Positions 1 to 64,000 of a stretch of 64,000 nucleotides of DNA are shown piece by piece. Made by a program: the position numbers and the translations under genes. The notes beneath the pieces were generated by a model. The model did no database searches, had not been told where the DNA came from, and worked only from the letters and a program-made list of their open reading frames with translations. Location: contig JAFUFK010000013.1 in the NCBI GenBank assembly GCA_017469925.1, positions 124,001 through 188,000 on the forward strand, read 5' to 3'. This DNA comes from Bacteroidaceae bacterium. Its GTDB lineage: Bacteria; Bacteroidota; Bacteroidia; Bacteroidales; Bacteroidaceae. The number at the start of each line of letters is the position of its first letter. Position 1 is the first letter of the stretch.

Positions 1-2
1 GC

Positions 3-3000
3 GAAGCACTTTGCAACCTGGCCTTTGTGGCCTATAAGAACATGGACTTCGACGAGGTTGATAGCTGCATCTCTCTGGCGCGCACTTATAGCGACAATCC
101 CCTGATTCTGCTCTGTGCCGACGTCATGCAGATGAAGGCCTACCAGCGTACGGGCGAGGGCGAGCGATTCTTCAGGGTAAAGAGTCAGGCTGAAGACCGC
201 ATCCAGTATCTCTCCAACCGCCAAGAGCGTATGTCGGACCACGAGAAACAACTCTGGGTCTATGCACAGACGGAGTACTACCTCATCACCTCGACTTATT
301 ACTTCTATCAGGAGCAGGACTCGCTGGCACGCTCCGAGTTGCGCCATGTTCTTCCTGCCCTTCAACTTCGTGTCGATACCGCCCAGTGGGTCTATTACAA
401 CTACATGCTTGGGCCGGGCGGATTGGTCGAGGGACGCGATGCTCGCGACATTACCCTCCAAGAGTTCGACTACCTGTTCCGTGCCTACAATACGAGCCGG
501 CGCGACAGCCTTCGTTACTTCGAGGCCAACTGCCTACAGGCCCTTGCCACGATGTTCCTGTCGCACGATTCGCTGATTAGGGAAAACCGTCCCGACGAGT
601 ATCACCTGCTTCGCTTCCAGCACCATGCATCTGACGAAGCGACGGATGTCTTCCTGCCTTCCAGCCTTGCCCGCCATGCGTTGGATTTGTTTAAGGCCTA
701 TGGCGATCTCTTCCAGACGGCTTGTGCCTATCGTACGTTAGGCGAAATAGAATTCCAGCGAGGTGCCTATGAATCCTCGCTCTATTGTTACGAGCAGGCC
801 TTAGCCTGCGTCAATCAGCACCACCTCCGCTATTATGGCGATATTTCGCCCGATACGCTCATGGTCTTCAATCCCGACGACCTGTTGCGAAGTGTCGAGC
901 AGGAGTGGATTGAAGACCCACGCATCTCCACCGTGCCCGAGTGGATTGCGGGCATCCGTCAGCAGTTGAGCCTTACTTACAGTGCTTTAGGCATGAAACA
1001 GGCGTCGGACTACAATCGCAACTTCTACCTCGACCTCCTTCAGGCAACCAACCAGAATCAGGAACTCGAGAGCCGAACTGCCGAACTGGAATACCAGACG
1101 CGTTCGCTCAGGAGTCGCATGGTCCTTTGCGTCGTGCTGCTTGGCCTGGCCTTGCTACTGGCTTTGCTGGTGCAAAGGAGCCTGAAACGTCGTGTTAATA
1201 CGAGCCTGCGTGAACTTCAGGACGACCAGTGGCAACCTTATCGCGACTTCGTCGCATGGAACAAGGCCAAACTGGACGAACTGGACGAAGAACGCGAGGA
1301 GCAGGAGGAACGCTTGGAGATGAGCCGCCGACGCGTGACCGACGACAAACGGAAAAATGCAGAGAACAGGGCCAAGGTCTCTCTCGTACATGGTATCGTG
1401 CCCTTCCTCGACCGTATTGGCGGCGAGGTCGTACGTATGAATCAAGAGGGCACCATTAGTCCCGAGCGCCGGGAGTACATCGTGGAGTTGGTGGATGAAA
1501 TAGAACGCTACAATGCCATCCTTACCGAATGGATTCGCATGGAGCAAGGCCAGCTGAACCTGCATGTATCGACCGTGGAACTGCAAAAGCTCTTCGACAT
1601 CATTGCCGAGGGCCACTATGCCTTCGACCAGAAGCATGTGACCCTGCGTGTAGAGCCCACCGATGCCTTGGTGAAGGCCGACGAGAGTCTGACCCTCTTT
1701 ATGGTGAATACGCTATGTGACAATGCCCGCAAGTTCACGCCAGAGGAAGGCCAGGTCACGCTTTCGGCCGAGACGACGGAAGATTACGTAGAGGTGCGAG
1801 TGACGGATACCGGTTGCGGACTCTCGGAACAGGACGTCGAGACGTTGACCCATAATAAGGTGTACGACACCTCAGAGATTGGCACGCGGCCCGAAGGGAA
1901 AGGCTTTGGCTTCGGGCTGATGAACTGCAAGGGCATTATCGAGAAGTACAAGAAGACCTCTTCGCTCTTCTCCTGCTGCGACTTTGGTGTCCATAGCAAG
2001 TTGGACGAGGGGAGTACCTTCTACTTCCGCCTGCCGCGTGTCGTGAGGATGCTTATCTTGCTGATGCTCTTCCCCCTCTTGGCTCAGGCTGGAGAGGAGG
2101 TACAACTCTATGATTCGTTGTTCCTGGCCAACGTCGAGGGCAATTATGAGGAGGCCAAATGCATGGCGCAGCGCACCCTCGACGCATTGAATGCCGCACA
2201 TCCCGAGATGACACCCATGCTGCTTGTCGATTCTTTGGGAACTGAACCTGCGGAGATGCAATGGGCAAAGAGTGGAGTCCGTGCCGACTATGAACTGATT
2301 GTGGGCCTTCGCAACGAAATGGCTTTGGCGGCTTTGGCCCTGAACGACTGGACGATGTACCAGTACAACAACCGTGCCTGCATTCGCCTTCACAAGTACC
2401 TCCATCAGGACAAGACACTTCCGACCTATTTCCGCCGACTGGAGAGGACCCATCGCAACAGCAACCTCCTCTTGGTGCTCATCGTCGTAGCCTCTGCCCT
2501 GATATTGTTCTTCTCTGTCCGACTCTTGGTGGGACTGCAACTTTACAAGAAACGTGAGATTGACGAGCTGAAAGACTATTGCCTCCGTCTCTTTAGCGAA
2601 GCCCAATCATTGCCACAGAGCGAGGCTTTCCTGACCCAGACCTCCGACTACCCCGTGATGCAGCAACAGGCTTCGGCCTATCAGCACCGACTTGTCGAGG
2701 AGAGCCTGCAACCTATCAACCATTTACGCGACGAAATAGTCCGACTGAGCGACGAGCGTGCCCGACTGGAGTTCGAGCAGAACCGCCTCTACGTACAAAA
2801 CCAGATACTCGACAACTGTCTGTCAACCATCAAGCACGAGTCGATGTACTATCCCTCGCGCATTCGTCTCCTGACGGAGAAGATGCAGGAGGAGGACATC
2901 TCTCAGCTCTCGGAACTCGTCCACTATTACCGGCACCTCTATACCCTGCTTTGCCAACAGGCCGATGCCCAGGTGAGTCAGCCGGGTTTCAAGCGTCAGA

Positions 3001-3440
3001 CGCTCGATGCCGCGCTTGTACTATCCCGCGCCCACGGTTGTGCAACCAGGCTCGCTCGGAAGTACAACCTCGAAGGGGAGGTTGAGCAAGCGTCTGACCT
3101 CGATAGTACTACCCTGATACTGGGCGACGAAATCCTGCTCGACCTGCTCTTCGAATCCCTTCTCCAAGGTATGATTCATCCCGAAGCACGCCTCACGCTC
3201 CGGGCCGAGGACGAGGGCAACTTCGTACGCTACTCTATAGCAGATGCCTCCATACGGCTCACTACCGAGCAGTTGGCCGACCTCTTTTATCCCGAATCGG
3301 GAAAGATTGGCTACCTCGTGGCGAAGCAAATCCTTCGTGAGCACGACACCTACTCCAACCATCCCGGTTGCCGTCTGGTGGCCGAGCCAAGGGACGAAGG
3401 TTATGCAATATACTTTACCCTCTTGAAATCAAAACGATAA
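3..3440 (+). CDS. Tandem sensor histidine kinase / pseudokinase, 5' end outside window
   Basis: The frame is open from base 3, so the N-terminus lies upstream of the window; an internal GTG at 27 is probably not the start. In order (numbered from 27): TPR-like helices; a membrane segment near residues 363-385; a charged coiled coil; a DHp-like helix with His in SLVHGIVPF; and a HATPase domain with N box (CDNARKF), DTGCGLS and GKGFGFGLMNCKG. A second half follows: a signal-peptide-like membrane segment ending in AQAG (about 675-690), a short helical region, a third membrane segment (about 812-838), a coiled coil, a DHp-like stretch with KHESMYYPSR, and a degenerate HATPase-like end. The layout fits the Bacteroidetes DUF5112/DUF5113 sensor family as I recall it. 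It probably phosphorylates the regulator encoded 10 bases downstream. The stimulus is unknown. Confidence 0.8.
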   Translation, partial: EALCNLAFVAYKNMDFDEVDSCISLARTYSDNPLILLCADVMQMKAYQRTGEGERFFRVKSQAEDRIQYLSNRQERMSDHEKQLWVYAQTEYYLITSTYYFYQEQDSLARSELRHVLPALQLRVDTAQWVYYNYMLGPGGLVEGRDARDITLQEFDYLFRAYNTSRRDSLRYFEANCLQALATMFLSHDSLIRENRPDEYHLLRFQHHASDEATDVFLPSSLARHALDLFKAYGDLFQTACAYRTLGEIEFQRGAYESSLYCYEQALACVNQHHLRYYGDISPDTLMVFNPDDLLRSVEQEWIEDPRISTVPEWIAGIRQQLSLTYSALGMKQASDYNRNFYLDLLQATNQNQELESRTAELEYQTRSLRSRMVLCVVLLGLALLLALLVQRSLKRRVNTSLRELQDDQWQPYRDFVAWNKAKLDELDEEREEQEERLEMSRRRVTDDKRKNAENRAKVSLVHGIVPFLDRIGGEVVRMNQEGTISPERREYIVELVDEIERYNAILTEWIRMEQGQLNLHVSTVELQKLFDIIAEGHYAFDQKHVTLRVEPTDALVKADESLTLFMVNTLCDNARKFTPEEGQVTLSAETTEDYVEVRVTDTGCGLSEQDVETLTHNKVYDTSEIGTRPEGKGFGFGLMNCKGIIEKYKKTSSLFSCCDFGVHSKLDEGSTFYFRLPRVVRMLILLMLFPLLAQAGEEVQLYDSLFLANVEGNYEEAKCMAQRTLDALNAAHPEMTPMLLVDSLGTEPAEMQWAKSGVRADYELIVGLRNEMALAALALNDWTMYQYNNRACIRLHKYLHQDKTLPTYFRRLERTHRNSNLLLVLIVVASALILFFSVRLLVGLQLYKKREIDELKDYCLRLFSEAQSLPQSEAFLTQTSDYPVMQQQASAYQHRLVEESLQPINHLRDEIVRLSDERARLEFEQNRLYVQNQILDNCLSTIKHESMYYPSRIRLLTEKMQEEDISQLSELVHYYRHLYTLLCQQADAQVSQPGFKRQTLDAALVLSRAHGCATRLARKYNLEGEVEQASDLDSTTLILGDEILLDLLFESLLQGMIHPEARLTLRAEDEGNFVRYSIADASIRLTTEQLADLFYPESGKIGYLVAKQILREHDTYSNHPGCRLVAEPRDEGYAIYFTLLKSKR

Positions 3441-3450
3441 GCCCCAAGAT

Positions 3451-4173
3451 ATGGAACAATTTAAAGTCATCATTGTCGAGGATGTAAAACTCGAACTGAA
3501 AGGCACGGAACAAATCTTCCGAAGCGAAATCCCCGAAGCCGAAGTCATTGGTACGGCCCAGAACGAGAGCGAGGTGTGGAAACTCTTCCGCCAGGCCGAA
3601 CCCGACCTCTTGCTTCTCGACCTTGGACTGGGAGGCAGCACGACCATCGGTGTGGAAATATGCCGACAGGTGCGTACCCGCTATCCTCAGTGCCACGTGC
3701 TCATCTTCACGGGTGAAATCCTAAACGAGCGCCTTTGGGTCGAAGTACTGAAGGCAGGTGCCGATGGCATCATCCTGAAGACGGGCGAACTCTTGACCCG
3801 CGACGACGTGATGCTGGTTATGAAGGGCCGCCAGCTCGTCTTCAACCAACCGATATTGGAGAAGATTGTCGAACGCTTCAAGCGCAGCGTAATGGCTGAA
3901 TCTATGCAGCACGATGCCCTCATCAACTACGACATCGACGAGTATGACGAGCGTTTCCTGCGCCACCTTGCCCTGGGTTACACGAAGGATATGATTGCCC
4001 AACTCAAGGGTATGCCCTTTAGCCCCAAGAGCCTCGAGAAGCGTCAGACGGAACTTGTCAACCGACTCTTCTCCGAGCACGAGCGCAACGGGGTGAATGC
4101 CACCCGTCTGGCCGTCCGTGCCTTGCAACTCCACCTGATTGATATCGATAATCTGGAACCCGACGATGAGTGA
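3451..4173 (+). CDS. Response regulator with C-terminal helix-turn-helix
   Basis: A 240-residue protein. The receiver domain (about 1-125) has the acidic pair E10/D11, the phospho-acceptor Asp57 in LLLLDLGLG, a Thr in LIFTGE and a Lys in IILKTGE. The C-terminal half (about 165-225) resembles a divergent LuxR/NarL-type DNA-binding domain (DERFLRHLALGYTKDMIAQL, then SPKSLEKRQTELVNRLF). The gene lies 10 bases after the sensor kinase and overlaps the helicase start by 8 bases, so the three are probably co-transcribed. Its targets cannot be read from the window. Confidence 0.85.
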   Translation: MEQFKVIIVEDVKLELKGTEQIFRSEIPEAEVIGTAQNESEVWKLFRQAEPDLLLLDLGLGGSTTIGVEICRQVRTRYPQCHVLIFTGEILNERLWVEVLKAGADGIILKTGELLTRDDVMLVMKGRQLVFNQPILEKIVERFKRSVMAESMQHDALINYDIDEYDERFLRHLALGYTKDMIAQLKGMPFSPKSLEKRQTELVNRLFSEHERNGVNATRLAVRALQLHLIDIDNLEPDDE

Positions 4174-6679
4174 AGACCTGAGTGCGCATTTGCTTGAGGA
4201 CTTGAACGAAAACCAGCGTGAGGCGGTGGTTTGTTGCGACGCCCCCTCGCTCGTGATTGCTGGTGCGGGGTCGGGCAAGACACGCGTGCTTACCTATAAG
4301 ATAGCCTACCTCATGCAACAGGGCATGGAGCCTTGGTCCATCCTCGCCCTGACCTTTACCAATAAGGCTGCCCGCGAGATGCGCGAGCGTATCGGTCGGC
4401 TTGTGGGGGAGCATGAGGCCTCGATGCTTTGGATGGGCACCTTCCATAGCGTATTCTATCGCATTCTCCGTTACGAAAGCGAGCACATCGGCTTTACCTC
4501 ACACTTTACCATCTATGACGAGAGCGACTCGCGTTCGCTCATCAAGAACATCATCCGCGAGATGGGGCTCGACGAGAAAAAGATTAAGCCAGGTGGGATG
4601 CTTCGCCGTATCAGTGAGGCTAAAAACAAATTAATCAAGCCCAGTAATGGCTTGTCTTATGTAAATCTTTCTCTTGGTCAAAAGATTAGCATTGCAAATG
4701 TCAAATCAGATTTACTAAATCTTGGATTCAGTTGTTGTGCAGATTATGTTTCTAAGCTTGGGCAGTTTGCGATTCGTGGTGGTATATTGGATATTTTTAA
4801 TTATTTTGATAAAAAACTTTATTGCATTGATTTCGATGATGATATAATTAATTCTATCCGTATAATTGATTTGAAATCTCGGGATGTATTAGAGAAACGG
4901 AGTGAGTTACATATTACTGCCGAGGTTGAGAGTTCGGACTTATTTAGTAGACTATATAGCGTTTATCAGCAACGTCTCCGCCAGGCCGATGCAATGGACT
5001 TCGACGACCTCCTTCTTTATACCTACGTCCTGTTGAAAGAGAATCCCGACGTACGTCGGAAATACGAGGAGCGGTTCCAGTACGTCTTGGTCGATGAGTA
5101 TCAAGATACTAACTATGCCCAACACCAGATTGTCTGGCTGTTGACCGAACATCGTCAGCGCGTGGCCGTTGTGGGCGACGATGCACAGAGCATCTATAGC
5201 TTCCGTGGGGCTCGTATCGACAACATTCTGACCTTCCAGCAAGCCTATCAGGGGGCTCGCCTTTTCAAACTTGAGCAGAACTACCGCTCGACGCAGACCA
5301 TCGTGAATGCGGCCAATAGTGTCATCAGCAACAACCGCAGGCAGATACACAAGCAAGTCTTTAGCCGCCAAGCCGAGGGACTGCCCATTGAAGTATGCGA
5401 GGCCTATAGCGATAAGGAGGAGGCCGCCATTGTGGCCAGGAAGATTTACGAACTTGTCCACGGACAGTACGACTATAGCCAAATCACCATTCTCTATCGC
5501 ACCAACGACCAGAGCCGCATATTCGAGGAGGAGTTCCTTCGTCGCAAGTATCCCTATCGTATCTACGGCGGACTCTCGTTCTACTCGCGTAAAGTCGTGA
5601 AAGACGCATTGGCTTACTTGCGCCTGGCCGTGAATCCGCGTGATGAGGAGGCTCTGCGAAGGATTATCAACCGACCTGCCCGCGGTATTGGCAACACCAC
5701 TTTGGATAAAGTCTTCCGTCTGGCCGTTGACCGCCAAACCACGCCTTGGAGCATCATCAATGACCCCTATGCCTTCGGGCTGGAGGTCAATAAGCCCACG
5801 GCCGGAAGACTTCAAGCCTTCGCCCAACTCATCAATAGTGCGGCAGAGCTCGTGCCTACGGAACAGGCCGACACCGTGGCCATCCGCCTGCTGAAGGAGT
5901 CGGGGTTGGCCAGTGAAATCAATGCCGGACGAGAGCCAGAAGACCGCGAGAATCAGGCAAACTTCCAGGAACTCGTAGATAGTATCACAGCCTTCGTCTC
6001 CGACCGTCGCGAGGAGGGGCTGCCTTACCAACTCACCGACTTCCTGCAACTTGTCTCCCTGCTTACCGACCAGGATAAGGATGAGGGAAGCGACGCAAAC
6101 TCCATCACCCTGATGACCCTGCATGCGGCTAAGGGACTCGAGTTTCCCGTCGTCTTCATCGTAGGCATGGAGGAGAACCTATTCCCCAACGAAATGTCTC
6201 TGAACGAAGGCAATCTGGAGGAGGAACGTCGCCTCTGTTATGTCGGCATTACGCGTGCTGCTGAACGATTGTTCCTTTCGTGGAGCCATTCGCGTCTGCG
6301 CCATGGGAAGTTCGAGAACAACCAACGGAGTCGCTTCCTGCGCGAGATTGACCAGAACCTTATCTCCAAGGGCCAGAAGCCTCAAAGCAGTCTGCTCTTT
6401 GGCACTCAGCGTCCCATGCGACCTGCTGTTGTGCCCACGCCTCAGGTCCAGCGTCCAGTGTTCAATAAGCCTCAGGCACCCAGTATCCCGCCTTCACCTT
6501 CAGGCACGTCGTCTGGCACGATTGCCCCAGGCACCACCATCATTCACAACCGTTTTGGTCGTGGCGTGGTGACGTCGGTCGAAGGGACGGGGCTCGATAC
6601 GAAGGCCACCGTCCAGTTCGACAATGCAGGTGTGAAACAGTTGCTCTTACGCTTTGCTAAGTTCGAGGTGGTAGATTGA
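4166..6679 (+). CDS. UvrD/PcrA-type SF1A helicase with an inserted Mfd/UvrB-like domain
   Basis: An ATP-dependent 3'-5' DNA helicase of 837 residues. Visible motifs are Walker A (GAGSGKT), Ia (LTFTNKAAREM), Ib (MGTFHSVFYRIL), DFDDLL, motif II (VDEYQDTN), III (VVGDDAQSIYSFRGA), IV (LEQNYRST), V (TLHAAKGLEFPVVF) and VI (YVGITRAAERL). The C-terminus ends in a small domain about binding to fixed DNA or protein partners (FGRGVVTSVEG), usual in PcrA. The start is ATG 4166, inside the end of the response regulator gene (ATGAGTGA); a longer reading from 4139 would only extend into that gene. Between RRISEAKNKLI and LYSVYQQRLRQADAMDFDDL the usual short helical linker is replaced by about 110 residues of AT-rich DNA (see the separate entry). 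All helicase motifs are intact, so the enzyme may still be active. Confidence 0.93.
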   Translation: MSEDLSAHLLEDLNENQREAVVCCDAPSLVIAGAGSGKTRVLTYKIAYLMQQGMEPWSILALTFTNKAAREMRERIGRLVGEHEASMLWMGTFHSVFYRILRYESEHIGFTSHFTIYDESDSRSLIKNIIREMGLDEKKIKPGGMLRRISEAKNKLIKPSNGLSYVNLSLGQKISIANVKSDLLNLGFSCCADYVSKLGQFAIRGGILDIFNYFDKKLYCIDFDDDIINSIRIIDLKSRDVLEKRSELHITAEVESSDLFSRLYSVYQQRLRQADAMDFDDLLLYTYVLLKENPDVRRKYEERFQYVLVDEYQDTNYAQHQIVWLLTEHRQRVAVVGDDAQSIYSFRGARIDNILTFQQAYQGARLFKLEQNYRSTQTIVNAANSVISNNRRQIHKQVFSRQAEGLPIEVCEAYSDKEEAAIVARKIYELVHGQYDYSQITILYRTNDQSRIFEEEFLRRKYPYRIYGGLSFYSRKVVKDALAYLRLAVNPRDEEALRRIINRPARGIGNTTLDKVFRLAVDRQTTPWSIINDPYAFGLEVNKPTAGRLQAFAQLINSAAELVPTEQADTVAIRLLKESGLASEINAGREPEDRENQANFQELVDSITAFVSDRREEGLPYQLTDFLQLVSLLTDQDKDEGSDANSITLMTLHAAKGLEFPVVFIVGMEENLFPNEMSLNEGNLEEERRLCYVGITRAAERLFLSWSHSRLRHGKFENNQRSRFLREIDQNLISKGQKPQSSLLFGTQRPMRPAVVPTPQVQRPVFNKPQAPSIPPSPSGTSSGTIAPGTTIIHNRFGRGVVTSVEGTGLDTKATVQFDNAGVKQLLLRFAKFEVVD
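4621..4965 (+). other. AT-rich in-frame insert encoding a UvrB_inter/Mfd domain-2-like module
   Basis: Hand counts give 19/60 G+C for 4681-4740 and 13/60 for 4801-4860, against 32/60 for 5041-5100 in the same gene. The encoded segment, about helicase residues 153-267, contains LSLGQKI, an LLNLGF stretch, DYVSKLGQFAIRGGILDIF, a short beta region and DDDIINSIRIIDLKSRDVLEK. This order matches the UvrA-interaction domain of UvrB and Mfd (family pattern: G.(F/Y)A(I/V)RG...D(I/V)F, then I.(F)F.DE(V/I).SIR.(F/.)D..(T/S)). The frame is kept on both sides with no stop. I infer recombination with a low-GC donor. Confidence 0.8.
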
Positions 6680-7134
6680 TAAGGTCCTTCACCACTTCAC
6701 CCCCAATGACAATGCCCGCAGCAGCGGGTACGAAAGCATTCGAGGCCGGAACGCTTCGGCGGCCTTCGCTTTCCATTGGTTCAGCCGGTTTCAATGGAAT
6801 CTCCTCGCTATAGACGACCTTCAGGTGACGAATGCCCTCACGACGTAGGGTTGTGTGCATAATCTTTGCCAACGGGTCAACTTGCGTCTTCGAAAGGTCA
6901 CTCACACGGAAAGCCGTCGGGTCAAGCTTGTTGGCCGCGCCCATCGAGGAGATAATGGGGATGCCCAAATGGTGGCATCGGCGAACGGGCTCCATCTTTG
7001 CCACTTCGTGCCAATACCTCCACCACATAGCCACCTACACCGCCTACACCGAATATGGCCACATGAGCATCATGCAACCTTTCGATGGCCTCCCGGCCAA
7101 GTAACATCTGTGTTCTGGTGAATTGATTTTCCAT
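6657..7134 (-). pseudogene. tcdA: Decayed tcdA (tRNA threonylcarbamoyladenosine dehydratase)
   Basis: Two pieces of an E1-like enzyme that cyclises t6A37 in tRNA. The N-terminal piece starts at ATG 7134 and has the family opening (MENQFTRTQMLLGREAIERL) and the nucleotide loop GVGGVGG. It runs about 45 codons to ARSG, after which the frame shifts. The second piece, in another frame, starts at RRCHHLGIPIISSMGAANKLDP and continues to IGGEVVKDLIN. Roughly 80 residues that normally lie between them are missing. These include the residues for the adenylate ribose and the middle of the fold. The junction lies near 7003-7010. The 3' end overlaps the convergent helicase gene by about 20 bases. Intact family members are about 240-270 residues, so this copy should be inactive. 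Confidence 0.85.
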
Positions 7135-7143
7135 ATTCGCTCA

Positions 7144-7151
7144 CAAAGATA
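7144..7151 (-). promoter_or_regulatory. -7 box of the tcdA remnant promoter
   Basis: On the minus strand the bases read TATCTTTG, ten bases upstream of the ATG at 7134. No matching TTG lies 19-21 bases further upstream. The plus-strand box at 7196-7203 faces the other way, so the two genes are divergent. The DNA between them (about 7155-7195) is made of short imperfect TAATTCT-like repeats. Confidence 0.5.
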
Positions 7152-7195
7152 AGGAATAATTCCTAATTCTTAATTCTTAATTATTAATTATTTTG

Positions 7196-7203
7196 TATCT
7201 TTG
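7196..7203 (+). promoter_or_regulatory. -7 box for the aminotransferase operon
   Basis: TATCTTTG matches the Bacteroidetes TAnnTTTG consensus 43 bases before the ATG at 7247. No clear TTG is present at the usual distance. Confidence 0.55.
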
Positions 7204-7246
7204 CAGCCAAATTATAAATCGTAACTCACAACTCTTAACTCCCAAG

Positions 7247-8443
7247 ATGCCCAAGATATCTGTCCGCGGCCACGAGATGCCCGAATCCCCTATACGCAAG
7301 CTTGCCCCCTTGGCCTATGCCGCCAAAGAGCGTGGCGTCCGAGTTTATCATCTTAATATTGGTCAGCCCGATCTGCCCACGCCCCGTGCAGCCCTTGATG
7401 CCATCCGTAGCATCGACCGCAAGATTCTCGAGTACAGTCCCTCGCAAGGTTATCTGAGTTATCGGCGTAAACTGGTCGATTATTATAAGCGTTACAACAT
7501 CAACCTCACACCTGACGACATCATTATTACCTCGGGTGGTAGCGAGGCTGTGCTCTTCTCATTCCTTGCCTGTCTGAATCCTGGCGATGAAATTATCGTG
7601 CCCGAACCCGCATACGCTAACTACATGGCTTTTGCTATTTCGGCCGGAGCCGTCATCCGTACTATTACGACGACCATCGAGGAGGGCTTTTCGTTGCCGA
7701 AGGTGGAGCGTTTCGAAGAACTCATCAACGAGCGTACACGCGCCATACTTATCTGTAACCCCAACAACCCGACGGGCTACCTCTATACCCGTCGTGAGAT
7801 GAACCAGATACGCGACCTCGTCAAGAAGTACGACCTCTACCTGTTCAGTGACGAAGTCTATCGTGAGTTCATCTATACCGGTTCGCCCTATATCTCGGCT
7901 TGCCACCTGGAGGGCATCGAGAACAATGTCATCCTTATCGACTCCGTCTCGAAGCGCTATTCCGAGTGTGGTATCCGCATCGGTGCACTTGTGACTAAGA
8001 ACAAAGAGGTGCGAAAGGCCGTGATGAAGTTCTGTCAGGCTCGCCTCAGTCCTCCTCTGATAGGACAGATTGCAGCCGAGGCTTCGCTCGATGAACCTGA
8101 GGAGTACAGCCGCGAGGTCTATGACGAATATGTCGAACGCCGTAAGTGTCTGATTGATGGGCTCAACCGCATTCCCGGAGTTTATAGCCCCATACCGATG
8201 GGGGCCTTCTATACGGTGGCTAAACTACCCGTCGATGATGCCGAGCGTTTCTGTGCCTGGTGTCTGAGCGATTTCGAGTATGAAGGCGAGACGGTGATGA
8301 TGGCACCTGCCAGTGGCTTCTATACGACCCCCGGAGCAGGTCGTGACCAAGTTCGTCTGGCCTATGTCCTAAAGAAGCGTGACCTCAATCGGGCTCTCTT
8401 CCTCCTTCAGAAAGCATTAGAATCATATCCCGGAAGAAAGTGA
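7247..8443 (+). CDS. Pyridoxal-phosphate aminotransferase, class I/II
   Basis: A 398-residue fold-type I aminotransferase of the aspartate aminotransferase family. It has the substrate-pocket motif NIGQPDLPTP, the PLP contacts SGGSEAV and NPNNPTGY, the Asp of FSDEVY, the Schiff-base Lys in SVSKRYS and the late Arg in VRLAY. The ATG at 7247 is preferred because the upstream alternative at 7193 runs through the -7 box. The amino acid substrate cannot be read from the sequence. The stop overlaps the GTG start of the next gene (GTGA), so the two are translationally coupled. Confidence 0.88.
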   Translation: MPKISVRGHEMPESPIRKLAPLAYAAKERGVRVYHLNIGQPDLPTPRAALDAIRSIDRKILEYSPSQGYLSYRRKLVDYYKRYNINLTPDDIIITSGGSEAVLFSFLACLNPGDEIIVPEPAYANYMAFAISAGAVIRTITTTIEEGFSLPKVERFEELINERTRAILICNPNNPTGYLYTRREMNQIRDLVKKYDLYLFSDEVYREFIYTGSPYISACHLEGIENNVILIDSVSKRYSECGIRIGALVTKNKEVRKAVMKFCQARLSPPLIGQIAAEASLDEPEEYSREVYDEYVERRKCLIDGLNRIPGVYSPIPMGAFYTVAKLPVDDAERFCAWCLSDFEYEGETVMMAPASGFYTTPGAGRDQVRLAYVLKKRDLNRALFLLQKALESYPGRK

Positions 8444-9690
8444 AAGGTTTTACCTGGTTCATGGCTCGACGGCTTTATAGCCAAGGAGGAGGCTCGCGGC
8501 GGGCTTCCCGGTTAGCCATAGCCATAGCCACAGCAGGAGTAGCCTTGGGACTGGCTATTATGATAGTCTCCCTGGCTGTAGTCTTTGGCTTCAAGTCTCA
8601 GGTAGAGGCCAAGGTCGTCGGTATCGGTAGTCACATTCAGGTGCTCAACTACCAATCACTCTATAACACAGAGTCGCAACCCATTGTCATCAGCGACAGC
8701 CTTATCCATGCCCTTGAGGCCATCCCTGAGGTCCACCATGTCCAACGCTTCTGCCTGAAGACAGGAATGCTTAAGACCGACGACAGTTTTCAGGGCGTCG
8801 CTTTCCGCGGGATTGACGAATGTTACGACCTTGCCTTCCTACGCCAGAACCTTGTCGAGGGTAGCATCGAAGAACCCTTCTCTTCAGCGGAGAGCACGGG
8901 ACGTTTGGTCGTTTCCCAGCGCATCGCCCGTCAGTTAAATCTTGGTGTGGGCAGTAGGGTCTATGCCTATTTCTTCGACCAGAATCTTCGTGCGCGTCGG
9001 TTTAGCGTCGAAGCCATCTATGCGACCAACCTTTCGGAGTACGATTCACGTCTTGTCTTCTGCGATTATAAGACTGCCCACCAGCTTCTCTCCTTCGAGT
9101 CTGACCAGTCGAGTGGGGCAGAGCTGAGCGTAAACGATATGGACTTGTTACCTATGGCCTCCGAACACGTGATGGCAGTCGTCAACCAGACACAAGACCA
9201 CTATGGTGCCTACTATACTTCGCCTACCATTAAAGACTCTTATCCCCACATCTTTGCCTGGCTCGACCTGCTCGACCTCAATGTCCTAGTCATCCTTCTG
9301 CTTATGATAGCCGTAGCAGGGTTCACAACCATCAGCGGCCTGCTCATCATTATCCTCGAACGTACCCAGTTCATCGGCGTCATGAAGGCCCTGGGCTCTA
9401 CCAACCGTTCCCTGCGCCATCTCTTCATCTATTATGCCGTATTCATCATCGGTCGCGGCATGCTATTGGGTAACATCCTAGGCCTTGGATTATGCCTGTT
9501 GCAGCAGCACTTCGGTCTCGTCCAACTCGACCCTACGACCTACTACGTATCCTCTGCTCCCATTCTCATCTCCTGGCCTTGGGTCTTGTTGGTCAATATC
9601 GTTACTTTCCTGTCTGCCGTGCTGGCCCTCGTTCTTCCCAGTTTCCTCGTCTCTCGTATCCAACCCGCCAAGAGCATCCGGTTTGAATAG
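8440..9690 (+). CDS. ABC transporter permease, LolC/LolE-MacB type
   Basis: A 416-residue inner-membrane protein. Residues 1-60 hold a basic N-terminus (FMARRLYSQGGGSRRASR) and the first membrane helix. A large periplasmic MacB_PCD-like domain follows (about 65-265). A C-terminal FtsX-like domain has three helices (LLDLNVLVILLLMIAVAGFTTISG..., ALGSTNRSLRHLFIYYAVFI..., WVLLVNIVTFLSAVLALVLPS). LolC/E homologues move lipoproteins toward the outer membrane; other members export different substrates. The start is GTG 8440, overlapping the aminotransferase stop. No ATPase gene is adjacent, so the partner must be encoded elsewhere. Confidence 0.85.
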   Translation: MKGFTWFMARRLYSQGGGSRRASRLAIAIATAGVALGLAIMIVSLAVVFGFKSQVEAKVVGIGSHIQVLNYQSLYNTESQPIVISDSLIHALEAIPEVHHVQRFCLKTGMLKTDDSFQGVAFRGIDECYDLAFLRQNLVEGSIEEPFSSAESTGRLVVSQRIARQLNLGVGSRVYAYFFDQNLRARRFSVEAIYATNLSEYDSRLVFCDYKTAHQLLSFESDQSSGAELSVNDMDLLPMASEHVMAVVNQTQDHYGAYYTSPTIKDSYPHIFAWLDLLDLNVLVILLLMIAVAGFTTISGLLIIILERTQFIGVMKALGSTNRSLRHLFIYYAVFIIGRGMLLGNILGLGLCLLQQHFGLVQLDPTTYYVSSAPILISWPWVLLVNIVTFLSAVLALVLPSFLVSRIQPAKSIRFE

Positions 9691-9705
9691 AAAGCAATCA
9701 CACTA

Positions 9706-11229
9706 ATGAAAAAGATGTCCTTAGCCATGATGCTGTGCTGCCTGACCGCAACCTTGGTAGCCAGTACGCCCAATCGCCAGTACATTACCTATGAAGAATT
9801 CGGCGCCGTGGGCGATGGCGTCCACGACGACCAGGCGGCCATTGTCGCAGCCCATAAGGCGGCCAACGAACAGGGCCTGCCTGTTCGCGCCGCAGACGAC
9901 CGGACATACTATATCGGTAAAGGGAGTGCGGTAGCCGTCATCCGGACAGATGTTGACTTCGGTCAGGCTCATTTCATTATTGACGATGTGTTGACGGATG
10001 ACTATCGCTCGCCCATCTTCCGCGTAGAATCTGCAGTGAAACCTCTCATAGTCAAGGGCATCCACCAATTGCAAAAGGAACAGAAACGGTTGGGCACAAG
10101 CCTGCCAGCCCGCAGTCTTGTTTTCGTAGAGAATAACAGGAAGAAAGTTTACATCCGTTTCGGGCTTAACCAGAATAGCGGAACAGTGCAAAAGGAGGTC
10201 TTCATTGCCGACCGTAAGGGTCGGGTGGACGACCGTTCGCCCATTACGTGGGATTATGACGAGGTTACTCGTATGATGGCCTACCCTATTGACCCGAAGA
10301 CGCTTACCATTCGAGGCGGTTACTTCACCACCTTGGCCAATCAAGCCCCTTCTGAATATAAATATCGTGGAAGAGGAATCGTGGTTAACCGTTCCAACGT
10401 ACGACTGGAGAATATAACCCATTTCGTCCAGGGCGAAACCGACCACGGGGCACCCTACAATGGTTTCCTCACTTTTGAGTACTGTGCCGATGTCGTAGTG
10501 TCTGGTTGCCTCCTCACGCCTCACAAGACGTACACCACCATCGGCAGTGCAGGAAAGCCCGTCACGATGGGCTCTTATGACCTGGTCGCCAGCTATTGCG
10601 TGAACCTGCTTTTTGAGCATGGTCGTCAAACTATCGATATCGACGACCAAACCTACTGGGGTCTCTTTGCCTCGAATTTCTGTAAGAATCTGCATATGGA
10701 CGACATGGTCATCTCGCGCTTCGATGCCCACATGGGTGTGGCTAATGTTACTCTAACTCGCTCCACCTTTGGTCACATGGGTATTCAAGCTATTGGCTTT
10801 GGCACTATGCTCATCCAGGACTGTGAGATACGTCGCAACGCCTTGGTAACGTTGCGTGACGACTACGGAAGCACTTGGGACGGTGATATCATTATCAAAG
10901 ATTGCACACTCCGTCCCATCAGGCCAACGAAGACGCTTACCCTCATTGCTGGTTCCAATCCCGGGACCCATGATTTTGGCTACATCTGCCATCTGCCTCG
11001 GCGTGTGCGGGTGGAGAATCTTACTATCGACGATTCCGCCCTCCCCGTCGCGAGCTATCTGGCTCCCTGCATCTTCGGAGATTTCCGGCGCGATGTCACT
11101 TTGCCTGATTTGTTGCCTTATTCCCCCACTGAGGAGGTCGTTGTCAAAAACATCCGGGTTGTCAGTGGGAAACAACTGCGTTTATCCTCCAATCCCCAAT
11201 TATTCCGCGAAACCCGAATGAAGAAGTAG
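9706..11229 (+). CDS. Secreted right-handed parallel beta-helix protein
   Basis: A 507-residue protein with a signal peptide (MKKMSLAMMLCCLTATLVAS). Just after it comes the phrase YEEFGAVGDGVHDDQAAIVAAHKAA, typical of pectate-lyase-3 and phage-tailspike-type beta-helix enzymes. Repeating short beta strands with N and G turns follow (NRSNVRLENITHF, CADVVVSGCLLT, NVTLTRSTFGHM, LIQDCEIRRN, IIIKDCTLRP, VRVENLTIDD). A polysaccharide-acting role is likely from the fold, but I cannot name a glycoside hydrolase or lyase family or the catalytic residues. The gene lies 15 bases after the permease and may share its transcript. Confidence 0.75.
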   Translation: MKKMSLAMMLCCLTATLVASTPNRQYITYEEFGAVGDGVHDDQAAIVAAHKAANEQGLPVRAADDRTYYIGKGSAVAVIRTDVDFGQAHFIIDDVLTDDYRSPIFRVESAVKPLIVKGIHQLQKEQKRLGTSLPARSLVFVENNRKKVYIRFGLNQNSGTVQKEVFIADRKGRVDDRSPITWDYDEVTRMMAYPIDPKTLTIRGGYFTTLANQAPSEYKYRGRGIVVNRSNVRLENITHFVQGETDHGAPYNGFLTFEYCADVVVSGCLLTPHKTYTTIGSAGKPVTMGSYDLVASYCVNLLFEHGRQTIDIDDQTYWGLFASNFCKNLHMDDMVISRFDAHMGVANVTLTRSTFGHMGIQAIGFGTMLIQDCEIRRNALVTLRDDYGSTWDGDIIIKDCTLRPIRPTKTLTLIAGSNPGTHDFGYICHLPRRVRVENLTIDDSALPVASYLAPCIFGDFRRDVTLPDLLPYSPTEEVVVKNIRVVSGKQLRLSSNPQLFRETRMKK

Positions 11230-11345
11230 GGAAGAATCGCGTGTCATATATTCCAATCGTAAATCTGTGTCAAAACAACCCGTGACTGGTTTAAGCGCAA
11301 CCAGCGATTGCTTTGAACAGACGCTCGTATGCACCTATTACAATA

Positions 11346-11373
11346 AGCCCCCGGCCAGATTGGTCGGAGGGCT
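11346..11373 (-). terminator. Imperfect hairpin between convergent genes
   Basis: The arms AGCCCCCGGCCA and TGGTCGGAGGGCT pair with one bulge and one mismatch. The hairpin sits in the 181-base gap between the beta-helix gene and the convergent TPR gene and is the likely transcription stop for the minus-strand gene. The rest of the gap (11230-11410) shows nothing recognisable. Confidence 0.5.
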
Positions 11374-11410
11374 CGTCGTATTTGTCGGAATGTGCACACA
11401 GAGGAGACGC

Positions 11411-12853
11411 TTACTTCTTGCCACCCCAGAAGTCTTCTTCGGCCTTCTGCTTGGCGATATAGGCGTCATAAGCAGCCTTGGCACGGGCGTTGGCGGCAGC
11501 ATTGGCCTGGGCCTCGCGAATTTTGCTGGCCAAACGGTTGGCAGAACCACTGACGGTGATGTCGGCTGTGGAGGCCTGGTCGCAGTAAGTGAGGGCTTGG
11601 GGATACTGGCCAAGAGCGGTATAGACAACGGCCTTCTTCATGCAAGCCTGGCCCTTTAGGTCGTTGTCGTACGACATTGCCTTGTCGAGGTAAACGAGTG
11701 CTCCGGTGTATTGCTTGCTGTTGATAAGACTGTTGGCTATGACGAGGCTGATGCGACCACGGCGGGCATCGGTCTGACACAACTCGATGGCCTTCTCGTA
11801 GTACTTCAGCATGTCTTGCATCTTGCCCTGTTGTTTACTCCAACTTGCCATACCGATAGCGGACTCGTAGGTGGGCTCAATCTGGTAGGCGTACTCGGCA
11901 GCCTTGTAGTAGACGTCGGTGTCGTCGCACTCGTTAGCAGCCAGGACGGTCATTGCCTTACGCAGGTAGTCGAGGTTGTCCTTGTTGGCCTCTACCTTCG
12001 GGGTAAAGAGTTTTATCAGTTGCTCGCGATTGGCGGCGCCAGACTCGGCAAACACCTGTTCAATGACAGCCAGAGGACGGTCATACTCGGAGACGATGGC
12101 TTGAGCCTTCTCTTCGTCGGTCTCTTCCTTGGCGAGTTGGAGCATCTTCTCACAGACTTCGGTAGAGGAAAGATAGTCGTTGAGGTATTGCTCGCGATAG
12201 TAGTCGTTGCTGAGTTTGTAGAGCTCGTTGCTGACAGAGAAGAAATACTGAATGTAAGCGCCCTTTACCTCACGGCCGCCCTCTTCGTTGATGGCGTTGA
12301 TGCCCTTAGCGTACATGTCGTAAATCTTCTGATAGGTGTAGTCATTGCCGTCGGCTCCGTAACCATAGATATGGTAGTAATTGGCTTTGGCGATGAGTAC
12401 GTCGCCCTCGGTAGCACGTCCGCGCTTGCCTTCGGGGATACTGGCATTGAGGTACTTGAGGTATTTCAGACGAGTGTCGAATAGTCCCATCAACTCATCG
12501 AGGTATTGTTTCTTCTTAGCCTGATCGGTCTCAGCCTGTATCAATTGACCAAGCATGACGGCACCGCGGGCATAGATGCTGACGCTGGCGATGGGTGCAT
12601 TGGTAATGAGCCACTTCCAGTTTTCGTACATCTCAGCCCAGTTCTGGCTGGTGTAGTACATCTGCATCATGGTGATGTAGCCGCCAACTTGCTTAGCGGG
12701 GTCGGCCACTTCTTCCTGGCCAATGTAGGCTACCTTAAAACGGGTTTGGTCGTCAGTGAAGTCAGTGTTTCCTTCGTATTTCTCATACTGTGCAAAGGTG
12801 GGGAGTACCATTGCCGACAAGCCAAGTGTCATTGCAATCTTCTTAATTTTCAT
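11411..12853 (-). CDS. Exported TPR-repeat protein
   Basis: A 480-residue protein with a signal peptide (MKIKKIAMTLGLSAMVLPTFAQ) followed by helical TPR-like repeats. Clear units include DTDVYYKAAEYAYQIEPTYES, AIGMASWSKQQGKMQDMLKYY, NSLINSKQYTGALVYLDKAM and AVVYTALGQYPQALTYCDQA. The C-terminus is charged (KAAYDAYIAKQKAEEDFWGGKK). It is probably a periplasmic scaffold; no enzymatic domain is visible. ATG 12853 is preferred over GTG 12862. A -7 box reading TAATTTTG on the minus strand lies at 12899-12906. Confidence 0.8.
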   Translation of the reverse strand: MKIKKIAMTLGLSAMVLPTFAQYEKYEGNTDFTDDQTRFKVAYIGQEEVADPAKQVGGYITMMQMYYTSQNWAEMYENWKWLITNAPIASVSIYARGAVMLGQLIQAETDQAKKKQYLDELMGLFDTRLKYLKYLNASIPEGKRGRATEGDVLIAKANYYHIYGYGADGNDYTYQKIYDMYAKGINAINEEGGREVKGAYIQYFFSVSNELYKLSNDYYREQYLNDYLSSTEVCEKMLQLAKEETDEEKAQAIVSEYDRPLAVIEQVFAESGAANREQLIKLFTPKVEANKDNLDYLRKAMTVLAANECDDTDVYYKAAEYAYQIEPTYESAIGMASWSKQQGKMQDMLKYYEKAIELCQTDARRGRISLVIANSLINSKQYTGALVYLDKAMSYDNDLKGQACMKKAVVYTALGQYPQALTYCDQASTADITVSGSANRLASKIREAQANAAANARAKAAYDAYIAKQKAEEDFWGGKK

Positions 12854-12973
12854 CTCTTTCACGCTATTGGTTTGTAATTAATATTCGTTTTCTGGGTGCA
12901 AAATTATAAATAAATTCGCTATCGTGCTTAATAAATCTCGTTAAATAATGTAATAAAATCACAAAAAATGTTA

Positions 12974-13168
12974 TCAGTAGTGGTCATAGTGGGCAATTTC
13001 GGGCTTGGTTGAACACTTTTCGTATTCGTCACAATAGCGACGGGTCTCGGCTACAAATCGCTCGTTAAAGATGTCGCATTGGCATATGATGGGGTTCTGA
13101 AACCACTGCATGAAGGTTCCGTGCTTGCAGTGGAGGCACTGCACCATATTTTTAACTTTATCAGCCAT
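12974..13168 (-). CDS. Small cysteine-rich protein, function unknown
   Basis: A 64-residue soluble protein starting MADKVKNMVQ. Its cysteines are arranged CLHCKHG, then ICQCD, then RYCDEYEKC, which could bind a metal ion. A longer reading to 13336 would overlap the upstream lipoprotein gene in another frame and is rejected. The gene starts 4 bases after the lipoprotein stop, so the two form a unit. I do not recognise the family. Confidence 0.65.
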   Translation of the reverse strand: MADKVKNMVQCLHCKHGTFMQWFQNPIICQCDIFNERFVAETRRYCDEYEKCSTKPEIAHYDHY

Positions 13169-13172
13169 CGTG

Positions 13173-13760
13173 TTATTTCTTGCTAAAGGAAATGAGTTGG
13201 TTGATGTGGCTACGGATGATAAGCGAGTCCTCGTCCAACACCTCAATATCCATTGTGTCAATGCGTGTAGCCTTGCCATACTCGCGCTGTTGCTGGCTTG
13301 TGAGGAGGATGTGTCCGTTCCAGAGTTTCCAACCATTATAGGGTAGGTTGGTACTCTCTATAGACCCGTCGGCCTTGATGTCGATGGATCCGTCCTCGGT
13401 GTCCCATTCTTGTGCTAATTGAGTAGCGTTGATAGCCGTGAGCAGGGTTTCTCCACCCTCGGCCAAGGTGATGGCAAAGCGGTCAGAAAGGTTACGCACT
13501 TCGCCCAACAAACGTCCGTCCTCACCCGTGTATTGGCTGGTGCGATAAATCTCGAGCGTGTCGCCCTGATCGGTGATGAACTGTAAGGTACTCATGCCCG
13601 TGTCTTCGCCTAAATACCCCCAAATAGTGGTGTCGGGTAGGGCGGTCACGACCTCGACGGTGTCCGTCTTTATGGGACTTTCCTCTGTAGTCTGCGGTGT
13701 AGGTTTGCAGCCCGCAAATAGCAAAGCAAACATGAGGATGATTGTCAGATATCTTTTCAT
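13173..13760 (-). CDS. Putative lipoprotein
   Basis: A 195-residue protein with a lipoprotein signal (MKRYLTIILMFALLFAGCKP; lipobox LFAGC, acyl-Cys at 18) and a Thr/Glu-rich linker. A beta-rich domain follows (STLQFITDQGDTLEIYRT, NGWKLWNGHILLTSQQ, LDEDSLIIRS). The pattern suggests a small lipocalin-like barrel, but this is only an impression. It is likely anchored in an envelope membrane and is transcribed ahead of the small Cys-rich gene. Function unknown. Confidence 0.75.
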   Translation of the reverse strand: MKRYLTIILMFALLFAGCKPTPQTTEESPIKTDTVEVVTALPDTTIWGYLGEDTGMSTLQFITDQGDTLEIYRTSQYTGEDGRLLGEVRNLSDRFAITLAEGGETLLTAINATQLAQEWDTEDGSIDIKADGSIESTNLPYNGWKLWNGHILLTSQQQREYGKATRIDTMDIEVLDEDSLIIRSHINQLISFSKK

Positions 13761-13816
13761 TGCTGTATGATACGGTTACATTTTTATCTTTCGACATGCG
13801 AAGTTAATGCTTTTCA

Positions 13817-13847
13817 TTGGAATTATCAAATAAAAGTGTTAATTTCG
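13817..13847 (+). promoter_or_regulatory. Promoter of the Na+/Ca2+ exchanger gene
   Basis: TTG at 13817-13819, 20 bases, then TAATTTCG at 13840-13847, one base off the TAnnTTTG consensus. It lies 29 bases before the ATG at 13877. Confidence 0.55.
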
Positions 13848-13876
13848 CAGCCGAAAACTTAAATAAGAGACGAATT

Positions 13877-14839
13877 ATGCTACTTGATGTCTTATGCATC
13901 GTTTTGGGCATCTTCCTTATATTGAAGGGTGCCGACACGATGGTCGATGGCTCGACGGGGCTAGCCCGCAAGTTTCGTATCAGCGAGGCTGTGATAGGTC
14001 TGACGGTGGTGGCCTTTGGCACCAGTTTGCCCGAATTTGTAGTCAGTTTCTTTGCCTCATTGAAGGGCTGTGGCGATATGTCGGCGGGCAACGTCATGGG
14101 TTCGAACATCTTCAATGCCTTGTGCATACTGGGCGCATCGGCCTTCTTTGCGGCTATTCCGATTAATAAGCGTGCATTATATATAGATATACCCATGTGC
14201 TTCTTTGCCGCTTTGGCCTTATGCCTGCTAGGCTTCGACGCATGGCTTTGGCACGCCCAGCAAAACATTCTTTCGCGATGGGACGGACTCATCCTACTCT
14301 TCGTATTCGTGCTATTCATGGGCTATAACTTCTACTTGGCTCGTCGTCGGCCCGATGCCGACGAAGTCTTGGAGGGTGGGAAGGAAAATACGTGGATTAT
14401 CCTCGTGAAGATTGTATTGGGTATTGCAATGCTCGTCTTTGGAGGTAATGTGTTGGTCGATTCGGCTTCGAATATTGCAAAGGAATTTGGCGTAAGCGAA
14501 GCAGTCATTGGCCTGACCATTCTGGCCGCAGGTACTTCGCTTCCAGAATTGGCTACTAGCATCGTGGCCGCTCGTCGTGGAAGCATTGATATGGCCATTG
14601 GTAATGTCGTAGGTAGCAATGTGTTCAATGTCTTCTTTGTGCTCGGAACGGCATCGACCATCCGTCCTATGTTGATTGCTGATATCCAACCCCTCGACGT
14701 ACTGATGTTCGTCGGAGGCCCCGTGCTCTTATGGCTCTTCGCCCTCTTGTTCCGCCGCATAAATAGATGGATGGGCACCATTCTGGTGCTCACCTATGTG
14801 GCCTATCTCGTACTTTTGGTCAAGCAGGCTACGGCTTAA
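13877..14839 (+). CDS. Calcium/sodium antiporter, CaCA family (YrbG-like)
   Basis: A 320-residue integral membrane protein with about ten helices in two homologous halves. Each half carries the alpha-repeat signature: [10 protein letters not shown] with [10 protein letters not shown] in the first, [10 protein letters not shown] with [10 protein letters not shown] in the second. These form the ion-binding sites of the CaCA superfamily. The short cytoplasmic loop between the halves ([16 protein letters not shown]) is also typical. ATG 13877 is chosen because an upstream in-frame ATG at 13817 would place the promoter inside the gene. The 3' end overlaps the convergent gene by 11 bases. Confidence 0.92.
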
Positions 14840-15242
14840 GGCTAAGCAGGATCCGTGCGGGAATCTTTACGAGTTTTTTGTTGACGACACGCTTTACGAC
14901 AACGCCTCCTTGCAGTTCCATCAAATAGGTGGAGTCGTTTTGCTGGGTCAGTTGGATGGCTTGCGTTTCACTACCTTGGTCGTTCGACAAACGAAGGGTG
15001 GCCTCGTGGTCATTTGCGATTTTGAACGAGGTCACCATCCAGACGCCATAGATGCCCTTGCCAGCCAGATAACCATTCATTGGGCCAAAAAGTTCCATGC
15101 CAGGGACGGGGACGGACTCTTCGTAAAGGTCGATGCGCAATTGGGCTTCCTCGTCCTTGCTTTCGAGGTTCAACCGCCAAGGCTCGGCTGCAATGCCAGC
15201 CATTGTGGCGAATGTCAGGAGTAGGGTGGTGAGGCGTTTCAT
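14829..15242 (-). CDS. Small secreted protein, function unknown
   Basis: A 137-residue protein with a signal peptide ([19 protein letters not shown]), then a predicted beta-rich domain ([63 protein letters not shown]). No lipobox or catalytic motif is seen. ATG 15242 is preferred over 15278 because the longer form precedes the signal peptide with a charged stretch that covers the promoter. Confidence 0.65.
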
Positions 15243-15247
15243 CGGGA

Positions 15248-15278
15248 CAAAGTTACGTATATTTCCCGATTCGTGCAA
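15248..15278 (-). promoter_or_regulatory. Promoter of the small secreted protein gene
   Basis: On the minus strand: TTG at 15278-15276, 20 bases, TAACTTTG at 15255-15248, six bases before the start codon. A leader this short implies leaderless or near-leaderless translation, unless a later ATG is used. Confidence 0.65.
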
Positions 15279-15361
15279 GTCCAGACTTGATTTACATCAA
15301 GAATTTTTGTTCTTCGCGCGTATTCATAAATATATAATAGGGCAGCATTAGCCTTTTTTCG

Positions 15362-15369
15362 TATCTTTG
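15362..15369 (+). promoter_or_regulatory. -7 box for the glycogen operon
   Basis: TATCTTTG lies 22 bases before the ATG at 15392. No clear TTG is seen at 19-21 bases upstream. Confidence 0.55.
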
Positions 15370-15391
15370 TGGCCGTAAATAGCGTATTTTA

Positions 15392-17053
15392 ATGGAAACA
15401 GAAAGGATAGTCCCAACGTTCGTGTTCGAATCGAGTTGGGAAGTCTGCAATAAGGTTGGAGGAATTTATACGGTACTCTCGACGCGGGCCAAGACGTTAC
15501 AAGAGGTGCTGAAAGACCATTTGCTCTTCATTGGCCCCGATTTCTGGCGTGGAAAGGAGAATCCTCTCTTCGAAGAGGATAGCCGTCTTTGGGCTGACTG
15601 GGTGAAAAAGGCTCGTACGGAGGGCGTCAGCGTTCGTGTGGGTCGTTGGAATATTCCTGGCCATCCCTTGGTCGTACTTGTTGATTTCCATCCATATTTT
15701 GTGGCTAAAGACGCTATTTACGGTACCCTGTGGGCTGATTTTGGTGTGGAATCGCTTCATGCCTATGGCGATTACGACGAGGCTTCGATGTTCTCGTATG
15801 CAGCGGGTAGGGTCGTTGAAAGTTACTACAATCACTTCCTCTCTTGTAGCGACGAACGCGTAGTCTATCAGGCTCACGAGTGGATGACAGGTCTTGGTGC
15901 ACTCTACATTCGCAAGCATGTGCCTGCCATTGCCACCATCTTTACAACCCATGCCACCAGCATCGGTCGTAGCATAGCTGGCAATAACAAGCCTCTCTAC
16001 GACTATCTCTATGCTTACAACGGCAACCAGATGGCGCAGGAACTCAACATGGAGGCCAAGCACTCGATTGAGCGGCAGACTGCCCACCATGTTGATTGTT
16101 TTACGACGGTGAGCGATGTGACAGCCCGTGAGTGTGAGGAACTCCTTGACAAACGATGCGATGCCGTTTTAATGAATGGTTTCGAGAACGATTTTGTACC
16201 TTCGGGTAACAAGTTCACTTCCGCTCGTAAACAGGCTCGTGAGCAATTGCTCCGTGTTGCCAATGCCCTAACGGGACAGGAGTTTCCAGACGATACTTTT
16301 ATCGTGGCTACGAGTGGTCGCTATGAGTTCAAGAATAAGGGCATCGATGTCTTCCTTGAAGCTATGCATCGTCTCGACTGGCAAGCAGACTTGAAACGCC
16401 CTGTCTTAGCCTTCGTAGAGGTGCCTGCCTGGGTGGCAGGACCACGTCAAGACCTTCAGGAACGGCTCGTCTCGGGCAAGTCGTTTTCCACCCCCTTGCC
16501 AATGCCTTTTCTGACACATAACCTCAATGATTTGGCTAACGACCACGTCCTGGGCTCCCTGCGTTGGTTTGACAAATCGAATCGTATAGAAGAGCGTGTG
16601 AAGGTCATCTTTGTTCCCTGTTATCTAGATGGAAAGGACGGCATCTTCAACCTCCCTTACTATGACCTGCTCATTGGCAACGACCTTTCCGTCTATGCCT
16701 CCTATTACGAGCCTTGGGGGTATACCCCTCTTGAGAGCATTGCCTTCCATGTGCCTACTGTTACTACCAGTCTTTCTGGATTTGGCATGTGGGTGAAGAA
16801 ATCTGCTGCCTCGCAGTTGGCTAACGGTGTAGAGGTCATAGAACGCAATGACTACAATTACTCGGAGGTTGCTGACGGTATTGTACGGGCTATCCTTGAA
16901 TATGCCTCGTGGGGCAAGACACAACGCAACGAGGCTCGCCGATGTGCCTCCCGACTGGCACAGAAAGCCCTTTGGAAAAACTTCATCCTCCATTATTATG
17001 AGGCCTACGACATAGCTCTGCGTAAGGCCGAGATACGCAAAGAGACACTTTAA
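15392..17053 (+). CDS. Glycogen synthase, GT3 (eukaryote-like) type
   Basis: A 553-residue cytoplasmic glycosyltransferase that extends alpha-1,4-glucan from a nucleotide-glucose. The N-terminus carries the GT3 hallmark ESSWEVCNKVGGIYTVLSTRA. The donor-binding end has YYEPWGYTPLESIAFHVPTVTT, the E-X7-E motif of retaining GT-B enzymes. Other conserved stretches are HEWMTGLGALY, TTHATSIGRSIAG and FTTVSDVTARECEELL. This is the animal/yeast-type family used by Bacteroidetes instead of the ADP-glucose GT5 type. The phosphorylase gene follows 40 bases later, so synthesis and breakdown are encoded together. Confidence 0.9.
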   Translation: METERIVPTFVFESSWEVCNKVGGIYTVLSTRAKTLQEVLKDHLLFIGPDFWRGKENPLFEEDSRLWADWVKKARTEGVSVRVGRWNIPGHPLVVLVDFHPYFVAKDAIYGTLWADFGVESLHAYGDYDEASMFSYAAGRVVESYYNHFLSCSDERVVYQAHEWMTGLGALYIRKHVPAIATIFTTHATSIGRSIAGNNKPLYDYLYAYNGNQMAQELNMEAKHSIERQTAHHVDCFTTVSDVTARECEELLDKRCDAVLMNGFENDFVPSGNKFTSARKQAREQLLRVANALTGQEFPDDTFIVATSGRYEFKNKGIDVFLEAMHRLDWQADLKRPVLAFVEVPAWVAGPRQDLQERLVSGKSFSTPLPMPFLTHNLNDLANDHVLGSLRWFDKSNRIEERVKVIFVPCYLDGKDGIFNLPYYDLLIGNDLSVYASYYEPWGYTPLESIAFHVPTVTTSLSGFGMWVKKSAASQLANGVEVIERNDYNYSEVADGIVRAILEYASWGKTQRNEARRCASRLAQKALWKNFILHYYEAYDIALRKAEIRKETL

Positions 17054-17093
17054 GCAAACACACAAACTTAATTAACAACATAGAATTAATTGT

Positions 17094-19655
17094 ATGAAGA
17101 TTAAAGCAAGTAACACGAATCAGGCTTCGTTCCGTACGATTAGCGTCCGGAGCAACATCCCCGAGAAACTGACAAAACTCGAGGAGTTGGCACACAATAT
17201 GTGGTGGGCTTGGAACCATGATGCCCGTAGCCTGTTCCGTAACATTGATGAGAAGCTGTTTGACCAGTGCGGAGGCAACCCCGTGCTGATGCTCGAACAC
17301 CTGAACTATGAGAAGATGAGTGCCTTGGCAGAGGACAAGGCTGTGCTGAAGAAAATGGACGACGTCTATGCCCAGTTCCGCACCTACATGGATGTAGAGC
17401 CTGACCATAAGCGTGCTTCTGTAGCCTATCTTTGTATGGAGTATGGTTTGAATCAGGTCTTGAAGATTTACTCTGGTGGCCTTGGCATTCTTGCTGGTGA
17501 CTACCTCAAGGAAGCCAGCGACTCGAACGTAGATATGGTAGCTGTTGGTTTCCTCTATCGCTATGGCTACTTCACACAGACCCTCTCAATGGATGGTCAG
17601 CAGATTGCCAACTACGAGGCGCAGAACTTCGGTTCACTCCCCATAGAACAACAACTCAATGAGGATGGCACGCCAATGGTTGTTGATGTGCCATATATGG
17701 ACTATTACGTGCATGCATATGTATGGCGTGTCAACGTAGGTCGTATCAAACTCTATCTGCTCGATACCGACAACGACATGAACTCCGACTTCGACCGCCC
17801 CATCACCCACGCTCTCTATGGCGGCGACTGGGAAAATCGTCTGAAGCAGGAGATTCTGCTCGGCATCGGTGGTGTGCTCACGCTGAAGAAGCTGGGCATT
17901 ACGAAGGATGTCTATCATTGTAACGAGGGCCACGCCGCCCTATGCAACGTACAACGTTTGGTTGATTTGGTTCAGGAAGGCATGACCTTCACCCAGGCTC
18001 TCGAACTCGTGCGCGCATCTTCGCTTTACACTGTCCACACACCCGTGCCTGCCGGTCATGACTATTTCGACGAAGGCCTCTTCTCAAAATATATGGGTGG
18101 CTATGCCGACATGCTGGGTATCACTTGGGACGAGTTTATCGGTATGGGCCGCATGAATCCTGATGACCACAGCGAACGCTTCTGCATGTCCACCTTTGCC
18201 TGCAACACCTCTCAGGAGGTCAACGGCGTATCGTGGCTCCACGGCGAAGTGTCGAAGAAGATGTTCTCAGGCATCTGGCAAGGCTACTATCCCGAAGAGA
18301 GTCATGTCGGTTACGTGACCAATGGTGTCCACTTCCCCACGTGGTGTGCCAACGAGTGGCGCAAGCTCTATCGCAAGCACTTTGCTCCCGAACACCTTGC
18401 CGACCAGTCGAACCAGTCGATTTGGGAGGCCATCTACAACGTCAGCGACGAAGAGGTGTGGGAGACCCGCACTCAGTTGAAAAATAAACTGACCGACTAC
18501 ATCCGTGAGCAGTTCCGCGACTCTTGGCTCAAAAATCAGGGCGACCCCTCACGTGTGGTCAGCCTCATGGAGAAAATCAATCCCAACGCCCTGCTTATTG
18601 GATTTGGTCGTCGTTTTGCTACCTACAAGCGTGCCCACTTATTGTTCACCGACCTCGACCGTCTGGCTAAGATTGTCAACAATCCCAACTATCCTGTCCA
18701 GTTCCTCTATACGGGTAAGGCACATCCTGCCGACGGTGCAGGTCAGGGACTTATCAAGAAGATTTACGAAATCTCTCAGCGTCCTGAGTTCCTCGGTAAG
18801 ATTATCTTCCTCGAGAACTACGACATGCAGTTGGCACGTCGCCTCGTATCGGGTGTCGATATTTGGATGAACACTCCGACACGCCCCCTCGAGGCCAGTG
18901 GTACCTCTGGTGAGAAGGCCCTGATGAATGGTGTCGTCAACCTCTCCGTCCTCGATGGCTGGTGGCTTGAGGGCTATCGCGAAGGTGCCGGATGGGCACT
19001 TACCGAGAAGCGTACCTACCAGAATCAGGCTTATCAGGATCAGCTTGACGCTGCCACTATTTACTCTCTCCTAGAGAACGAAATCATGCCTCTTTACTAT
19101 GCCCGCAACAAGAAGGGTTATAGCGAGGGCTGGGTACGTGTCATCAAAAACAGCATTGCCCAGATAGCTCCCCACTATACGATGAAGCGTCAGTTGGATG
19201 ACTACTATTCGAAGTTTTACAATCGTCTGCGCGACCGTTCTCAGCTCCTGCGCAAGAACGGCTGTCAGCTAGCCAAGGAGATTGCCAACTGGAAGGAGAC
19301 TGTTGCTGAGCGTTGGGATCAGATTCAGGTTGTCAGTGCTGAGAAGCCTGAACTGTTGAGCCTTGGCATGCCTCAGGCTGGTGAGAAGTATCACATTCGT
19401 ATCGTCATTGATGAAGCTGGTCTTGAGGATGCTGTTGGGCTGGAGCTTGTGACCCTTTCCACCGACAAGGATGGCGTGGACCACATCTACTCCGTTGAAC
19501 CCTTCAGCGTGACGGGTCACGAAGGCAACAATTATACCTTCGAACTCGACCATACCATTAATAACGCAGGCTCCTTTAAGGTTGGCTATCGTCTGTTCCC
19601 GAAGAACGAAAATCTGCCTCACCGTCAGGACTTCTGCTACGTTAAGTGGCTCTGA
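17094..19655 (+). CDS. glgP: Alpha-glucan (glycogen) phosphorylase, short GT35 form
   Basis: An 853-residue enzyme that releases glucose-1-phosphate from glycogen. The N-terminal DUF3417-like domain contains [18 protein letters not shown]. The phosphorylase core has [27 protein letters not shown] split over residues 105-135, [10 protein letters not shown] and [13 protein letters not shown]. It also has [25 protein letters not shown], in which the Lys of GEK should hold pyridoxal phosphate. The length and early glycine motif fit the alpha-glucan-phosphorylase subfamily rather than E. coli GlgP. It lies downstream of the glycogen synthase, probably on the same transcript. Confidence 0.93.
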
Positions 19656-19685
19656 GTCTTATAACTACTAAGGAGAAAAGAGAAA

Positions 19686-19722
19686 GAATCCCGAAGGCAT
19701 AAAGCTTCCGGGATTTTCTTTT
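19686..19722 (+). terminator. Bidirectional rho-independent terminator
   Basis: AATCCCGAAG and CTTCCGGGATT pair with one bulge around the loop. TTTTCTTTTT follows on the plus strand and a T-rich run follows on the minus strand. It serves both the glycogen operon and the convergent serine dehydratase gene. Confidence 0.8.
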
Positions 19723-19742
19723 TCCGCTATCCGTAGCGTTCT

Positions 19743-20936
19743 TTATAGCTTGGCAAGCCCTCCCTCTGAGGTTTCCTTGTAAAGAGAAGGAAGATCGTGG
19801 CCAGTCTGCTTCATTACCCGAAGGACACGGTCGAAGGAAACGCGATGGTGCCCATCAGAGAGCGATGCATAGAAGTTGGCATCGAGAGCTCGGGCTGCAG
19901 CAAAGGCATTGCGCTCGATACAAGGTATCTGCACAAGGCCGCAGACTGGGTCGCATGTCATACCGAGATGGTGCTCCAGACCCATTTCTGCCGCATATTC
20001 AATCTGGCTTACGCTGCCTCCAAATAGTTGGCAGGCCGCAGCTGCAGCCATCGCGCTAGCTACTCCGACCTCGCCTTGGCAGCCCACATCGGCACCAGAG
20101 ATGCTGGCATTCTTTTTCGCCAAATTCCCGATAAGACCTGCTGTAGCAAGGGCATGGAGGATGCGCTCTTCGGAGAATGTGTGGTTGTGACCTAAATGAT
20201 ATAATACGGCCGGTAGAACACCACATGAACCACATGTGGGAGCAGTGACGATGATGCCTCCCGAAGCATTCTCCTCGCTAACAGCAAGGGCATAGGCATA
20301 GACGAGGCCAGAACTCTGTAGATTTGCCTTATAGCCCTTGGCTTTAGTATAATAGATGGGGGCTTTGCGCTGGAGGCCCAGTGGGCCAGGCAGGACACCT
20401 TCATGGTCGATGCCTCGTTCGACGGATTCTTGCATGACTTGCCATACACGACGCAGATAGTCCCAAATCTCTGGTCCCTCATTTTGCTCAACATATTCCC
20501 ATAGCGAACACCCCGTCTCGCGGCACCACTGAATAATGTCGTCCATTGTGGTCAAGGGATAGACACGGCGGTGCTCGACAGCATCGTTGGGACCTTCGGA
20601 CAATGCTCCGCCTCCGACGCTATAGACCGTCCACGGATCATGGATGGAGCCGTCCTCCCGACGTACAGCAAAGCGCATGGCATTGGGATGGAAGGGGAGG
20701 CGTGTGTGTGGTTCCCAGTGGATTTCGACGGGGGCTTGTGGCTCAAGCACACGCAGGATGGCGACGTCGGTCATGTGGCCCTTACCCGTTGCGGCGAGAG
20801 AGCCATAAAGTATGACATCAAATGCTTTGGCCTCGGGATGGCGCTCGAGATACATCTTAGCCGCAGACTGAGGAGCCATCGTATGGCTGCTACTGGGCCC
20901 GATGCCTATGCGATAGATATGGCGAATGGACTCCAT
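19743..20936 (-). CDS. sdaA: L-serine dehydratase, iron-sulfur type, single chain
   Basis: A 397-residue cytoplasmic enzyme that deaminates L-serine to pyruvate and ammonia. The beta-like N-terminal part has GIGPSSSHTMAPQSAA and TGKGHMTD. The alpha-like C-terminal part has the cluster-region cysteines TCGSCGVLP, ADVGCQGEVGVASAMAAAA and TCDPVCGLVQIPCIERNA. The start is ATG 20936 (MESIRHIYRIG); the longer reading to 21023 runs into the PRPP synthetase gene. It is the last gene of a minus-strand set with a 25-base gap after prs. Confidence 0.93.
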   Translation of the reverse strand: MESIRHIYRIGIGPSSSHTMAPQSAAKMYLERHPEAKAFDVILYGSLAATGKGHMTDVAILRVLEPQAPVEIHWEPHTRLPFHPNAMRFAVRREDGSIHDPWTVYSVGGGALSEGPNDAVEHRRVYPLTTMDDIIQWCRETGCSLWEYVEQNEGPEIWDYLRRVWQVMQESVERGIDHEGVLPGPLGLQRKAPIYYTKAKGYKANLQSSGLVYAYALAVSEENASGGIIVTAPTCGSCGVLPAVLYHLGHNHTFSEERILHALATAGLIGNLAKKNASISGADVGCQGEVGVASAMAAAAACQLFGGSVSQIEYAAEMGLEHHLGMTCDPVCGLVQIPCIERNAFAAARALDANFYASLSDGHHRVSFDRVLRVMKQTGHDLPSLYKETSEGGLAKL

Positions 20937-20961
20937 AGGAAAAGGTGAGAAAACAGGAAAT

Positions 20962-21897
20962 CTATATGAGATACTGGTCGCTGATGCTCTCGTTATTTTC
21001 GACGCGAGAGATGGTGCTGGCAATAAGTTCTGCTACGGAGATTTGCTTCACCTTGGGGCATTGGCCGCGATAGGGGATGGAGTCGGTGAATACCATTTCG
21101 ACGAGAGGACTCTTTTCGACGCGCTCGTCGGCGGGGGCGCTCATGATGCAATGGCTGGCAATGGCACGTACCGAACGGGCTCCGTTCTCAATCATCAGTT
21201 CGGCGGCTCGGGTAATTGTGCCACCCGTATCGACGATGTCGTCGAGCAGGACGACGTTGGCGTCCGTGACGTCACCAATGACCTGCATAGTGGCCACTTC
21301 GTTGGGGCGTCGACGAGTCTTGTTGCAGAGTACAAGGGGACATTTGAGGTATTTGCTATAGGTCGATGCGCGCTTCGAACCACCTACGTCGGGCGTGGCG
21401 ATGACCAGATTCTCAAGATTGAGACTCTGGATGTAGGGCAGCATGACGGAGGAGGCGTAGAGGTGATCTACGGGAATGTCGAAGAAGCCCTGTTCCTGGT
21501 CGGCATGAAGGTCCATTGTGATGACGCGGTGGACACCGGCTACAGAGAGCATATCGGCCACAAGCTTGGCACCGATGCTGACGCGTGGTTTGTCCTTACG
21601 GTCCTGACGCGCCCAGCCGAAGTAGGGAATGACGGCATTGATGGTACGGGCAGATGCGCGTTTGGCGGCGTCAATCATCAGCAGCAGTTCCATGAGGTTG
21701 TCGCTGTTGGGAAATGTGGATTGCACAAGAAAGACATCGCGTCCGCGTATGCTCTCTTCGTAACTGACGGAGAATTCGCCGTCGGCAAAGCGTGTGATGA
21801 CCAAATTACCAAGCGGACAGCCGAGTGCCGCACAAATCTTTTCGGCCAAGTAGCGTGTCTTAGTGCCGCTGAAGACCAGGAAGTGGGTGTTTTGCAT
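20962..21897 (-). CDS. prs: Ribose-phosphate pyrophosphokinase (PRPP synthetase)
   Basis: A 311-residue class I enzyme making PRPP from ribose-5-phosphate and ATP for nucleotide, NAD, His and Trp synthesis. Visible motifs are FADGEFSV, PYFGWARQDRK, the divalent-metal site VITMDLHADQEQGFFD, ATPDVGGSKRA and the PRPP loop VVLLDDIVDTGGTI. The length is normal. The gene starts 41 bases after the TenI-like gene and has no TAnnTTTG box of its own, so it is probably read from the promoter in front of that gene. Confidence 0.95.
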   Translation of the reverse strand: MQNTHFLVFSGTKTRYLAEKICAALGCPLGNLVITRFADGEFSVSYEESIRGRDVFLVQSTFPNSDNLMELLLMIDAAKRASARTINAVIPYFGWARQDRKDKPRVSIGAKLVADMLSVAGVHRVITMDLHADQEQGFFDIPVDHLYASSVMLPYIQSLNLENLVIATPDVGGSKRASTYSKYLKCPLVLCNKTRRRPNEVATMQVIGDVTDANVVLLDDIVDTGGTITRAAELMIENGARSVRAIASHCIMSAPADERVEKSPLVEMVFTDSIPYRGQCPKVKQISVAELIASTISRVENNESISDQYLI

Positions 21898-21938
21898 TGT
21901 TAATTATTTTTCGAGATAACGATATAGCGCGATTATTC

Positions 21939-22547
21939 TCAATCCGTTGCCTGACGGAGCTTGCGGAAGTGGGCGATGAGGTCCTTGTAGTCGTAGCCGC
22001 GATGGATGTTGAAGCGACGCCAGAGGTCGCCCCTGATGACTACGCCACCAAATCCGTACTGCCGCACCTGAGAGATGTTTTCAAGTGCTATGCCGCCCTG
22101 GGCCATGACGTGTTTGTCGATGATGCCCTGACGGGTGGTCTGACGGAGGTCCTGTTCCGTGAAACGTGCCACGTAACTGGGTTCGGAGATGCTGTCGAAG
22201 ACGTTTTTCAGGATTACGTACTTACTCTGCCGCTTCAGTTGTGCCACCTCGTCCAGCGTATAGCATGTTCGCGTGAGCGTGTCGTGATAGTCGGGTGGGG
22301 GTGTCGGGTTATGATGGCTTAGGTGGATGCCCATGAGGTTGAACTCCTCCTTCAGGTAGAAGTGGTCGTGCACGACGATGCGATGGTGGTATTCCTCGGG
22401 CAGGAGGGTGAGCAGCCGCTCGCAGAATACGGGTTCGCTCTGGGGCTTACGAAGGTGGAGTATATCAAGGCCTTCTTCGAACAGGGTGGTCAGAATCTTA
22501 TCCTCTTCGATGAAGAAGTCGGGGGATGTCAGTAGAATCAGTTTCAT
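21939..22547 (-). CDS. ThiE/TenI-family protein
   Basis: A 202-residue TIM-barrel protein of the TMP-TENI family. It shows GLDILHLRKP (the LQLRxK-like pyrophosphate strand), IVVHDHFYL, GIHLSHHN, and QGGIALENISQVRQYGFGGVVIRGDLW near the end. Thiamine phosphate synthase couples the thiazole and pyrimidine parts. TenI-like members lack that activity and aromatise the thiazole. The shortened phosphate-binding motifs here make TenI or a divergent relative as likely as a true synthase. It heads the unit followed by prs and sdaA. Confidence 0.75.
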   Translation of the reverse strand: MKLILLTSPDFFIEEDKILTTLFEEGLDILHLRKPQSEPVFCERLLTLLPEEYHHRIVVHDHFYLKEEFNLMGIHLSHHNPTPPPDYHDTLTRTCYTLDEVAQLKRQSKYVILKNVFDSISEPSYVARFTEQDLRQTTRQGIIDKHVMAQGGIALENISQVRQYGFGGVVIRGDLWRRFNIHRGYDYKDLIAHFRKLRQATD

Positions 22548-22567
22548 GCCGTCCGCTTAATTCACGG

Positions 22568-22598
22568 CAAAGATACAAAATAAATTGGTAATCGGCAA
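22568..22598 (-). promoter_or_regulatory. Promoter of the TenI-prs-sdaA unit
   Basis: On the minus strand: TTG at 22598-22596, 20 bases, TATCTTTG at 22575-22568. The TTG abuts the TTG of the divergent fucosidase promoter, forming a shared CAATTG at 22596-22601. Confidence 0.7.
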
Positions 22599-22628
22599 TT
22601 GATAATTGATATTTATTTCATATATTTG
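22599..22628 (+). promoter_or_regulatory. Promoter of the alpha-L-fucosidase gene
   Basis: TTG at 22599-22601, 19 bases, TATATTTG at 22621-22628, then ATG at 22633, four bases later. The leader is almost absent, as for some other genes in this window. Confidence 0.7.
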
Positions 22629-22632
22629 CAAC

Positions 22633-24468
22633 ATGAAAAAGATAGTCCTACTTGCTGTCCTCTTTTTGCAGCTTCCCCTGAGTGCCAGAAACCGAGTTGC
22701 CGATCCCAAGCCCTGTGGCCCTTTGCCTAACGAGAATCAGCTTCGTTGGCAGGATATGGAGATGTATGCCTTTCTCCACTACAGCCTGAACACCTATACC
22801 GACCAAGAGTGGGGCTTCGGCAACGAATCGCCCTCGCTCTTTAATCCGGAAAGGCTGGATTGCCGTCAGTGGGCCAGGGTCTGCAAGCAGTCGGGCATGC
22901 GAGGCATCATCCTGACGGCCAAGCACCATTGCGGCTTCTGCCTATGGCCTTCGGACTATACCGACTACTCCGTGAAGAGTTCGCCCTGGAAAAGCGGAAA
23001 GGGCGACATCGTCCGCGAACTGGCCGAGGCTTGTCGTGAGGAGGGGCTGGCTTTTGCCGTCTATCTCTCGCCCTGGGACCGCAATCATCCAGAGTACGGA
23101 CGACCAGAGTACATTACTTACTTCCGCAATCAGTTGCACGAACTGCTGACGCGCTATGGCGATATCTTCGAAGTGTGGTTCGACGGAGCCAATGGCGGTG
23201 ACGGTTGGTATGGCGGTGCCAACGAAATGCGACGCATCGACAAACTGACTTACTACCAGTGGCCAGAAACCTTCCGACAGATTCGTGAGATGCAACCCCG
23301 CATCGTCATCTGGAACGACGGCAGCACACGTGGCGACCTGCGCTGGGTGGGCACTGAGGCAGGTAATGTGGGCGAGACAAACTGGAGCCTGTTGCGAAGC
23401 ACTGGTCAGGTGGAGCATTGGATGCTGCGGATAGGCGTGGAGGACGGCGACCTCTGGGTACCCGGCGAAACGAACACGAGTATCCGTCCGGGATGGTTCT
23501 ACCATAAGACGGAGGACGGCAATGTCAAGAGTCTGTCGAAGTTGATGGAGATTTACTATTCGTCGGTAGGCCGTAACTCTACGCTCTTGCTCAACTTCCC
23601 CATCACGCCCGACGGACGCATCCACCCAAATGACAGCCTGCGCGGTCTGGCCTTTGCGAAGGCTATCCGAGAGACCTTCCGCACGAATCTGGCTGAAAAG
23701 GCTGAGATTGTGGCCACGAATGTGCGCGGACAGAGCAAGCGCTATGCGGCCCGGCGTGTCGTAGATGGCCGGAAGGATACCTATTGGGCAACGGATGATG
23801 GTGTCACCTCTGCCTCTCTGACGATTAAGTTCAAGGAGCCAACCACCTTCAATCGCTTCCTCGTCGAGGAGTACATCCCGCTGGGACAGCGTGTAAGGTG
23901 TTGGCAACTGGAGGCTCTCGTCGATGGCGAGTGGCAACCGCTTCGTGACCATCTGGTAAAAGGCTCTGACGGCCTGACCACCATAGGCCACCGACGTATC
24001 ATCTGCTTCCCTGAGGTCACGGCTACCCAACTGCGAATGACCATTGCTGACAGCAAGGCTTGTCCTCTTATTTCCCGCCTTGGCGTATATCGGGCACAGG
24101 AGATAACGGCCAGGACGGCCGACGCCGGAGAGAAGCGTTCGTCGGGCCTTCACATCTTCTTTGCCAACGACAACACGATGCTCATGGACTTCGACGAGCC
24201 ACAGCGCCTCTCGGGCTTCCGCTATTTGCCGCCACAGGATTCGAGCGACGGCGTGGTGACTCATTACAGCCTCTGGGCGTCGAACGACTGGAGCAAGTGG
24301 GAACTGCTCTCGAAGGGCGAGTTCTCCAACATTGTCAACAACCCCATCTGGCAGACCATCACGTTCAAACCCACGACCTGTCGCATACTGCGTTTGCAGG
24401 CCGAACGCATTGCAAGCGGTCAGCTTATGGGTTATGACGATATAGAGTTGATACCCGCTCAGTTTTGA
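22633..24468 (+). CDS. Secreted alpha-L-fucosidase, GH29, with discoidin-like C-terminus
   Basis: A 611-residue exported glycosidase. After the signal peptide (MKKIVLLAVLFLQLPLSA) the GH29 barrel shows MYAFLHYSLNTYTDQEWG, GIILTAKHHCGFCLWPSDYTD, VYLSPWDRNHPEYG, the nucleophile Asp184 in VWFDGANG and NSTLLLNFPITPDGRI. Residues about 360-611 form one or two F5/8-type (discoidin) beta sandwiches (VVDGRKDTYWATDDG, FKEPTTFNRFLVEEYIPLGQRV), typical of host-glycan enzymes. It should remove fucose from glycans in the periplasm or at the cell surface. The start is ATG 22633; the upstream ATG at 22606 lies inside the promoter. Confidence 0.92.
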   Translation: MKKIVLLAVLFLQLPLSARNRVADPKPCGPLPNENQLRWQDMEMYAFLHYSLNTYTDQEWGFGNESPSLFNPERLDCRQWARVCKQSGMRGIILTAKHHCGFCLWPSDYTDYSVKSSPWKSGKGDIVRELAEACREEGLAFAVYLSPWDRNHPEYGRPEYITYFRNQLHELLTRYGDIFEVWFDGANGGDGWYGGANEMRRIDKLTYYQWPETFRQIREMQPRIVIWNDGSTRGDLRWVGTEAGNVGETNWSLLRSTGQVEHWMLRIGVEDGDLWVPGETNTSIRPGWFYHKTEDGNVKSLSKLMEIYYSSVGRNSTLLLNFPITPDGRIHPNDSLRGLAFAKAIRETFRTNLAEKAEIVATNVRGQSKRYAARRVVDGRKDTYWATDDGVTSASLTIKFKEPTTFNRFLVEEYIPLGQRVRCWQLEALVDGEWQPLRDHLVKGSDGLTTIGHRRIICFPEVTATQLRMTIADSKACPLISRLGVYRAQEITARTADAGEKRSSGLHIFFANDNTMLMDFDEPQRLSGFRYLPPQDSSDGVVTHYSLWASNDWSKWELLSKGEFSNIVNNPIWQTITFKPTTCRILRLQAERIASGQLMGYDDIELIPAQF

Positions 24469-25670
24469 GCCGCGATGCTCTGAGCCACCGCCCAGCCCAT
24501 TGTCCAAGCGGCTTGCAGGTTGAAGCCACCCGTCACGCCATCCACATCCGTCACTTCACCCGCCACGAAGAGGCGGGGAAAGCGCTTGAGCGATAGCGTA
24601 TTCGGGTCTATCTCACGAAGTGAAATGCCCCCAGCCGTTACGAACTCGCCCTTGTAGGTCCGCCTGCCGTCGGTGTGGTAGGTGTCGGCCGTCAGTGTGG
24701 CAATGAGCCTGTTGCGCTCACGCTTGTTCAGTGCGTCCCATCGTTGCGAGGCCGAGATGTTCGCCCTTTCGAGCAGCATGGCCCACAGACGGCTGCTCAG
24801 CCACTCGGGATGGTGGTTGGCCACAAGGCGGTCGCTACGTTGGAACGAATCGAGCAGCCTGCCCACTTCCTGCTCGTCGCGGCCCTCCATCCAGTTGATG
24901 AGCAGGGCGGCACGATAATCCCGTTCTGCCAGCCATCGGGCGGCGTAGGAGGAGAGGCGCAGGATGGCCGGGCCACTCACCCCAAAGTGGGTCAGGAGCA
25001 ATGGACCTTCGGCACAGAAGCGAGTGCCGGCAAAGGCGACGGAGACAGACGCTGCAACCGTCCCCGATAGGCTCTGCAGGCGCTTGTCATCGACATTCAG
25101 GGCGAAGAGCGACGGCACAGGCGACTCGAGGCGTAAGTCGAGAGGGTCGAGGAAACTGAGTCCCTGCCTGCGAGGCGCCCCCCCTGTCGTCACGACCAGG
25201 ACGTCATATAGATGTGCCTCGTTTCCCACTATTATTTCGTAGCCAACGCCTTGGGGTTTGACCTGCTCTGCCTTGGCGTTCGTGAGCAATCTTACGCCGA
25301 GTTGACGCATTAGGCGAAGCAGTGTCCCGACAATCTCCATGGCGTCCTGCGACTGAGGAAAGACGCATTCGTCCTCCTGAATGACCAACCTTACGCCCTC
25401 CCGTTCCCACCATCGACGGCAGTCTTCGGGAGAGAAGTGTCGCAAGAGCCGCTCCATCAGTCGTGCTCCACGTGGATAGACCTTCGAGAGGTCGCTGATC
25501 CCGCGGAACGAGTTCGTCAGGTTGCAACGTCCGCCGCCCGTGACGGCCACCTTCGCCAACGGCCGACGCCCACGCTCGAAGACCGTGACCTCGGCTTCGG
25601 GCATCCTCCTCTTCAGTTCGATGGCACAGAAGCAACCCGCAGCTCCTGCTCCGATGATGGCAACTCTCAT
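24459..25670 (-). CDS. Flavoprotein of the BaiN/HI0933 family
   Basis: A 403-residue FAD-dependent protein. It has the dinucleotide loop GAGAAGCFCAIEL, an acidic end of strand 2 (VTVFERGRRPLAKVAVTGGGRCNLTN, the family hallmark), a second ATGGAPRRQ-type glycine motif and the closing motif LFVAGEVTDVDGVTGGFNLQAAW. Family members are annotated as NAD(P)/FAD-dependent oxidoreductases; the substrate is unknown. The 3' end overlaps the convergent fucosidase gene by 10 bases. A near-consensus -7 box (TATCTTCG on the minus strand, 25702-25695) lies upstream. Confidence 0.87.
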   Translation of the reverse strand: MRVAIIGAGAAGCFCAIELKRRMPEAEVTVFERGRRPLAKVAVTGGGRCNLTNSFRGISDLSKVYPRGARLMERLLRHFSPEDCRRWWEREGVRLVIQEDECVFPQSQDAMEIVGTLLRLMRQLGVRLLTNAKAEQVKPQGVGYEIIVGNEAHLYDVLVVTTGGAPRRQGLSFLDPLDLRLESPVPSLFALNVDDKRLQSLSGTVAASVSVAFAGTRFCAEGPLLLTHFGVSGPAILRLSSYAARWLAERDYRAALLINWMEGRDEQEVGRLLDSFQRSDRLVANHHPEWLSSRLWAMLLERANISASQRWDALNKRERNRLIATLTADTYHTDGRRTYKGEFVTAGGISLREIDPNTLSLKRFPRLFVAGEVTDVDGVTGGFNLQAAWTMGWAVAQSIAAQN

Positions 25671-25746
25671 CTGCTTGAAATTCGGTTTGTTGCGCGAAGA
25701 TACAAAAAAGTTGAGAGATAAGAATCAGGAATTGAGAAATAATTAT

Positions 25747-25754
25747 TACATTTG
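25747..25754 (+). promoter_or_regulatory. -7 box in front of rmuC
   Basis: TACATTTG lies 24 bases before the ATG at 25779. No TTG lies at the usual distance. Confidence 0.5.
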
Positions 25755-25778
25755 TGTCCAAATTCGAAAAAGTACACG

Positions 25779-27203
25779 ATGATGCAATACCTGATAGGAC
25801 TCGGAGGACTGCTGATAGGCCTTGCTATCGCAGGATACTTTATTATGCGATTGCGCACGCGCGTGGCCGTACTCGATGGTGAGCGCAAGTTTGCGCTGGC
25901 CGATGCCGAGCGGCTTCGCACGGAAGGCGAACAGAAGGCTGCACAGATGCGCCAGGATGCAGCAAACATGCGCGAACGACTGCTCCAGCAACAGCAGGAA
26001 CGCTTAGACCTGGCTAAACAAGAGTACGTGGAGGCCCTTAGGGCCATGCGCGAGCAGCACGAGCACCAGATGGGGCAACAGCTGCAACTCGTGCGCGAAC
26101 AGATGAACTCGGCCTCCGAACGCATACTGAAGGAACGTGCCGAAGAACTCTCGACGAAGAACCGCGAGCAACTCTCGACCATACTCACCCCCCTGCAATC
26201 GAACATCCAGCAGATGCGCGAGGCTGTGGAGAAGAGCGGACGTGAGCATACCATCACGATGCAACGCCTCGATGCGTCTATCGCAAAGAGTTTCGAGTTG
26301 AGTCGCGAGGTGGGAGAGCGTGCCGACCGCCTGACCCAAGCCCTCACCGGCGAGAATAAGACGCAGGGCAACTTTGGCGAACTGAAGCTGAAGCAACTGC
26401 TGCAAGACATGGGACTGGAGGAGGGTGTGCAGTTCGAATTGCAAGAAACCCTCCGCGACGCCGAAGGCTATACGGTGAAGGACGACAACCACCGACTCAT
26501 CCCCGATGCCATCCTGCACTTTCCCGACAATCGCGACGTGATTATCGACTCGAAAATGTCGTTTACGGCCTTCGAGGAGTACTGCAACACGAAGGACGCG
26601 GACGCGCAGAGCGATGCCCTGCGTCGGCATATTGCCAGCATGCGCACCCACGTTAGCGAACTGGCCAAGAAGAACTATCCCAAATACATGCGCGACGACC
26701 ATGCCCGGCTCGACTTTGTCCTGATGTACGTCTTCTCGGAGTCGGCCTTGCAACTGGCTCTGGCCAACGACACCACACTCTGGAAGGAAGCATACGACAA
26801 GGGCGTCATCATCTCGGGTTCCCAAAACCTGTATATGATACTGCGCGTGCTCGAACTGACCTGGAAGCAGACTCGCCAATACGAGAACCAGCAGCAAATC
26901 ATCGCCTTGGCCGACGAACTCGTGGATCGCGTACAACTCTTTGCCGAACGAATGGCCGACACCCGCAAGCAACTGGAGCGCACGGCCGAGTCCTTCGACA
27001 AACTCCGACTCATCACGGCCGACAAGGGCAAGAGCATCGTGACCTCGGCCCGCAAACTCCTGAAGATGGGTGCCAGCGAGAATGCCAAGCGGAACATCTC
27101 GCTCACCTCACTGGCTATCGACGAAGAGACCCAACCCGCAAGTAATAATTCATTATCACACGAACATGAACAGACAGAAGAAATTCATCCTGCAAGAGAG
27201 TGA
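25779..27203 (+). CDS. rmuC: RmuC-family DNA recombination protein
   Basis: A 474-residue protein with an N-terminal membrane anchor (YLIGLGGLLIGLAIAGYFIM), a long coiled coil (about 30-190) and the RmuC nuclease-like domain: GNFGELKLKQLLQDMGL, LIPDAILHFPDNRDVIIDSKMSFTAFEEY, DFVLMYVFSESALQLAL. RmuC limits inversion and recombination at short repeats in E. coli. The last 23 residues read through DNA that looks intergenic (TAATAATT...) and overlap the start of the next gene by 38 bases. Confidence 0.92.
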   Translation: MMQYLIGLGGLLIGLAIAGYFIMRLRTRVAVLDGERKFALADAERLRTEGEQKAAQMRQDAANMRERLLQQQQERLDLAKQEYVEALRAMREQHEHQMGQQLQLVREQMNSASERILKERAEELSTKNREQLSTILTPLQSNIQQMREAVEKSGREHTITMQRLDASIAKSFELSREVGERADRLTQALTGENKTQGNFGELKLKQLLQDMGLEEGVQFELQETLRDAEGYTVKDDNHRLIPDAILHFPDNRDVIIDSKMSFTAFEEYCNTKDADAQSDALRRHIASMRTHVSELAKKNYPKYMRDDHARLDFVLMYVFSESALQLALANDTTLWKEAYDKGVIISGSQNLYMILRVLELTWKQTRQYENQQQIIALADELVDRVQLFAERMADTRKQLERTAESFDKLRLITADKGKSIVTSARKLLKMGASENAKRNISLTSLAIDEETQPASNNSLSHEHEQTEEIHPARE

Positions 27204-28518
27204 AATCCCGACTCAGTGGTACAACATCATGGCCGAAATGCCCAACAAGCCGCTGCCGCCCATCCACCCGGCCACGCGGCAACCGCTCACTTGGCAAGAC
27301 CTGGCCCACATATTCCCCGAGGAGTGTGCCAAGCAGGAACTGAACCAGACGGACGCCTGGATTCCCATTCCTGAGGAGGTCCTGGATAAGTACCGCTACT
27401 ATCGTTCGACCCCGCTCGTGCGCGCCTACGCCTTGGAGGAGGCCTTGGGCACCCCGGCCCATATCTACTTCAAGAACGAATCGACGAATCCCCTGGGCTC
27501 GCACAAGGTGAATTCGGCTCTGCCCCAGTGCTACTACGCCAAGCAGGAGGGTACGACCAACGTGACCACCGAGACGGGTGCCGGCCAGTGGGGAGCCGCC
27601 CTCAGCTATGCCGCCAGCGTCTATGGGCTCGATGCCGCAGTCTATCAGGTAAAGATATCGATGCAGCAGAAGCCCTACCGCAGCAGCATCATGCGCACGT
27701 TTGGCGCTACCATCGAGGGCAGTCCTTCGATGTCAACACGTGCCGGTAAGGACATCATCACGCGCGACCCCATGCACTCCGGTTCGCTGGGCACAGCCAT
27801 CAGCGAGGCCATCGAGTTGGCTACGACCACGCCGAACTGTAAGTACACGCTGGGCTCCGTGCTCAACCACGTGGCCTTGCACCAGACGATTATCGGTCTG
27901 GAGGCCGAGAAGCAGATGGCCCTGGCCGGCGAGTATCCCGACGTGGTGATAGCCTGCTTTGGCGGCGGTTCCAACTTTGGCGGTCTGGCCTTCCCCTTCA
28001 TGCGTCACAACATTAAGGACGGTCGCAAGACGGAGTTCATTGCCGCAGAGCCCGAGAGTTGTCCGAAACTGACTCGCGGCCGCTTCGAGTACGACTTTGG
28101 CGACGAAGCCGGCTACACGCCCTTGCTGCCCATGTTCACGCTCGGTCACGATTTCAAGCCTGCCAACATCCACGCCGGCGGCCTGCGCTATCACGGGGCA
28201 GGCGTCATCGTGTCGCAACTCCTGAAGGACGGGCTGATGCACGGCGTCGATATCCCACAGCTGGAGACCTTCGAGGCCGGTATTCTGTTTGCCCGCACCG
28301 AGGGCATTATCCCCGCACCGGAGTCGAGCCACGCCATTGCCGCCGCCATCCGTGAGGCCAAGAAGTGTAAGGAGACGGGCCAGGAGCGGGTCATCCTCTT
28401 CAACCTCTCCGGTCACGGACTCATCGACATGACGGCCTACGACCAGTTCATCAACGGCGACCTCCACAACTACCAGGTTACCGACGAGGACATCGCCCGC
28501 AACCACATTGGCGTCTGA
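27166..28518 (+). CDS. TrpB2-type tryptophan synthase beta-like protein
   Basis: A 450-residue PLP enzyme. The PLP Lys is in NPLGSHKVNSA. The substrate loop TETGAGQWGAALSYAA, the phosphate-binding FGGGSNFGG and the late NLSGHGLIDM are all present. The extended N-terminus (QWYNIMAEMPNKPLPPIHPAT) and the total length identify the TrpB2 branch, which joins indole to serine and often works without TrpA. No other trp gene is nearby, so an indole-salvage role is plausible but inferred. The ATG at 27166 lies inside the end of rmuC. Confidence 0.9.
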   Translation: MNRQKKFILQESEIPTQWYNIMAEMPNKPLPPIHPATRQPLTWQDLAHIFPEECAKQELNQTDAWIPIPEEVLDKYRYYRSTPLVRAYALEEALGTPAHIYFKNESTNPLGSHKVNSALPQCYYAKQEGTTNVTTETGAGQWGAALSYAASVYGLDAAVYQVKISMQQKPYRSSIMRTFGATIEGSPSMSTRAGKDIITRDPMHSGSLGTAISEAIELATTTPNCKYTLGSVLNHVALHQTIIGLEAEKQMALAGEYPDVVIACFGGGSNFGGLAFPFMRHNIKDGRKTEFIAAEPESCPKLTRGRFEYDFGDEAGYTPLLPMFTLGHDFKPANIHAGGLRYHGAGVIVSQLLKDGLMHGVDIPQLETFEAGILFARTEGIIPAPESSHAIAAAIREAKKCKETGQERVILFNLSGHGLIDMTAYDQFINGDLHNYQVTDEDIARNHIGV

Positions 28519-28529
28519 GCCCGTGGGGG

Positions 28530-29099
28530 TCAGCGTACTCCGATAAGTTTATGGGTTTGGAGGCTCAGCCTCCACCTGGGGTGGGCGAGCACTGCCTCTA
28601 TCGTTTGGTCGAGCAACTCTCTGTTGAGGGTTGCTCTTCCTGTGTCGCAGGGTTGCAGACACCACACCCGTGCATCGAACATGCGTTCGTAGGGCTCCAG
28701 GTCTTGTCCCTCGAAGACCACCTTCAGTTCGTGAGGCTTCCGGACGACCGTCTTCTCCAGCACCTTGGGCGAACAGGTGACCCAGTCGATGCTGGGTGGC
28801 ACTGGGCGTGTGCCGTTGGTCTCTATCTGTACGAAGAAGCCCGCCCCGTGCAGGGCTCCTACGAGTTGGGGTAAGTCGCGTTGCAACGAAGGTTCGCCCC
28901 CCGTGAGCACGGCATGTCTGGGTGTATGGCGAAGTGCTTCGGCCACTATCTCGTCTACGCTCATCTCAGTGCCTTCCTCGTGCCGGGTGTCGCAGAAGTC
29001 GCACGCCAAGTTGCACCCGCTGGTGCGGATGAACACGGCCGCCTGGCCCGTAAAGTAGCCTTCGCCCTGTATGGAACAGAAGATTTCGTTAATCCTCAT
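28530..29099 (-). CDS. queE: 7-carboxy-7-deazaguanine synthase (queuosine pathway)
   Basis: A 189-residue radical-SAM enzyme converting 6-carboxytetrahydropterin into CDG. It has the opening NEIFCSIQGEGYFTGQAAVFIRTSGCN in family order and the cluster motif CNLACDFCDT (CxxxCxxC). Further on come VLTGGEPSLQ for SAM binding and a conserved QIETNGT. The gene is short but complete. It overlaps queD by 11 bases, and the two carry out successive steps of the pathway. It is the last gene of the minus-strand operon that starts at 31253. Confidence 0.93.
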   Translation of the reverse strand: MRINEIFCSIQGEGYFTGQAAVFIRTSGCNLACDFCDTRHEEGTEMSVDEIVAEALRHTPRHAVLTGGEPSLQRDLPQLVGALHGAGFFVQIETNGTRPVPPSIDWVTCSPKVLEKTVVRKPHELKVVFEGQDLEPYERMFDARVWCLQPCDTGRATLNRELLDQTIEAVLAHPRWRLSLQTHKLIGVR

Positions 29100-29427
29100 C
29101 GCGCTCGTACGAAGCCTGATTGTTCTGGCTCTCTACGACATCTACGCGGTAGGCCTGCGGAATCTGGTCGCACACCCAGCGGGCGATGTTCTCCGCCGTA
29201 GGGTTGAAGGGCAGTACGTCGTTGAGGTTCGCATGGTCCAGGCGGTCGCGTATGAGGTCCTTCACTTGGGTGAAGTCGGCCACCATTCCGTCGCGGTTCA
29301 GTTCGCGCGACTTACAGTGGATGGTGATTATCCAATTGTGTCCGTGCAGCTGCTGGCACTTGCTTTCGTACGAAAGCGTAAGTTGGTGGCTTGCAGATAC
29401 TTCCAGAGTTTTCTTTATGTAGTACAT
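29089..29427 (-). CDS. queD: 6-carboxytetrahydropterin synthase (queuosine pathway)
   Basis: A 112-residue PTPS-fold enzyme acting before QueE. The zinc-binding histidines are in SASHQLT and LHGHNW, with MVADFTQVKDLI and LDHANLND forming the rest of the active site. PTAENIARWV is also typical. The catalytic Cys is in SKCQQLHGHNW. The start is 2 bases after the M18 peptidase stop. Confidence 0.93.
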   Translation of the reverse strand: MYYIKKTLEVSASHQLTLSYESKCQQLHGHNWIITIHCKSRELNRDGMVADFTQVKDLIRDRLDHANLNDVLPFNPTAENIARWVCDQIPQAYRVDVVESQNNQASYERDED

Positions 29428-29429
29428 GA

Positions 29430-30713
29430 TTACGAGTTATAGAATTGTGTAAAGGCCTTGATGCAGTATTCGTGGTCCTTGAGCGAGGCCGTTTCCCGGC
29501 ACGAGTGCATGGCCCAGATGGGGTTGCCCATATCCACGCCGCGCAGGGGCAGGCTCGAGGCCAGGATGTTGCCCAGTGTGCTGCCGCCAGCCACGTCGCT
29601 GTGGTTCACGAAATACTGTACGGGCACGCCTGCCTCCCGGCATGTTTCGGCAAAGACTGCTGCTGAAGCGGCATCGGTGGCGTACTTCTGGGCAGCGTTT
29701 ATCTTGATGACCGGCCCACCTCCCATCTGAGGGTGGTTCGTCGGGTCGTACTTTTCGGAGTAGTTGGGGTGCCAGGCGTGGGCGTTGTCGGCCGAGACCA
29801 TGAAGGCTTGTTCCACCGAGCGGTAGTAGTCGTCCATCGAACCGCCCTGAGCCAGCACGATACGTTGGAGCATGGCGGAGAGGAAGGGACTGGCGGCACC
29901 CTGCTTCGTCTGGCTGCCCGTCTCCTCGTTGTCGAAGATGGCGAGGACTTGAGTGGTCTGTGGCGTTTTCTCGGCATCGAGCAAGGCCTCCATGCCGGCG
30001 TGCACCATCGAGAGGTCGTCGAGCCGTCCGCTGGAGATGAACTCCCCGTTCAGTCCCACCTGGCAGGCTGGGGTAGCGTCGTAGAGGTAGAGGTCGAAGT
30101 CGAGGATGTCTCCCCGGTCCACGTTCAGTTCCTCGGCAATCAATCGCAAGAGCACGTTGTCGCGCTCCAGTTCGTTGTTGATGCTGCCCAGTATGGGCAG
30201 CATGTCCTTCTGCCGGCTGAGTTTCACGCCGTCGTTGACCTGCCGGTTGAAGTGGATGGCCAGGTTGGGGATTACGAGCAACGGGCGCCGTATGTGGAGG
30301 AGTCGGGTGGTGGGATGCAAGGCATCGCTTCCTCTCAGCACGACGCGTCCGGCCAGCGAGAGCGGTCGGTCCATCCAGGTGCTCATGATAGGTCCGCCAT
30401 AGACTTCGGTATTCAGTTTCAGCAATCCTCCTTCGCACTTGATTTCGGCCTTTGGCTTGATGCGGAAGGTGGGCGAGTCGCAATGTGCGCAGATAATGTG
30501 GAAACCGGCGTCGGCGAGCGTCCGAGAGCCTATTCTGAAGGCATAGGCGGAGGAGTCGTTCTTCGTCACATACCATTGGCTGCCGGCTCCCATCGCTGGC
30601 AAGGGCTGTGTCGGGTCGATGCGCTTGAAGCCTTTGGCTTCCAGTTGTTGGCTTATGGTCTTGACGGCCAGGAAGTTGACGGGCGAGTTGTCGAGGAATT
30701 CAAATAGTGTCAT
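29430..30713 (-). CDS. M18-family aspartyl aminopeptidase
   Basis: A 427-residue dinuclear-zinc aminopeptidase that removes N-terminal acidic residues. Metal ligands and motifs are visible in CAHCDSPTFRIKP, DLSMVHAGMEAL, IFDNEETGSQTKQGA and VNHSDVAGGSTLGNI, with CRETASLKDHEYCIKAF at the end. No signal peptide is present, so it acts in the cytoplasm. It starts 12 bases after the TIR-like gene and precedes queD. Confidence 0.93.
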   Translation of the reverse strand: MTLFEFLDNSPVNFLAVKTISQQLEAKGFKRIDPTQPLPAMGAGSQWYVTKNDSSAYAFRIGSRTLADAGFHIICAHCDSPTFRIKPKAEIKCEGGLLKLNTEVYGGPIMSTWMDRPLSLAGRVVLRGSDALHPTTRLLHIRRPLLVIPNLAIHFNRQVNDGVKLSRQKDMLPILGSINNELERDNVLLRLIAEELNVDRGDILDFDLYLYDATPACQVGLNGEFISSGRLDDLSMVHAGMEALLDAEKTPQTTQVLAIFDNEETGSQTKQGAASPFLSAMLQRIVLAQGGSMDDYYRSVEQAFMVSADNAHAWHPNYSEKYDPTNHPQMGGGPVIKINAAQKYATDAASAAVFAETCREAGVPVQYFVNHSDVAGGSTLGNILASSLPLRGVDMGNPIWAMHSCRETASLKDHEYCIKAFTQFYNS

Positions 30714-30725
30714 AATATGGTTTTA

Positions 30726-31253
30726 TTAGAAGATGGTCGTCGAGTTCCAGGGGTAGAACTGGTCGCTGACGGAGAATGTGCCCAGTGCACGCTCCAGTTT
30801 GTCGCGTGTCAGGGGTATGTGCGCCATGCGTGCGCTATCCAATCCTATATACTTGCGTGGTTTGTTGGGCAGCCAGGTCCAGAACTTCTCGATGCTGTCC
30901 TCGCCCAGTTCGTCCAGTCCGGCGTAGGCGATGACGACGGGCAGGTGGAAGCGGTTGACGCAGCGCGAGATTTGCCAGTTCAGGATGTGGCTCTCGGTGT
31001 TCAGTACCGGACTGGCCACGACCAGCAGGTTGTCGGCCTCGGCCATCAGCCGGAGGAATCGGGTCTTGGTGGTCGTCTCCAGCAGGTCGTCGTGCTGGGC
31101 CGAGAACTCTATCTCGTGCATGTTGACGAAGTGGAACCGGTCGGGGTGGTTCTTCTCCCATTCTTGCAGCTGCCGGAAGGTGTGCAGGTTGCTGTTCACC
31201 GCGTCTCGCACGGCGTCGGCATCGAAGGCGATGTAGGTGGCTCTTGGTCTCAT
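30726..31253 (-). CDS. TIR-like (DUF1863/ThsB-like) protein
   Basis: A 175-residue cytoplasmic protein. The N-terminal strand (RATYIAFDADAVRDAVNSNL), an acidic and aromatic middle, the strand NLLVVASPVLNTESHILNWQISRCV and the following LPVVIAYAGL resemble the fold order of TIR-like DUF1863/ThsB proteins. In that family, strand D ends in a T/S-x-S element followed by a W-containing helix. The assignment is by eye and not certain. The ATG at 31253 fits the family-type opening; the frame is open far upstream only because it runs antisense to the GH92 gene. It heads the operon with M18, queD and queE. A TAAATTTG -7 box lies at 31279-31272 on the minus strand. Confidence 0.55.
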   Translation of the reverse strand: MRPRATYIAFDADAVRDAVNSNLHTFRQLQEWEKNHPDRFHFVNMHEIEFSAQHDDLLETTTKTRFLRLMAEADNLLVVASPVLNTESHILNWQISRCVNRFHLPVVIAYAGLDELGEDSIEKFWTWLPNKPRKYIGLDSARMAHIPLTRDKLERALGTFSVSDQFYPWNSTTIF

Positions 31254-31322
31254 AGTCGAAAGAATTATGTGCAAATTTACAAATTTGTCGCAAAGAAACC
31301 CACTTATTCCCGATTTATTTTT

Positions 31323-31330
31323 TAAATTTG
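31323..31330 (+). promoter_or_regulatory. -7 box for the GH92 gene
   Basis: TAAATTTG lies 28 bases before the ATG at 31359. It is divergent from the TIR-like operon box at 31279-31272. Confidence 0.55.
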
Positions 31331-31358
31331 TGGGCAAATCGTAAAACTGAAGCCAATT

Positions 31359-33506
31359 ATGAAGAAGTATTTCCTCCTGCTGATGCTCTCTGCATCGTGT
31401 GTGCTGATGGCCCAAGGCCAGCGGCTGACCGACTATGTCGATCCCCTCATCGGTTCTGGCGACCACGGCCACGTCTTCGTCGGAGCCAACGTGCCCCAGG
31501 GCATGGTCAACGTCGGGCCTACCCAACTGGAGACCGGTTGGGACTGGTGCTCGGGCTACCACTACGACGGCCGCCAGATAGTCGGCTTCGGCCACTTGCA
31601 CCTCTCCGGCACGGGTTGCAGCGACCTGGGCGACATAGCCCTGATGCCCACCCTGCAGGAGTTGGAACTCTCGCGCGAGGGACTGGCCACGCCCTTCCGC
31701 CACGAGAACGAACTGGTCAGGCCGGGCTACTACGGCGTCGTCCTCGACAAGTCGAACATCCGTTGCGAGATGACCTGTACCGAGCGTGTGGCACTCCACC
31801 GCTACACCTTCCCGCGCGGCTCCAACAACGCCCGCATCATCATCGACCTGGCCAACGCCGTGGGCGACCGCCTCTCGCAGGCACGCATCTACCGCCTCGA
31901 CGACACCACCCTGGCCGGCTACCGCCTGAGCCACGGCTGGGCACCCCAGCAGCAACTCTATTTCGTCATCCAGTTCTCGAAACCCATCCACAACTGGCTC
32001 TGCAACCCCGAGGACATGTCCTACTCGCAGGCCACCTTCGAGGTCGGTCCCGGCGAGAGCCTGCTCGTCAAGGTTGCCCTTTCGCCCACTAACGAGATGA
32101 ACGCCCGCCTGAACATGGCCACCGAGATGCCCGGATGGGACTTCCAGACCGTGCGCCAGGAGGCCCTCCAGGCCTGGGACACCCAGCTCGGACGCATCAA
32201 AGCCCGCTTCCGCACCGAGCGCGAACGGCGCATCTTCTACACCGCACTCTACCACTTCCTCTATGCCCCCGTCGTATGGAACGACGTCAACGGCGACTAC
32301 ATGGGCTCCGACGGCCGCATACGCCACGCTGCCCAGTTCCAGAACTTCACCACCTGGAGCCTCTGGGACACCTACCGCGCAGCCCATCCCCTGGCCACGC
32401 TCATCCTGCCCGACGTGCTTCAGGACTACGCCCAGACGATGCTCCACATCTACCGCGAGCAGGGCGAACTGCCCGTATGGCACCTCATGTCGAACGAGAC
32501 CTACTGCATGGTGGGCTGTCCCGCCGTACCGGTACTGGCCGACCTGGTGCTGAAGGGCGTCCCGGGATTCGACTACAAGGAAGCCTTCCAGGCCATGAAG
32601 GCCAGCCTCCTCAGGGACAACCGCTCGCTCGACCGCATGAAGCAGTACGGATGGGTGACCTGGGACACGGGCGACGGCGAGGCCGTAGCCAAGAGTCTCG
32701 AGTACTACCTGGCCGACTGGAGCGCCGCCCAGGTTGCAGGCCTTGTGGGAGAGAAGGAAGACAGTGCCTATTTCTACAACCGCTCGATGAACTACAAGCG
32801 CATGTTCGACCCCGAGCGGCAGGTGATGCGCGCCCTGAGCACAGAGGGAAAATTCCGCGACGAACCCAACTTCAACCCCGGCCACCAGACGCGCGACTAC
32901 ACCGAGGGCAACCCCTGGCAATACACTTGGCTCGTGCCCCACGACGTCCCAGGACTCGTCGGCTGCTTCCCCTCGAAGCAAGCCTTCATCAATCGCTTGG
33001 ATGCCCTCTTCGAAGCCGACGGCGACCTGGGTGAGAACGCCAACCCCGACATCACGGGGCTCATCGGCCAGTACGCCCACGGCAACGAACCCAGCCACCA
33101 CGTCCTCTACCTCTACAACTACGTAGGCCAGCCCTGGAAGACCCAGCAGCGCGTGCGCCAGGTCATGCAGGAACTCTACACCGACCAGCCCGCCGGTCTC
33201 TGCGGCAACGAGGATGTCGGCCAGATGTCGGCCTGGTACCTGCTCTCGGCCCTCGGCCTGTATCAGGTGGAGCCCTGCGGCGGAGTCTATCAGCTGGGTA
33301 GTCCCGTGGTCGAGGAGGCCACCATCCACGTCGGCCAGGACCGCACCTTCACCGTGCGCACCCACGGCAACTCCGACCAGAACATCTACGTCCGCGAGGT
33401 GCGTCTCAACGGCCGCCGTCTCACCGAGCCCCGCATCCACTATCGCGACATCGTGGCGGGCGGCACGCTCGACTTCTACATGACGAGTAAACCTGGGAGG
33501 AAGTAA
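31359..33506 (+). CDS. Secreted alpha-mannosidase, GH92
   Basis: A 715-residue calcium-dependent exo-alpha-mannosidase. After the signal peptide (MKKYFLLLMLSASCVLMAQG) come the family signatures YVDPLIGSGDHGHVFVGANVPQG, QTLE-like METGWDWCSGYHY and FGHLHLSGTGCSDLGDI. Further motifs are the (alpha/alpha)6 core FTTWSLWDTYRAAHPL and GNEDVGQMSAWYLLSALGLY, where the acidic residues act in catalysis. It probably trims mannose from N-glycans in the periplasm. The gene is unusually GC-rich at third positions, which leaves a very long open antisense frame. Codon use becomes normal again after the gene. Confidence 0.93.
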   Translation: MKKYFLLLMLSASCVLMAQGQRLTDYVDPLIGSGDHGHVFVGANVPQGMVNVGPTQLETGWDWCSGYHYDGRQIVGFGHLHLSGTGCSDLGDIALMPTLQELELSREGLATPFRHENELVRPGYYGVVLDKSNIRCEMTCTERVALHRYTFPRGSNNARIIIDLANAVGDRLSQARIYRLDDTTLAGYRLSHGWAPQQQLYFVIQFSKPIHNWLCNPEDMSYSQATFEVGPGESLLVKVALSPTNEMNARLNMATEMPGWDFQTVRQEALQAWDTQLGRIKARFRTERERRIFYTALYHFLYAPVVWNDVNGDYMGSDGRIRHAAQFQNFTTWSLWDTYRAAHPLATLILPDVLQDYAQTMLHIYREQGELPVWHLMSNETYCMVGCPAVPVLADLVLKGVPGFDYKEAFQAMKASLLRDNRSLDRMKQYGWVTWDTGDGEAVAKSLEYYLADWSAAQVAGLVGEKEDSAYFYNRSMNYKRMFDPERQVMRALSTEGKFRDEPNFNPGHQTRDYTEGNPWQYTWLVPHDVPGLVGCFPSKQAFINRLDALFEADGDLGENANPDITGLIGQYAHGNEPSHHVLYLYNYVGQPWKTQQRVRQVMQELYTDQPAGLCGNEDVGQMSAWYLLSALGLYQVEPCGGVYQLGSPVVEEATIHVGQDRTFTVRTHGNSDQNIYVREVRLNGRRLTEPRIHYRDIVAGGTLDFYMTSKPGRK

Positions 33507-33545
33507 AAAAAAAGCTTTTAGCTTCATAGTTCTTTTCTTTTTTAG

Positions 33546-33590
33546 GGACCTTAAGGACTTTAAGGACCTTAGAGACCTTAGGGACTTCGT
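33546..33590 (+). repeat. 9-base tandem repeat
   Basis: Five near-identical units with period 9: GGACCTTAA, GGACTTTAA, GGACCTTAG, AGACCTTAG, GGACTTCGT. It lies 40 bases after the GH92 stop. Confidence 0.85.
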
Positions 33591-33613
33591 AGCGCGCTTG
33601 TCCTTTCTTGCTG

Positions 33614-33644
33614 CAAAGTTACGGCAATGGTGGGCGTTGGCCAA
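33614..33644 (-). promoter_or_regulatory. Left outward promoter of the symmetric element
   Basis: On the minus strand: TTG at 33644-33642, 20 bases, TAACTTTG at 33621-33614. It points into the 3' end of GH92 as antisense; no gene starts in its path until 31253. Confidence 0.65.
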
Positions 33645-33657
33645 GTTTTTGGCCCTC

Positions 33658-33744
33658 GGGCAACCACTTGGGCAACTGTGCGCGGCCGGTTTTGTTGCCC
33701 GTTCGGTTTACTTTTGTTGCATTTGTTGCATTTGTTGCACTCGG
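33658..33744 (+). repeat. Left half of the symmetric element
   Basis: In order: GGGCAAC at 33658-33664 and 33670-33676 (12-base pitch), TTTTGTTGCCCGTTC at 33690-33704, then three perfect tandem copies of TTTGTTGCA at 33713-33739 followed by CTCGG. Confidence 0.9.
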
Positions 33745-33820
33745 AATTTTGTGCCCCTGGCCCTATCATAGTATATGACTTTTATTATCATATTATAGAT
33801 AAGGCCCCAGACGGGGCTTT

Positions 33821-34067
33821 TCGGGGTGCAACAAATGCAACATTTGCAACACGCTCAGTATCAGTACGGTAGCAGGGTAAGGGCCACAGCGGCCACGCGG
33901 CAGTGGCGCTGGAACTCGGGTAGCTGACGCCCCCTCTTTAGTGACCCTGAGCCCCCAGAACCAGGGCAAAGTCAAGCGCTGGCCTGCCCAATCACAGAGG
34001 ATACATGCGGCTGGCAATTGAACGGGCAACAAAAAGGGGGAGTTTTGTTGCCCGTTCAGTTGCCCGA
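33821..34067 (+). repeat. Right half of the symmetric element
   Basis: A mirror copy in reverse order. TGCAAC units lie at 33828-33851, the complement of the left TTTGTTGCA set. GAACGGGCAACAAAA at 34020-34034 and TTTTGTTGCCCGTTC at 34043-34057 form a perfect 15-base-pair hairpin with an 8-base loop. GTTGCCC lies at 34047-34053 and 34059-34065, again at a 12-base pitch. Confidence 0.9.
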
Positions 34068-34078
34068 TGCTTTTATTC

Positions 34079-34109
34079 TTGCGCATGCCCGCTTTTCTTC
34101 GTAACTTTG
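34079..34109 (+). promoter_or_regulatory. Right outward promoter, distal promoter of the bat operon
   Basis: TTG at 34079-34081, 20 bases, TAACTTTG at 34102-34109. It would give a leader of about 235 bases before moxR, with no open frame in it. Confidence 0.65.
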
Positions 34110-34284
34110 CATTGGCAAACGAGATGTAACGGCAAATCGGAAAGAAGGCCCTGACCCTGCGCGCGAAGCCCTTAAGCCCTCCGACCGAAGACCTGAAGAG
34201 CTAATTAGCAACGCCCGGTTCGCTTGGCACCTTGTGGCTCGCCGGCCTCTTGACGTTTCTTAACTTCTTTTAATAGTTGGAATA

Positions 34285-34315
34285 TTGCAAATAAGAGGAG
34301 AAAAGTGTATCTTTG
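34285..34315 (+). promoter_or_regulatory. Proximal promoter of the bat operon
   Basis: TTG at 34285-34287, 20 bases, TATCTTTG at 34308-34315. It lies 34 bases before the moxR ATG. Confidence 0.7.
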
Positions 34316-34349
34316 CACGCGAATTAAGAAAAGTTATTATATATTAGTT

Positions 34350-35345
34350 ATGAACGAATCAATCGACATCCGCGAGCTGAACGAGCGGATAGCAGAAAAG
34401 AGCGCCTTCGTGACCAACCTGCAGACGGGAATGGCGCAAGTGATTGTGGGACAGAAACACCTGGTGGAATCGCTGCTCATCGGCATGCTGAGCGACGGAC
34501 ACGTGCTGCTGGAGGGCGTGCCGGGTCTGGCCAAGACACAGGCCATAAAGACACTGGCTGCGCTGGTCGATGCCAAGTTCAGCCGCATACAGTTTACGCC
34601 CGACCTGCTGCCGGCCGACGTCGTCGGCACGATGATTTACTCGCAGAAGGACGAGCGCTTCGTCGTCGAGCAGGGCCCCGTGTTTGCCAACTTCGTGCTG
34701 GCCGACGAAATCAACCGCGCACCGGCCAAGGTGCAGTCGGCACTGTTGGAGGCCATGCAGGAGCGCCAGGTGACCATCGGCAAGCAGACCTACCAGTTGC
34801 CCGACCCCTTCCTGGTACTGGCCACCCAGAACCCCATCGAGCAAGAGGGCACCTACCCGCTGCCCGAGGCTCAGGTGGACCGCTTCATGCTGAAGGTGGT
34901 CATCGACTACCCGAAACTGGAGGAGGAGAAGTGCATCATCCGCATGAACATCGGCGGCGAGCGCGAGCAGGTGCGCCCCGTACTGAAGACGGAGGACATC
35001 CGCGAGGCCCGCGAGGTGGTGCGCCAGGTGTATGTGGACGAGAAGATTGAGCAGTACATCACCGACATCGTCTTCGCCACGCGCTATCCCGAGAAGTACG
35101 GACTGAGGGAACTGAAGGACTACATCGAGTTCGGAGCATCGCCCCGTGCCAGCATCAACCTGGCCCTGGCAGCCCGGGCATACGCCTTCATCAAGCGCCG
35201 CGGATACGTCATCCCCGAGGACGTGCGCGCCGTGGCCCACGACGTCTTGCGCCACCGCATCGGACTGACCTACGAGGCTGAGGCCAACAACGTGGTCTCG
35301 GAGGAAATCGTCAGCCAGATCATCAATAAGATTGAAGTGCCTTGA
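34350..35345 (+). CDS. MoxR-family AAA+ ATPase
   Basis: A 331-residue cytoplasmic chaperone-like ATPase. Walker A is GVPGLAKTQ, Walker B is FVLADEINRAP, sensor 1 is LVLATQNPIEQEGTYPLPEAQ and the arginine finger region is VDRFMLKV. MoxR proteins act with von Willebrand factor A (VWA) proteins, and here the VWA proteins BatA and BatB are encoded downstream. The start is ATG 34350; the longer reading to 34305 covers the -7 box. It is the first gene of a nine-gene plus-strand run to 44036. Confidence 0.93.
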   Translation: MNESIDIRELNERIAEKSAFVTNLQTGMAQVIVGQKHLVESLLIGMLSDGHVLLEGVPGLAKTQAIKTLAALVDAKFSRIQFTPDLLPADVVGTMIYSQKDERFVVEQGPVFANFVLADEINRAPAKVQSALLEAMQERQVTIGKQTYQLPDPFLVLATQNPIEQEGTYPLPEAQVDRFMLKVVIDYPKLEEEKCIIRMNIGGEREQVRPVLKTEDIREAREVVRQVYVDEKIEQYITDIVFATRYPEKYGLRELKDYIEFGASPRASINLALAARAYAFIKRRGYVIPEDVRAVAHDVLRHRIGLTYEAEANNVVSEEIVSQIINKIEVP

Positions 35346-35499
35346 TTTGACAATTTGACGAAAATATGCTACCCCAAACGCGAGTCTTACCATTGTATGA
35401 TGAGTGCAAGGAACTTCTTAGTATAATAATTCGTTCTATTGTTTCTACAAGGAAGCATTTGGCGCAGCAATAAAATTGTAAAATCGTGAAATTGTCAAA
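35346..35499 (+). repeat. Inverted-repeat-bounded spacer between moxR and the DUF58 gene
   Basis: TTTGACAATTTGACGA at 35346-35361 faces TCGTGAAATTGTCAAA at 35484-35499; 15 of 16 positions are complementary. The right arm contains the GTG start of the next gene. The 120 bases between the arms are AT-rich and hold no gene. Confidence 0.7.
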
Positions 35500-36361
35500 T
35501 AGTGAAATCTTAGCGCGAGTCCGGCAGATTGAAATCAAGACCCGGGGGCTGTCGAGCAACATATTTGCGGGCGAGTACCACTCGGCCTTCAAGGGCCGCG
35601 GTATGGCCTTCTCGGAGGTCAGGGAGTACCAGTACGGCGACGACATACGCGACATCGAGTGGAACGTGACGGCCCGATTCAACAAACCCTACGTGAAGGT
35701 GTTCGAGGAAGAGCGCGAACTGACCGTGATGCTCCTGATCGACGTCTCGGGCTCGCTCTCGTTCGGCACACAGCGACAGATGAAGCGCGACATGGTGACC
35801 GAGATTGCCGCCACGCTGGCCTTCTCGGCCATACAGAACAACGACAAGATAGGGGTCATCTTCTTCTCGGACCACATCGAGAAGTTCGTCCCGCCCAAGA
35901 AGGGCCGCAAGCACATACTGTACATCATACGCACGCTGCTCGACTTCCGGGCCGAGAGCCGACGCACCGACGTGGGACAGGCCGTCCAGTACCTGACACA
36001 GGCCCTGAAACGCCGCTGTACGGCCTTCGTCCTGAGCGACTTCATGGACGAGCGCGACTTCCGCCAGCCACTGACCATCGCCAACAGGAAGCACGACGTC
36101 GTCTGCATCCAGGTCTATGACCGCCGCATCGCGGAACTGCCCGACGTGGGACTGATGAAGGTGCGCGACGCCGAGACGGGCATGGAGCGATTCATCGACA
36201 CCGCGAACCGACGCATCCGCCAGGCCCAGGCCCAGTGGTGGAAGAAGCGCGTGGAGTACCTGCGCGACACGTTCTCGCGCTCCAGTGTCGATAGCGTCTC
36301 CGTGCGTACCGACCAGGACTACGTGGCTGCCCTGATGAGCCTCTTTGCCAAACGAAGTTAG
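35486..36361 (+). CDS. DUF58 protein of the Bat operon
   Basis: A 291-residue protein with the family core YHSAFKGRGMAFSEVREYQYGDDIRDIEWNVTARF (positions 27-61), then a VWA-like half with an incomplete metal site (LLIDVSGSLSF, FVLSDFMD). These proteins normally sit between moxR and the bat genes and probably link the ATPase to the membrane VWA proteins. The GTG at 35486 is used because the conserved helix VRQIEIKTRGLSSNIFAGE starts only ten residues later. Confidence 0.9.
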   Translation: MKLSNSEILARVRQIEIKTRGLSSNIFAGEYHSAFKGRGMAFSEVREYQYGDDIRDIEWNVTARFNKPYVKVFEEERELTVMLLIDVSGSLSFGTQRQMKRDMVTEIAATLAFSAIQNNDKIGVIFFSDHIEKFVPPKKGRKHILYIIRTLLDFRAESRRTDVGQAVQYLTQALKRRCTAFVLSDFMDERDFRQPLTIANRKHDVVCIQVYDRRIAELPDVGLMKVRDAETGMERFIDTANRRIRQAQAQWWKKRVEYLRDTFSRSSVDSVSVRTDQDYVAALMSLFAKRS

Positions 36362-36364
36362 AAG

Positions 36365-37459
36365 ATGAAACGAATCGTATTATTTCTCATTATCTCATTA
36401 TCTCATTTTCTCACTAATGTGAGTGCCCAAGTGAGCGTGGAAGCCCGCATCGACTCGATGCAGATACTCCTGGGCGAGCAGACGGGAGTGACCCTGACGG
36501 TCACGTGCGACCGAGGTGCCGAGGTGGAGATGCCCGCCTACCAACCGGGACAGACGCTCATCGACCTTGTGCCCGTGATGATGACCCTGCCCGCCGACAC
36601 GACCCTGCTGAACGGCGGCCAGCGACTGACCGTAAGCCGCAGGTACATGATAACGTCGTTCGACGTACGGCCCATGGGCGACACTCTCTACAACCTGCCA
36701 CCCATGACCGTGCGAGTGGACGGCAAGGAATATGCGTCGAACAACCTCGCACTGAAGGTCTATTCGATGCCTATCGACACCCAGCACCTCGACCAGTACT
36801 TCGGACCGAAGACGGTCATGCCCGCCCCCTTTGCCTGGGACGACTGGAAGTGGGTCCTCTGGGGCAGTGTGCTGGTGTTCTTCCTCGTGGTCTGCATCGT
36901 CGTCCTGGCCACGTCGCTCCATACGGGTAAGCCCCTGATACAAATCATCCGGCGCAAGGTGCGCCAGCCCGCCCACAAGGTGGCACTGACCGAGATAGAG
37001 CGCATCAAGGCCGAACGCACCTGGGCGCAGGAGGACTCGAAGGAGTACTACACCCAACTGACCGACACCCTGCGCACCTACATCCAGGACCGCTACGGAT
37101 TCAGTGCGATGGAGATGACCTCGGGCGAAATCATCGACCGGCTGACTGAGGAAAACGACGAGGAGGCACTGCGCGAACTGCGCGAACTCTTCGAGACGGC
37201 CGACCTGGTGAAGTTTGCCAAGTACCAGACGCTCATTAACGAGAACGATGCCAACCTGATGACCGCACTCGAGTACATCAACCAGACGAAGCAGGAGGTT
37301 GACCCTAACCAGAAGCCCGAGGAAATCATCATCACCCCCGAGGCCAAGCGCCAGCGCGCCACCCGTTGGACCATGCGCATCACCGTCGTCGTAGCCTCGC
37401 TCGTAGCCCTCGCCCTGATGGCGTGGGTCGTTTACCGAACCATTGACCTATTGTACTGA
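36365..37459 (+). CDS. Bat-operon membrane protein, unnamed
   Basis: A 364-residue protein. A signal peptide (ISLSHFLTNVSAQ), an exported beta-rich domain (about 25-145), a membrane helix (WVLWGSVLVFFLVVCIVVLA), a cytoplasmic charged helical domain (TEIERIKAERTWAQEDSKEYYTQLTDTLRTYI) and a second helix at the C-terminus are visible. A gene of this layout is usual between DUF58 and batA in Bacteroidetes. The signal peptide is encoded by three 8-base repeats (see findings). Biochemical role unknown. Confidence 0.8.
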   Translation: MKRIVLFLIISLSHFLTNVSAQVSVEARIDSMQILLGEQTGVTLTVTCDRGAEVEMPAYQPGQTLIDLVPVMMTLPADTTLLNGGQRLTVSRRYMITSFDVRPMGDTLYNLPPMTVRVDGKEYASNNLALKVYSMPIDTQHLDQYFGPKTVMPAPFAWDDWKWVLWGSVLVFFLVVCIVVLATSLHTGKPLIQIIRRKVRQPAHKVALTEIERIKAERTWAQEDSKEYYTQLTDTLRTYIQDRYGFSAMEMTSGEIIDRLTEENDEEALRELRELFETADLVKFAKYQTLINENDANLMTALEYINQTKQEVDPNQKPEEIIITPEAKRQRATRWTMRITVVVASLVALALMAWVVYRTIDLLY

Positions 37460-37460
37460 C

Positions 37461-38459
37461 ATGACATTCGCAAACTCAGCATACCTGTTCCTGTTGCTCC
37501 TCCTGGTGCCCTACGCCGTATGGTACATATTGTATCACAGGCGTTCGCACCCCGTCATGCAGGTCAGCAGCACCGACGCCTTCCGCTTCGTCGGACATAC
37601 GTGGAAGGAGTATCTCGTCCACCTGCCCTTCCTGCTCCGACTGGCCTGCCTCTCGCTGGCCATCGTGGCACTGGCACGGCCCCAGACCACCAACAGCTGG
37701 AAACAGACCGACGTCGAAGGCATCGACATCATGCTCTGTATGGACGTATCCACCTCGATGCTGGCCGAAGACCTCCGCCCCAACCGCGTAAAGGCTGCCC
37801 GCGAGGTGGCCATAGAGTTCATCTCGGGACGCCCGAACGACAACATCGGACTGACGCTCTTTGCCGGCGAAGCCTTCACGCAGTGCCCGATGACCGTGGA
37901 CCACGCCGTGCTCATCAACATGCTGCAAGGCATGCAGTGCGACATGACCGCCAAGGGCATGATTGAGGACGGAACGGCCATCGGTATGGGACTGGCCTCG
38001 GCAGTAGCCCGACTGAAGGACTCGAAGGCGAAGAGCAAGGTGGTAATCCTGCTGACCGACGGCTCGAACAACCGCGGCGACATATCCCCCCTGACGGCCG
38101 CAGAGATTGCCAAAAGCTTCGGCATACGCGTCTATACCATAGGCGTGGGCACCAACGGACTGGCACGCTACCCGGTACCTGTGGCCGGCGGTGTGCAGTA
38201 CATACAGGTGCCCGTCGAGATTGACACCAAGACCCTGCAGTCGATTGCCTCGAAGACCGACGGCGAGTTCTATCGCGCCAAGGACACGAAGGGACTGCAT
38301 GAAGTATATCAGCAGATTGACCAACTGGAGAAGACGAAACTCAACGTGAAGAAGTTCTCGAAGCGCTACGAGGCCTTCGTGCCCTTTGCCCTGGGCGCCG
38401 TGCTCTGCCTCTTGCTCGAAATCCTGCTGCGCCTAACCCTGTTAAAGAGAATACCCTGA
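37461..38459 (+). CDS. batA: BatA, VWA-domain membrane protein
   Basis: A 332-residue protein. Two N-terminal helices (AYLFLLLLLVPYAVWYILY and LVHLPFLLRLACLSLAIVALA), a VWA domain with complete MIDAS (DVSTSMLAEDLRP, Thr in FAGEAFTQCPMT, LTDGSNNRGDI) and a C-terminal helix. Bat proteins were named for aerotolerance in B. fragilis. The ATG at 37461 lies one base after the preceding stop; the stop overlaps the next ATG (TGATG). Confidence 0.92.
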   Translation: MTFANSAYLFLLLLLVPYAVWYILYHRRSHPVMQVSSTDAFRFVGHTWKEYLVHLPFLLRLACLSLAIVALARPQTTNSWKQTDVEGIDIMLCMDVSTSMLAEDLRPNRVKAAREVAIEFISGRPNDNIGLTLFAGEAFTQCPMTVDHAVLINMLQGMQCDMTAKGMIEDGTAIGMGLASAVARLKDSKAKSKVVILLTDGSNNRGDISPLTAAEIAKSFGIRVYTIGVGTNGLARYPVPVAGGVQYIQVPVEIDTKTLQSIASKTDGEFYRAKDTKGLHEVYQQIDQLEKTKLNVKKFSKRYEAFVPFALGAVLCLLLEILLRLTLLKRIP

Positions 38460-40156
38460 TGTTTAGATTCGAAAACCCGGAATACCTCTACCTGCTGGCC
38501 ATCCTTCCCCTGTTGGCCGTGCTCTATTACTATAGCAACTTCCGCCGCCGCCGACGCCTGAAGACGTATGGCGACCCCCACTTGCTGCGGGAACTGATGA
38601 TCGACGTCTCCCTGTGGCGTCCGCAGGTGAAGATGTGGCTCATGCTGCTGGCTCTCGGTTCGCTCATCATAGCCGCGGCCCGTCCGCAGTTCGGCACGAA
38701 GATCGATACCTCGGAGCGCAACGGCATCGAGGCCATCATCGCAATGGACATCTCGAACTCGATGCTGGCCAACGACGTCCGACCAAGCCGCTTGGACAAG
38801 GCCAAGATGCTCGTCTCGAACATGGTCGATGACATGAAGGACGACCACGTAGGACTCATCGTCTATGCCGGCGAGGCCTTCGTCCAACTGCCCATCACTA
38901 ACGACTACGTCTCGGCCAAGATGTTCCTCGAGGGCATCGACCCCTCGCTCATCAGCCTGCAAGGTACCGACATCCGCACCGCCATCGAACTGGCCGCGAA
39001 GTCGTTCACGCAGAAGAAGGACATCTCGCGCGCCATTTTCCTCATCACCGATGGCGAGGACAATGAGGGTGGGGCAGTGGAGGCCGCACGCGAAGCCGCA
39101 AAGAAGGGGATGCGCGTCTATGTCCTGGGCATCGGCAGCCCCGACGGTGCACATGTGCCCATTCCCGGCACGACGCAGTACTTCATCGACGAACAGGGCA
39201 ATCCCGTCGTCTCACGCCTGAACGAGGATATGTGCCGCCAGATAGCCAAGGCCGGCGACGGGGCGTACATCTACGTCGATAACAGCAGTTCGGCCCAGCG
39301 CGAACTCTCGAAGTATGTCGATAAACTGGCCAAGGCAAAGCTGGAGAGCCAGGTCTATAGCGAGTTCGACGAGCAGTACCAGGGATTCATCATCCTGGCC
39401 CTTGTCTTCCTGATGATAGACATTTGCCTGCTCGAGCGCAAGAACCACTTGCTGCGAAACTTCCAACTCTTCAAGCGGGTGTCAGTCGTCGTCGTACTTA
39501 CCTCGCTCTTTATCGGTACGGCGCAGGCTCAGTCGTATCGCGACTACATCCGCCGAGGCAACCGCCAATATCGCGACTCCATCTACGACAAGGCACAGGT
39601 GCAGTACCAGAAGGGCTTCCAGCTCGACTCTAACAGCGTACAGGTTCGCTACAACCTGGGCAACACCCTGCTCTATCAGGGACAACCGAAGGAGGCCATG
39701 CAACAGTACGAGAGTGCTGCCGCTGTCGAGCGCAATCCCGTTCGGCTGCATCAGATCTACCACAACATGGGCGTAATCCTGCAAAGTCAGCACCAGTTCG
39801 GTCCGGCCATTCAGGCCTACATCAGGGCATTGGCCGCTGACCCCACCGACCACGAGTCGCGCTATAACCTTGTGCTCTGCCAGTATCAGTTGCAGAAAGA
39901 CCCGCAAGGCGGAGGTGGCGGACAGAGTGGCAACGACAAGAAAGACGAGCAGAAGCAGGAGCAACAACAACAGCAACAGAAGCAGGAACAGCAGAAGCAA
40001 GACCAGCAGCAACAGCAACAGCGCGAGAGCGAGATGAGCAAGGAGAATGCCGAGCAGATGCTGAACGCTGCCATGCAGAACGAACGGCAGACGCAGGACA
40101 AGGTGAAGAAACAGCAACAGCAGTCGCAACGCCGACGCCTGCAGAAGCAGTGGTAA
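38459..40156 (+). CDS. batB: BatB-BatC fusion: VWA domain plus TPR domain
   Basis: 565 residues. Residues 1-330 are BatB-like: N-terminal helices, VWA with MIDAS (DISNSMLANDVRPS, YAGEAFVQLPIT, ITDGEDNEGG) and a helix (GFIILALVFLMIDICLL). Residues 345-360 hold a signal-peptide-like stretch with cleavage-like AQAQ, exactly where a separate BatC would start. Residues 365-480 are TPRs (VQVRYNLGNTLLYQGQPKEAMQ, YHNMGVILQSQHQFGPAIQAY). The C-terminal 85 residues are very rich in Gln, Lys and Glu. In B. fragilis BatB and BatC are separate proteins; here one frame encodes both. Confidence 0.9.
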   Translation: MFRFENPEYLYLLAILPLLAVLYYYSNFRRRRRLKTYGDPHLLRELMIDVSLWRPQVKMWLMLLALGSLIIAAARPQFGTKIDTSERNGIEAIIAMDISNSMLANDVRPSRLDKAKMLVSNMVDDMKDDHVGLIVYAGEAFVQLPITNDYVSAKMFLEGIDPSLISLQGTDIRTAIELAAKSFTQKKDISRAIFLITDGEDNEGGAVEAAREAAKKGMRVYVLGIGSPDGAHVPIPGTTQYFIDEQGNPVVSRLNEDMCRQIAKAGDGAYIYVDNSSSAQRELSKYVDKLAKAKLESQVYSEFDEQYQGFIILALVFLMIDICLLERKNHLLRNFQLFKRVSVVVVLTSLFIGTAQAQSYRDYIRRGNRQYRDSIYDKAQVQYQKGFQLDSNSVQVRYNLGNTLLYQGQPKEAMQQYESAAAVERNPVRLHQIYHNMGVILQSQHQFGPAIQAYIRALAADPTDHESRYNLVLCQYQLQKDPQGGGGGQSGNDKKDEQKQEQQQQQQKQEQQKQDQQQQQQRESEMSKENAEQMLNAAMQNERQTQDKVKKQQQQSQRRRLQKQW

Positions 40157-40175
40157 AACGTGAAAGGTGAAGAAG

Positions 40176-41993
40176 ATGAAAAGACAGATAATATTTTTCT
40201 TTCTATTATTTAGTATAGCGAATGCTTGGTCGCAAGTCAAGGTTACCGTGCAGGCTCCTTCGCAGGTGGAGGAAGGCCAGAGTTTCCGCGTGGGCTATGC
40301 CGTAAACACGCAGGAGGTGGAGGACATACAGTTGAGCGAGACCTCAGGACTCGACTTACTCTATGGTCCTTCGGTGTCGCGCAGCAGCAGTTTCTCGATG
40401 GTGAACGGCAAGACGACACACTCCAGCAAGACTACCTATACCTACATATTACAAGCTAAGAAGCAGGGCACCTACAAACTACCCGTCGCCACCGTGAAGA
40501 GTGGCGGACAGACGTATAAGTCGAATCAGGCCAGCGTCCAGGTGCTCGAGGGCAGTGGAGACCAGGGCAGTGCAGGCCAACAGCCACAAGCACCCGCCAA
40601 CCGCGTACGCACACAACAGGCCGGAGAACGCATAACGGCCAGCGACCTCTACGTGGCGGCCATCGTCAATAAGCACAAGGTCTATGAGCAGGAGGCCCTC
40701 TTGCTTACCTACAAACTCTATACCCTCGTAACCATCTCCCCAAACTACATACCCGAGATTGCCGAACTCGACGGCTTCCACGTGCAGGAGGTAAAACTGC
40801 CCATACAGAAGGATGTGCAGACCGAGCGCGTCAACGGCAAGACGTATCAGACGGCCGTCCTCAGTCAGTATGTACTCTTCCCCCAGAAGACGGGAAAACT
40901 GACCATTCCCTCGAGCAAGTTCGAGTTTGAGGTGCGCCAGGTAGATAGGAGCATCAACCCCTACGATGCCTTCTTCAACGGAGGTTCTCAGGTCGTACGC
41001 ATTCAGAAGAATATCGTGGCACCAGCCGTAGAGTTGCAGGTCGAAGCCCTTCCCACCCGTCCGGCCAACTTCTCCGGTGCTGTGGGCACCCAGTTCAGCG
41101 TCAGTGGCTCGCTCTCGCCTGAGCAGGTCGATGCCAACGACGCCGTATCCCTGCGCCTGGTCGTAAGCGGTGTGGGCAACATGAAACTGATGAAAGCACC
41201 CCAAGTCCAGTGGCCTAAGGACTTCGAGTCGTACGACCCCAAGACGAGCGACAAGACCCACGTCGGTTCGAACGGAGCCTCGGGCAATGTCGTCTATGAC
41301 TATACGGCCGTTCCGCGTCATGGGGGCAAGTTCTCGGTGCCGCCCGTCGAGTTCTGCTACTTCGACACCAATACGAAGAGCTATCGCACACTGCGCACCG
41401 ACTCGTTCCACGTAGCCGTCTCGAAGGGCATCAGTTCGGGTGTACGCCGTCCGACGAATCAGGAGGACCTCACCGTACTGAACAGCGACATCCGCTACAT
41501 CAAGACCGCCCCGACGACGCTTAAGTCCCAAGGCGACTCGTTCTTCGGCAGCCTTTCTTATTGGCTCGCTTACGGCGGTGCACTGGCACTCTTCCTGCTG
41601 ATGGTGGCCATATTCTACCGTCAGGCTAAGGCCAACGCCAACGTAGCCCGACAGCGTGGGCGAAAGGCCTCTAAGGCCGCTTCCCGTAGGCTTAAGAGTG
41701 CTGCCAAGTTGCTGAGAGGAGGCCAGGCGGGTGCATTCTACGACGAGGTGACCCGTGCCCTTTGGGGGTATGTGGGCGACAAACTCAACTTGCCTGCTAC
41801 CGACCTCAATAAGGAGAACGCCGCCCAACTGATGCAAGCGCGTGGCGTCACTACGGAGAGCGTCGAGCGCTTCCTCTCCGTCCTGAGCGATTGCGAGTTC
41901 GCACGCTACGCCCCAGGCGACCCCTCAGAGACGATGGACAAACTCTATCGCGATGCTACGGAAGTTATCAACCAGTTAGATAGTAAGTTATGA
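40176..41993 (+). CDS. batD: BatD, oxygen-tolerance membrane protein
   Basis: 605 residues. Signal peptide (MKRQIIFFFLLFSIANAWSQ), then repeated beta-sandwich domains (VKVTVQAPSQVEEGQSFRVGYAV, QVFLPQK-type YVLFPQKTGKLTIPS), the BatD membrane helix (YWLAYGGALALFLLMVAIFY) and a cytoplasmic helical tail (YDEVTRALWGYVGDKLNLPATDLN). The exported part probably contacts the VWA domains. GTG 40167 is possible but the ATG at 40176 fits the signal peptide better. The stop overlaps the batE start (ATGA). Confidence 0.92.
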   Translation: MKRQIIFFFLLFSIANAWSQVKVTVQAPSQVEEGQSFRVGYAVNTQEVEDIQLSETSGLDLLYGPSVSRSSSFSMVNGKTTHSSKTTYTYILQAKKQGTYKLPVATVKSGGQTYKSNQASVQVLEGSGDQGSAGQQPQAPANRVRTQQAGERITASDLYVAAIVNKHKVYEQEALLLTYKLYTLVTISPNYIPEIAELDGFHVQEVKLPIQKDVQTERVNGKTYQTAVLSQYVLFPQKTGKLTIPSSKFEFEVRQVDRSINPYDAFFNGGSQVVRIQKNIVAPAVELQVEALPTRPANFSGAVGTQFSVSGSLSPEQVDANDAVSLRLVVSGVGNMKLMKAPQVQWPKDFESYDPKTSDKTHVGSNGASGNVVYDYTAVPRHGGKFSVPPVEFCYFDTNTKSYRTLRTDSFHVAVSKGISSGVRRPTNQEDLTVLNSDIRYIKTAPTTLKSQGDSFFGSLSYWLAYGGALALFLLMVAIFYRQAKANANVARQRGRKASKAASRRLKSAAKLLRGGQAGAFYDEVTRALWGYVGDKLNLPATDLNKENAAQLMQARGVTTESVERFLSVLSDCEFARYAPGDPSETMDKLYRDATEVINQLDSKL

Positions 41994-42748
41994 AACGGAC
42001 AATAGCATTTACCATTTGCCATATACTCTTTACCATTGGCCTGCTGGCCGCAAACCTCGACTCGCTGAAGGTGGCGGCCGATAGCGCCTACGCCAAAGAA
42101 CAGTTTGCCCAGGCCGCCCAACTCTATCAGCAAATTGCGCGCGAAGGGGAGAGCCCGGCCATCTGCTACAACCTGGGCAACGCCTATTATCGTCAGGACG
42201 ACATTGCTCACGCCCTCCTTTGGTACGAACGCGCCTATCTGCTGAATCCAGGCGATGCCGACATCCGTTTCAACCTCGATATGGCCCGTTCGAAGACCAT
42301 CGACCGCGTCACACCCCAGCACGAGTTCTTCTTCGTTACTTGGTGGAAGCAGTTGATTAATGCCATGAGTGCCGATGCTTGGGCGCGCCTTTCCATTCTG
42401 CTCTTCGTCCTTTGCCTGCTCTCCTTGGCCGTCTATATCTATGCCTCACCCATCTGGCTTCGTAAGGTGGGCTTCACGCTCGCTGTGGTACTCCTGCTAT
42501 TGACCATCTTGGGCAACGTCTGCGCCTTTGGTCAGCGCTATAGGCTTACCCACCGCACGGGAGCCATCGTCATGTCGTCGGCAGCGACCGTCAAGAGCAC
42601 CCCTTCCCAGTCGGGTAGCGACCTCTTCGTGCTCCATGAGGGCACCTACGTAAGCATCCGCGACAATACACTCGATGACTGGACGGAGATTTCCCTGGCC
42701 GACGGCAAGCAGGGCTGGATACAGAGTAAACAGATAGAAGGGATATGA
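41990..42748 (+). CDS. batE: BatE, TPR and SH3-like protein
   Basis: 252 residues. Signal peptide (MKRTIAFTICHILFTIGLLA), a TPR pair (AYAKEQFAQAAQLYQQIAREGES, ICYNLGNAYYRQDDIAHALLWYE), two helices (ILLFVLCLLSLAVYIYA and VGFTLAVVLLLLTILGNV) and a C-terminal SH3-like domain (SQSGSDLFVLHEGTYVSI, WTEISLADGKQGWI). It is the last Bat gene; the stop overlaps the next start (ATGA). Confidence 0.92.
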   Translation: MKRTIAFTICHILFTIGLLAANLDSLKVAADSAYAKEQFAQAAQLYQQIAREGESPAICYNLGNAYYRQDDIAHALLWYERAYLLNPGDADIRFNLDMARSKTIDRVTPQHEFFFVTWWKQLINAMSADAWARLSILLFVLCLLSLAVYIYASPIWLRKVGFTLAVVLLLLTILGNVCAFGQRYRLTHRTGAIVMSSAATVKSTPSQSGSDLFVLHEGTYVSIRDNTLDDWTEISLADGKQGWIQSKQIEGI

Positions 42749-43443
42749 TTGAGCAACTGAAGTCGTTGGACAATAGCCTCCTGCTGGCCCTCAACGGTAG
42801 CGATTCCGCCTACTGGGATGCCGTCATGTGGATTATTACCAAGACGCAGACGTGGATTCCCCTGCTCGTGGTCGTGCTCTATGTCGTGCTGAAGAACTGC
42901 GGTTTTCGTCGTTTCCTGCTCATCGTCGTCGGTCTGGCCCTGACCATCCTGCTGGCCGACCGCATCTCCAGTGGACTTATCAAGCCATTCTTCATGCGTT
43001 GGCGACCCACCCACGATGCGACCTTCCTCGATACCATCGACACCGTCTTCGCCTACCGTGGCGGTCGCTACGGTTTCGTCTCCAGTCACGCCGCCAACAC
43101 GTTCGCCGTCTTCGCCTATCTCTCCCTGATTCTGCGCAGTCGGCTTATGACCTTTGCTCTACTGCTCTGGGCCTGCCTCTCTACGTATTCGCGTGTCTAT
43201 CTCGGCGTCCACTTCCCCGGCGACGTCCTCTTTGGCAGTCTGCTGGGTCTCTTGCTCGGTCTGCTCGTCTATCGCCTATACGTCCGTGCGAGCGAACTCT
43301 CCGACGGCGGCGAACGGCAGTATTACTCGACGGCCTACACTTCGTCCGGCTTCCTCCATAGCGACATGCACCTGCTCGTCTTCACCCTTATGCTGACCTA
43401 CCTCTGCGTATTCCTCGTTGCCATCCCCCTTGCCACCCGATGA
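42745..43443 (+). CDS. PAP2-family membrane phosphatase
   Basis: 232 residues with five or six helices. The three phosphatase motifs are KPFFMRWRPTHD, GFVSSHAANTF and YSRVYLGVHFPGDV, with the catalytic His pair and Arg in place. The extended basic and polar loop (SELSDGGERQYYSTAYTSSG) precedes a last helix. The substrate may be undecaprenyl pyrophosphate or lipid A phosphate, but this cannot be decided here. It is joined to batE by an ATGA overlap and to the next gene by another. Confidence 0.88.
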   Translation: MIEQLKSLDNSLLLALNGSDSAYWDAVMWIITKTQTWIPLLVVVLYVVLKNCGFRRFLLIVVGLALTILLADRISSGLIKPFFMRWRPTHDATFLDTIDTVFAYRGGRYGFVSSHAANTFAVFAYLSLILRSRLMTFALLLWACLSTYSRVYLGVHFPGDVLFGSLLGLLLGLLVYRLYVRASELSDGGERQYYSTAYTSSGFLHSDMHLLVFTLMLTYLCVFLVAIPLATR

Positions 43444-44036
43444 CCTACGAAACCCATCCTCTCCAGCCCTTCCTTCCCCCCAGTGGGCGCATCCTGTTCC
43501 TTGGCAGTTTTCCACCTCCTAAGGCACGCTGGTCGATGGACTTTTTCTATCCTAACTTTCAGAACGACTTCTGGCGCGTCATGGGGCTCCTGCACTTCTC
43601 GGATGCGCAGCACTTCGTCCTTGCGGACGAGAAACGCTTCGACCGCGAACGCATCGTCTGCTTCTGTCAGGAACGGGGGCTTGCCTTCTTCGATACTGCC
43701 ATGCGCGTCTGCCGACTTAAGGACAATGCCAGCGACGACTACCTGGAGATAGTAGAACCCACCGATGTCGGTGCCCTTCTTTGCCAGATGCCCCATTGCC
43801 ACGACGTCGTGACTACTGGCGGTAAGGCCAGCGAACAACTCCGGCAGCAACTCCCCATGCCCATGCCCCGGATAGGCGAATACGCCGAGGGCGAGGCCTT
43901 CGGGCGCACGCTCCGCTGGTGGCGTATGCCCAGCACCAGTCGCGCCTATCCCATGCGCCTCGAAAAGAAGGCCGGCTTCTACGCGCGCCTGTTTCCTAAT
44001 TTAATGATATGCGACGCTTCGCCCAGCGACGCGTAA
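43440..44036 (+). CDS. Uracil-DNA glycosylase superfamily protein
   Basis: 198 residues. The opening ILFLGSFPPPKARWSMDFFYPN and NDFWRVMGLLHF, with the late STSRAYPMRLEKKAGFY, place it in a UDG-like family (GSFPP motif). It is close to proteins annotated as uracil-DNA glycosylases but of uncertain activity. The ATGA overlap with the phosphatase gene suggests it is the tail of the same transcript. Confidence 0.78.
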   Translation: MTYETHPLQPFLPPSGRILFLGSFPPPKARWSMDFFYPNFQNDFWRVMGLLHFSDAQHFVLADEKRFDRERIVCFCQERGLAFFDTAMRVCRLKDNASDDYLEIVEPTDVGALLCQMPHCHDVVTTGGKASEQLRQQLPMPMPRIGEYAEGEAFGRTLRWWRMPSTSRAYPMRLEKKAGFYARLFPNLMICDASPSDA

Positions 44037-44046
44037 CCCAGACGAC

Positions 44047-44152
44047 AGCCATGTGATGCTGCCAAGAGTGCCATACTATGGCACTCATCGCTGCCATACT
44101 ATGGCACACCCCACTGCCATACTATGGCACTCCTCCCAGCCATGTGACGGAC
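44047..44152 (+). repeat. Palindrome array, 23-base period
   Basis: Three identical palindromes TGCCATACTATGGCA start at 44069, 44092 and 44115, exactly 23 bases apart with unlike 8-base spacers. The first extends to a perfect 21-base palindrome at 44066-44086. Degenerate units beginning AGCCATGTGA lie at 44047 and at 44138, the latter again in register. It sits between the UDG-like gene and the yjbQ remnant. Confidence 0.92.
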
Positions 44153-44206
44153 GGAAACCATCGACGTGATGCCCTTGTCCGAGGCACGGAAAAGCCCTGA
44201 CAATTT

Positions 44207-44404
44207 ATGCGCAACCAAAAGGTGGGACTGGTGAACATCTTTACAAAACACACGAGTTGCGGACTGGCCATCAATGAGAACTGCGACCCGGACGTGCGGC
44301 AGGACATGGAAACGATTTTCAGCCGCCTTGTACCCGAGTACCTTTGTGAGTATCGCGACGTGGGTGGCCCGCGCCGCGTGGTAGTGACAATCGTAGGGGA
44401 ATGA
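44207..44404 (+). pseudogene. yjbQ: Remnant of a YjbQ/UPF0047 gene
   Basis: The 65-residue open frame holds two pieces of a protein that is normally about 135-140 residues. KVGLVNIFTKHTSCGLAINENCDPDVRQDMETIFSRLVPE is the family centre (positions 5-44). It is joined directly to the family end YLCEYRDVGGPRRVVVTIVGE (45-65). The N-terminal strands are gone (a stop lies at 44198-44200), and about 50 residues that carry the conserved His and the SS-x-T-ITNG stretch are missing at the join. It should be inactive. The sequence 44405-44490 that follows shows nothing recognisable. Confidence 0.8.
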
Positions 44405-44490
44405 AAGGACGTCGGCAGGAATCAGTTGCAGAATCGGCCTTTCATTCCTTATATTATATATATGTAGTTTATGTAGGGGGATTTCGCCCT

Positions 44491-45249
44491 CTATATCATA
44501 TATCCATATGAGTTCTCTTCTAACAGGTGCCTCATGAAGTAAACCACCTGTCGCCGCCACCAGGCCCAGTCGTGGGCGACATCGTGGCCCCAGTAGTCCA
44601 CCCATGCGGGCACCTTCTTCTCGTGCAACAGGGCATCGAGTTGGCGCGTACTTTCCAGAAGTTCGTCTTCCCAGGCTCCCTGACCCACACAGAGGATGAT
44701 GCGGCGCTGGCGATAGAGATTACAGTAGGGATGGTCGTCGGGCATGTTGCGCAGGAAGTCGTAGGGCGAATTGTCATAGACGAGCGGGTCGGTGTAGTTG
44801 GGGAAGAAGTAGCCGGCATAGTAGAGGCCGCTCAGCGAGAGCAGCGTATGGAAGAGGTCGGGCCGACGGAAGAAGAAGTTGGCGGCATGGTATCCGCCCA
44901 TGCTGCATCCCGTGGCGATGAAGGTCTCGTCGGGATAGCGCCGTACCTGTGGGATGAGTTCATCCACAATGTAGTGGTACCACTGCTCATGGCGCTGGAT
45001 GCGTTGGTGCTGGTCGCCCTGCGAGAGCGACCACGTCTCGCGGTCGATGCTATCGACACAGATTAGGCGTATGAGTCCCCGGTCGATGAACCCAGAGAGT
45101 ACGCCCACCATGTCGAAGTCCTGATAATCGAAGAAACGGCCATCCTGCGAGGGGAACACCAGTACGGCTTGCCCCTCCGTGCCGTAGGTCTTGTACTCCA
45201 TATCGCGGCCCAAGGCCTGACTGTATGCTTTCACGTATTGTATGTTCAT
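44491..45249 (-). CDS. Esterase-D-like alpha/beta hydrolase
   Basis: 252 residues, cytoplasmic. The nucleophile elbow is GCSMGGYHAA, the oxyanion side QDGRFFDYQDFDMVG, and the catalytic His lies in YWGHDVAHDWAWW. It is of the PF00756 type (antigen 85/esterase D). It overlaps the ATP-grasp gene by ATGA, so the hydrolase and the ligase are made together and may act on the same product. Substrate unknown. Confidence 0.83.
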   Translation of the reverse strand: MNIQYVKAYSQALGRDMEYKTYGTEGQAVLVFPSQDGRFFDYQDFDMVGVLSGFIDRGLIRLICVDSIDRETWSLSQGDQHQRIQRHEQWYHYIVDELIPQVRRYPDETFIATGCSMGGYHAANFFFRRPDLFHTLLSLSGLYYAGYFFPNYTDPLVYDNSPYDFLRNMPDDHPYCNLYRQRRIILCVGQGAWEDELLESTRQLDALLHEKKVPAWVDYWGHDVAHDWAWWRRQVVYFMRHLLEENSYGYMI

Positions 45250-46442
45250 TGTTTTTCGTGTACAAAGTTAATAAAATTCTGGACATCTGCCATGGTTTTC
45301 AGGCGCGCAGTGTACATTTGTTGTCCCATTGCTGCCTCGAAGAGGTCGGGCATACGCTCGCACATCACCATATCCGCGCTGTATCGTGAGAGTACCTCTT
45401 CGTGCGAATAGCGATAGCGGTACATGTCGCGACGGCTGGCAAAGGCGCAGTAGTATTGCTCGCCTTCCTCGGTGCGCCGTTCGCCGAAGGCCACCATGTC
45501 GGCCCATATCTTATAGACGTCGGTGGAGTGGGCGTAGTTAATCATGTCGGGAGTATAGCCACCCGCCGGGCGCATGTTCACCTCCAGTGCCACGAAGTCG
45601 CCCCGGCGGCCAAGCCCTCGGCGGTCGCGGTCGAGGCGAAAGAACTCGAGGTGGACGAAGCGGCTCACTACGCCGAAGGCCTTCACCGTGCGGCGGCTCA
45701 GCGTACGCAATGGCTCGGGCATGTCCTTATCAACGTAATAGGAGAGGTCGAGCCGCTTGTTCACGATGTCCATGATGGAAGGCGGCCAGACGGTCATGGA
45801 CTCGAAGAGCGGTTCGCCCTGTGTATCGATGACGGCATCGTAACTGCATATCTCGCCCGTGATGAACTCCTCCAGGACGTAATGAGGGAGTAGCGTCGCC
45901 CGCTCGTAGAAGTCGGAGAGTTCCCTCTCGTCGTGTATCTTGTACGTCCCGCTTGCCCCTACGCCCACGTCGGGCTTGGCGATGAGGGGGAAGCCCGTCT
46001 GCTGTGCGAACTGCCGTGCGGCCTCCAGTCCCTCGTCGGTCTTTATCTGCCGTGCCGTGGGGATATGTCCCAAGGCATAGTACCGCTTCATGGCCGACTT
46101 CTCCTTGATGGCATCGATGTGGTCGTTCTGTATGCCCGTGCGGACGTTGAAGTCTGTACGCAGTCGTGCGTCTTGTGCCAGCCAGTATTCGTTGTTCGAC
46201 TCTATCCAGTCGATGCGCCCATAGCGGAATGCAAAGTAGGCTACGGCCCGATAGACGGCATCGTAGTCTTCCAGCGAATCCACGCGATAGTACTCCGTCA
46301 GGGCTTCGCGTAATTCCCCCGTCAGGTTCTCGTATGGCGCATCGGCTATGCCCAGCACCCTGACACCGTTCTGCCTCAACCGTTGGCAAAACTGCCAGTA
46401 CGTATGTGGAAAGTGCGGCGAAATGAATATAAAGTTCTGCAT
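45246..46442 (-). CDS. ATP-grasp ligase
   Basis: 398 residues, cytoplasmic. A pre-ATP-grasp Rossmann-like domain (NFIFISPHFPHTYWQFCQRL, VRVLGIADAPYE) is followed by the ATP-grasp fold: FPLIAKPDVGVGASGTYKI, LEEFITGEICSYDAVID, and the metal site FVALEVNMRPAGGYTPDMIN. This class joins a carboxylate to an amine or similar acceptor using ATP. The acceptor cannot be read. It lies between a transporter gene (4-base gap) and the esterase gene (overlap). Confidence 0.87.
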   Translation of the reverse strand: MQNFIFISPHFPHTYWQFCQRLRQNGVRVLGIADAPYENLTGELREALTEYYRVDSLEDYDAVYRAVAYFAFRYGRIDWIESNNEYWLAQDARLRTDFNVRTGIQNDHIDAIKEKSAMKRYYALGHIPTARQIKTDEGLEAARQFAQQTGFPLIAKPDVGVGASGTYKIHDERELSDFYERATLLPHYVLEEFITGEICSYDAVIDTQGEPLFESMTVWPPSIMDIVNKRLDLSYYVDKDMPEPLRTLSRRTVKAFGVVSRFVHLEFFRLDRDRRGLGRRGDFVALEVNMRPAGGYTPDMINYAHSTDVYKIWADMVAFGERRTEEGEQYYCAFASRRDMYRYRYSHEEVLSRYSADMVMCERMPDLFEAAMGQQMYTARLKTMADVQNFINFVHEKQ

Positions 46443-46446
46443 ATAT

Positions 46447-47646
46447 TTAACTTTTAACTTTCAACTCCTCAATATTTGTCATTGCAGCCACACACGAGTC
46501 TGACCAAACATTCTCGGCTGTCTCCAACATGTCCAGCAGGGTATAGATGGGCAGGATGACCCCCATCACCGTCAGGGGCATCCCCATACCAGCCATCAGG
46601 GATAACGTGAGGAAGTAGCACCCCATCGGTACTCCGGCATTGCCCACCGCCGCGACCACCGACACCACGAGCCACAACAACAGCGTGGGCCACGTGAGGT
46701 CGACACCGCCATGTTGCATGACGAAGAACGAGGTGACGAGGATGAAGGCCGAACAACCGTTCATGTTGATGGTGGTGCACAGGGGCAGGACGAAGCGTGA
46801 TACCTGTGGCGACACGCCCAGCCGTTCCTCTGCCGTGCGCATGGTCACAGGCAGCGTGGCGGCACTACTCTTGGTGAAGAAGGCGGTGATGACAGCAGGC
46901 ATCATGCGCAGGAAGGTGCGCACAGGGTTGAGCCCCCTGGCAAGCAGAAAGAGCGGAAGCACGACGAATATCTGTACGATGTTGCCGCCCACAATGACCA
47001 ACACGTACTGCCCGATGGCATCTACTACGGCCACGCCGCTACTCAACTGAGCCGACAGTTGCGCAGCAAAGGCCGCAATGCCCAGAGGCAGTGTCCAGAT
47101 AAGTCCACGGATGAGCAGGAACAACACATCCTGCAAGCCTTGTAGTACGCTTATGAGCGTACGGCGCGACTCATTTTCCGGCAGACGCGATAGGGCCAGC
47201 CCCACAGCAAAAGCCAACAGCAGAAGCGATAGCACATTGCCCTCCAGGAAGGGACGTACCACGTTGTCCGGCACCACGGAGAGCAGATGGTCTGTGTATG
47301 TGATTGTGGAAACCTCGGTGGGCGCAGCCGCAGCAGCGGCCTCGAGCGGCAACAGCCCCGGCTTTATAATAAGGTATAGAGCGAGCCCCACCGCTGAGGC
47401 CACGAAAGTCGTTGCCAAAGTGTAGCCAAGCGCACGAAGGAAGATGTGCCGCATCTCCCCTTGTCGTCCGAAGGATGCCAGCGTCAGTATCACGGTCAGT
47501 ATGATGGTAGGTACCGCCAGCAGTTGGAACACTCTCGTATAGACGGTTGCAATGAACGTCATCGTCGCCGTCACCCATCCGATGCCCGTCACTCCCAGGC
47601 CTACGCCTGCGAGCAGGGCTATTGTCCAATATATAAATCGTTTCAT
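46447..47646 (-). CDS. Dicarboxylate/amino-acid:cation symporter, SLC1 (DAACS) family
   Basis: 399 residues with eight helices and two re-entrant loops. The hairpin HP1 signature is FFTKSSAATLPVTM. The helix-7 motif is NMNGCSAFI, where most family members have NMDGTA or NMNGTA. HP2 contains GNAGVPMGCYF. The Cys for Thr change and the unusual context make the substrate hard to guess; a small acidic or neutral amino acid is the family default. It lies between the GNAT and ATP-grasp genes with 4-base gaps. Confidence 0.88.
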   Translation of the reverse strand: MKRFIYWTIALLAGVGLGVTGIGWVTATMTFIATVYTRVFQLLAVPTIILTVILTLASFGRQGEMRHIFLRALGYTLATTFVASAVGLALYLIIKPGLLPLEAAAAAAPTEVSTITYTDHLLSVVPDNVVRPFLEGNVLSLLLLAFAVGLALSRLPENESRRTLISVLQGLQDVLFLLIRGLIWTLPLGIAAFAAQLSAQLSSGVAVVDAIGQYVLVIVGGNIVQIFVVLPLFLLARGLNPVRTFLRMMPAVITAFFTKSSAATLPVTMRTAEERLGVSPQVSRFVLPLCTTINMNGCSAFILVTSFFVMQHGGVDLTWPTLLLWLVVSVVAAVGNAGVPMGCYFLTLSLMAGMGMPLTVMGVILPIYTLLDMLETAENVWSDSCVAAMTNIEELKVKS

Positions 47647-47650
47647 ATCC

Positions 47651-48115
47651 CTATAAGTTCAGTTCCATCAGAATGTCGCAACGCTCATACGCCGCCCCTT
47701 CCAGGGGAATCTCGCGAAAACCCAACTGGCGATATAGTGCGATAGAGGCCTTTAGGCGTGTATTTCCCTCCAGAAAAATATGCCGCACGCCATGCTTCCG
47801 GGCATAATCAATAAGCGTCTGTCCCAGTTGTTTCCCGATGTGCCGACCCTGATGCTGCTGCGAAACGGCCATTTTGGCCAGTTCGTGGCTTTGCGTTTCC
47901 GGATGCGAGATGAGGGCACAGCAGCCCACAATCTCACCAGTCTCATCGTCCTGTGCCAGGAATACCTGCCCGCCACGGCCTATGATATAGTCATCGACAT
48001 GAGCAAACGTATAAAGGTCCGACTCCTCCAACCGAAAGTACGTCTCTATCCATTCTCTGTTTAGCCGCACAAAGTCGTCGCGGTATGCCTTGTTATATAT
48101 AATGACGTTTACCAT
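47651..48115 (-). CDS. GNAT-family N-acetyltransferase
   Basis: 154 residues. The acetyl-CoA loop is QQHQGRHIGKQLGQTLIDYA, after the strand ELAKMAVS, and the terminal motif is ALYRQLGFREI. It is the first gene of the minus-strand operon that continues into the symporter, ATP-grasp and esterase genes. The acceptor is unknown. Confidence 0.88.
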   Translation of the reverse strand: MVNVIIYNKAYRDDFVRLNREWIETYFRLEESDLYTFAHVDDYIIGRGGQVFLAQDDETGEIVGCCALISHPETQSHELAKMAVSQQHQGRHIGKQLGQTLIDYARKHGVRHIFLEGNTRLKASIALYRQLGFREIPLEGAAYERCDILMELNL

Positions 48116-48119
48116 GCTG

Positions 48120-48150
48120 CAAAGTTACGCATAATCCGCTATCGTCGCAA
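48120..48150 (-). promoter_or_regulatory. Promoter of the GNAT-symporter-ligase-esterase operon
   Basis: On the minus strand: TTG at 48150-48148, 20 bases, TAACTTTG at 48127-48120, five bases before the start codon. Confidence 0.7.
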
Positions 48151-48237
48151 TACCGCATTCGGGGTAATCTTGAGGGCTTAACATTACTAACCTTTAGCCG
48201 CAATGTCCATGGCGTGGAAATATGTCATGCCAGTCCT

Positions 48238-48267
48238 TTGTCCTTTCGGGAATAATCATTACTTTTG
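48238..48267 (+). promoter_or_regulatory. Promoter of the DUF2461 gene
   Basis: TTG at 48238-48240, 19 bases, TACTTTTG at 48260-48267, 26 bases before the ATG. Confidence 0.65.
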
Positions 48268-48293
48268 CATCGCGTTAAAGATAAAAACATCAA

Positions 48294-48962
48294 ATGAAAC
48301 TTATACTCGACTTCCTGACCCGCTTGGCGGAGAATAACAATAAGCCTTGGTTTGACGAACATAAGGCAGAGTACCTGGACGTAAAGCAACGGTTCGACGA
48401 GTTTGCCCTGCGATTCCTGCATGGCGTAGAGCAGTTCGACCCGCGCGTGAAGAACTTAGGCTTGAAGGACATTACGTACCGCATCTATCGCGACGTACGC
48501 TTCACTGACGATAAGCGACCCTACAAGTGGCACATGGGCGTCTATGTGTGTCCCCGAGGGAAGAAGTCGGGCATGGCAGGCTACTACATTCACTTGGAGC
48601 CCTCGACGGATACGTTCTTCATCTGTTCGGGTCTCTACAATCCCACGAAGGAGGTAGTGGTCAGCATTCGCGAGGACATCATGCTCAGTGGACGTGCTTT
48701 CCACGAGGCATTGCAAGGGTGTGCAGACTTCCAACTACCGTGGGACTCGGCTCTGAAGAAGGTGCCGCGCGGATTCGACGGGGAAGAGGAGTACAGCCAG
48801 TACCTACGCCTGAAGAGTTACGAGATATATAAGCCCATGACGCGTCGTGAGGTATTGTCGAAGGCTTTCCTCGACCATACTCTGGCCGACCTACAGCGCA
48901 CGCAGCCTTACAACGAAATCCTGAATCGGGCGTTCGACTTCGTCAATGAGTCGGATTGGTAG
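48294..48962 (+). CDS. DUF2461 family protein
   Basis: 222 residues. It opens FLTRLAENNNKPWFDEHKAEY and contains ITYRIYRDVRFTDDKRPYKWHMGVYV and GYYIHLEPSTDTFFICSGLY, the hallmarks of the DUF2461/TIGR02453 family. The biochemical function of the family is not known to me. The 3' end overlaps the convergent HD-hydrolase gene by 20 bases. Confidence 0.88.
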   Translation: MKLILDFLTRLAENNNKPWFDEHKAEYLDVKQRFDEFALRFLHGVEQFDPRVKNLGLKDITYRIYRDVRFTDDKRPYKWHMGVYVCPRGKKSGMAGYYIHLEPSTDTFFICSGLYNPTKEVVVSIREDIMLSGRAFHEALQGCADFQLPWDSALKKVPRGFDGEEEYSQYLRLKSYEIYKPMTRREVLSKAFLDHTLADLQRTQPYNEILNRAFDFVNESDW

Positions 48963-49572
48963 TGTCAGGGAAGAACTCGTCGAATAGTCTCTGGAGTTCC
49001 GCTTCGTCGTCAATGAGTTGGCGTAGGCGTTCCAACCGCTCTGCGTTTGGCGAATCTTCAAACCAGAGGTGGAGGTAGCCCTGACGGCCGTACTTCTCGT
49101 GGAGATGTTGGAGCATACGCTCGTAGTGCTCCCGGCGAGAGAGGTCGGGATAGTGGTCGAGGCCAAACTGGACGGTGCGACGAATGATCGTGATGGGGTT
49201 GATGAAACGGTCAGCCTCGGCTACGATACGACCGTAGATGGTGCGCGGTGGTTGTTTGGCAGAGGCACGATGGTCTTCGGCAGCATCGGCCATTACTGAG
49301 ATTTGCTCCTCCGTGAACCAGCGACGTAGTTCCTTGTCCTCGCGGATGATGCGGGCCGAGACAACGTGGTGTAGGTCGCGGCCTTCCGAAAGGCCAGTGT
49401 CGTGGTAGGCGGCGATGGCATAGATCATATCGGTATCTACATCGAGCCGTTCTGCCAGTTGCATACTCTGTTGGATGACCATCTTGGCGTGGCTGCGTTG
49501 GTGTGCCTTATCGAAGTGGTCGTAGCGAGGCAGTATCTCCGCCTCAATGTATCGTTTCAGTTCGGGATTCAT
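48943..49572 (-). CDS. HD-domain phosphohydrolase
   Basis: 209 residues. The metal site follows the HD order: His in HQRSHAKMVIQQ, the HD pair in AIAAYHDTGLSEG, a conserved EDHRAS helix and Asp in VAEADRFINP. Substrates of this class range from nucleotides to cyclic dinucleotides; none can be picked here. The ATG at 49572 overlaps the thioredoxin stop (ATGA). It ends the minus-strand unit that begins with TamB. Confidence 0.85.
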   Translation of the reverse strand: MNPELKRYIEAEILPRYDHFDKAHQRSHAKMVIQQSMQLAERLDVDTDMIYAIAAYHDTGLSEGRDLHHVVSARIIREDKELRRWFTEEQISVMADAAEDHRASAKQPPRTIYGRIVAEADRFINPITIIRRTVQFGLDHYPDLSRREHYERMLQHLHEKYGRQGYLHLWFEDSPNAERLERLRQLIDDEAELQRLFDEFFPDTTNPTH

Positions 49573-50060
49573 GGTTTCGTAGCCTTCGGCGTCCAACACT
49601 GGAAGAAGCGGAGCACCTTCTCTTGGTTGTAGCCCTTGCCCTCCTCGAGGAAACTGGAGTCCTGGGTGTGGAGGACGTGGCCCTGTTGGTCGAGCACCAC
49701 GAAGACGGGGAAACCGAAGCGGGCAGGATTGCCAAGGCGTTGCATGAGGGCTCGGGCCAGTTCGGGATTGTCCTGCTTGCGTGGGTTATAGTTGACGTGG
49801 ATGTAGATGAAGTTGTCTTGAATGACCTGACTGATAGTGGAGTCCTTGGCGGCGAAGTCGGCAAAGCGCAAGCACCAGGGACACCAATTGCCGCCAACCT
49901 GGCAGACGACGAACTTGTCCTCTTGTGAGGCGCGGCGGACGGCTTGATCGATTTGTGTCAGGGGGTTGACAGACTCGTCATAGACACGTGGAAGTCCCTC
50001 TTGCGCCCACACCGTCGTGAGACAGAAGAAGAGTAAGATAATCGTGAGTGTGCGGTTCAT
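49569..50060 (-). CDS. Exported thioredoxin-like protein
   Basis: 163 residues with a signal peptide (MNRTLTIILLFFCLTTVWA) and a thioredoxin fold of the Thioredoxin_7 kind. The redox site is GGNWCPWCLRF, with the cis-Pro strand FGFPVFVVLD. It should act in periplasmic disulfide chemistry. It starts 12 bases after the TamB stop, so it may help keep envelope proteins in the right redox state. An upstream ATG at 50069 is possible. Confidence 0.87.
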   Translation of the reverse strand: MNRTLTIILLFFCLTTVWAQEGLPRVYDESVNPLTQIDQAVRRASQEDKFVVCQVGGNWCPWCLRFADFAAKDSTISQVIQDNFIYIHVNYNPRKQDNPELARALMQRLGNPARFGFPVFVVLDQQGHVLHTQDSSFLEEGKGYNQEKVLRFFQCWTPKATKP

Positions 50061-50072
50061 AGCTTTCAAATC

Positions 50073-53000
50073 TTAATTCTTGATTCTCTGTTTCCTGCGT
50101 CCCATGAGGTCGCGCCACGAGGTGAAATCCTTCTTCAGGACAACACCGATGCCCTGCGTCGTCAGGCTGGACTTGGTGAAGTATCGGTCGTTAGTCTCGC
50201 TGTAGGCCTTCAGGGCCACAGTGCCCGATCGGGTGAGCAGGTACTTGACATCGAAGTCGCCGATAAAGTTGGAACTGGCCATGGGGTTGTCGCGATAACC
50301 GAAATTGCCGTTCAGCAGAAGACGGTTGTTGAGTAGGTTGCCCTGTAGCATGCCTTCTACGTCCATGTCGTTCCATCCGTCTTCGCCCGTGCGCAGGTTG
50401 GCACCTACGTTCCAGTTGGTGGTGCCCATCATGTTCGAAAGAGCTTGGTTGATGGTGCCGGAGAGTGTGCTCGAGAGTACGGAGTACATGGCCGTAGTAC
50501 CCTGATTTTGGTTGTCGTTGGCATAATCGTAGGCGTAGAAGCGTCCGATGCCCAAGAGATAGACTACCTGCATGTTTCGTTCCTCCTCGGTGGAGATGAG
50601 CGAGCGTACCATCTGCTTTTCGTCTTCGTTGGCATTGAGGATGTCGAAGTCGAAGGTGATGCGTGGGGCACGAACTTTTCCGCCAATGTTCATGAGGCAG
50701 TTGACGCGGGCCGAGGTGTTGGAGAAGTTTGCCTTCGGATTGATGTCGTTGAGCGATACACCGGAGACGGTGTGTACGGCCTGCAGGTTGAGGTCGGCGT
50801 CGTAGGGCTCGCCATTGAAGACGAGTGTGCCTCCGTCGGAGAACTCGAAGTTCTTGTGGATGACTTCCTGAAGTGAGAGGTTGTAGGTGCCACGCTCTAC
50901 GCGATAGGTGCCGAAGAGGCTGAAGGCGCCCTTGTTGTAGAAGTGGGCCAGCATGTGGCCGCGCCCGTTAAGGGTAATCATGTCGCCCGAACGAGCGTCC
51001 ATCAGCAGGTTCATGGTCGAGCGATTATCGATGTCGAGGTCGAAGTCGATGTGCATGTCACTTCGGCTTTCCTCCTGTGGTTGGGCCTCCTGGGTACTGG
51101 AGTCGTTAGGCTCAGTTCGGCTGGAGCGGGTGCGATAGGTGATGAAGGGTGTGTCCGTAATTTTGTCGGGCGAGGAGGCGTTGTAGGTAATAGAGGTACC
51201 TCGCTCAGGTGCGGCCTTGATGCCGATGTTAACCTCGCCGGGATGGCCCTTAAGGGTGATAGCGCCTGTGGCATAAACGGTGCCGTAGAACGACATGTCG
51301 CCAAAGTCGCGGAAATCGTAGCCCAGAATGTTCTGCCCCTCGATGGTGATGTCGTAGGATAGGTTCTTGAAGTTCTGGTGGCGCAGGCTTCCGTTGGCCA
51401 CGGCCGAGTGCTCTATCATCCCAGGATGGCCCTGGGGGTCGTAGAGGTGAGCACCAGCGAAGTATATGTGGTTGGGCCGCATGTGTATGCTGTCGTTCTC
51501 GACGTGGTAGCGCACACCGATGCTGGGTACGCCGACAGAGGCTTCATCGACGAGGGCGTCGCCTTCGATGTTAATAGTCTTGAACGGGCCGAAGATATGT
51601 ACCCAACCGGTGGCTCTGCCTTGCAGGTTGTCGAAGATGCCAGAGGTCCATTTATTAATGAAATAGAGGTTGACGTGCTCGGACTTGACATTGAGGTCGA
51701 TGCCGTGGTAGTCAACGTCCTTTTTGGGCGTGATGTAGCCCTCGACGAGCGTACGTCCGAGGTGGGGCGCATCGACGATGTCGCCATTCAGGTAGATGGA
51801 GTAGGGCTGACGCCCCCAGTTGAGGTGGATGTCGAGGTCACCCATCGTGCCGTAGTTGAGGGCAAACTGGGGAATGCGTATGTAGGCATCTGCCTTTGGC
51901 GAAGAGAAAAGCGAGTGAGCATAGACGTCGCCCGTGGCCTCGCCCGTGAGTTCTACGGCGTGGAAGTTGATAAGTGAGAAGATGTACTCGAGATTCATAC
52001 CGCGCAATTGGGCGTGTAAGGTGTCGCTGTCGAGTTTCGAGGCGCGCCCCTCAACTTTAACGAAGTGTTCGCCCTTACTTATTTGGAAACTATCGACTTG
52101 CAGGATGTTGTCCGAGTAAGAGACGAAGCCGGGATGGACACTCCAGAGCGTATCGCTGACGATAAGACTCGAGGGCAGAATCTCACCTTCGAAACCCTGT
52201 CCGCCGTTGGGCGTTTGGAAAAGTCGCGAGATGAGGTTGATGTCGCCTGCATAGGTTGTGGTCTCGGGATTGTCGTGTTTCGCCACGTCGTTGTTCCAAA
52301 AGAGGCGGGAGGTCAGTTTTCCGTCGTGTCCCTGAGTGTCCATGCCCAGATTGACGTACTGGCCTTTCATGAGGCGTTGCACCTGGAGGTTGGTGAGCAG
52401 TGATTCGTAGTTGCTCTCGAGACGGACGTCCAAATTGTGGAGGTCCTCGCTTCCGTATTGCAGGCTTGGTGCCTTCATGGTCAGCCATAGGGCCGAGGCA
52501 CTGGTGTCGATTTCGCCATGAGCCACAAGCGGAGAGGAAAGCGTGAGGGGAATGTCGAGCAGTCGGCGCAGGGGCTCGGCATTATAGGCGCGGATGGTGA
52601 AAGCGCCGTGTGCGTTGTCCTTAGGCGCCGGACGTGCCTCGCTCTTCACCGTGGGTAGGTACTGGCTGAGCATCTGGCGTACTTGGCCGACGAGCACGTT
52701 GGGTTCGAAGTTGCCTTCAACCTGTGCCTCGAGGAAGGGCGAAATGAGCAGGATGTGGCGCTGGTCGCCATTGGGCTTCGAGGTAATGTGAATGTCGCCT
52801 GGCCGGTAGGTGCCTGTGGAGTCGGCCATCGCGAAGTCGTTGAGGAAGACAATGCCCTCGGCCAAGTCGAAGGGGTGGCCTTGCAAATCTACTTCTACGT
52901 TGCCGGCAAAGTGCGTCTGGGCGTAGCGCTTGGTGAGGTTAAGCGCATAAGGGGAGAAGTTGGCGATATGGGCCTGTGCCTTGATGGTGTAGTCGGCAAG

Positions 53001-54470
53001 GTCAATGAGACCGTTGCCCCTCAGAGCAATGTTCACGTCTTCGATGCTGGCTTTTCCCTCGTAGCGCTTGCCCTGCATGCGTCCGTCAACGTCGAGGTTG
53101 CGATAGCGATAACCGCGGAAGTCAATCTCTGGAATGCGGCCATTCAGGATCAGGGTGGGATACTTGCTTACCTGGCCTTTGGCATGGAGGTCCAAAGCTA
53201 CGTGGCCTAGGTCCTTGTTGTCCAGCAGGGTTCCCAAGTCAAATCCTTCACTCTTGACGGTGGCATCAACGTGACCATCGGTATTGCCCTTACCGACAAC
53301 AGACATTGTTCCCAATGGCGTGCCGAGGAGGACGTCAAGGCTTGCCTCATCACTTGCCCAGGCGATGTTACCCGAAAGACGAGCCGAGTGGATGCGATTC
53401 ACTAGGTCGTTCTTGACGTACGGGCGAAGCAGGTCGGTATCAAGATAGGCATCGTCTATTTCGGCCATGAGGCGCATTCCGTCGGACCCTTGTCTGAGAT
53501 TCTGAACCATAGCCGAGGTCGAGAGGAAGACCAGGCCCTTGGCGTCTCGGAGTTGGAAGTCGGCACTCAGGTTATCACCACGTCCGCGGAAGTCGGCGTC
53601 AAGGTTGGCTTCATTGTCAATCTTCGTGGCGTCAGGAAAGAGAAACGCAAGATCGGCAGGCGAGAGATATCCCCTCAAAGCACCATCGTAGGAGAGCTTC
53701 TCGAGGCGGAATGGCAGAATGTCCCGGATAGTGAGGGAGGGAATCGTGAGGCTGGAACTAGGCAGACGGAGGTCGAAGTCGGCAAGGCGTGCTTCCTGTT
53801 TGTTTCCCTCGAGGACAAAGGCGAGAGACTTGATGCAAAGTCCGCTCTTTTCACAAACGTCGAGACGCTTTACACGGACGTTCAGGCTATCGTCCGTCAA
53901 GGTATTCAACTGGGAAGTAAGATTCAGGTCGGTGAGTTCGAGGTCGGAAGGATTGAGCCGTCCCGTGGCAAGAGTATCGCATTTCCAGCGTTGCCGCCAC
54001 TTGATATTGCCCCGCCGTACAAGCAGTTGGCCAATGCGCAGGTCGAGTGGTGTGTTCGACGTGGTGTCCTTAGAGGCAAAGGCATCGAGGAGGAACTTGA
54101 AGTTCGGGTCACATGACTCGCACTCCTGATAGAGGTTGGCATGAAGTCCAAAGAGTTGTGCGTTGCCAATACGTATTCGCTTATGGATGAGGTCACGAAT
54201 TCCCAGACGGGCACCTACACGAGCCACGTGCAACATCTCCTCGCCCTGTCGGTCCCACACTGTGACGTCATCGACCAGAATACGTCCGTTCCAGCTTAGT
54301 TCTACACGTCCCACTTCGACCCGCGTCTCGAGTTTCTTCTCTAAAAGAGCCTCAACGCCACTGGCCATCCAACGCTGGACGGAAGGCAGATTGAAGAAGA
54401 GCAGGGCCGCAAGATACAACCCCACGACAATGCCAACCGTCCATTGCAGTATGCGCTTCGCCTGGTTCAT
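50073..54470 (-). CDS. tamB: TamB-family translocation/assembly protein
   Basis: 1,465 residues. An N-terminal helix (ILQWTVGIVVGLYLAALLFF) anchors it in the inner membrane. A very long run of amphipathic beta strands follows, and the C-terminal DUF490/TamB domain (about 1,150-1,465) includes MNLLMDARSGDMITLNGRGH, VIHKNFEFSDGGTLVFNGEPYDADLNL and VGANLRTGEDGWNDMDVEGM. TamB works with BamA-like proteins in outer-membrane assembly and in lipid transfer. E. coli TamB is about 1,260 residues. ATG 54470 is chosen; an earlier in-frame ATG at 54482 lies against the -7 box. Confidence 0.9.
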   Translation of the reverse strand: MNQAKRILQWTVGIVVGLYLAALLFFNLPSVQRWMASGVEALLEKKLETRVEVGRVELSWNGRILVDDVTVWDRQGEEMLHVARVGARLGIRDLIHKRIRIGNAQLFGLHANLYQECESCDPNFKFLLDAFASKDTTSNTPLDLRIGQLLVRRGNIKWRQRWKCDTLATGRLNPSDLELTDLNLTSQLNTLTDDSLNVRVKRLDVCEKSGLCIKSLAFVLEGNKQEARLADFDLRLPSSSLTIPSLTIRDILPFRLEKLSYDGALRGYLSPADLAFLFPDATKIDNEANLDADFRGRGDNLSADFQLRDAKGLVFLSTSAMVQNLRQGSDGMRLMAEIDDAYLDTDLLRPYVKNDLVNRIHSARLSGNIAWASDEASLDVLLGTPLGTMSVVGKGNTDGHVDATVKSEGFDLGTLLDNKDLGHVALDLHAKGQVSKYPTLILNGRIPEIDFRGYRYRNLDVDGRMQGKRYEGKASIEDVNIALRGNGLIDLADYTIKAQAHIANFSPYALNLTKRYAQTHFAGNVEVDLQGHPFDLAEGIVFLNDFAMADSTGTYRPGDIHITSKPNGDQRHILLISPFLEAQVEGNFEPNVLVGQVRQMLSQYLPTVKSEARPAPKDNAHGAFTIRAYNAEPLRRLLDIPLTLSSPLVAHGEIDTSASALWLTMKAPSLQYGSEDLHNLDVRLESNYESLLTNLQVQRLMKGQYVNLGMDTQGHDGKLTSRLFWNNDVAKHDNPETTTYAGDINLISRLFQTPNGGQGFEGEILPSSLIVSDTLWSVHPGFVSYSDNILQVDSFQISKGEHFVKVEGRASKLDSDTLHAQLRGMNLEYIFSLINFHAVELTGEATGDVYAHSLFSSPKADAYIRIPQFALNYGTMGDLDIHLNWGRQPYSIYLNGDIVDAPHLGRTLVEGYITPKKDVDYHGIDLNVKSEHVNLYFINKWTSGIFDNLQGRATGWVHIFGPFKTINIEGDALVDEASVGVPSIGVRYHVENDSIHMRPNHIYFAGAHLYDPQGHPGMIEHSAVANGSLRHQNFKNLSYDITIEGQNILGYDFRDFGDMSFYGTVYATGAITLKGHPGEVNIGIKAAPERGTSITYNASSPDKITDTPFITYRTRSSRTEPNDSSTQEAQPQEESRSDMHIDFDLDIDNRSTMNLLMDARSGDMITLNGRGHMLAHFYNKGAFSLFGTYRVERGTYNLSLQEVIHKNFEFSDGGTLVFNGEPYDADLNLQAVHTVSGVSLNDINPKANFSNTSARVNCLMNIGGKVRAPRITFDFDILNANEDEKQMVRSLISTEEERNMQVVYLLGIGRFYAYDYANDNQNQGTTAMYSVLSSTLSGTINQALSNMMGTTNWNVGANLRTGEDGWNDMDVEGMLQGNLLNNRLLLNGNFGYRDNPMASSNFIGDFDVKYLLTRSGTVALKAYSETNDRYFTKSSLTTQGIGVVLKKDFTSWRDLMGRRKQRIKN

Positions 54471-54479
54471 AGTACGACA

Positions 54480-54510
54480 CAAAGGTACGATTAACTCCGC
54501 GTATTTCCAA
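54480..54510 (-). promoter_or_regulatory. Promoter of the tamB unit
   Basis: On the minus strand: TTG at 54510-54508, 20 bases, TACCTTTG at 54487-54480, nine bases before the start codon. Confidence 0.7.
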
Positions 54511-54581
54511 ATAAAAAGGGATATTTCCGTGTCCCGCCCCCGTCTCGTGCCTTTAAGGATGAAGATTTATAGACGTTTGTT

Positions 54582-54611
54582 TTGTCATTTCGTTAAGTTT
54601 TATTAACTTTA
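54582..54611 (+). promoter_or_regulatory. Promoter of the nqr operon
   Basis: TTG at 54582-54584, 19 bases, TAACTTTA at 54604-54611 (one base off consensus), 38 bases before nqrA. It is divergent from the tamB promoter. Confidence 0.55.
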
Positions 54612-54649
54612 CGCTCGTTTAGAACACATTCTATCATTATTTATCACAT

Positions 54650-55981
54650 ATGACAAAAGTAATCAAATTGCGCAAGGGCCTCGATGTCAACCTGAAAGGC
54701 AAGCCAGCGGAGGAGATTGCCCAAGTGAAATGCCCGGGAGAGTATGCACTCGTTCCCGATGATTTCACGGGCGTGAAACCGAAGGTGGTGGTCAAGGAAG
54801 GCGACCAGGTCCTGGTGGGTGATGCCTTGTTCGTGGACAAGCTGCATCCCGAAGTGAAGTTTACAAGTCCTGTCAGTGGTACGGTATCCTTGGTGGAGCG
54901 TGGCGACCGCCGCAAGTTGCTCTCGATTCGCGTGAAGTGCGATGGGCAGCAAAAGGCGCGCGAGTTTGACGTGAACCAGGAGGTACTCCCGCTGTTATTG
55001 GAGAGTGGTTTGTTTGGATACTTCCGCAGTCGCCCCTACGACGTGGTGGCCAATCCCGAGGACAAGCCGAAGGCTATCTTCGTGAGCGCCTTTAACTCGA
55101 TGCCTCTATCGCAGGACTTCGAACTCGTCTTGAAGGGTCAGGAACAGGAGTTCCAGACGGGTCTGTCGGCACTGGCCAAGGTGGCAAAGGTCCATCTGGG
55201 TGTTAGTGCCAAGCAGACGGTCAAAGCCCTACTCGAGGCTAAGGATTGTGAAGTAACTATCTTTGACGGTCCTGCTCCGGCTGGCAACGTAGGTGTGCAG
55301 ATAAATCACGTAAGCCCCATCAATAAGGGCGAGGTGGTATGGACGTTGGGTGCCGAAGAGGTTATCTTCGTAGGTCGGCTCATGATAACGGGTAAGGTGG
55401 ACCTGACCCGTACGATTGCCCTTGCTGGCAGCGAGGTACGTAGTCCCAAGTACTACAAGGTGCTGGTAGGCCAAAAGCTTACAACTCTGCTCGACGGCCA
55501 AATCGAGAATAACGCCCATGTGCGCATCATTGACGGCAATGTAATGACCGGCCTGAAGACTACGGCCGAGGGCTTCCTCGGCGCTCACAAGACGGAGGTG
55601 AACGTCATACCCGAAGGTGATGACAATGCCGAACTGCTTGGCTGGATTATGCCTCGCCTGAACGAGTTCTCCACAAGTCGCAGTTATTGCTCCTGGCTTT
55701 TTGGCAAGAAGAAAGAATACACCCTCGATGCCCGCATCAAGGGCGGCGAACGCCGCATGATTATGTCAGGTGAGTACGATCGCGTCTTCCCGATGGACAT
55801 CTATGCAGGTTACCTCGTAAAGGCCATCATCACGGGCGACATCGACCGTCAGGAGGCTCTGGGCATCTATGAAGTGGCTCCCGAGGACTTCGCCATTGCT
55901 GAGTTTGTGGATTCTTCGAAGTTGGAGCTCCAGCGTATCGTTCGCGAAGGACTGGACATTTTACGTAAAGAAAACGCATAA
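54650..55981 (+). CDS. nqrA: Na+-NQR subunit A
   Basis: 443 residues. The peripheral, quinone-side subunit of the Na+-pumping NADH:quinone oxidoreductase. The opening IKLRKGLDVNLKGKPAEEI, the biotinyl-like loop CPGEYALVPDDFTGVKPKVVVKEGD and the ending YPMDI-type VFPMDIYAGYLVKAIITGD are characteristic. It is the first of six genes with gaps of only 1-18 bases, in the standard order A-F. Confidence 0.96.
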   Translation: MTKVIKLRKGLDVNLKGKPAEEIAQVKCPGEYALVPDDFTGVKPKVVVKEGDQVLVGDALFVDKLHPEVKFTSPVSGTVSLVERGDRRKLLSIRVKCDGQQKAREFDVNQEVLPLLLESGLFGYFRSRPYDVVANPEDKPKAIFVSAFNSMPLSQDFELVLKGQEQEFQTGLSALAKVAKVHLGVSAKQTVKALLEAKDCEVTIFDGPAPAGNVGVQINHVSPINKGEVVWTLGAEEVIFVGRLMITGKVDLTRTIALAGSEVRSPKYYKVLVGQKLTTLLDGQIENNAHVRIIDGNVMTGLKTTAEGFLGAHKTEVNVIPEGDDNAELLGWIMPRLNEFSTSRSYCSWLFGKKKEYTLDARIKGGERRMIMSGEYDRVFPMDIYAGYLVKAIITGDIDRQEALGIYEVAPEDFAIAEFVDSSKLELQRIVREGLDILRKENA

Positions 55982-55986
55982 GAGAT

Positions 55987-57162
55987 ATGAATGCATTAAG
56001 AAACTATCTGGATAAGATAAAGCCAAACTTCGAGGAGGGAGGCAAGCTTCACGCATTCCAAAGTCTGTTCGACGGACTTGAGACATTCGCCTTCGTGCCC
56101 CGCACGACTAGTCGGGTGGGAAGCGTGAACATTCACGATGCCATTGATAGCAAGCGCATTATGAGCTTCGTTGTGATAGCCCTGATGCCAGCGCTCTTCT
56201 TTGGTATGTACAATGTGGGTTATCAGAACGCATTGGCAGCCGGACAACTGGAGCAAGCCACCTTCTGGGGCATGTTCTTCTATGGCTTCCTGGCCGTTCT
56301 GCCCAAGATTATCGTCAGTTATGTAGTAGGTCTAGGCATCGAGTTCACGATTGCTCAGTGGAAACACGAAGAGATTCAGGAAGGATTCCTCGTTTCGGGT
56401 ATCCTTATCCCAATGATTGTTCCTGTTACCACTCCTTTGTGGATGTTGGCCATTGCTGTAGCCTTCAGCGTAATTTTGGCAAAGGAAATTTATGGAGGTA
56501 CGGGAATGAACATCTTCAATCCCGCGCTCGTTACGCGTGCGTTCCTATTTTTCTCTTACCCCAGTGTTATGACGGGCGACAGCACGGTATGGATTAACCA
56601 ACAGAGCATACTCGGTCTGGGCTTTACGGCTCCCGAGGCCTACACCGCTGCGACTCCGCTCGGACAGGCTGCTACCGAAGGCTTCTCTGGCTTCGACTGC
56701 GCCACTATCCATGATGCTGTCATGGGCTTCATCCCTGGTTCTGTGGGTGAGACCAGCATTATCGCAATAGCTCTGGGTGCTCTGTTGCTCCTTTGGACGG
56801 GTGTTGCTTCTTGGAAGACGATGCTGAGTGTATTCGTAGGTGGTGCCTTGACTGGCTTACTGATGCAGGCAACTGGTCTGACCGCTATCGAATGGTGGCA
56901 CCATCTCGTACTGGGTGGCTTTGCCTTTGGTGCCGTCTTTATGGCAACCGACCCCGTTACCAGTGCCCGCACAGAAGGTGGCAAGTACATCTACGGTCTG
57001 CTGATTGGTTTTATTGCAGTTATGGTACGCGTACTGAATCCGGGTTATCCCGAAGGCATGATGCTGGCTATCCTGCTCATGAACCTGTTTGCTCCACTTA
57101 TCGACTATTGCTTCGTGGAGGCAAATATTTCGAAGCGTGCAAAACGTGCTATTAACAAATAA
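55987..57162 (+). CDS. nqrB: Na+-NQR subunit B
   Basis: 391 residues, about ten helices. It carries one covalent FMN and part of the Na+ path. The expected flavin Thr aligns with Thr223 in AYTAATPLGQ, where V. cholerae has SGAT; the preceding residues differ. Other conserved stretches are FVPRTTSRVGSVNIHDAIDSKR, GGTGMNIFNPALVTRAF and ATDPVTSARTEGGKYIYG. It starts 5 bases after nqrA. Confidence 0.95.
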   Translation: MNALRNYLDKIKPNFEEGGKLHAFQSLFDGLETFAFVPRTTSRVGSVNIHDAIDSKRIMSFVVIALMPALFFGMYNVGYQNALAAGQLEQATFWGMFFYGFLAVLPKIIVSYVVGLGIEFTIAQWKHEEIQEGFLVSGILIPMIVPVTTPLWMLAIAVAFSVILAKEIYGGTGMNIFNPALVTRAFLFFSYPSVMTGDSTVWINQQSILGLGFTAPEAYTAATPLGQAATEGFSGFDCATIHDAVMGFIPGSVGETSIIAIALGALLLLWTGVASWKTMLSVFVGGALTGLLMQATGLTAIEWWHHLVLGGFAFGAVFMATDPVTSARTEGGKYIYGLLIGFIAVMVRVLNPGYPEGMMLAILLMNLFAPLIDYCFVEANISKRAKRAINK

Positions 57163-57179
57163 AGAAGGGAGGACAAGAT

Positions 57180-57797
57180 ATGAAACTGAACACAAATGGT
57201 AACGTCTATACGTTCGTATATGCAGCCGTATTGGTTGTTATCGTGGCCTTCCTGCTCGCCTTTGTGGCATCGGCCCTGAAGCCTATTCAGGACGCCAACG
57301 TCGAGCGCGATACGAAGAACCAGATTCTGACAAGCCTGAACATCACGGGCTTGAAGGGAGAAGGCATCGATAAGAAGTATGAAAGCGTCATCACTGAAGA
57401 ACTCGAAGAGCAAGGCGGCAAGGTTTATGTGGCCAACGTCGATGGCGCAGTGAAGTATGTACTCCCCGTTAAGGGCCGTGGCCTATGGGGCGGACTCTGG
57501 GGCTATATCTCCATCGACGAGGACAAGCAGCACGTCTTCGGTACGTACTTCGACCATGAGAGTGAAACTGCTGGCCTTGGTGCTCGTATTAAGGAACGCT
57601 GGTTCCAAGAGCAGTTCAATGGCAAGCCCATCTTTACGGACGACCCCCAGAAGGTGGCACTTACCGTCGTGAAGAAAGGCCAGTCGAAGGCTGAAACCGA
57701 AATCGACGGAGTCACGGGTGCTACACTCACTAGCAACGGTGTGGCAGGCATGGTAACCGATGGTTTGCAGAAGTATATAGAATTCTTGAACAAGTAA
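57180..57797 (+). CDS. nqrC: Na+-NQR subunit C
   Basis: 205 residues with one N-terminal helix (YTFVYAAVLVVIVAFLLAFV) and a periplasmic FMN domain. The flavinylation motif is DGVTGATLTSNGV, with Thr182 as the probable FMN-linked residue; Thr replaces the more usual Ser before GAT. GLWGGLWGYISI is also typical. An ApbE-type flavin transferase is needed but is not in this window. Confidence 0.95.
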   Translation: MKLNTNGNVYTFVYAAVLVVIVAFLLAFVASALKPIQDANVERDTKNQILTSLNITGLKGEGIDKKYESVITEELEEQGGKVYVANVDGAVKYVLPVKGRGLWGGLWGYISIDEDKQHVFGTYFDHESETAGLGARIKERWFQEQFNGKPIFTDDPQKVALTVVKKGQSKAETEIDGVTGATLTSNGVAGMVTDGLQKYIEFLNK

Positions 57798-57815
57798 AGC
57801 GAGGAGGACAAAGAT

Positions 57816-58442
57816 ATGAGTAAACTATTTTCAAAGGAGAACATGGAAGCGTTCTCTAATCCTCTCAACCTGAACAACCCTATTGCTGTACAGGTGTTAG
57901 GTATCTGTTCCGCCCTGGCTGTGACCAGCCAGCTAGAGCCTGCCATCGTAATGGGCTTGAGCGTTACGGTCATCACAGCCTTCTCTAACGTGATTATCTC
58001 CCTTATCCGCAAGACCATCCCCAACCGCATCCGTATCATCGTACAATTGGTGGTTGTGGCCGCTCTGGTCACCATCGTGAGCCAGATATTAAAGGCCTTT
58101 GCCTATGACGTCAGCGTTCAGCTCTCCGTCTATGTGGGACTTATCATTACGAATTGTATCCTGATGGGCCGTCTCGAGGCTTTCGCTATGATGAACGGCC
58201 CTTGGGAGTCATTCCTCGACGGTATCGGTAATGGACTTGGCTATGCGCTGATTCTGGTCATCGTCGGTTTCGTTCGCGAGTTGTTTGGCTTTGGCACATT
58301 GCTTGGCTTCACCATCATCCCGCAGGCATGCTACGACCACGGCTACCTGAACAATGGTATGATGACCATGCCTGCCATGTCGCTGATTATCGTTGGTTGT
58401 GTAATTTGGGCACATCGCTCAATAAATAAGGAGGAGAAGTAA
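57816..58442 (+). CDS. nqrD: Na+-NQR subunit D
   Basis: 208 residues, six helices. The hallmark cysteine loops are [20 protein letters not shown] and [13 protein letters not shown]. Together with NqrE it holds the intramembrane iron-sulfur centre. It is followed one base later by nqrE. Confidence 0.96.
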
Positions 58443-58443
58443 T

Positions 58444-59073
58444 ATGGAACACATGATTAGCCTATTTGTCCGCTCCATCTTTGTGGACAACATGATTTTC
58501 GCTTTCTTCTTGGGCATGTGCTCTTATCTGGCCGTGTCCAAGACAGTAAAGACAAGTCTCGGATTGGGCGTCGCAGTAACCTTTGTGTTGCTCATTACCG
58601 TCCCCGTTGACTACGCTCTACAGATGTATGTGCTTGGTCCCGATGCCCTCGTTAAGGGTGTTGACCTCACATTCCTTGCCTTCATCCTCTTCATTGCCGT
58701 CATTGCCGGTATCGTGCAGCTGGTGGAGATGATTGTTGAGCGCTTCAGCCCCTCACTGTATGCTGCCTTGGGTATCTTCCTGCCGCTGATTGCCGTGAAC
58801 TGTGCCATCATGGGTGCAAGTTTGTTCATGCAGCAGCGTGTTCAGATGGACCCCGAGACTAGTTCTCAGGCAATTGGGTCGTTTGGCGATGCCATTGCCT
58901 ATGCACTGGGTAGTGGTATTGGCTGGTTGCTGGCCATCGTCGGTCTGGCTGCCATTCGCGAGAAAATGGCCTACACCGACGTGCCCAAACCCCTTCAGGG
59001 TCTCGGAATCACGTTCATTACCGTAGGTCTGATGGCTATGGCCTTTATGTGTTTCTCTGGTCTTAACATTTAA
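58444..59073 (+). CDS. nqrE: Na+-NQR subunit E
   Basis: 209 residues, six helices in opposite topology to NqrD. The cysteine loops are [21 protein letters not shown] and [11 protein letters not shown]. Other motifs ([30 protein letters not shown]) are canonical. Confidence 0.96.
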
Positions 59074-59091
59074 ATGTAGGAGGAATAGACA

Positions 59092-60366
59092 ATGGATATG
59101 AATTTGATTTTAACGAGCATTGGCGTATTCCTTGGCATCATCCTCGTGTTGGTGGCCATCCTGCTTACGGCCAAAGCCTATCTGTCGCCAAGCGGCAATG
59201 TGAACATTACGATTAACGGCAAGGATACCATCTCCGTTGGTCAAGGTGCAAGTCTGCTCTCGACGCTGAGTGAGCAGGGTATCTATTTACCTAGTGCCTG
59301 TGGTGGTAAAGGTTCTTGCGGACAATGTAAACTGCAAGTTGTAGAAGGTGGTGGCGACATCCTCGACTCCGAGAAGGGCCACTTCACCCGCAAACAAGTG
59401 AAGGACCACTGGCGACTGGGTTGCCAGTGCAAGGTGAAGGGCGACCTCGGCATTCAGGTTGACGATTCTGTAATGGGCGTCAAGGAATGGGAGTGCACCG
59501 TCATCTCGAATAAGAACGTAGCTTCGTTTATCAAGGAATTTAAGGTTGCCCTGCCTCCTGGCGAGCACATGGACTTCGAACCTGGTTCGTATGCACAAAT
59601 CAAGATTCCTTGCTACGACATCGACTACAATCGCGACTTCGACAAGAACGATATTGGCGATCTCTATGTGCCTGTATGGGAAAAGTTCGGTATTTTTGGT
59701 CTCAAGCAGAAGAACGATACTCCAACCATCCGCGCATACTCGATGGCTAACTATCCCGATGAGGGCGACATTATCACACTGACCGTCCGCATCGCCACGC
59801 CTCCCTTCAAACCGAAGGAACAGGGCCCCGGCTTCATGGATGTTCCCTGTGGAATAGCTTCTACGTACATCTTCTCGCTGAAACCTGGCGACAAGTGCAT
59901 CATGTCTGGCCCTTATGGAGAGTTCCGTCCCGTTTACGACTCGAAGCGTGAGATGATTTGGGTCGGTGGTGGTGCCGGTATGGCTCCTCTGCGCGCCCAG
60001 ATTATGCACATGCTGAAGACGCGTCAGTGTCGCGACCGCGAGATGCACTACTTCTATGGTGCACGTGGAATCGACGAAGTATTCTTTATGGAAGACTTCC
60101 TTGCATTGGAGAAGGAGTTCCCCAACTTCCACTTCCACCTCGCACTCGATCGTCCCGACCCGAAGGCCGACTCGTTGGGAGTGAAGTACACGCCGGGCTT
60201 TATTGCTCCCGTGATGGGCGATACCTATCTGAAGCAGCATGAGGCTCCCGAAGACGTTGAATACTACCTCTGCGGTCCTCCAATGATGGCCAAGACGGTG
60301 CTTGACCTGCTCCACTCGCTTGGTGTCGAAGACGACATGATTCGCTTCGACAACTTCGGCGGATAA
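59092..60366 (+). CDS. nqrF: Na+-NQR subunit F, NADH-oxidising
   Basis: 424 residues. N-terminal helix, a 2Fe-2S ferredoxin domain with CGGKGSCGQC and the fourth Cys in LGCQCKV, an FAD domain (RAYSMANYP, GIASTYIFSL) and an NADH domain (WVGGGAGMAPLRAQI, YYLCGPPMM). Electrons enter the complex here. It is the last gene of the operon. Confidence 0.96.
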   Translation: MDMNLILTSIGVFLGIILVLVAILLTAKAYLSPSGNVNITINGKDTISVGQGASLLSTLSEQGIYLPSACGGKGSCGQCKLQVVEGGGDILDSEKGHFTRKQVKDHWRLGCQCKVKGDLGIQVDDSVMGVKEWECTVISNKNVASFIKEFKVALPPGEHMDFEPGSYAQIKIPCYDIDYNRDFDKNDIGDLYVPVWEKFGIFGLKQKNDTPTIRAYSMANYPDEGDIITLTVRIATPPFKPKEQGPGFMDVPCGIASTYIFSLKPGDKCIMSGPYGEFRPVYDSKREMIWVGGGAGMAPLRAQIMHMLKTRQCRDREMHYFYGARGIDEVFFMEDFLALEKEFPNFHFHLALDRPDPKADSLGVKYTPGFIAPVMGDTYLKQHEAPEDVEYYLCGPPMMAKTVLDLLHSLGVEDDMIRFDNFGG

Positions 60367-60376
60367 CTCAAAGACC

Positions 60377-60412
60377 ATGCCCCATAGGTATCCGTGCCTA
60401 TGGGGCATTTCT
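60377..60412 (+). terminator. Rho-independent terminator of the nqr operon
   Basis: A perfect 12-base-pair stem, ATGCCCCATAGG and CCTATGGGGCAT (60377-60388, 60397-60408), with an 8-base loop, is followed by TTCT. It starts 10 bases after the nqrF stop. Confidence 0.88.
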
Positions 60413-60450
60413 AACCAACTGTTATTGAACATGCCTTAATGCTATAATGC

Positions 60451-62412
60451 ATGAAAAAGCTGAAACTTTTATTAATACTTTTAATGCTCCCCTTAATAAC
60501 GAGGGCTGCCAGTTATGACGAGGTGAGACTGACATTCCATCGTACTGGTAGCGACGTCGGGAGTGTAGCTGTCTCTGTTACGGACAAGGAGGGGACCCAG
60601 TTGACCGACGTGACAGCCTCGCTTGTGGGTACATCCTTTGATGCACTGAAGTCGGCTGGTGCCGATGCCATCATGAACGGAAGCGTCCTAGCTCCAGATA
60701 ACTATGAGAATGGCCAGTACTCGGAGATTTCCTATCTCTTCCGTATTGAAGGGCTTGCGGCCGACTTCTCCTTCGATTCGGCAGACATCGATGTCTATGC
60801 CCTGAATGCCGGAGGTAATGCCCAAGGCAATACGGGCAGCACAATACGCTACTTTCAGTTTTCTGTAAGCACAGGCGCGTCACAAGACTACGTTCAAGCT
60901 TTTGCCCAAAAGAATGTTGATACCGACATCTGCACTGTTCCTAACCAGTCAAATGGACTTTATCACAGCACACAGACGATGAGTGCCACAAAGGCTGCTC
61001 TGGCCACAAATCCGCTATATCTTCGCGTGACCCTCATCAAGACTTCTCAACTGGGTTGCTATGCTGGCATCGGTATGGTCTCGCTCTATACAAAAGAGAG
61101 TGGTAGCGGCGAAGACCCCATTGAGGAGGGGACCTTCTCTGCCGATAAGACTTATACCATCCATCGCAACAACAACACTGCGGCATATATTTACCAGAGC
61201 GGAACGACGATGGGCACTGCTCAACTCGACCAGACGAAAATGTTCTGGTGGTCCCTAATTCCTACCGAAAACACCAATTGTTACTATATCAAGAACGTAA
61301 CAACAGGCAAGTATGTGCAGAGCTCCGTGCAGACACTAAGCAGCCTTGTACCTATGGGTGACACACCTGTAGAATTCCAAATCAAGAAGGACGAGACGCC
61401 AGGTGTCGCCACCAACGGCTATTATTATATGGCCAGTACTGACCAGGATATCTCTCTCACAACCGATGGCTCTCTGGGACTTAACTTTGGAGCCACGGGC
61501 GTTGTTGCCTACTACATTCGCACAGGGCGAGGCAACTCCTACTGGGAGATAGAAGAGAGCGACTATGCATATGAGCCTCCCACTGTCGAGGTTACAGATT
61601 TTGCCAAGGCCATGCAAATATACTCTATCCCTTGCGGAACGAATGGGACAGCCTATCTGACAAGTGTTGATATGGCAGGTGATGATGTCTTGGCTGAACT
61701 TCACTATACGTCGCCTCAGACTCCTACAACCGCCTTTACGGTATTTACCAACCAAAAAGCCCAGATTCGACAATCTGGAACTCTGCCTATAGCAATTCAG
61801 ATAGCAGGCGACGGTGCGGCAATACGCAAGTTTGCCTATGCCGACTGGGATAAGGACGGTGTCTTCGAGGAGGTGGTGGAGATACACGACGGGAAGGCCT
61901 CATTCAAGATTCCACAGACAACTACGCTGGGGCAGTACCGCATACGTATTAGAGTGACGGAAACTGATACCGAAGGGGCTGAAGACGATGTGATAGGTGC
62001 CTGTTACGACTTCTTAGTCGATGTAGTTGCTGCCGAAACATCTCTGACCTGGAGTGTCGAGGTGAATGATCCCACTCGTGGCGAGGCTATTGGTGAAGAA
62101 AGAAATGGCATTCTCTACCTGACCGCTAAGCCTCTTGGCGATGCTAAGTTCGTTGGATGGCGACTGATGCATAACTATTTCCAAGGCGAAACAATCAGCA
62201 CCGATGCAGAATACGAGTTCCCCCTGACACAGAGTGCTCGTCTTGTGGCCCTTTTTACGCCCAATCCCCAGCCAGTTATCGATACAATCGAGCAGGTAAG
62301 TATAAAGACCACAGCCAGCCACTCGCAGCCCTACGATATCGCTGGTCGAAGGGCTTCACAAACGACTCGCGGCATCGTTATCGAGAAAGGTATAAAACGA
62401 ATCAATAAGTAA
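60451..62412 (+). CDS. Secreted protein with GEVED domain, function unknown
   Basis: 653 residues. A signal peptide (MKKLKLLLILLMLPLITRAA) and an N-terminal beta domain about 200 residues long come first. A ricin-like stretch follows (YTIHRNNNTAAYIYQS, TTGKYVQSS), then a GEVED-like domain (FAYADWDKDGVFEEVVEI, TTLGQYRIRIRVTETDTEGAEDD). An extra beta domain precedes the tail, which ends PYDIAGRRASQTTRGIVIEKG-like, the kind of C-terminal sequence common on exported Prevotella proteins. The partner gene, a sulfatase, follows 12 bases later, so a role in glycan binding is plausible but not shown. Confidence 0.7.
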   Translation: MKKLKLLLILLMLPLITRAASYDEVRLTFHRTGSDVGSVAVSVTDKEGTQLTDVTASLVGTSFDALKSAGADAIMNGSVLAPDNYENGQYSEISYLFRIEGLAADFSFDSADIDVYALNAGGNAQGNTGSTIRYFQFSVSTGASQDYVQAFAQKNVDTDICTVPNQSNGLYHSTQTMSATKAALATNPLYLRVTLIKTSQLGCYAGIGMVSLYTKESGSGEDPIEEGTFSADKTYTIHRNNNTAAYIYQSGTTMGTAQLDQTKMFWWSLIPTENTNCYYIKNVTTGKYVQSSVQTLSSLVPMGDTPVEFQIKKDETPGVATNGYYYMASTDQDISLTTDGSLGLNFGATGVVAYYIRTGRGNSYWEIEESDYAYEPPTVEVTDFAKAMQIYSIPCGTNGTAYLTSVDMAGDDVLAELHYTSPQTPTTAFTVFTNQKAQIRQSGTLPIAIQIAGDGAAIRKFAYADWDKDGVFEEVVEIHDGKASFKIPQTTTLGQYRIRIRVTETDTEGAEDDVIGACYDFLVDVVAAETSLTWSVEVNDPTRGEAIGEERNGILYLTAKPLGDAKFVGWRLMHNYFQGETISTDAEYEFPLTQSARLVALFTPNPQPVIDTIEQVSIKTTASHSQPYDIAGRRASQTTRGIVIEKGIKRINK

Positions 62413-62424
62413 ATCATTACCGAT

Positions 62425-63933
62425 ATGAACGCAAAACATTTCCTTTATAGCTTGGCTGTAGCCCCCGTACTGGCCAGTGCCCAAAGCGAGAAGCCCAATT
62501 TTATCTTCATCCTTTGCGATGACATGGGGTGGGGTGACCTTGCCTGCTACGGCCAGCAGTACATCTCAACGCCCAATATCGATCGCCTTGCTTCTCAGGG
62601 CATGCAGTTCATGCAGGCCTATGCGGGCAGTCCCGTCTCGGCGCCTTCCCGTGCTTCGTTAATGACGGGGCAGCACACGGGACATTGCGAGATTCGTGGT
62701 AACAAGGAATATCGCTCAGGTTCCGTCACATACGGCAAGGCCACAGACTATGCCGTTACAGGTCAGCATCCGTTAGATACGGCTCATGTCGTCTTGCCCG
62801 AAATCATGAAAGACTATGGCTATACGACTGGGCAATTTGGCAAATGGGCAGGTGGCTACGAAGGCAGCTACTCTACCCCTGACAAGCGCGGCATCGATGA
62901 ATTCTATGGTTATATTTGCCAGTTTGAAGCCCATACCTATTACCCCAACTTCCTTAATAAATATAGCGCGCGCGCAGGCGATAAGGGCGTGACTCGTGAG
63001 CTTATGGAAGAGAACATCAAGTATGAATTCTATGGCGATGACTATTACAAGCGACCTCAGTATAGTGGCGACATCATCCACCAGAAGGCGCTCGAGTGGA
63101 TAGACCGTCAGGACGGCTCTCAACCCTTCTATGGCCTGTTTACTTATACGATTCCTCATGCTGAGCTGCTTCAACCCGAGGACTCCATCCTCCAGTCGTA
63201 TAAGGCAAAGTTCTGTGATGACAAAAGTTATCGTGGTGATAATGGTAGCTGGTATCATGCCGTTGGCAACGTGCATGCCCAGTTCGCTGCCATGATAACC
63301 CGTCTCGACGCCTATGTAGGTGAGATTATGGCAAAGCTCGAGGAAAAGGGATTGGCGGATAATACCATACTCATCTTCTCCAGCGACAACGGCCCTCATG
63401 AGGAGGGTGGGGCCGACCCGACCTTCTTCAATCGCGACGGTGTGCTGAAGGGGCTCAAACGCTCCTGCCACGAAGGCGGAATCCGCATCCCGTTCATTGT
63501 GCGCTGGCCTGGTCACGTTCCTGCTGGCGTGAAGAACGACCACCAGATTACCTTCTACGATGTGATGCCCACTTTCTGCGACATTCTGGGTATCAAGGAC
63601 TATGTCGACAAGTATCGCAATCCCCGTTTGGGTGAGAAAGACTACTTCGACGGCATCTCCTTCCTGCCGACCCTCACGGGCGACGATGCCAACCAGAAAG
63701 ACCACGAATACCTCTACTGGGAGTTCAACGAGACCAATCAGATTGGTGTCCGCCAAGGTAATTGGAAACTGATTGTAAAGAAAGGGGTGAGCGAGCTCTA
63801 TGACCTTGCTACTGACATCCACGAAGACGTCAACCTGGCCAGTGAGTACCCTGAGAAAGTAGAGGAGCTGAAGGCTCTCGTCTATCAGTCGCACACGGAC
63901 AATCCCTACTTCAGCGTGACCCTGCCCCAGTAA
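62425..63933 (+). CDS. Secreted sulfatase, serine type
   Basis: 502 residues. A short signal peptide (FLYSLAVAPVLASA) and the alkaline-phosphatase-like fold: metal ligands in FILCDDMGWGDLACYG, the formylglycine motif SAPSRASLMTG (Ser at about residue 72 in place of Cys), GKWAGGYEG and FSSDNGPHEEGG. A serine-type site needs a radical-SAM anSME maturase, which is not in this window. Substrates of such enzymes include host mucin or glycosaminoglycan sulfates. The order with the GEVED gene suggests they act together. Confidence 0.92.
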   Translation: MNAKHFLYSLAVAPVLASAQSEKPNFIFILCDDMGWGDLACYGQQYISTPNIDRLASQGMQFMQAYAGSPVSAPSRASLMTGQHTGHCEIRGNKEYRSGSVTYGKATDYAVTGQHPLDTAHVVLPEIMKDYGYTTGQFGKWAGGYEGSYSTPDKRGIDEFYGYICQFEAHTYYPNFLNKYSARAGDKGVTRELMEENIKYEFYGDDYYKRPQYSGDIIHQKALEWIDRQDGSQPFYGLFTYTIPHAELLQPEDSILQSYKAKFCDDKSYRGDNGSWYHAVGNVHAQFAAMITRLDAYVGEIMAKLEEKGLADNTILIFSSDNGPHEEGGADPTFFNRDGVLKGLKRSCHEGGIRIPFIVRWPGHVPAGVKNDHQITFYDVMPTFCDILGIKDYVDKYRNPRLGEKDYFDGISFLPTLTGDDANQKDHEYLYWEFNETNQIGVRQGNWKLIVKKGVSELYDLATDIHEDVNLASEYPEKVEELKALVYQSHTDNPYFSVTLPQ

Positions 63934-63963
63934 AGTGTGCCCTTTAAGCCCCCTGAGACCGAC

Positions 63964-64000
63964 ATGAAACGCTTGCTGTCTATCGCCCTCCTGTTTATCG
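63964..64000 (+). CDS. Start of an exported protein, cut by window end
   Basis: ATG 63964 opens a frame beginning MKRLLSIALLFI, a signal-peptide start, and runs off the window 30 bases after the sulfatase stop. It is probably the next gene of the same unit. Confidence 0.55.
   Translation, partial: MKRLLSIALLFI

What the first reader, a model, noticed from the sequence alone, without database searches (positions are those of the whole stretch)
4617..4965. UvrD/PcrA helicase carrying a whole UvrA-interaction module in domain 1B
Seen: about 345 bases with roughly 20-32 percent G+C in hand-counted lines sit in frame within a gene that is about 53 percent in a nearby line. The encoded residues follow the order of the UvrB/Mfd domain 2 (GQFAIRGGILDIF, then DDDIINSIRIIDLKS). 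Known: that domain binds UvrA in UvrB and Mfd; UvrD-type helicases do not normally have it, and in PcrA domain 1B this place is a short helical linker. Inferred: a low-GC donor contributed the fragment by recombination, and because both junctions keep the frame and all helicase motifs survive, a working chimera that could recruit UvrA is possible. A neutral accident is the alternative.
Basis: partly seen in the sequence, partly recalled or inferred. Interest (0 to 1): 0.85.

Follow-up and report, generated by a model that had tools for sequence, protein, structure and literature searches.

The report
DNA helicase with foreign repair domain
In one Bacteroidales draft genome the only UvrD/PcrA DNA helicase found carries, in a surface loop, a whole extra domain of the kind that lets the repair protein Mfd bind UvrA; the DNA looks foreign, two related species carry different foreign-looking patches in the same part of the gene, and the domain has lost two of three residues known to matter for UvrA binding.

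Summary
The window's uvrD/pcrA gene (4166-6679) contains an in-frame ~294-bp insert (about 4646-4939, residues 161-258) in a loop of domain 1B. It encodes an Mfd/UvrB domain-2 fold (Pfam UvrB_inter, 50.8 bits, cut-off 22.9; best PDB matches are Mfd). The insert is 33% G+C, the rest of the gene 55%. It is the only UvrD/PcrA found in the 86%-complete assembly; ordinary mfd and uvrB genes are elsewhere.

In the genus, 117 of 120 measurable uvrD genes have a 111-114-aa 1B region. The exceptions, the window (193 aa) and two other species (143 aa each), are also the three deepest GC dips. Those two carry a low-GC UvrD-type 1B variant; one has a sister with 97% identical flanks and a normal 1B. Among 399 other ORFs tested, none shows a convincing patch (Fisher p=0.012; 0.052 without the window). 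So 1B of uvrD may be a recurrent site of short foreign replacements.

UvrA recruitment is not supported: the insert keeps R165 but not R181 and F185, and 8 of 16 residues invariant in 40 Mfds. The helicase looks intact and evolves at a normal rate. Most likely it is a working helicase with a tolerated insert. Assembly error could not be excluded without reads.

The parts
4166..6679 (+). uvrD/pcrA helicase gene, 837 aa (ATG at 4166; an upstream in-frame TTG lies at 4139), the only UvrD/PcrA found in the assembly
4166..4645 (+). UvrD part 1 (domain 1A start and first part of 1B), residues 1-160
   Evidence: phmmer to PcrA 1pjr: query 5-160 to chain 4-159
4646..4939 (+). non-UvrD insert, residues 161-258 (98 aa), in the 1B loop that corresponds to PcrA residues 160-171
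   Evidence: gap between the two PcrA-matching stretches; codon comparison with five relatives
4661..4921 (+). Mfd/UvrB domain 2 (Pfam UvrB_inter), residues 166-252
4940..6679 (+). UvrD part 2 (end of 1B, 1A, 2A, 2B, C-terminal tudor at residues 789-831), residues 259-837
   Evidence: the sub-domain names are recalled from PcrA/UvrD structures

Best explanation
A single-copy, working PcrA/UvrD helicase has had a short loop of domain 1B replaced by about 294 bp of low-GC DNA encoding a diverged Mfd-type domain 2. Shown: the domain match, the in-frame junctions, the conserved helicase sequence, no second copy in the assembly, the absence of this join from the relatives measured, and different low-GC replacements in the same region in two other species. 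Inferred: the DNA came from a low-GC organism by short-patch, mainly illegitimate recombination; it survives because this loop tolerates insertions; the domain folds and sits on the helicase surface but no longer binds UvrA in the known way.
For: UvrB_inter at 50.8 bits, cut-off 22.9. GC and codon-position shift. Net +80 aa in a region of 111-114 aa in 117 of 120 genus UvrDs, and of 112-113 aa in 80 of 80 Bacteroidota UvrD loci kept as best matches to the window protein. The window protein keeps 163 of 167 columns conserved in at least 56 of 57 other UvrDs, and its flank branch (0.121) lies within the range of its clade, 0.075-0.182. No other PcrA-type gene found; the only other UvrD-family hit is a 1108-aa ORF. 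Mfd and UvrB genes with higher-scoring domain 2 present. G017 against sister G106: sharp breakpoints, flanks about 88-93% identical in DNA, 1B dissimilar. GC-dip scans: 283 ORFs of at least 600 bases tested in 464 kb of the own genome, three flagged, uvrD the only convincing one; 237 ORFs in genus loci, of which 117 not uvrD, the only flags being uvrD patches and one run of N. UvrA-contact residues R/C/D.
Against: The donor was not found: nothing scores better than genus Mfds at 42-44% identity (139 genus, 393 order and 395 phylum genomes, the last two with cuts at E 1e-17 and 1e-11). Tree placement of the patch is unresolved (support 42 or less, branch 1.6). The scans for patches in other genes cover about 16% of this genome and a selected set of loci in others; the hot-spot contrast is p=0.012, or 0.052 without the window, which was chosen for its patch.
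Confidence: 0.6

Rival explanations
1. Functional UvrA-recruiting chimera: the inserted domain 2 brings UvrA to UvrD, coupling the helicase to nucleotide excision repair as Mfd does.
For: The domain that binds UvrA in UvrB and Mfd is present over 87 of 91 Pfam positions; R165 is kept; UvrD already acts in this pathway (PMC2997466, abstract opening seen in the listing).
Against: R181 and F185 are replaced by C and D, and 8 of 16 residues invariant in 40 Mfds are lost; the score is 54.5 bits against 93.6 for the own Mfd and 102.7 for the own UvrB; not found in the 119 other measured uvrD genes of the genus.
Confidence: 0.1
2. Adaptive swapping of 1B: this surface of the helicase is bound by a phage, plasmid or toxin factor, and replacing it escapes that factor.
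For: Three low-GC patches of different extent in one region of one gene in 120 species; a contig break inside the same region in a further species, G096; no convincing patch in 399 other ORFs tested.
Against: No such factor is known to me; 3 of 120 is few (p=0.012, 0.052 without the window), and a tolerant loop would give the same pattern by survival alone.
Confidence: 0.15
3. Assembly chimera: reads from a low-GC organism were joined into the uvrD contig.
For: Draft, probably metagenome-derived assemblies; uvrD genes share conserved motifs around the site; the G096 contigs break here.
Against: The window lies in a 443-kb contig; both junctions are in frame; the insert is mfd-like, not a homologous uvrD stretch; three genome assemblies (whose relation to each other is unknown) would need an error at the same site.
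Confidence: 0.1
4. Copy of the genome's own mfd domain 2 moved into uvrD, then drifted to low GC.
For: The best similarities found are to Mfds of the genus, including the subclade of the window's species, 40-44%.
Against: The own mfd locus is 60% GC and the patch 32%; relatives with 84-88% identical uvrD flanks have a normal 1B, which leaves little time for such drift; E. coli Mfd falls in the same weakly supported tree group, so the similarity is not diagnostic.
Confidence: 0.05

Closest known systems
PcrA/UvrD helicases (SF1A; PcrA 1pjr, E. coli UvrD 2is1)
   Same: Helicase core, UvrD_C and C-terminal tudor domain; best solved match is PcrA 1pjr
   Different: 98 aa in place of a 1B loop of 12 aa in PcrA (residues 160-171); the 57 other UvrDs in the alignment give no UvrB_inter match
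Mfd domain 2 (E. coli 4dfc, 2b2n)
   Same: Same domain over its length; R165 kept
   Different: Lies inside a helicase of another superfamily; R181 to C, F185 to D; no other Mfd domain found
UvrB domain 2 (3fpn, 2fdc)
   Same: Same Pfam family UvrB_inter
   Different: Only 23% identical to the own UvrB over the core alignment
uvrD of G017 and G108 (same genus)
   Same: Low-GC patch in the same 1B region; in G017 UvrD similarity resumes at the corresponding residues
   Different: The patch is a UvrD-type 1B with about 30 extra residues and no Mfd-domain match

Membership tests
PcrA/UvrD helicase | UvrD_helicase and UvrD_C Pfam domains above cut-off | tested here: met
   283.1 and 264.5 bits
PcrA/UvrD helicase | C-terminal PcrA/UvrD tudor domain | tested here: met
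   PF21196 32.9 bits, cut-off 23.9
PcrA/UvrD helicase | NCBIfam PcrA equivalog cut-off (911.2 bits) | tested here: not met
   757.5 bits; three relatives without the Mfd insert also miss it, 740.5, 740.8 and 760.1, so the miss is not due to the insert; filed as a UvrD/PcrA-type helicase, not as a certified PcrA equivalog
PcrA/UvrD helicase | Helicase activity | not testable with these tools
   Needs purified protein
Mfd/UvrB domain 2 | UvrB_inter Pfam score above cut-off | tested here: met
   50.8 bits in the whole protein, 54.5 for the stretch alone, cut-off 22.9
Mfd/UvrB domain 2 | UvrA-contact residues equivalent to E. coli Mfd R165, R181, F185 | tested here: not met
   R, C, D in the insert; R, R, F in 40 of 40 Bacteroidota Mfds; residues named in PMC3025350 (passages read)
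Mfd/UvrB domain 2 | Binds UvrA | not testable with these tools
   Needs a binding assay
Mfd (transcription-repair coupling factor) | Whole Mfd, with RNAP-binding and SF2 translocase modules | tested here: not met
   NCBIfam mfd 37.9 bits against a cut-off of 800; Pfam shows only UvrB_inter besides helicase/AAA and tudor families

The most novel reading that the evidence does not exclude
Domain 1B of the single UvrD helicase is a swappable surface in this genus: lineages repeatedly replace it with foreign segments, including an unrelated repair-protein domain, because some mobile-element or phage factor exploits it, so the chimeras are adaptive rather than accidental.
Probability: 0.15. Interest if true: 0.75.

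Novelty: new variant of a known kind. Interest (0 to 1): 0.5.

Why it matters
A housekeeping helicase that accepts a whole foreign domain without losing its conserved core would show how repair proteins can gain modules in one step. If 1B of UvrD is a true hot spot, it points either to an unusually tolerant loop, useful to protein engineers, or to an unknown factor that binds UvrD in gut and rumen Bacteroidales.

Tried and rejected
Donor search: insert as protein in 139 genus, 393 order and 395 phylum genomes, in genome contigs and viral contigs (pattern matches but none confirmed; records near the window's own genome may be left out there), in phages and plasmids (three weak hits, 38-48% over 39-58% of the query, not identified); a 21-base exact pattern in viral contigs (none); DNA of 4500-5100 against phages (nine records with short matches of 5-15% of the query, none across the insert). 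No donor found.

Donor of the G017/G108 patch: alignment A1 in 393 order genomes (42 genomes with a match at E<=1e-10, none starting before model position 21 of 98), viral contigs (none confirmed), plasmids and phages (two and four partial hits).

General patching of genes as the explanation: not seen in the part scanned. Of 283 ORFs tested in 464 kb of the own genome (322 ORFs listed, 39 too short to test) three were flagged. I discounted two on reading: one is a minus-strand ORF whose dip lies just upstream of the + strand ORF 31359-33506, the other a dip upstream of what I recall as a dnaX-like start. In one search the only flag that is not one of the three uvrD patches is L072, a run of N. 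Many ORFs in both sets may be spurious.

Tree of domain 2: not informative on the donor. The genus Mfd loci used there (L002-L031) were the 30 best matches, a biased set. An apparent subclade signature, FFDDE, is also present in E. coli Mfd, so I do not use it.

PADLOC gives only general UvrD-helicase matches such as GajB and RTasHel among the 25 of 47 rows shown; I take these as shared helicase core. Papers: no report of a UvrD helicase carrying Mfd/UvrB domain 2 appeared among the rows shown by searches (8 to 12 rows each, of 17 to 1,666 papers found); the library holds open-licence papers only. Two searches on illegitimate recombination showed nothing specific.

Full report
What is there. 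The window is bases 124001-188000 of contig C20 (442,899 bp) of a 2.87-Mb, 28-contig draft assembly with 85.8% completeness (contig length). Its taxon is not named by the tools; named relatives are mostly Bacteroidales, many from rumen or gut samples. The gene at 4166-6679 encodes an 837-aa PcrA/UvrD helicase with UvrD-helicase, UvrD_C and tudor domains. It misses the NCBIfam PcrA equivalog cut-off (757.5 against 911.2 bits), but so do the three relatives I tested (740.5, 740.8 and 760.1 bits). Against PcrA 1pjr the protein matches at residues 5-160 and 259-835 (chain 4-159 and 172-723). Residues 161-258, window 4646-4939, are therefore extra; they replace a 1B loop of 12 residues in PcrA and, from the net gain of 80 aa, about 18 in close relatives.

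What the insert is. Pfam finds UvrB_inter (PF17757) at residues 166-252, 50.8 bits in the whole protein and 54.5 in the stretch alone, cut-off 22.9. phmmer against the PDB gives E. coli Mfd domain 2 first (4dfc, E=8.3e-9) and UvrB much weaker (best 0.032). The identity is 43% to the genome's own Mfd and 23% to its own UvrB over the core alignment. Of 58 aligned Bacteroidota UvrDs (the window's and 57 of the 80 loci) only the window's has this domain.

Composition. GC is 0.29-0.34 in the 150-bp windows inside the patch against 0.48-0.60 on either side. By codon position the patch is 0.41/0.29/0.26, the flanking parts 0.53/0.40/0.71 and 0.61/0.38/0.66; the reading frame has no stop while the other five frames have 7 to 16. 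I read this as coding DNA from a low-GC source.

Is it the only such gene? One other UvrD-family gene was found in the assembly, a 1108-aa ORF, and no second PcrA. There are further genes with UvrB_inter at 102.7 bits (699-aa frame, uvrB-like) and 93.6 bits (1034-aa frame, mfd-like). In 464 kb of the own genome (16%), 283 ORFs were long enough to test; three were flagged for internal GC dips; uvrD is one, and I read the other two as ORFs running over intergenic DNA.

Relatives. A normal uvrD from species G127 finds a match in 121 of 139 genus genomes. I fetched the region from these 121; in 120 the stretch GTFHS to DFDDLL could be measured, and in one, G096, the gene is split by a contig break inside exactly this stretch. 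The length is 113 aa in 113 of 120 and 111-114 in 117 of 120. The three exceptions are the window (193), G017 (143) and G108 (143), and these are also the three deepest GC dips: -0.36, -0.35 and -0.21, against a mean of -0.069 and SD of 0.053 over all 120; the next is -0.15. Among 80 Bacteroidota uvrD loci from genome contigs, kept by the tool as best of 588 matches to the window protein, the length is 112 or 113 in all 80. In the order search with the normal uvrD, 376 of 393 genomes match; in the rows printed, only the window's genome breaks at 1B, and the table was cut before the end.

The other two patches. G017 and G108 carry a UvrD-type 1B with about 30 extra residues, 50% identical to each other, and the patches have no match to an Mfd domain. 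They are not sisters: G017 is sister to G106 (support 0.992), with 97.2% identical protein flanks and a normal 1B; G108 is closest to G094, also normal. Between G106 and G017 the DNA is about 88-93% identical up to and after sharp breakpoints. I take that patch as a recent replacement by foreign DNA. The low GC in G108 runs further to the right (downstream GC 0.41), so the two replacements seem to differ in extent. Of 237 ORFs tested in 420 kb of genus loci, 120 are uvrD copies and 117 are not; the only flags are the three uvrD patches (G017's present in two loci, the window's in L032) and one run of N.

Is the helicase still working? Indirect evidence says yes. The window protein keeps 163 of 167 columns conserved in at least 56 of 57 other UvrDs; the misses are at residues 140, 252 (inside the insert), 477 and 694; two relatives keep 167 of 169 by a like measure. 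Its flank branch length of 0.121 lies within its clade's 0.075-0.182.

Does the insert bind UvrA? Probably not in the known way. Changing Mfd R165, R181 and F185 to alanine disrupts the interaction with UvrA (PMC3025350, passages read), and PMC7385628 names R165 and R181 as critical (passages read). The insert has R, C and D at these places (residues 204, 220, 224), while 40 of 40 Bacteroidota Mfds have R, R and F. It keeps 8 of 16 positions invariant in those 40. The 40 are the 30 best matches of the genus search and 10 from the phylum search, so they are not a random set.

Origin. No donor was found. The closest Mfds are of the genus, the best at 40-44%, but the tree does not resolve the position (support 42 or less, branch length 1.6), and E. 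coli Mfd falls into the same group. I leave the donor open. Relatives with 84-88% identical flanks have a normal 1B, so the insert is probably younger than those splits.

Mechanism. Best supported: short-patch replacement by foreign DNA, between similar uvrD genes in G017 and G108 and illegitimate in the window, surviving at a tolerant loop. That this loop is special is suggested by 3 of 120 uvrD genes against 0 convincing of 399 other ORFs tested (Fisher p=0.012); without the window, which was chosen for its patch, it is 2 of 119 and p=0.052. Species are not independent and the two discounted flags are left out, so this is weak. Whether the cause is tolerance or selection cannot be told from these data. 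Assembly error remains possible because no reads are available.

Context. The rows shown by literature searches held no UvrD with an Mfd/UvrB domain 2; only open-licence papers are held.

Noticed in passing
window 6651-7160 (-): Directly after uvrD, on the other strand, lies what reads as a decayed tcdA/ThiF-like dehydratase gene: a 125-aa C-terminal ORF with stops upstream. In G058 (L079) a related ORF on the locus holding uvrD is 241 aa long. The family name is recalled from the sequence; Pfam gave no hit for the short ORF.
   Followed up: partly
L062 (G108) 1278-1568 and L081 (G017) 2962-3252: Two other species of the genus carry a low-GC UvrD 1B variant with about 30 extra residues whose donor was not found.
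   Followed up: partly
L063 and L064 (G096, end of contig C58 and start of contig C47): The uvrD gene of this close relative is split by a contig break exactly inside the 1B region, which may mean strain variation there.
   Followed up: no
window 27-4173 (+): Upstream neighbours are a DUF5112/DUF5113 histidine kinase and a DUF5932 response regulator, ordinary for the group as far as I recall.
   Followed up: no
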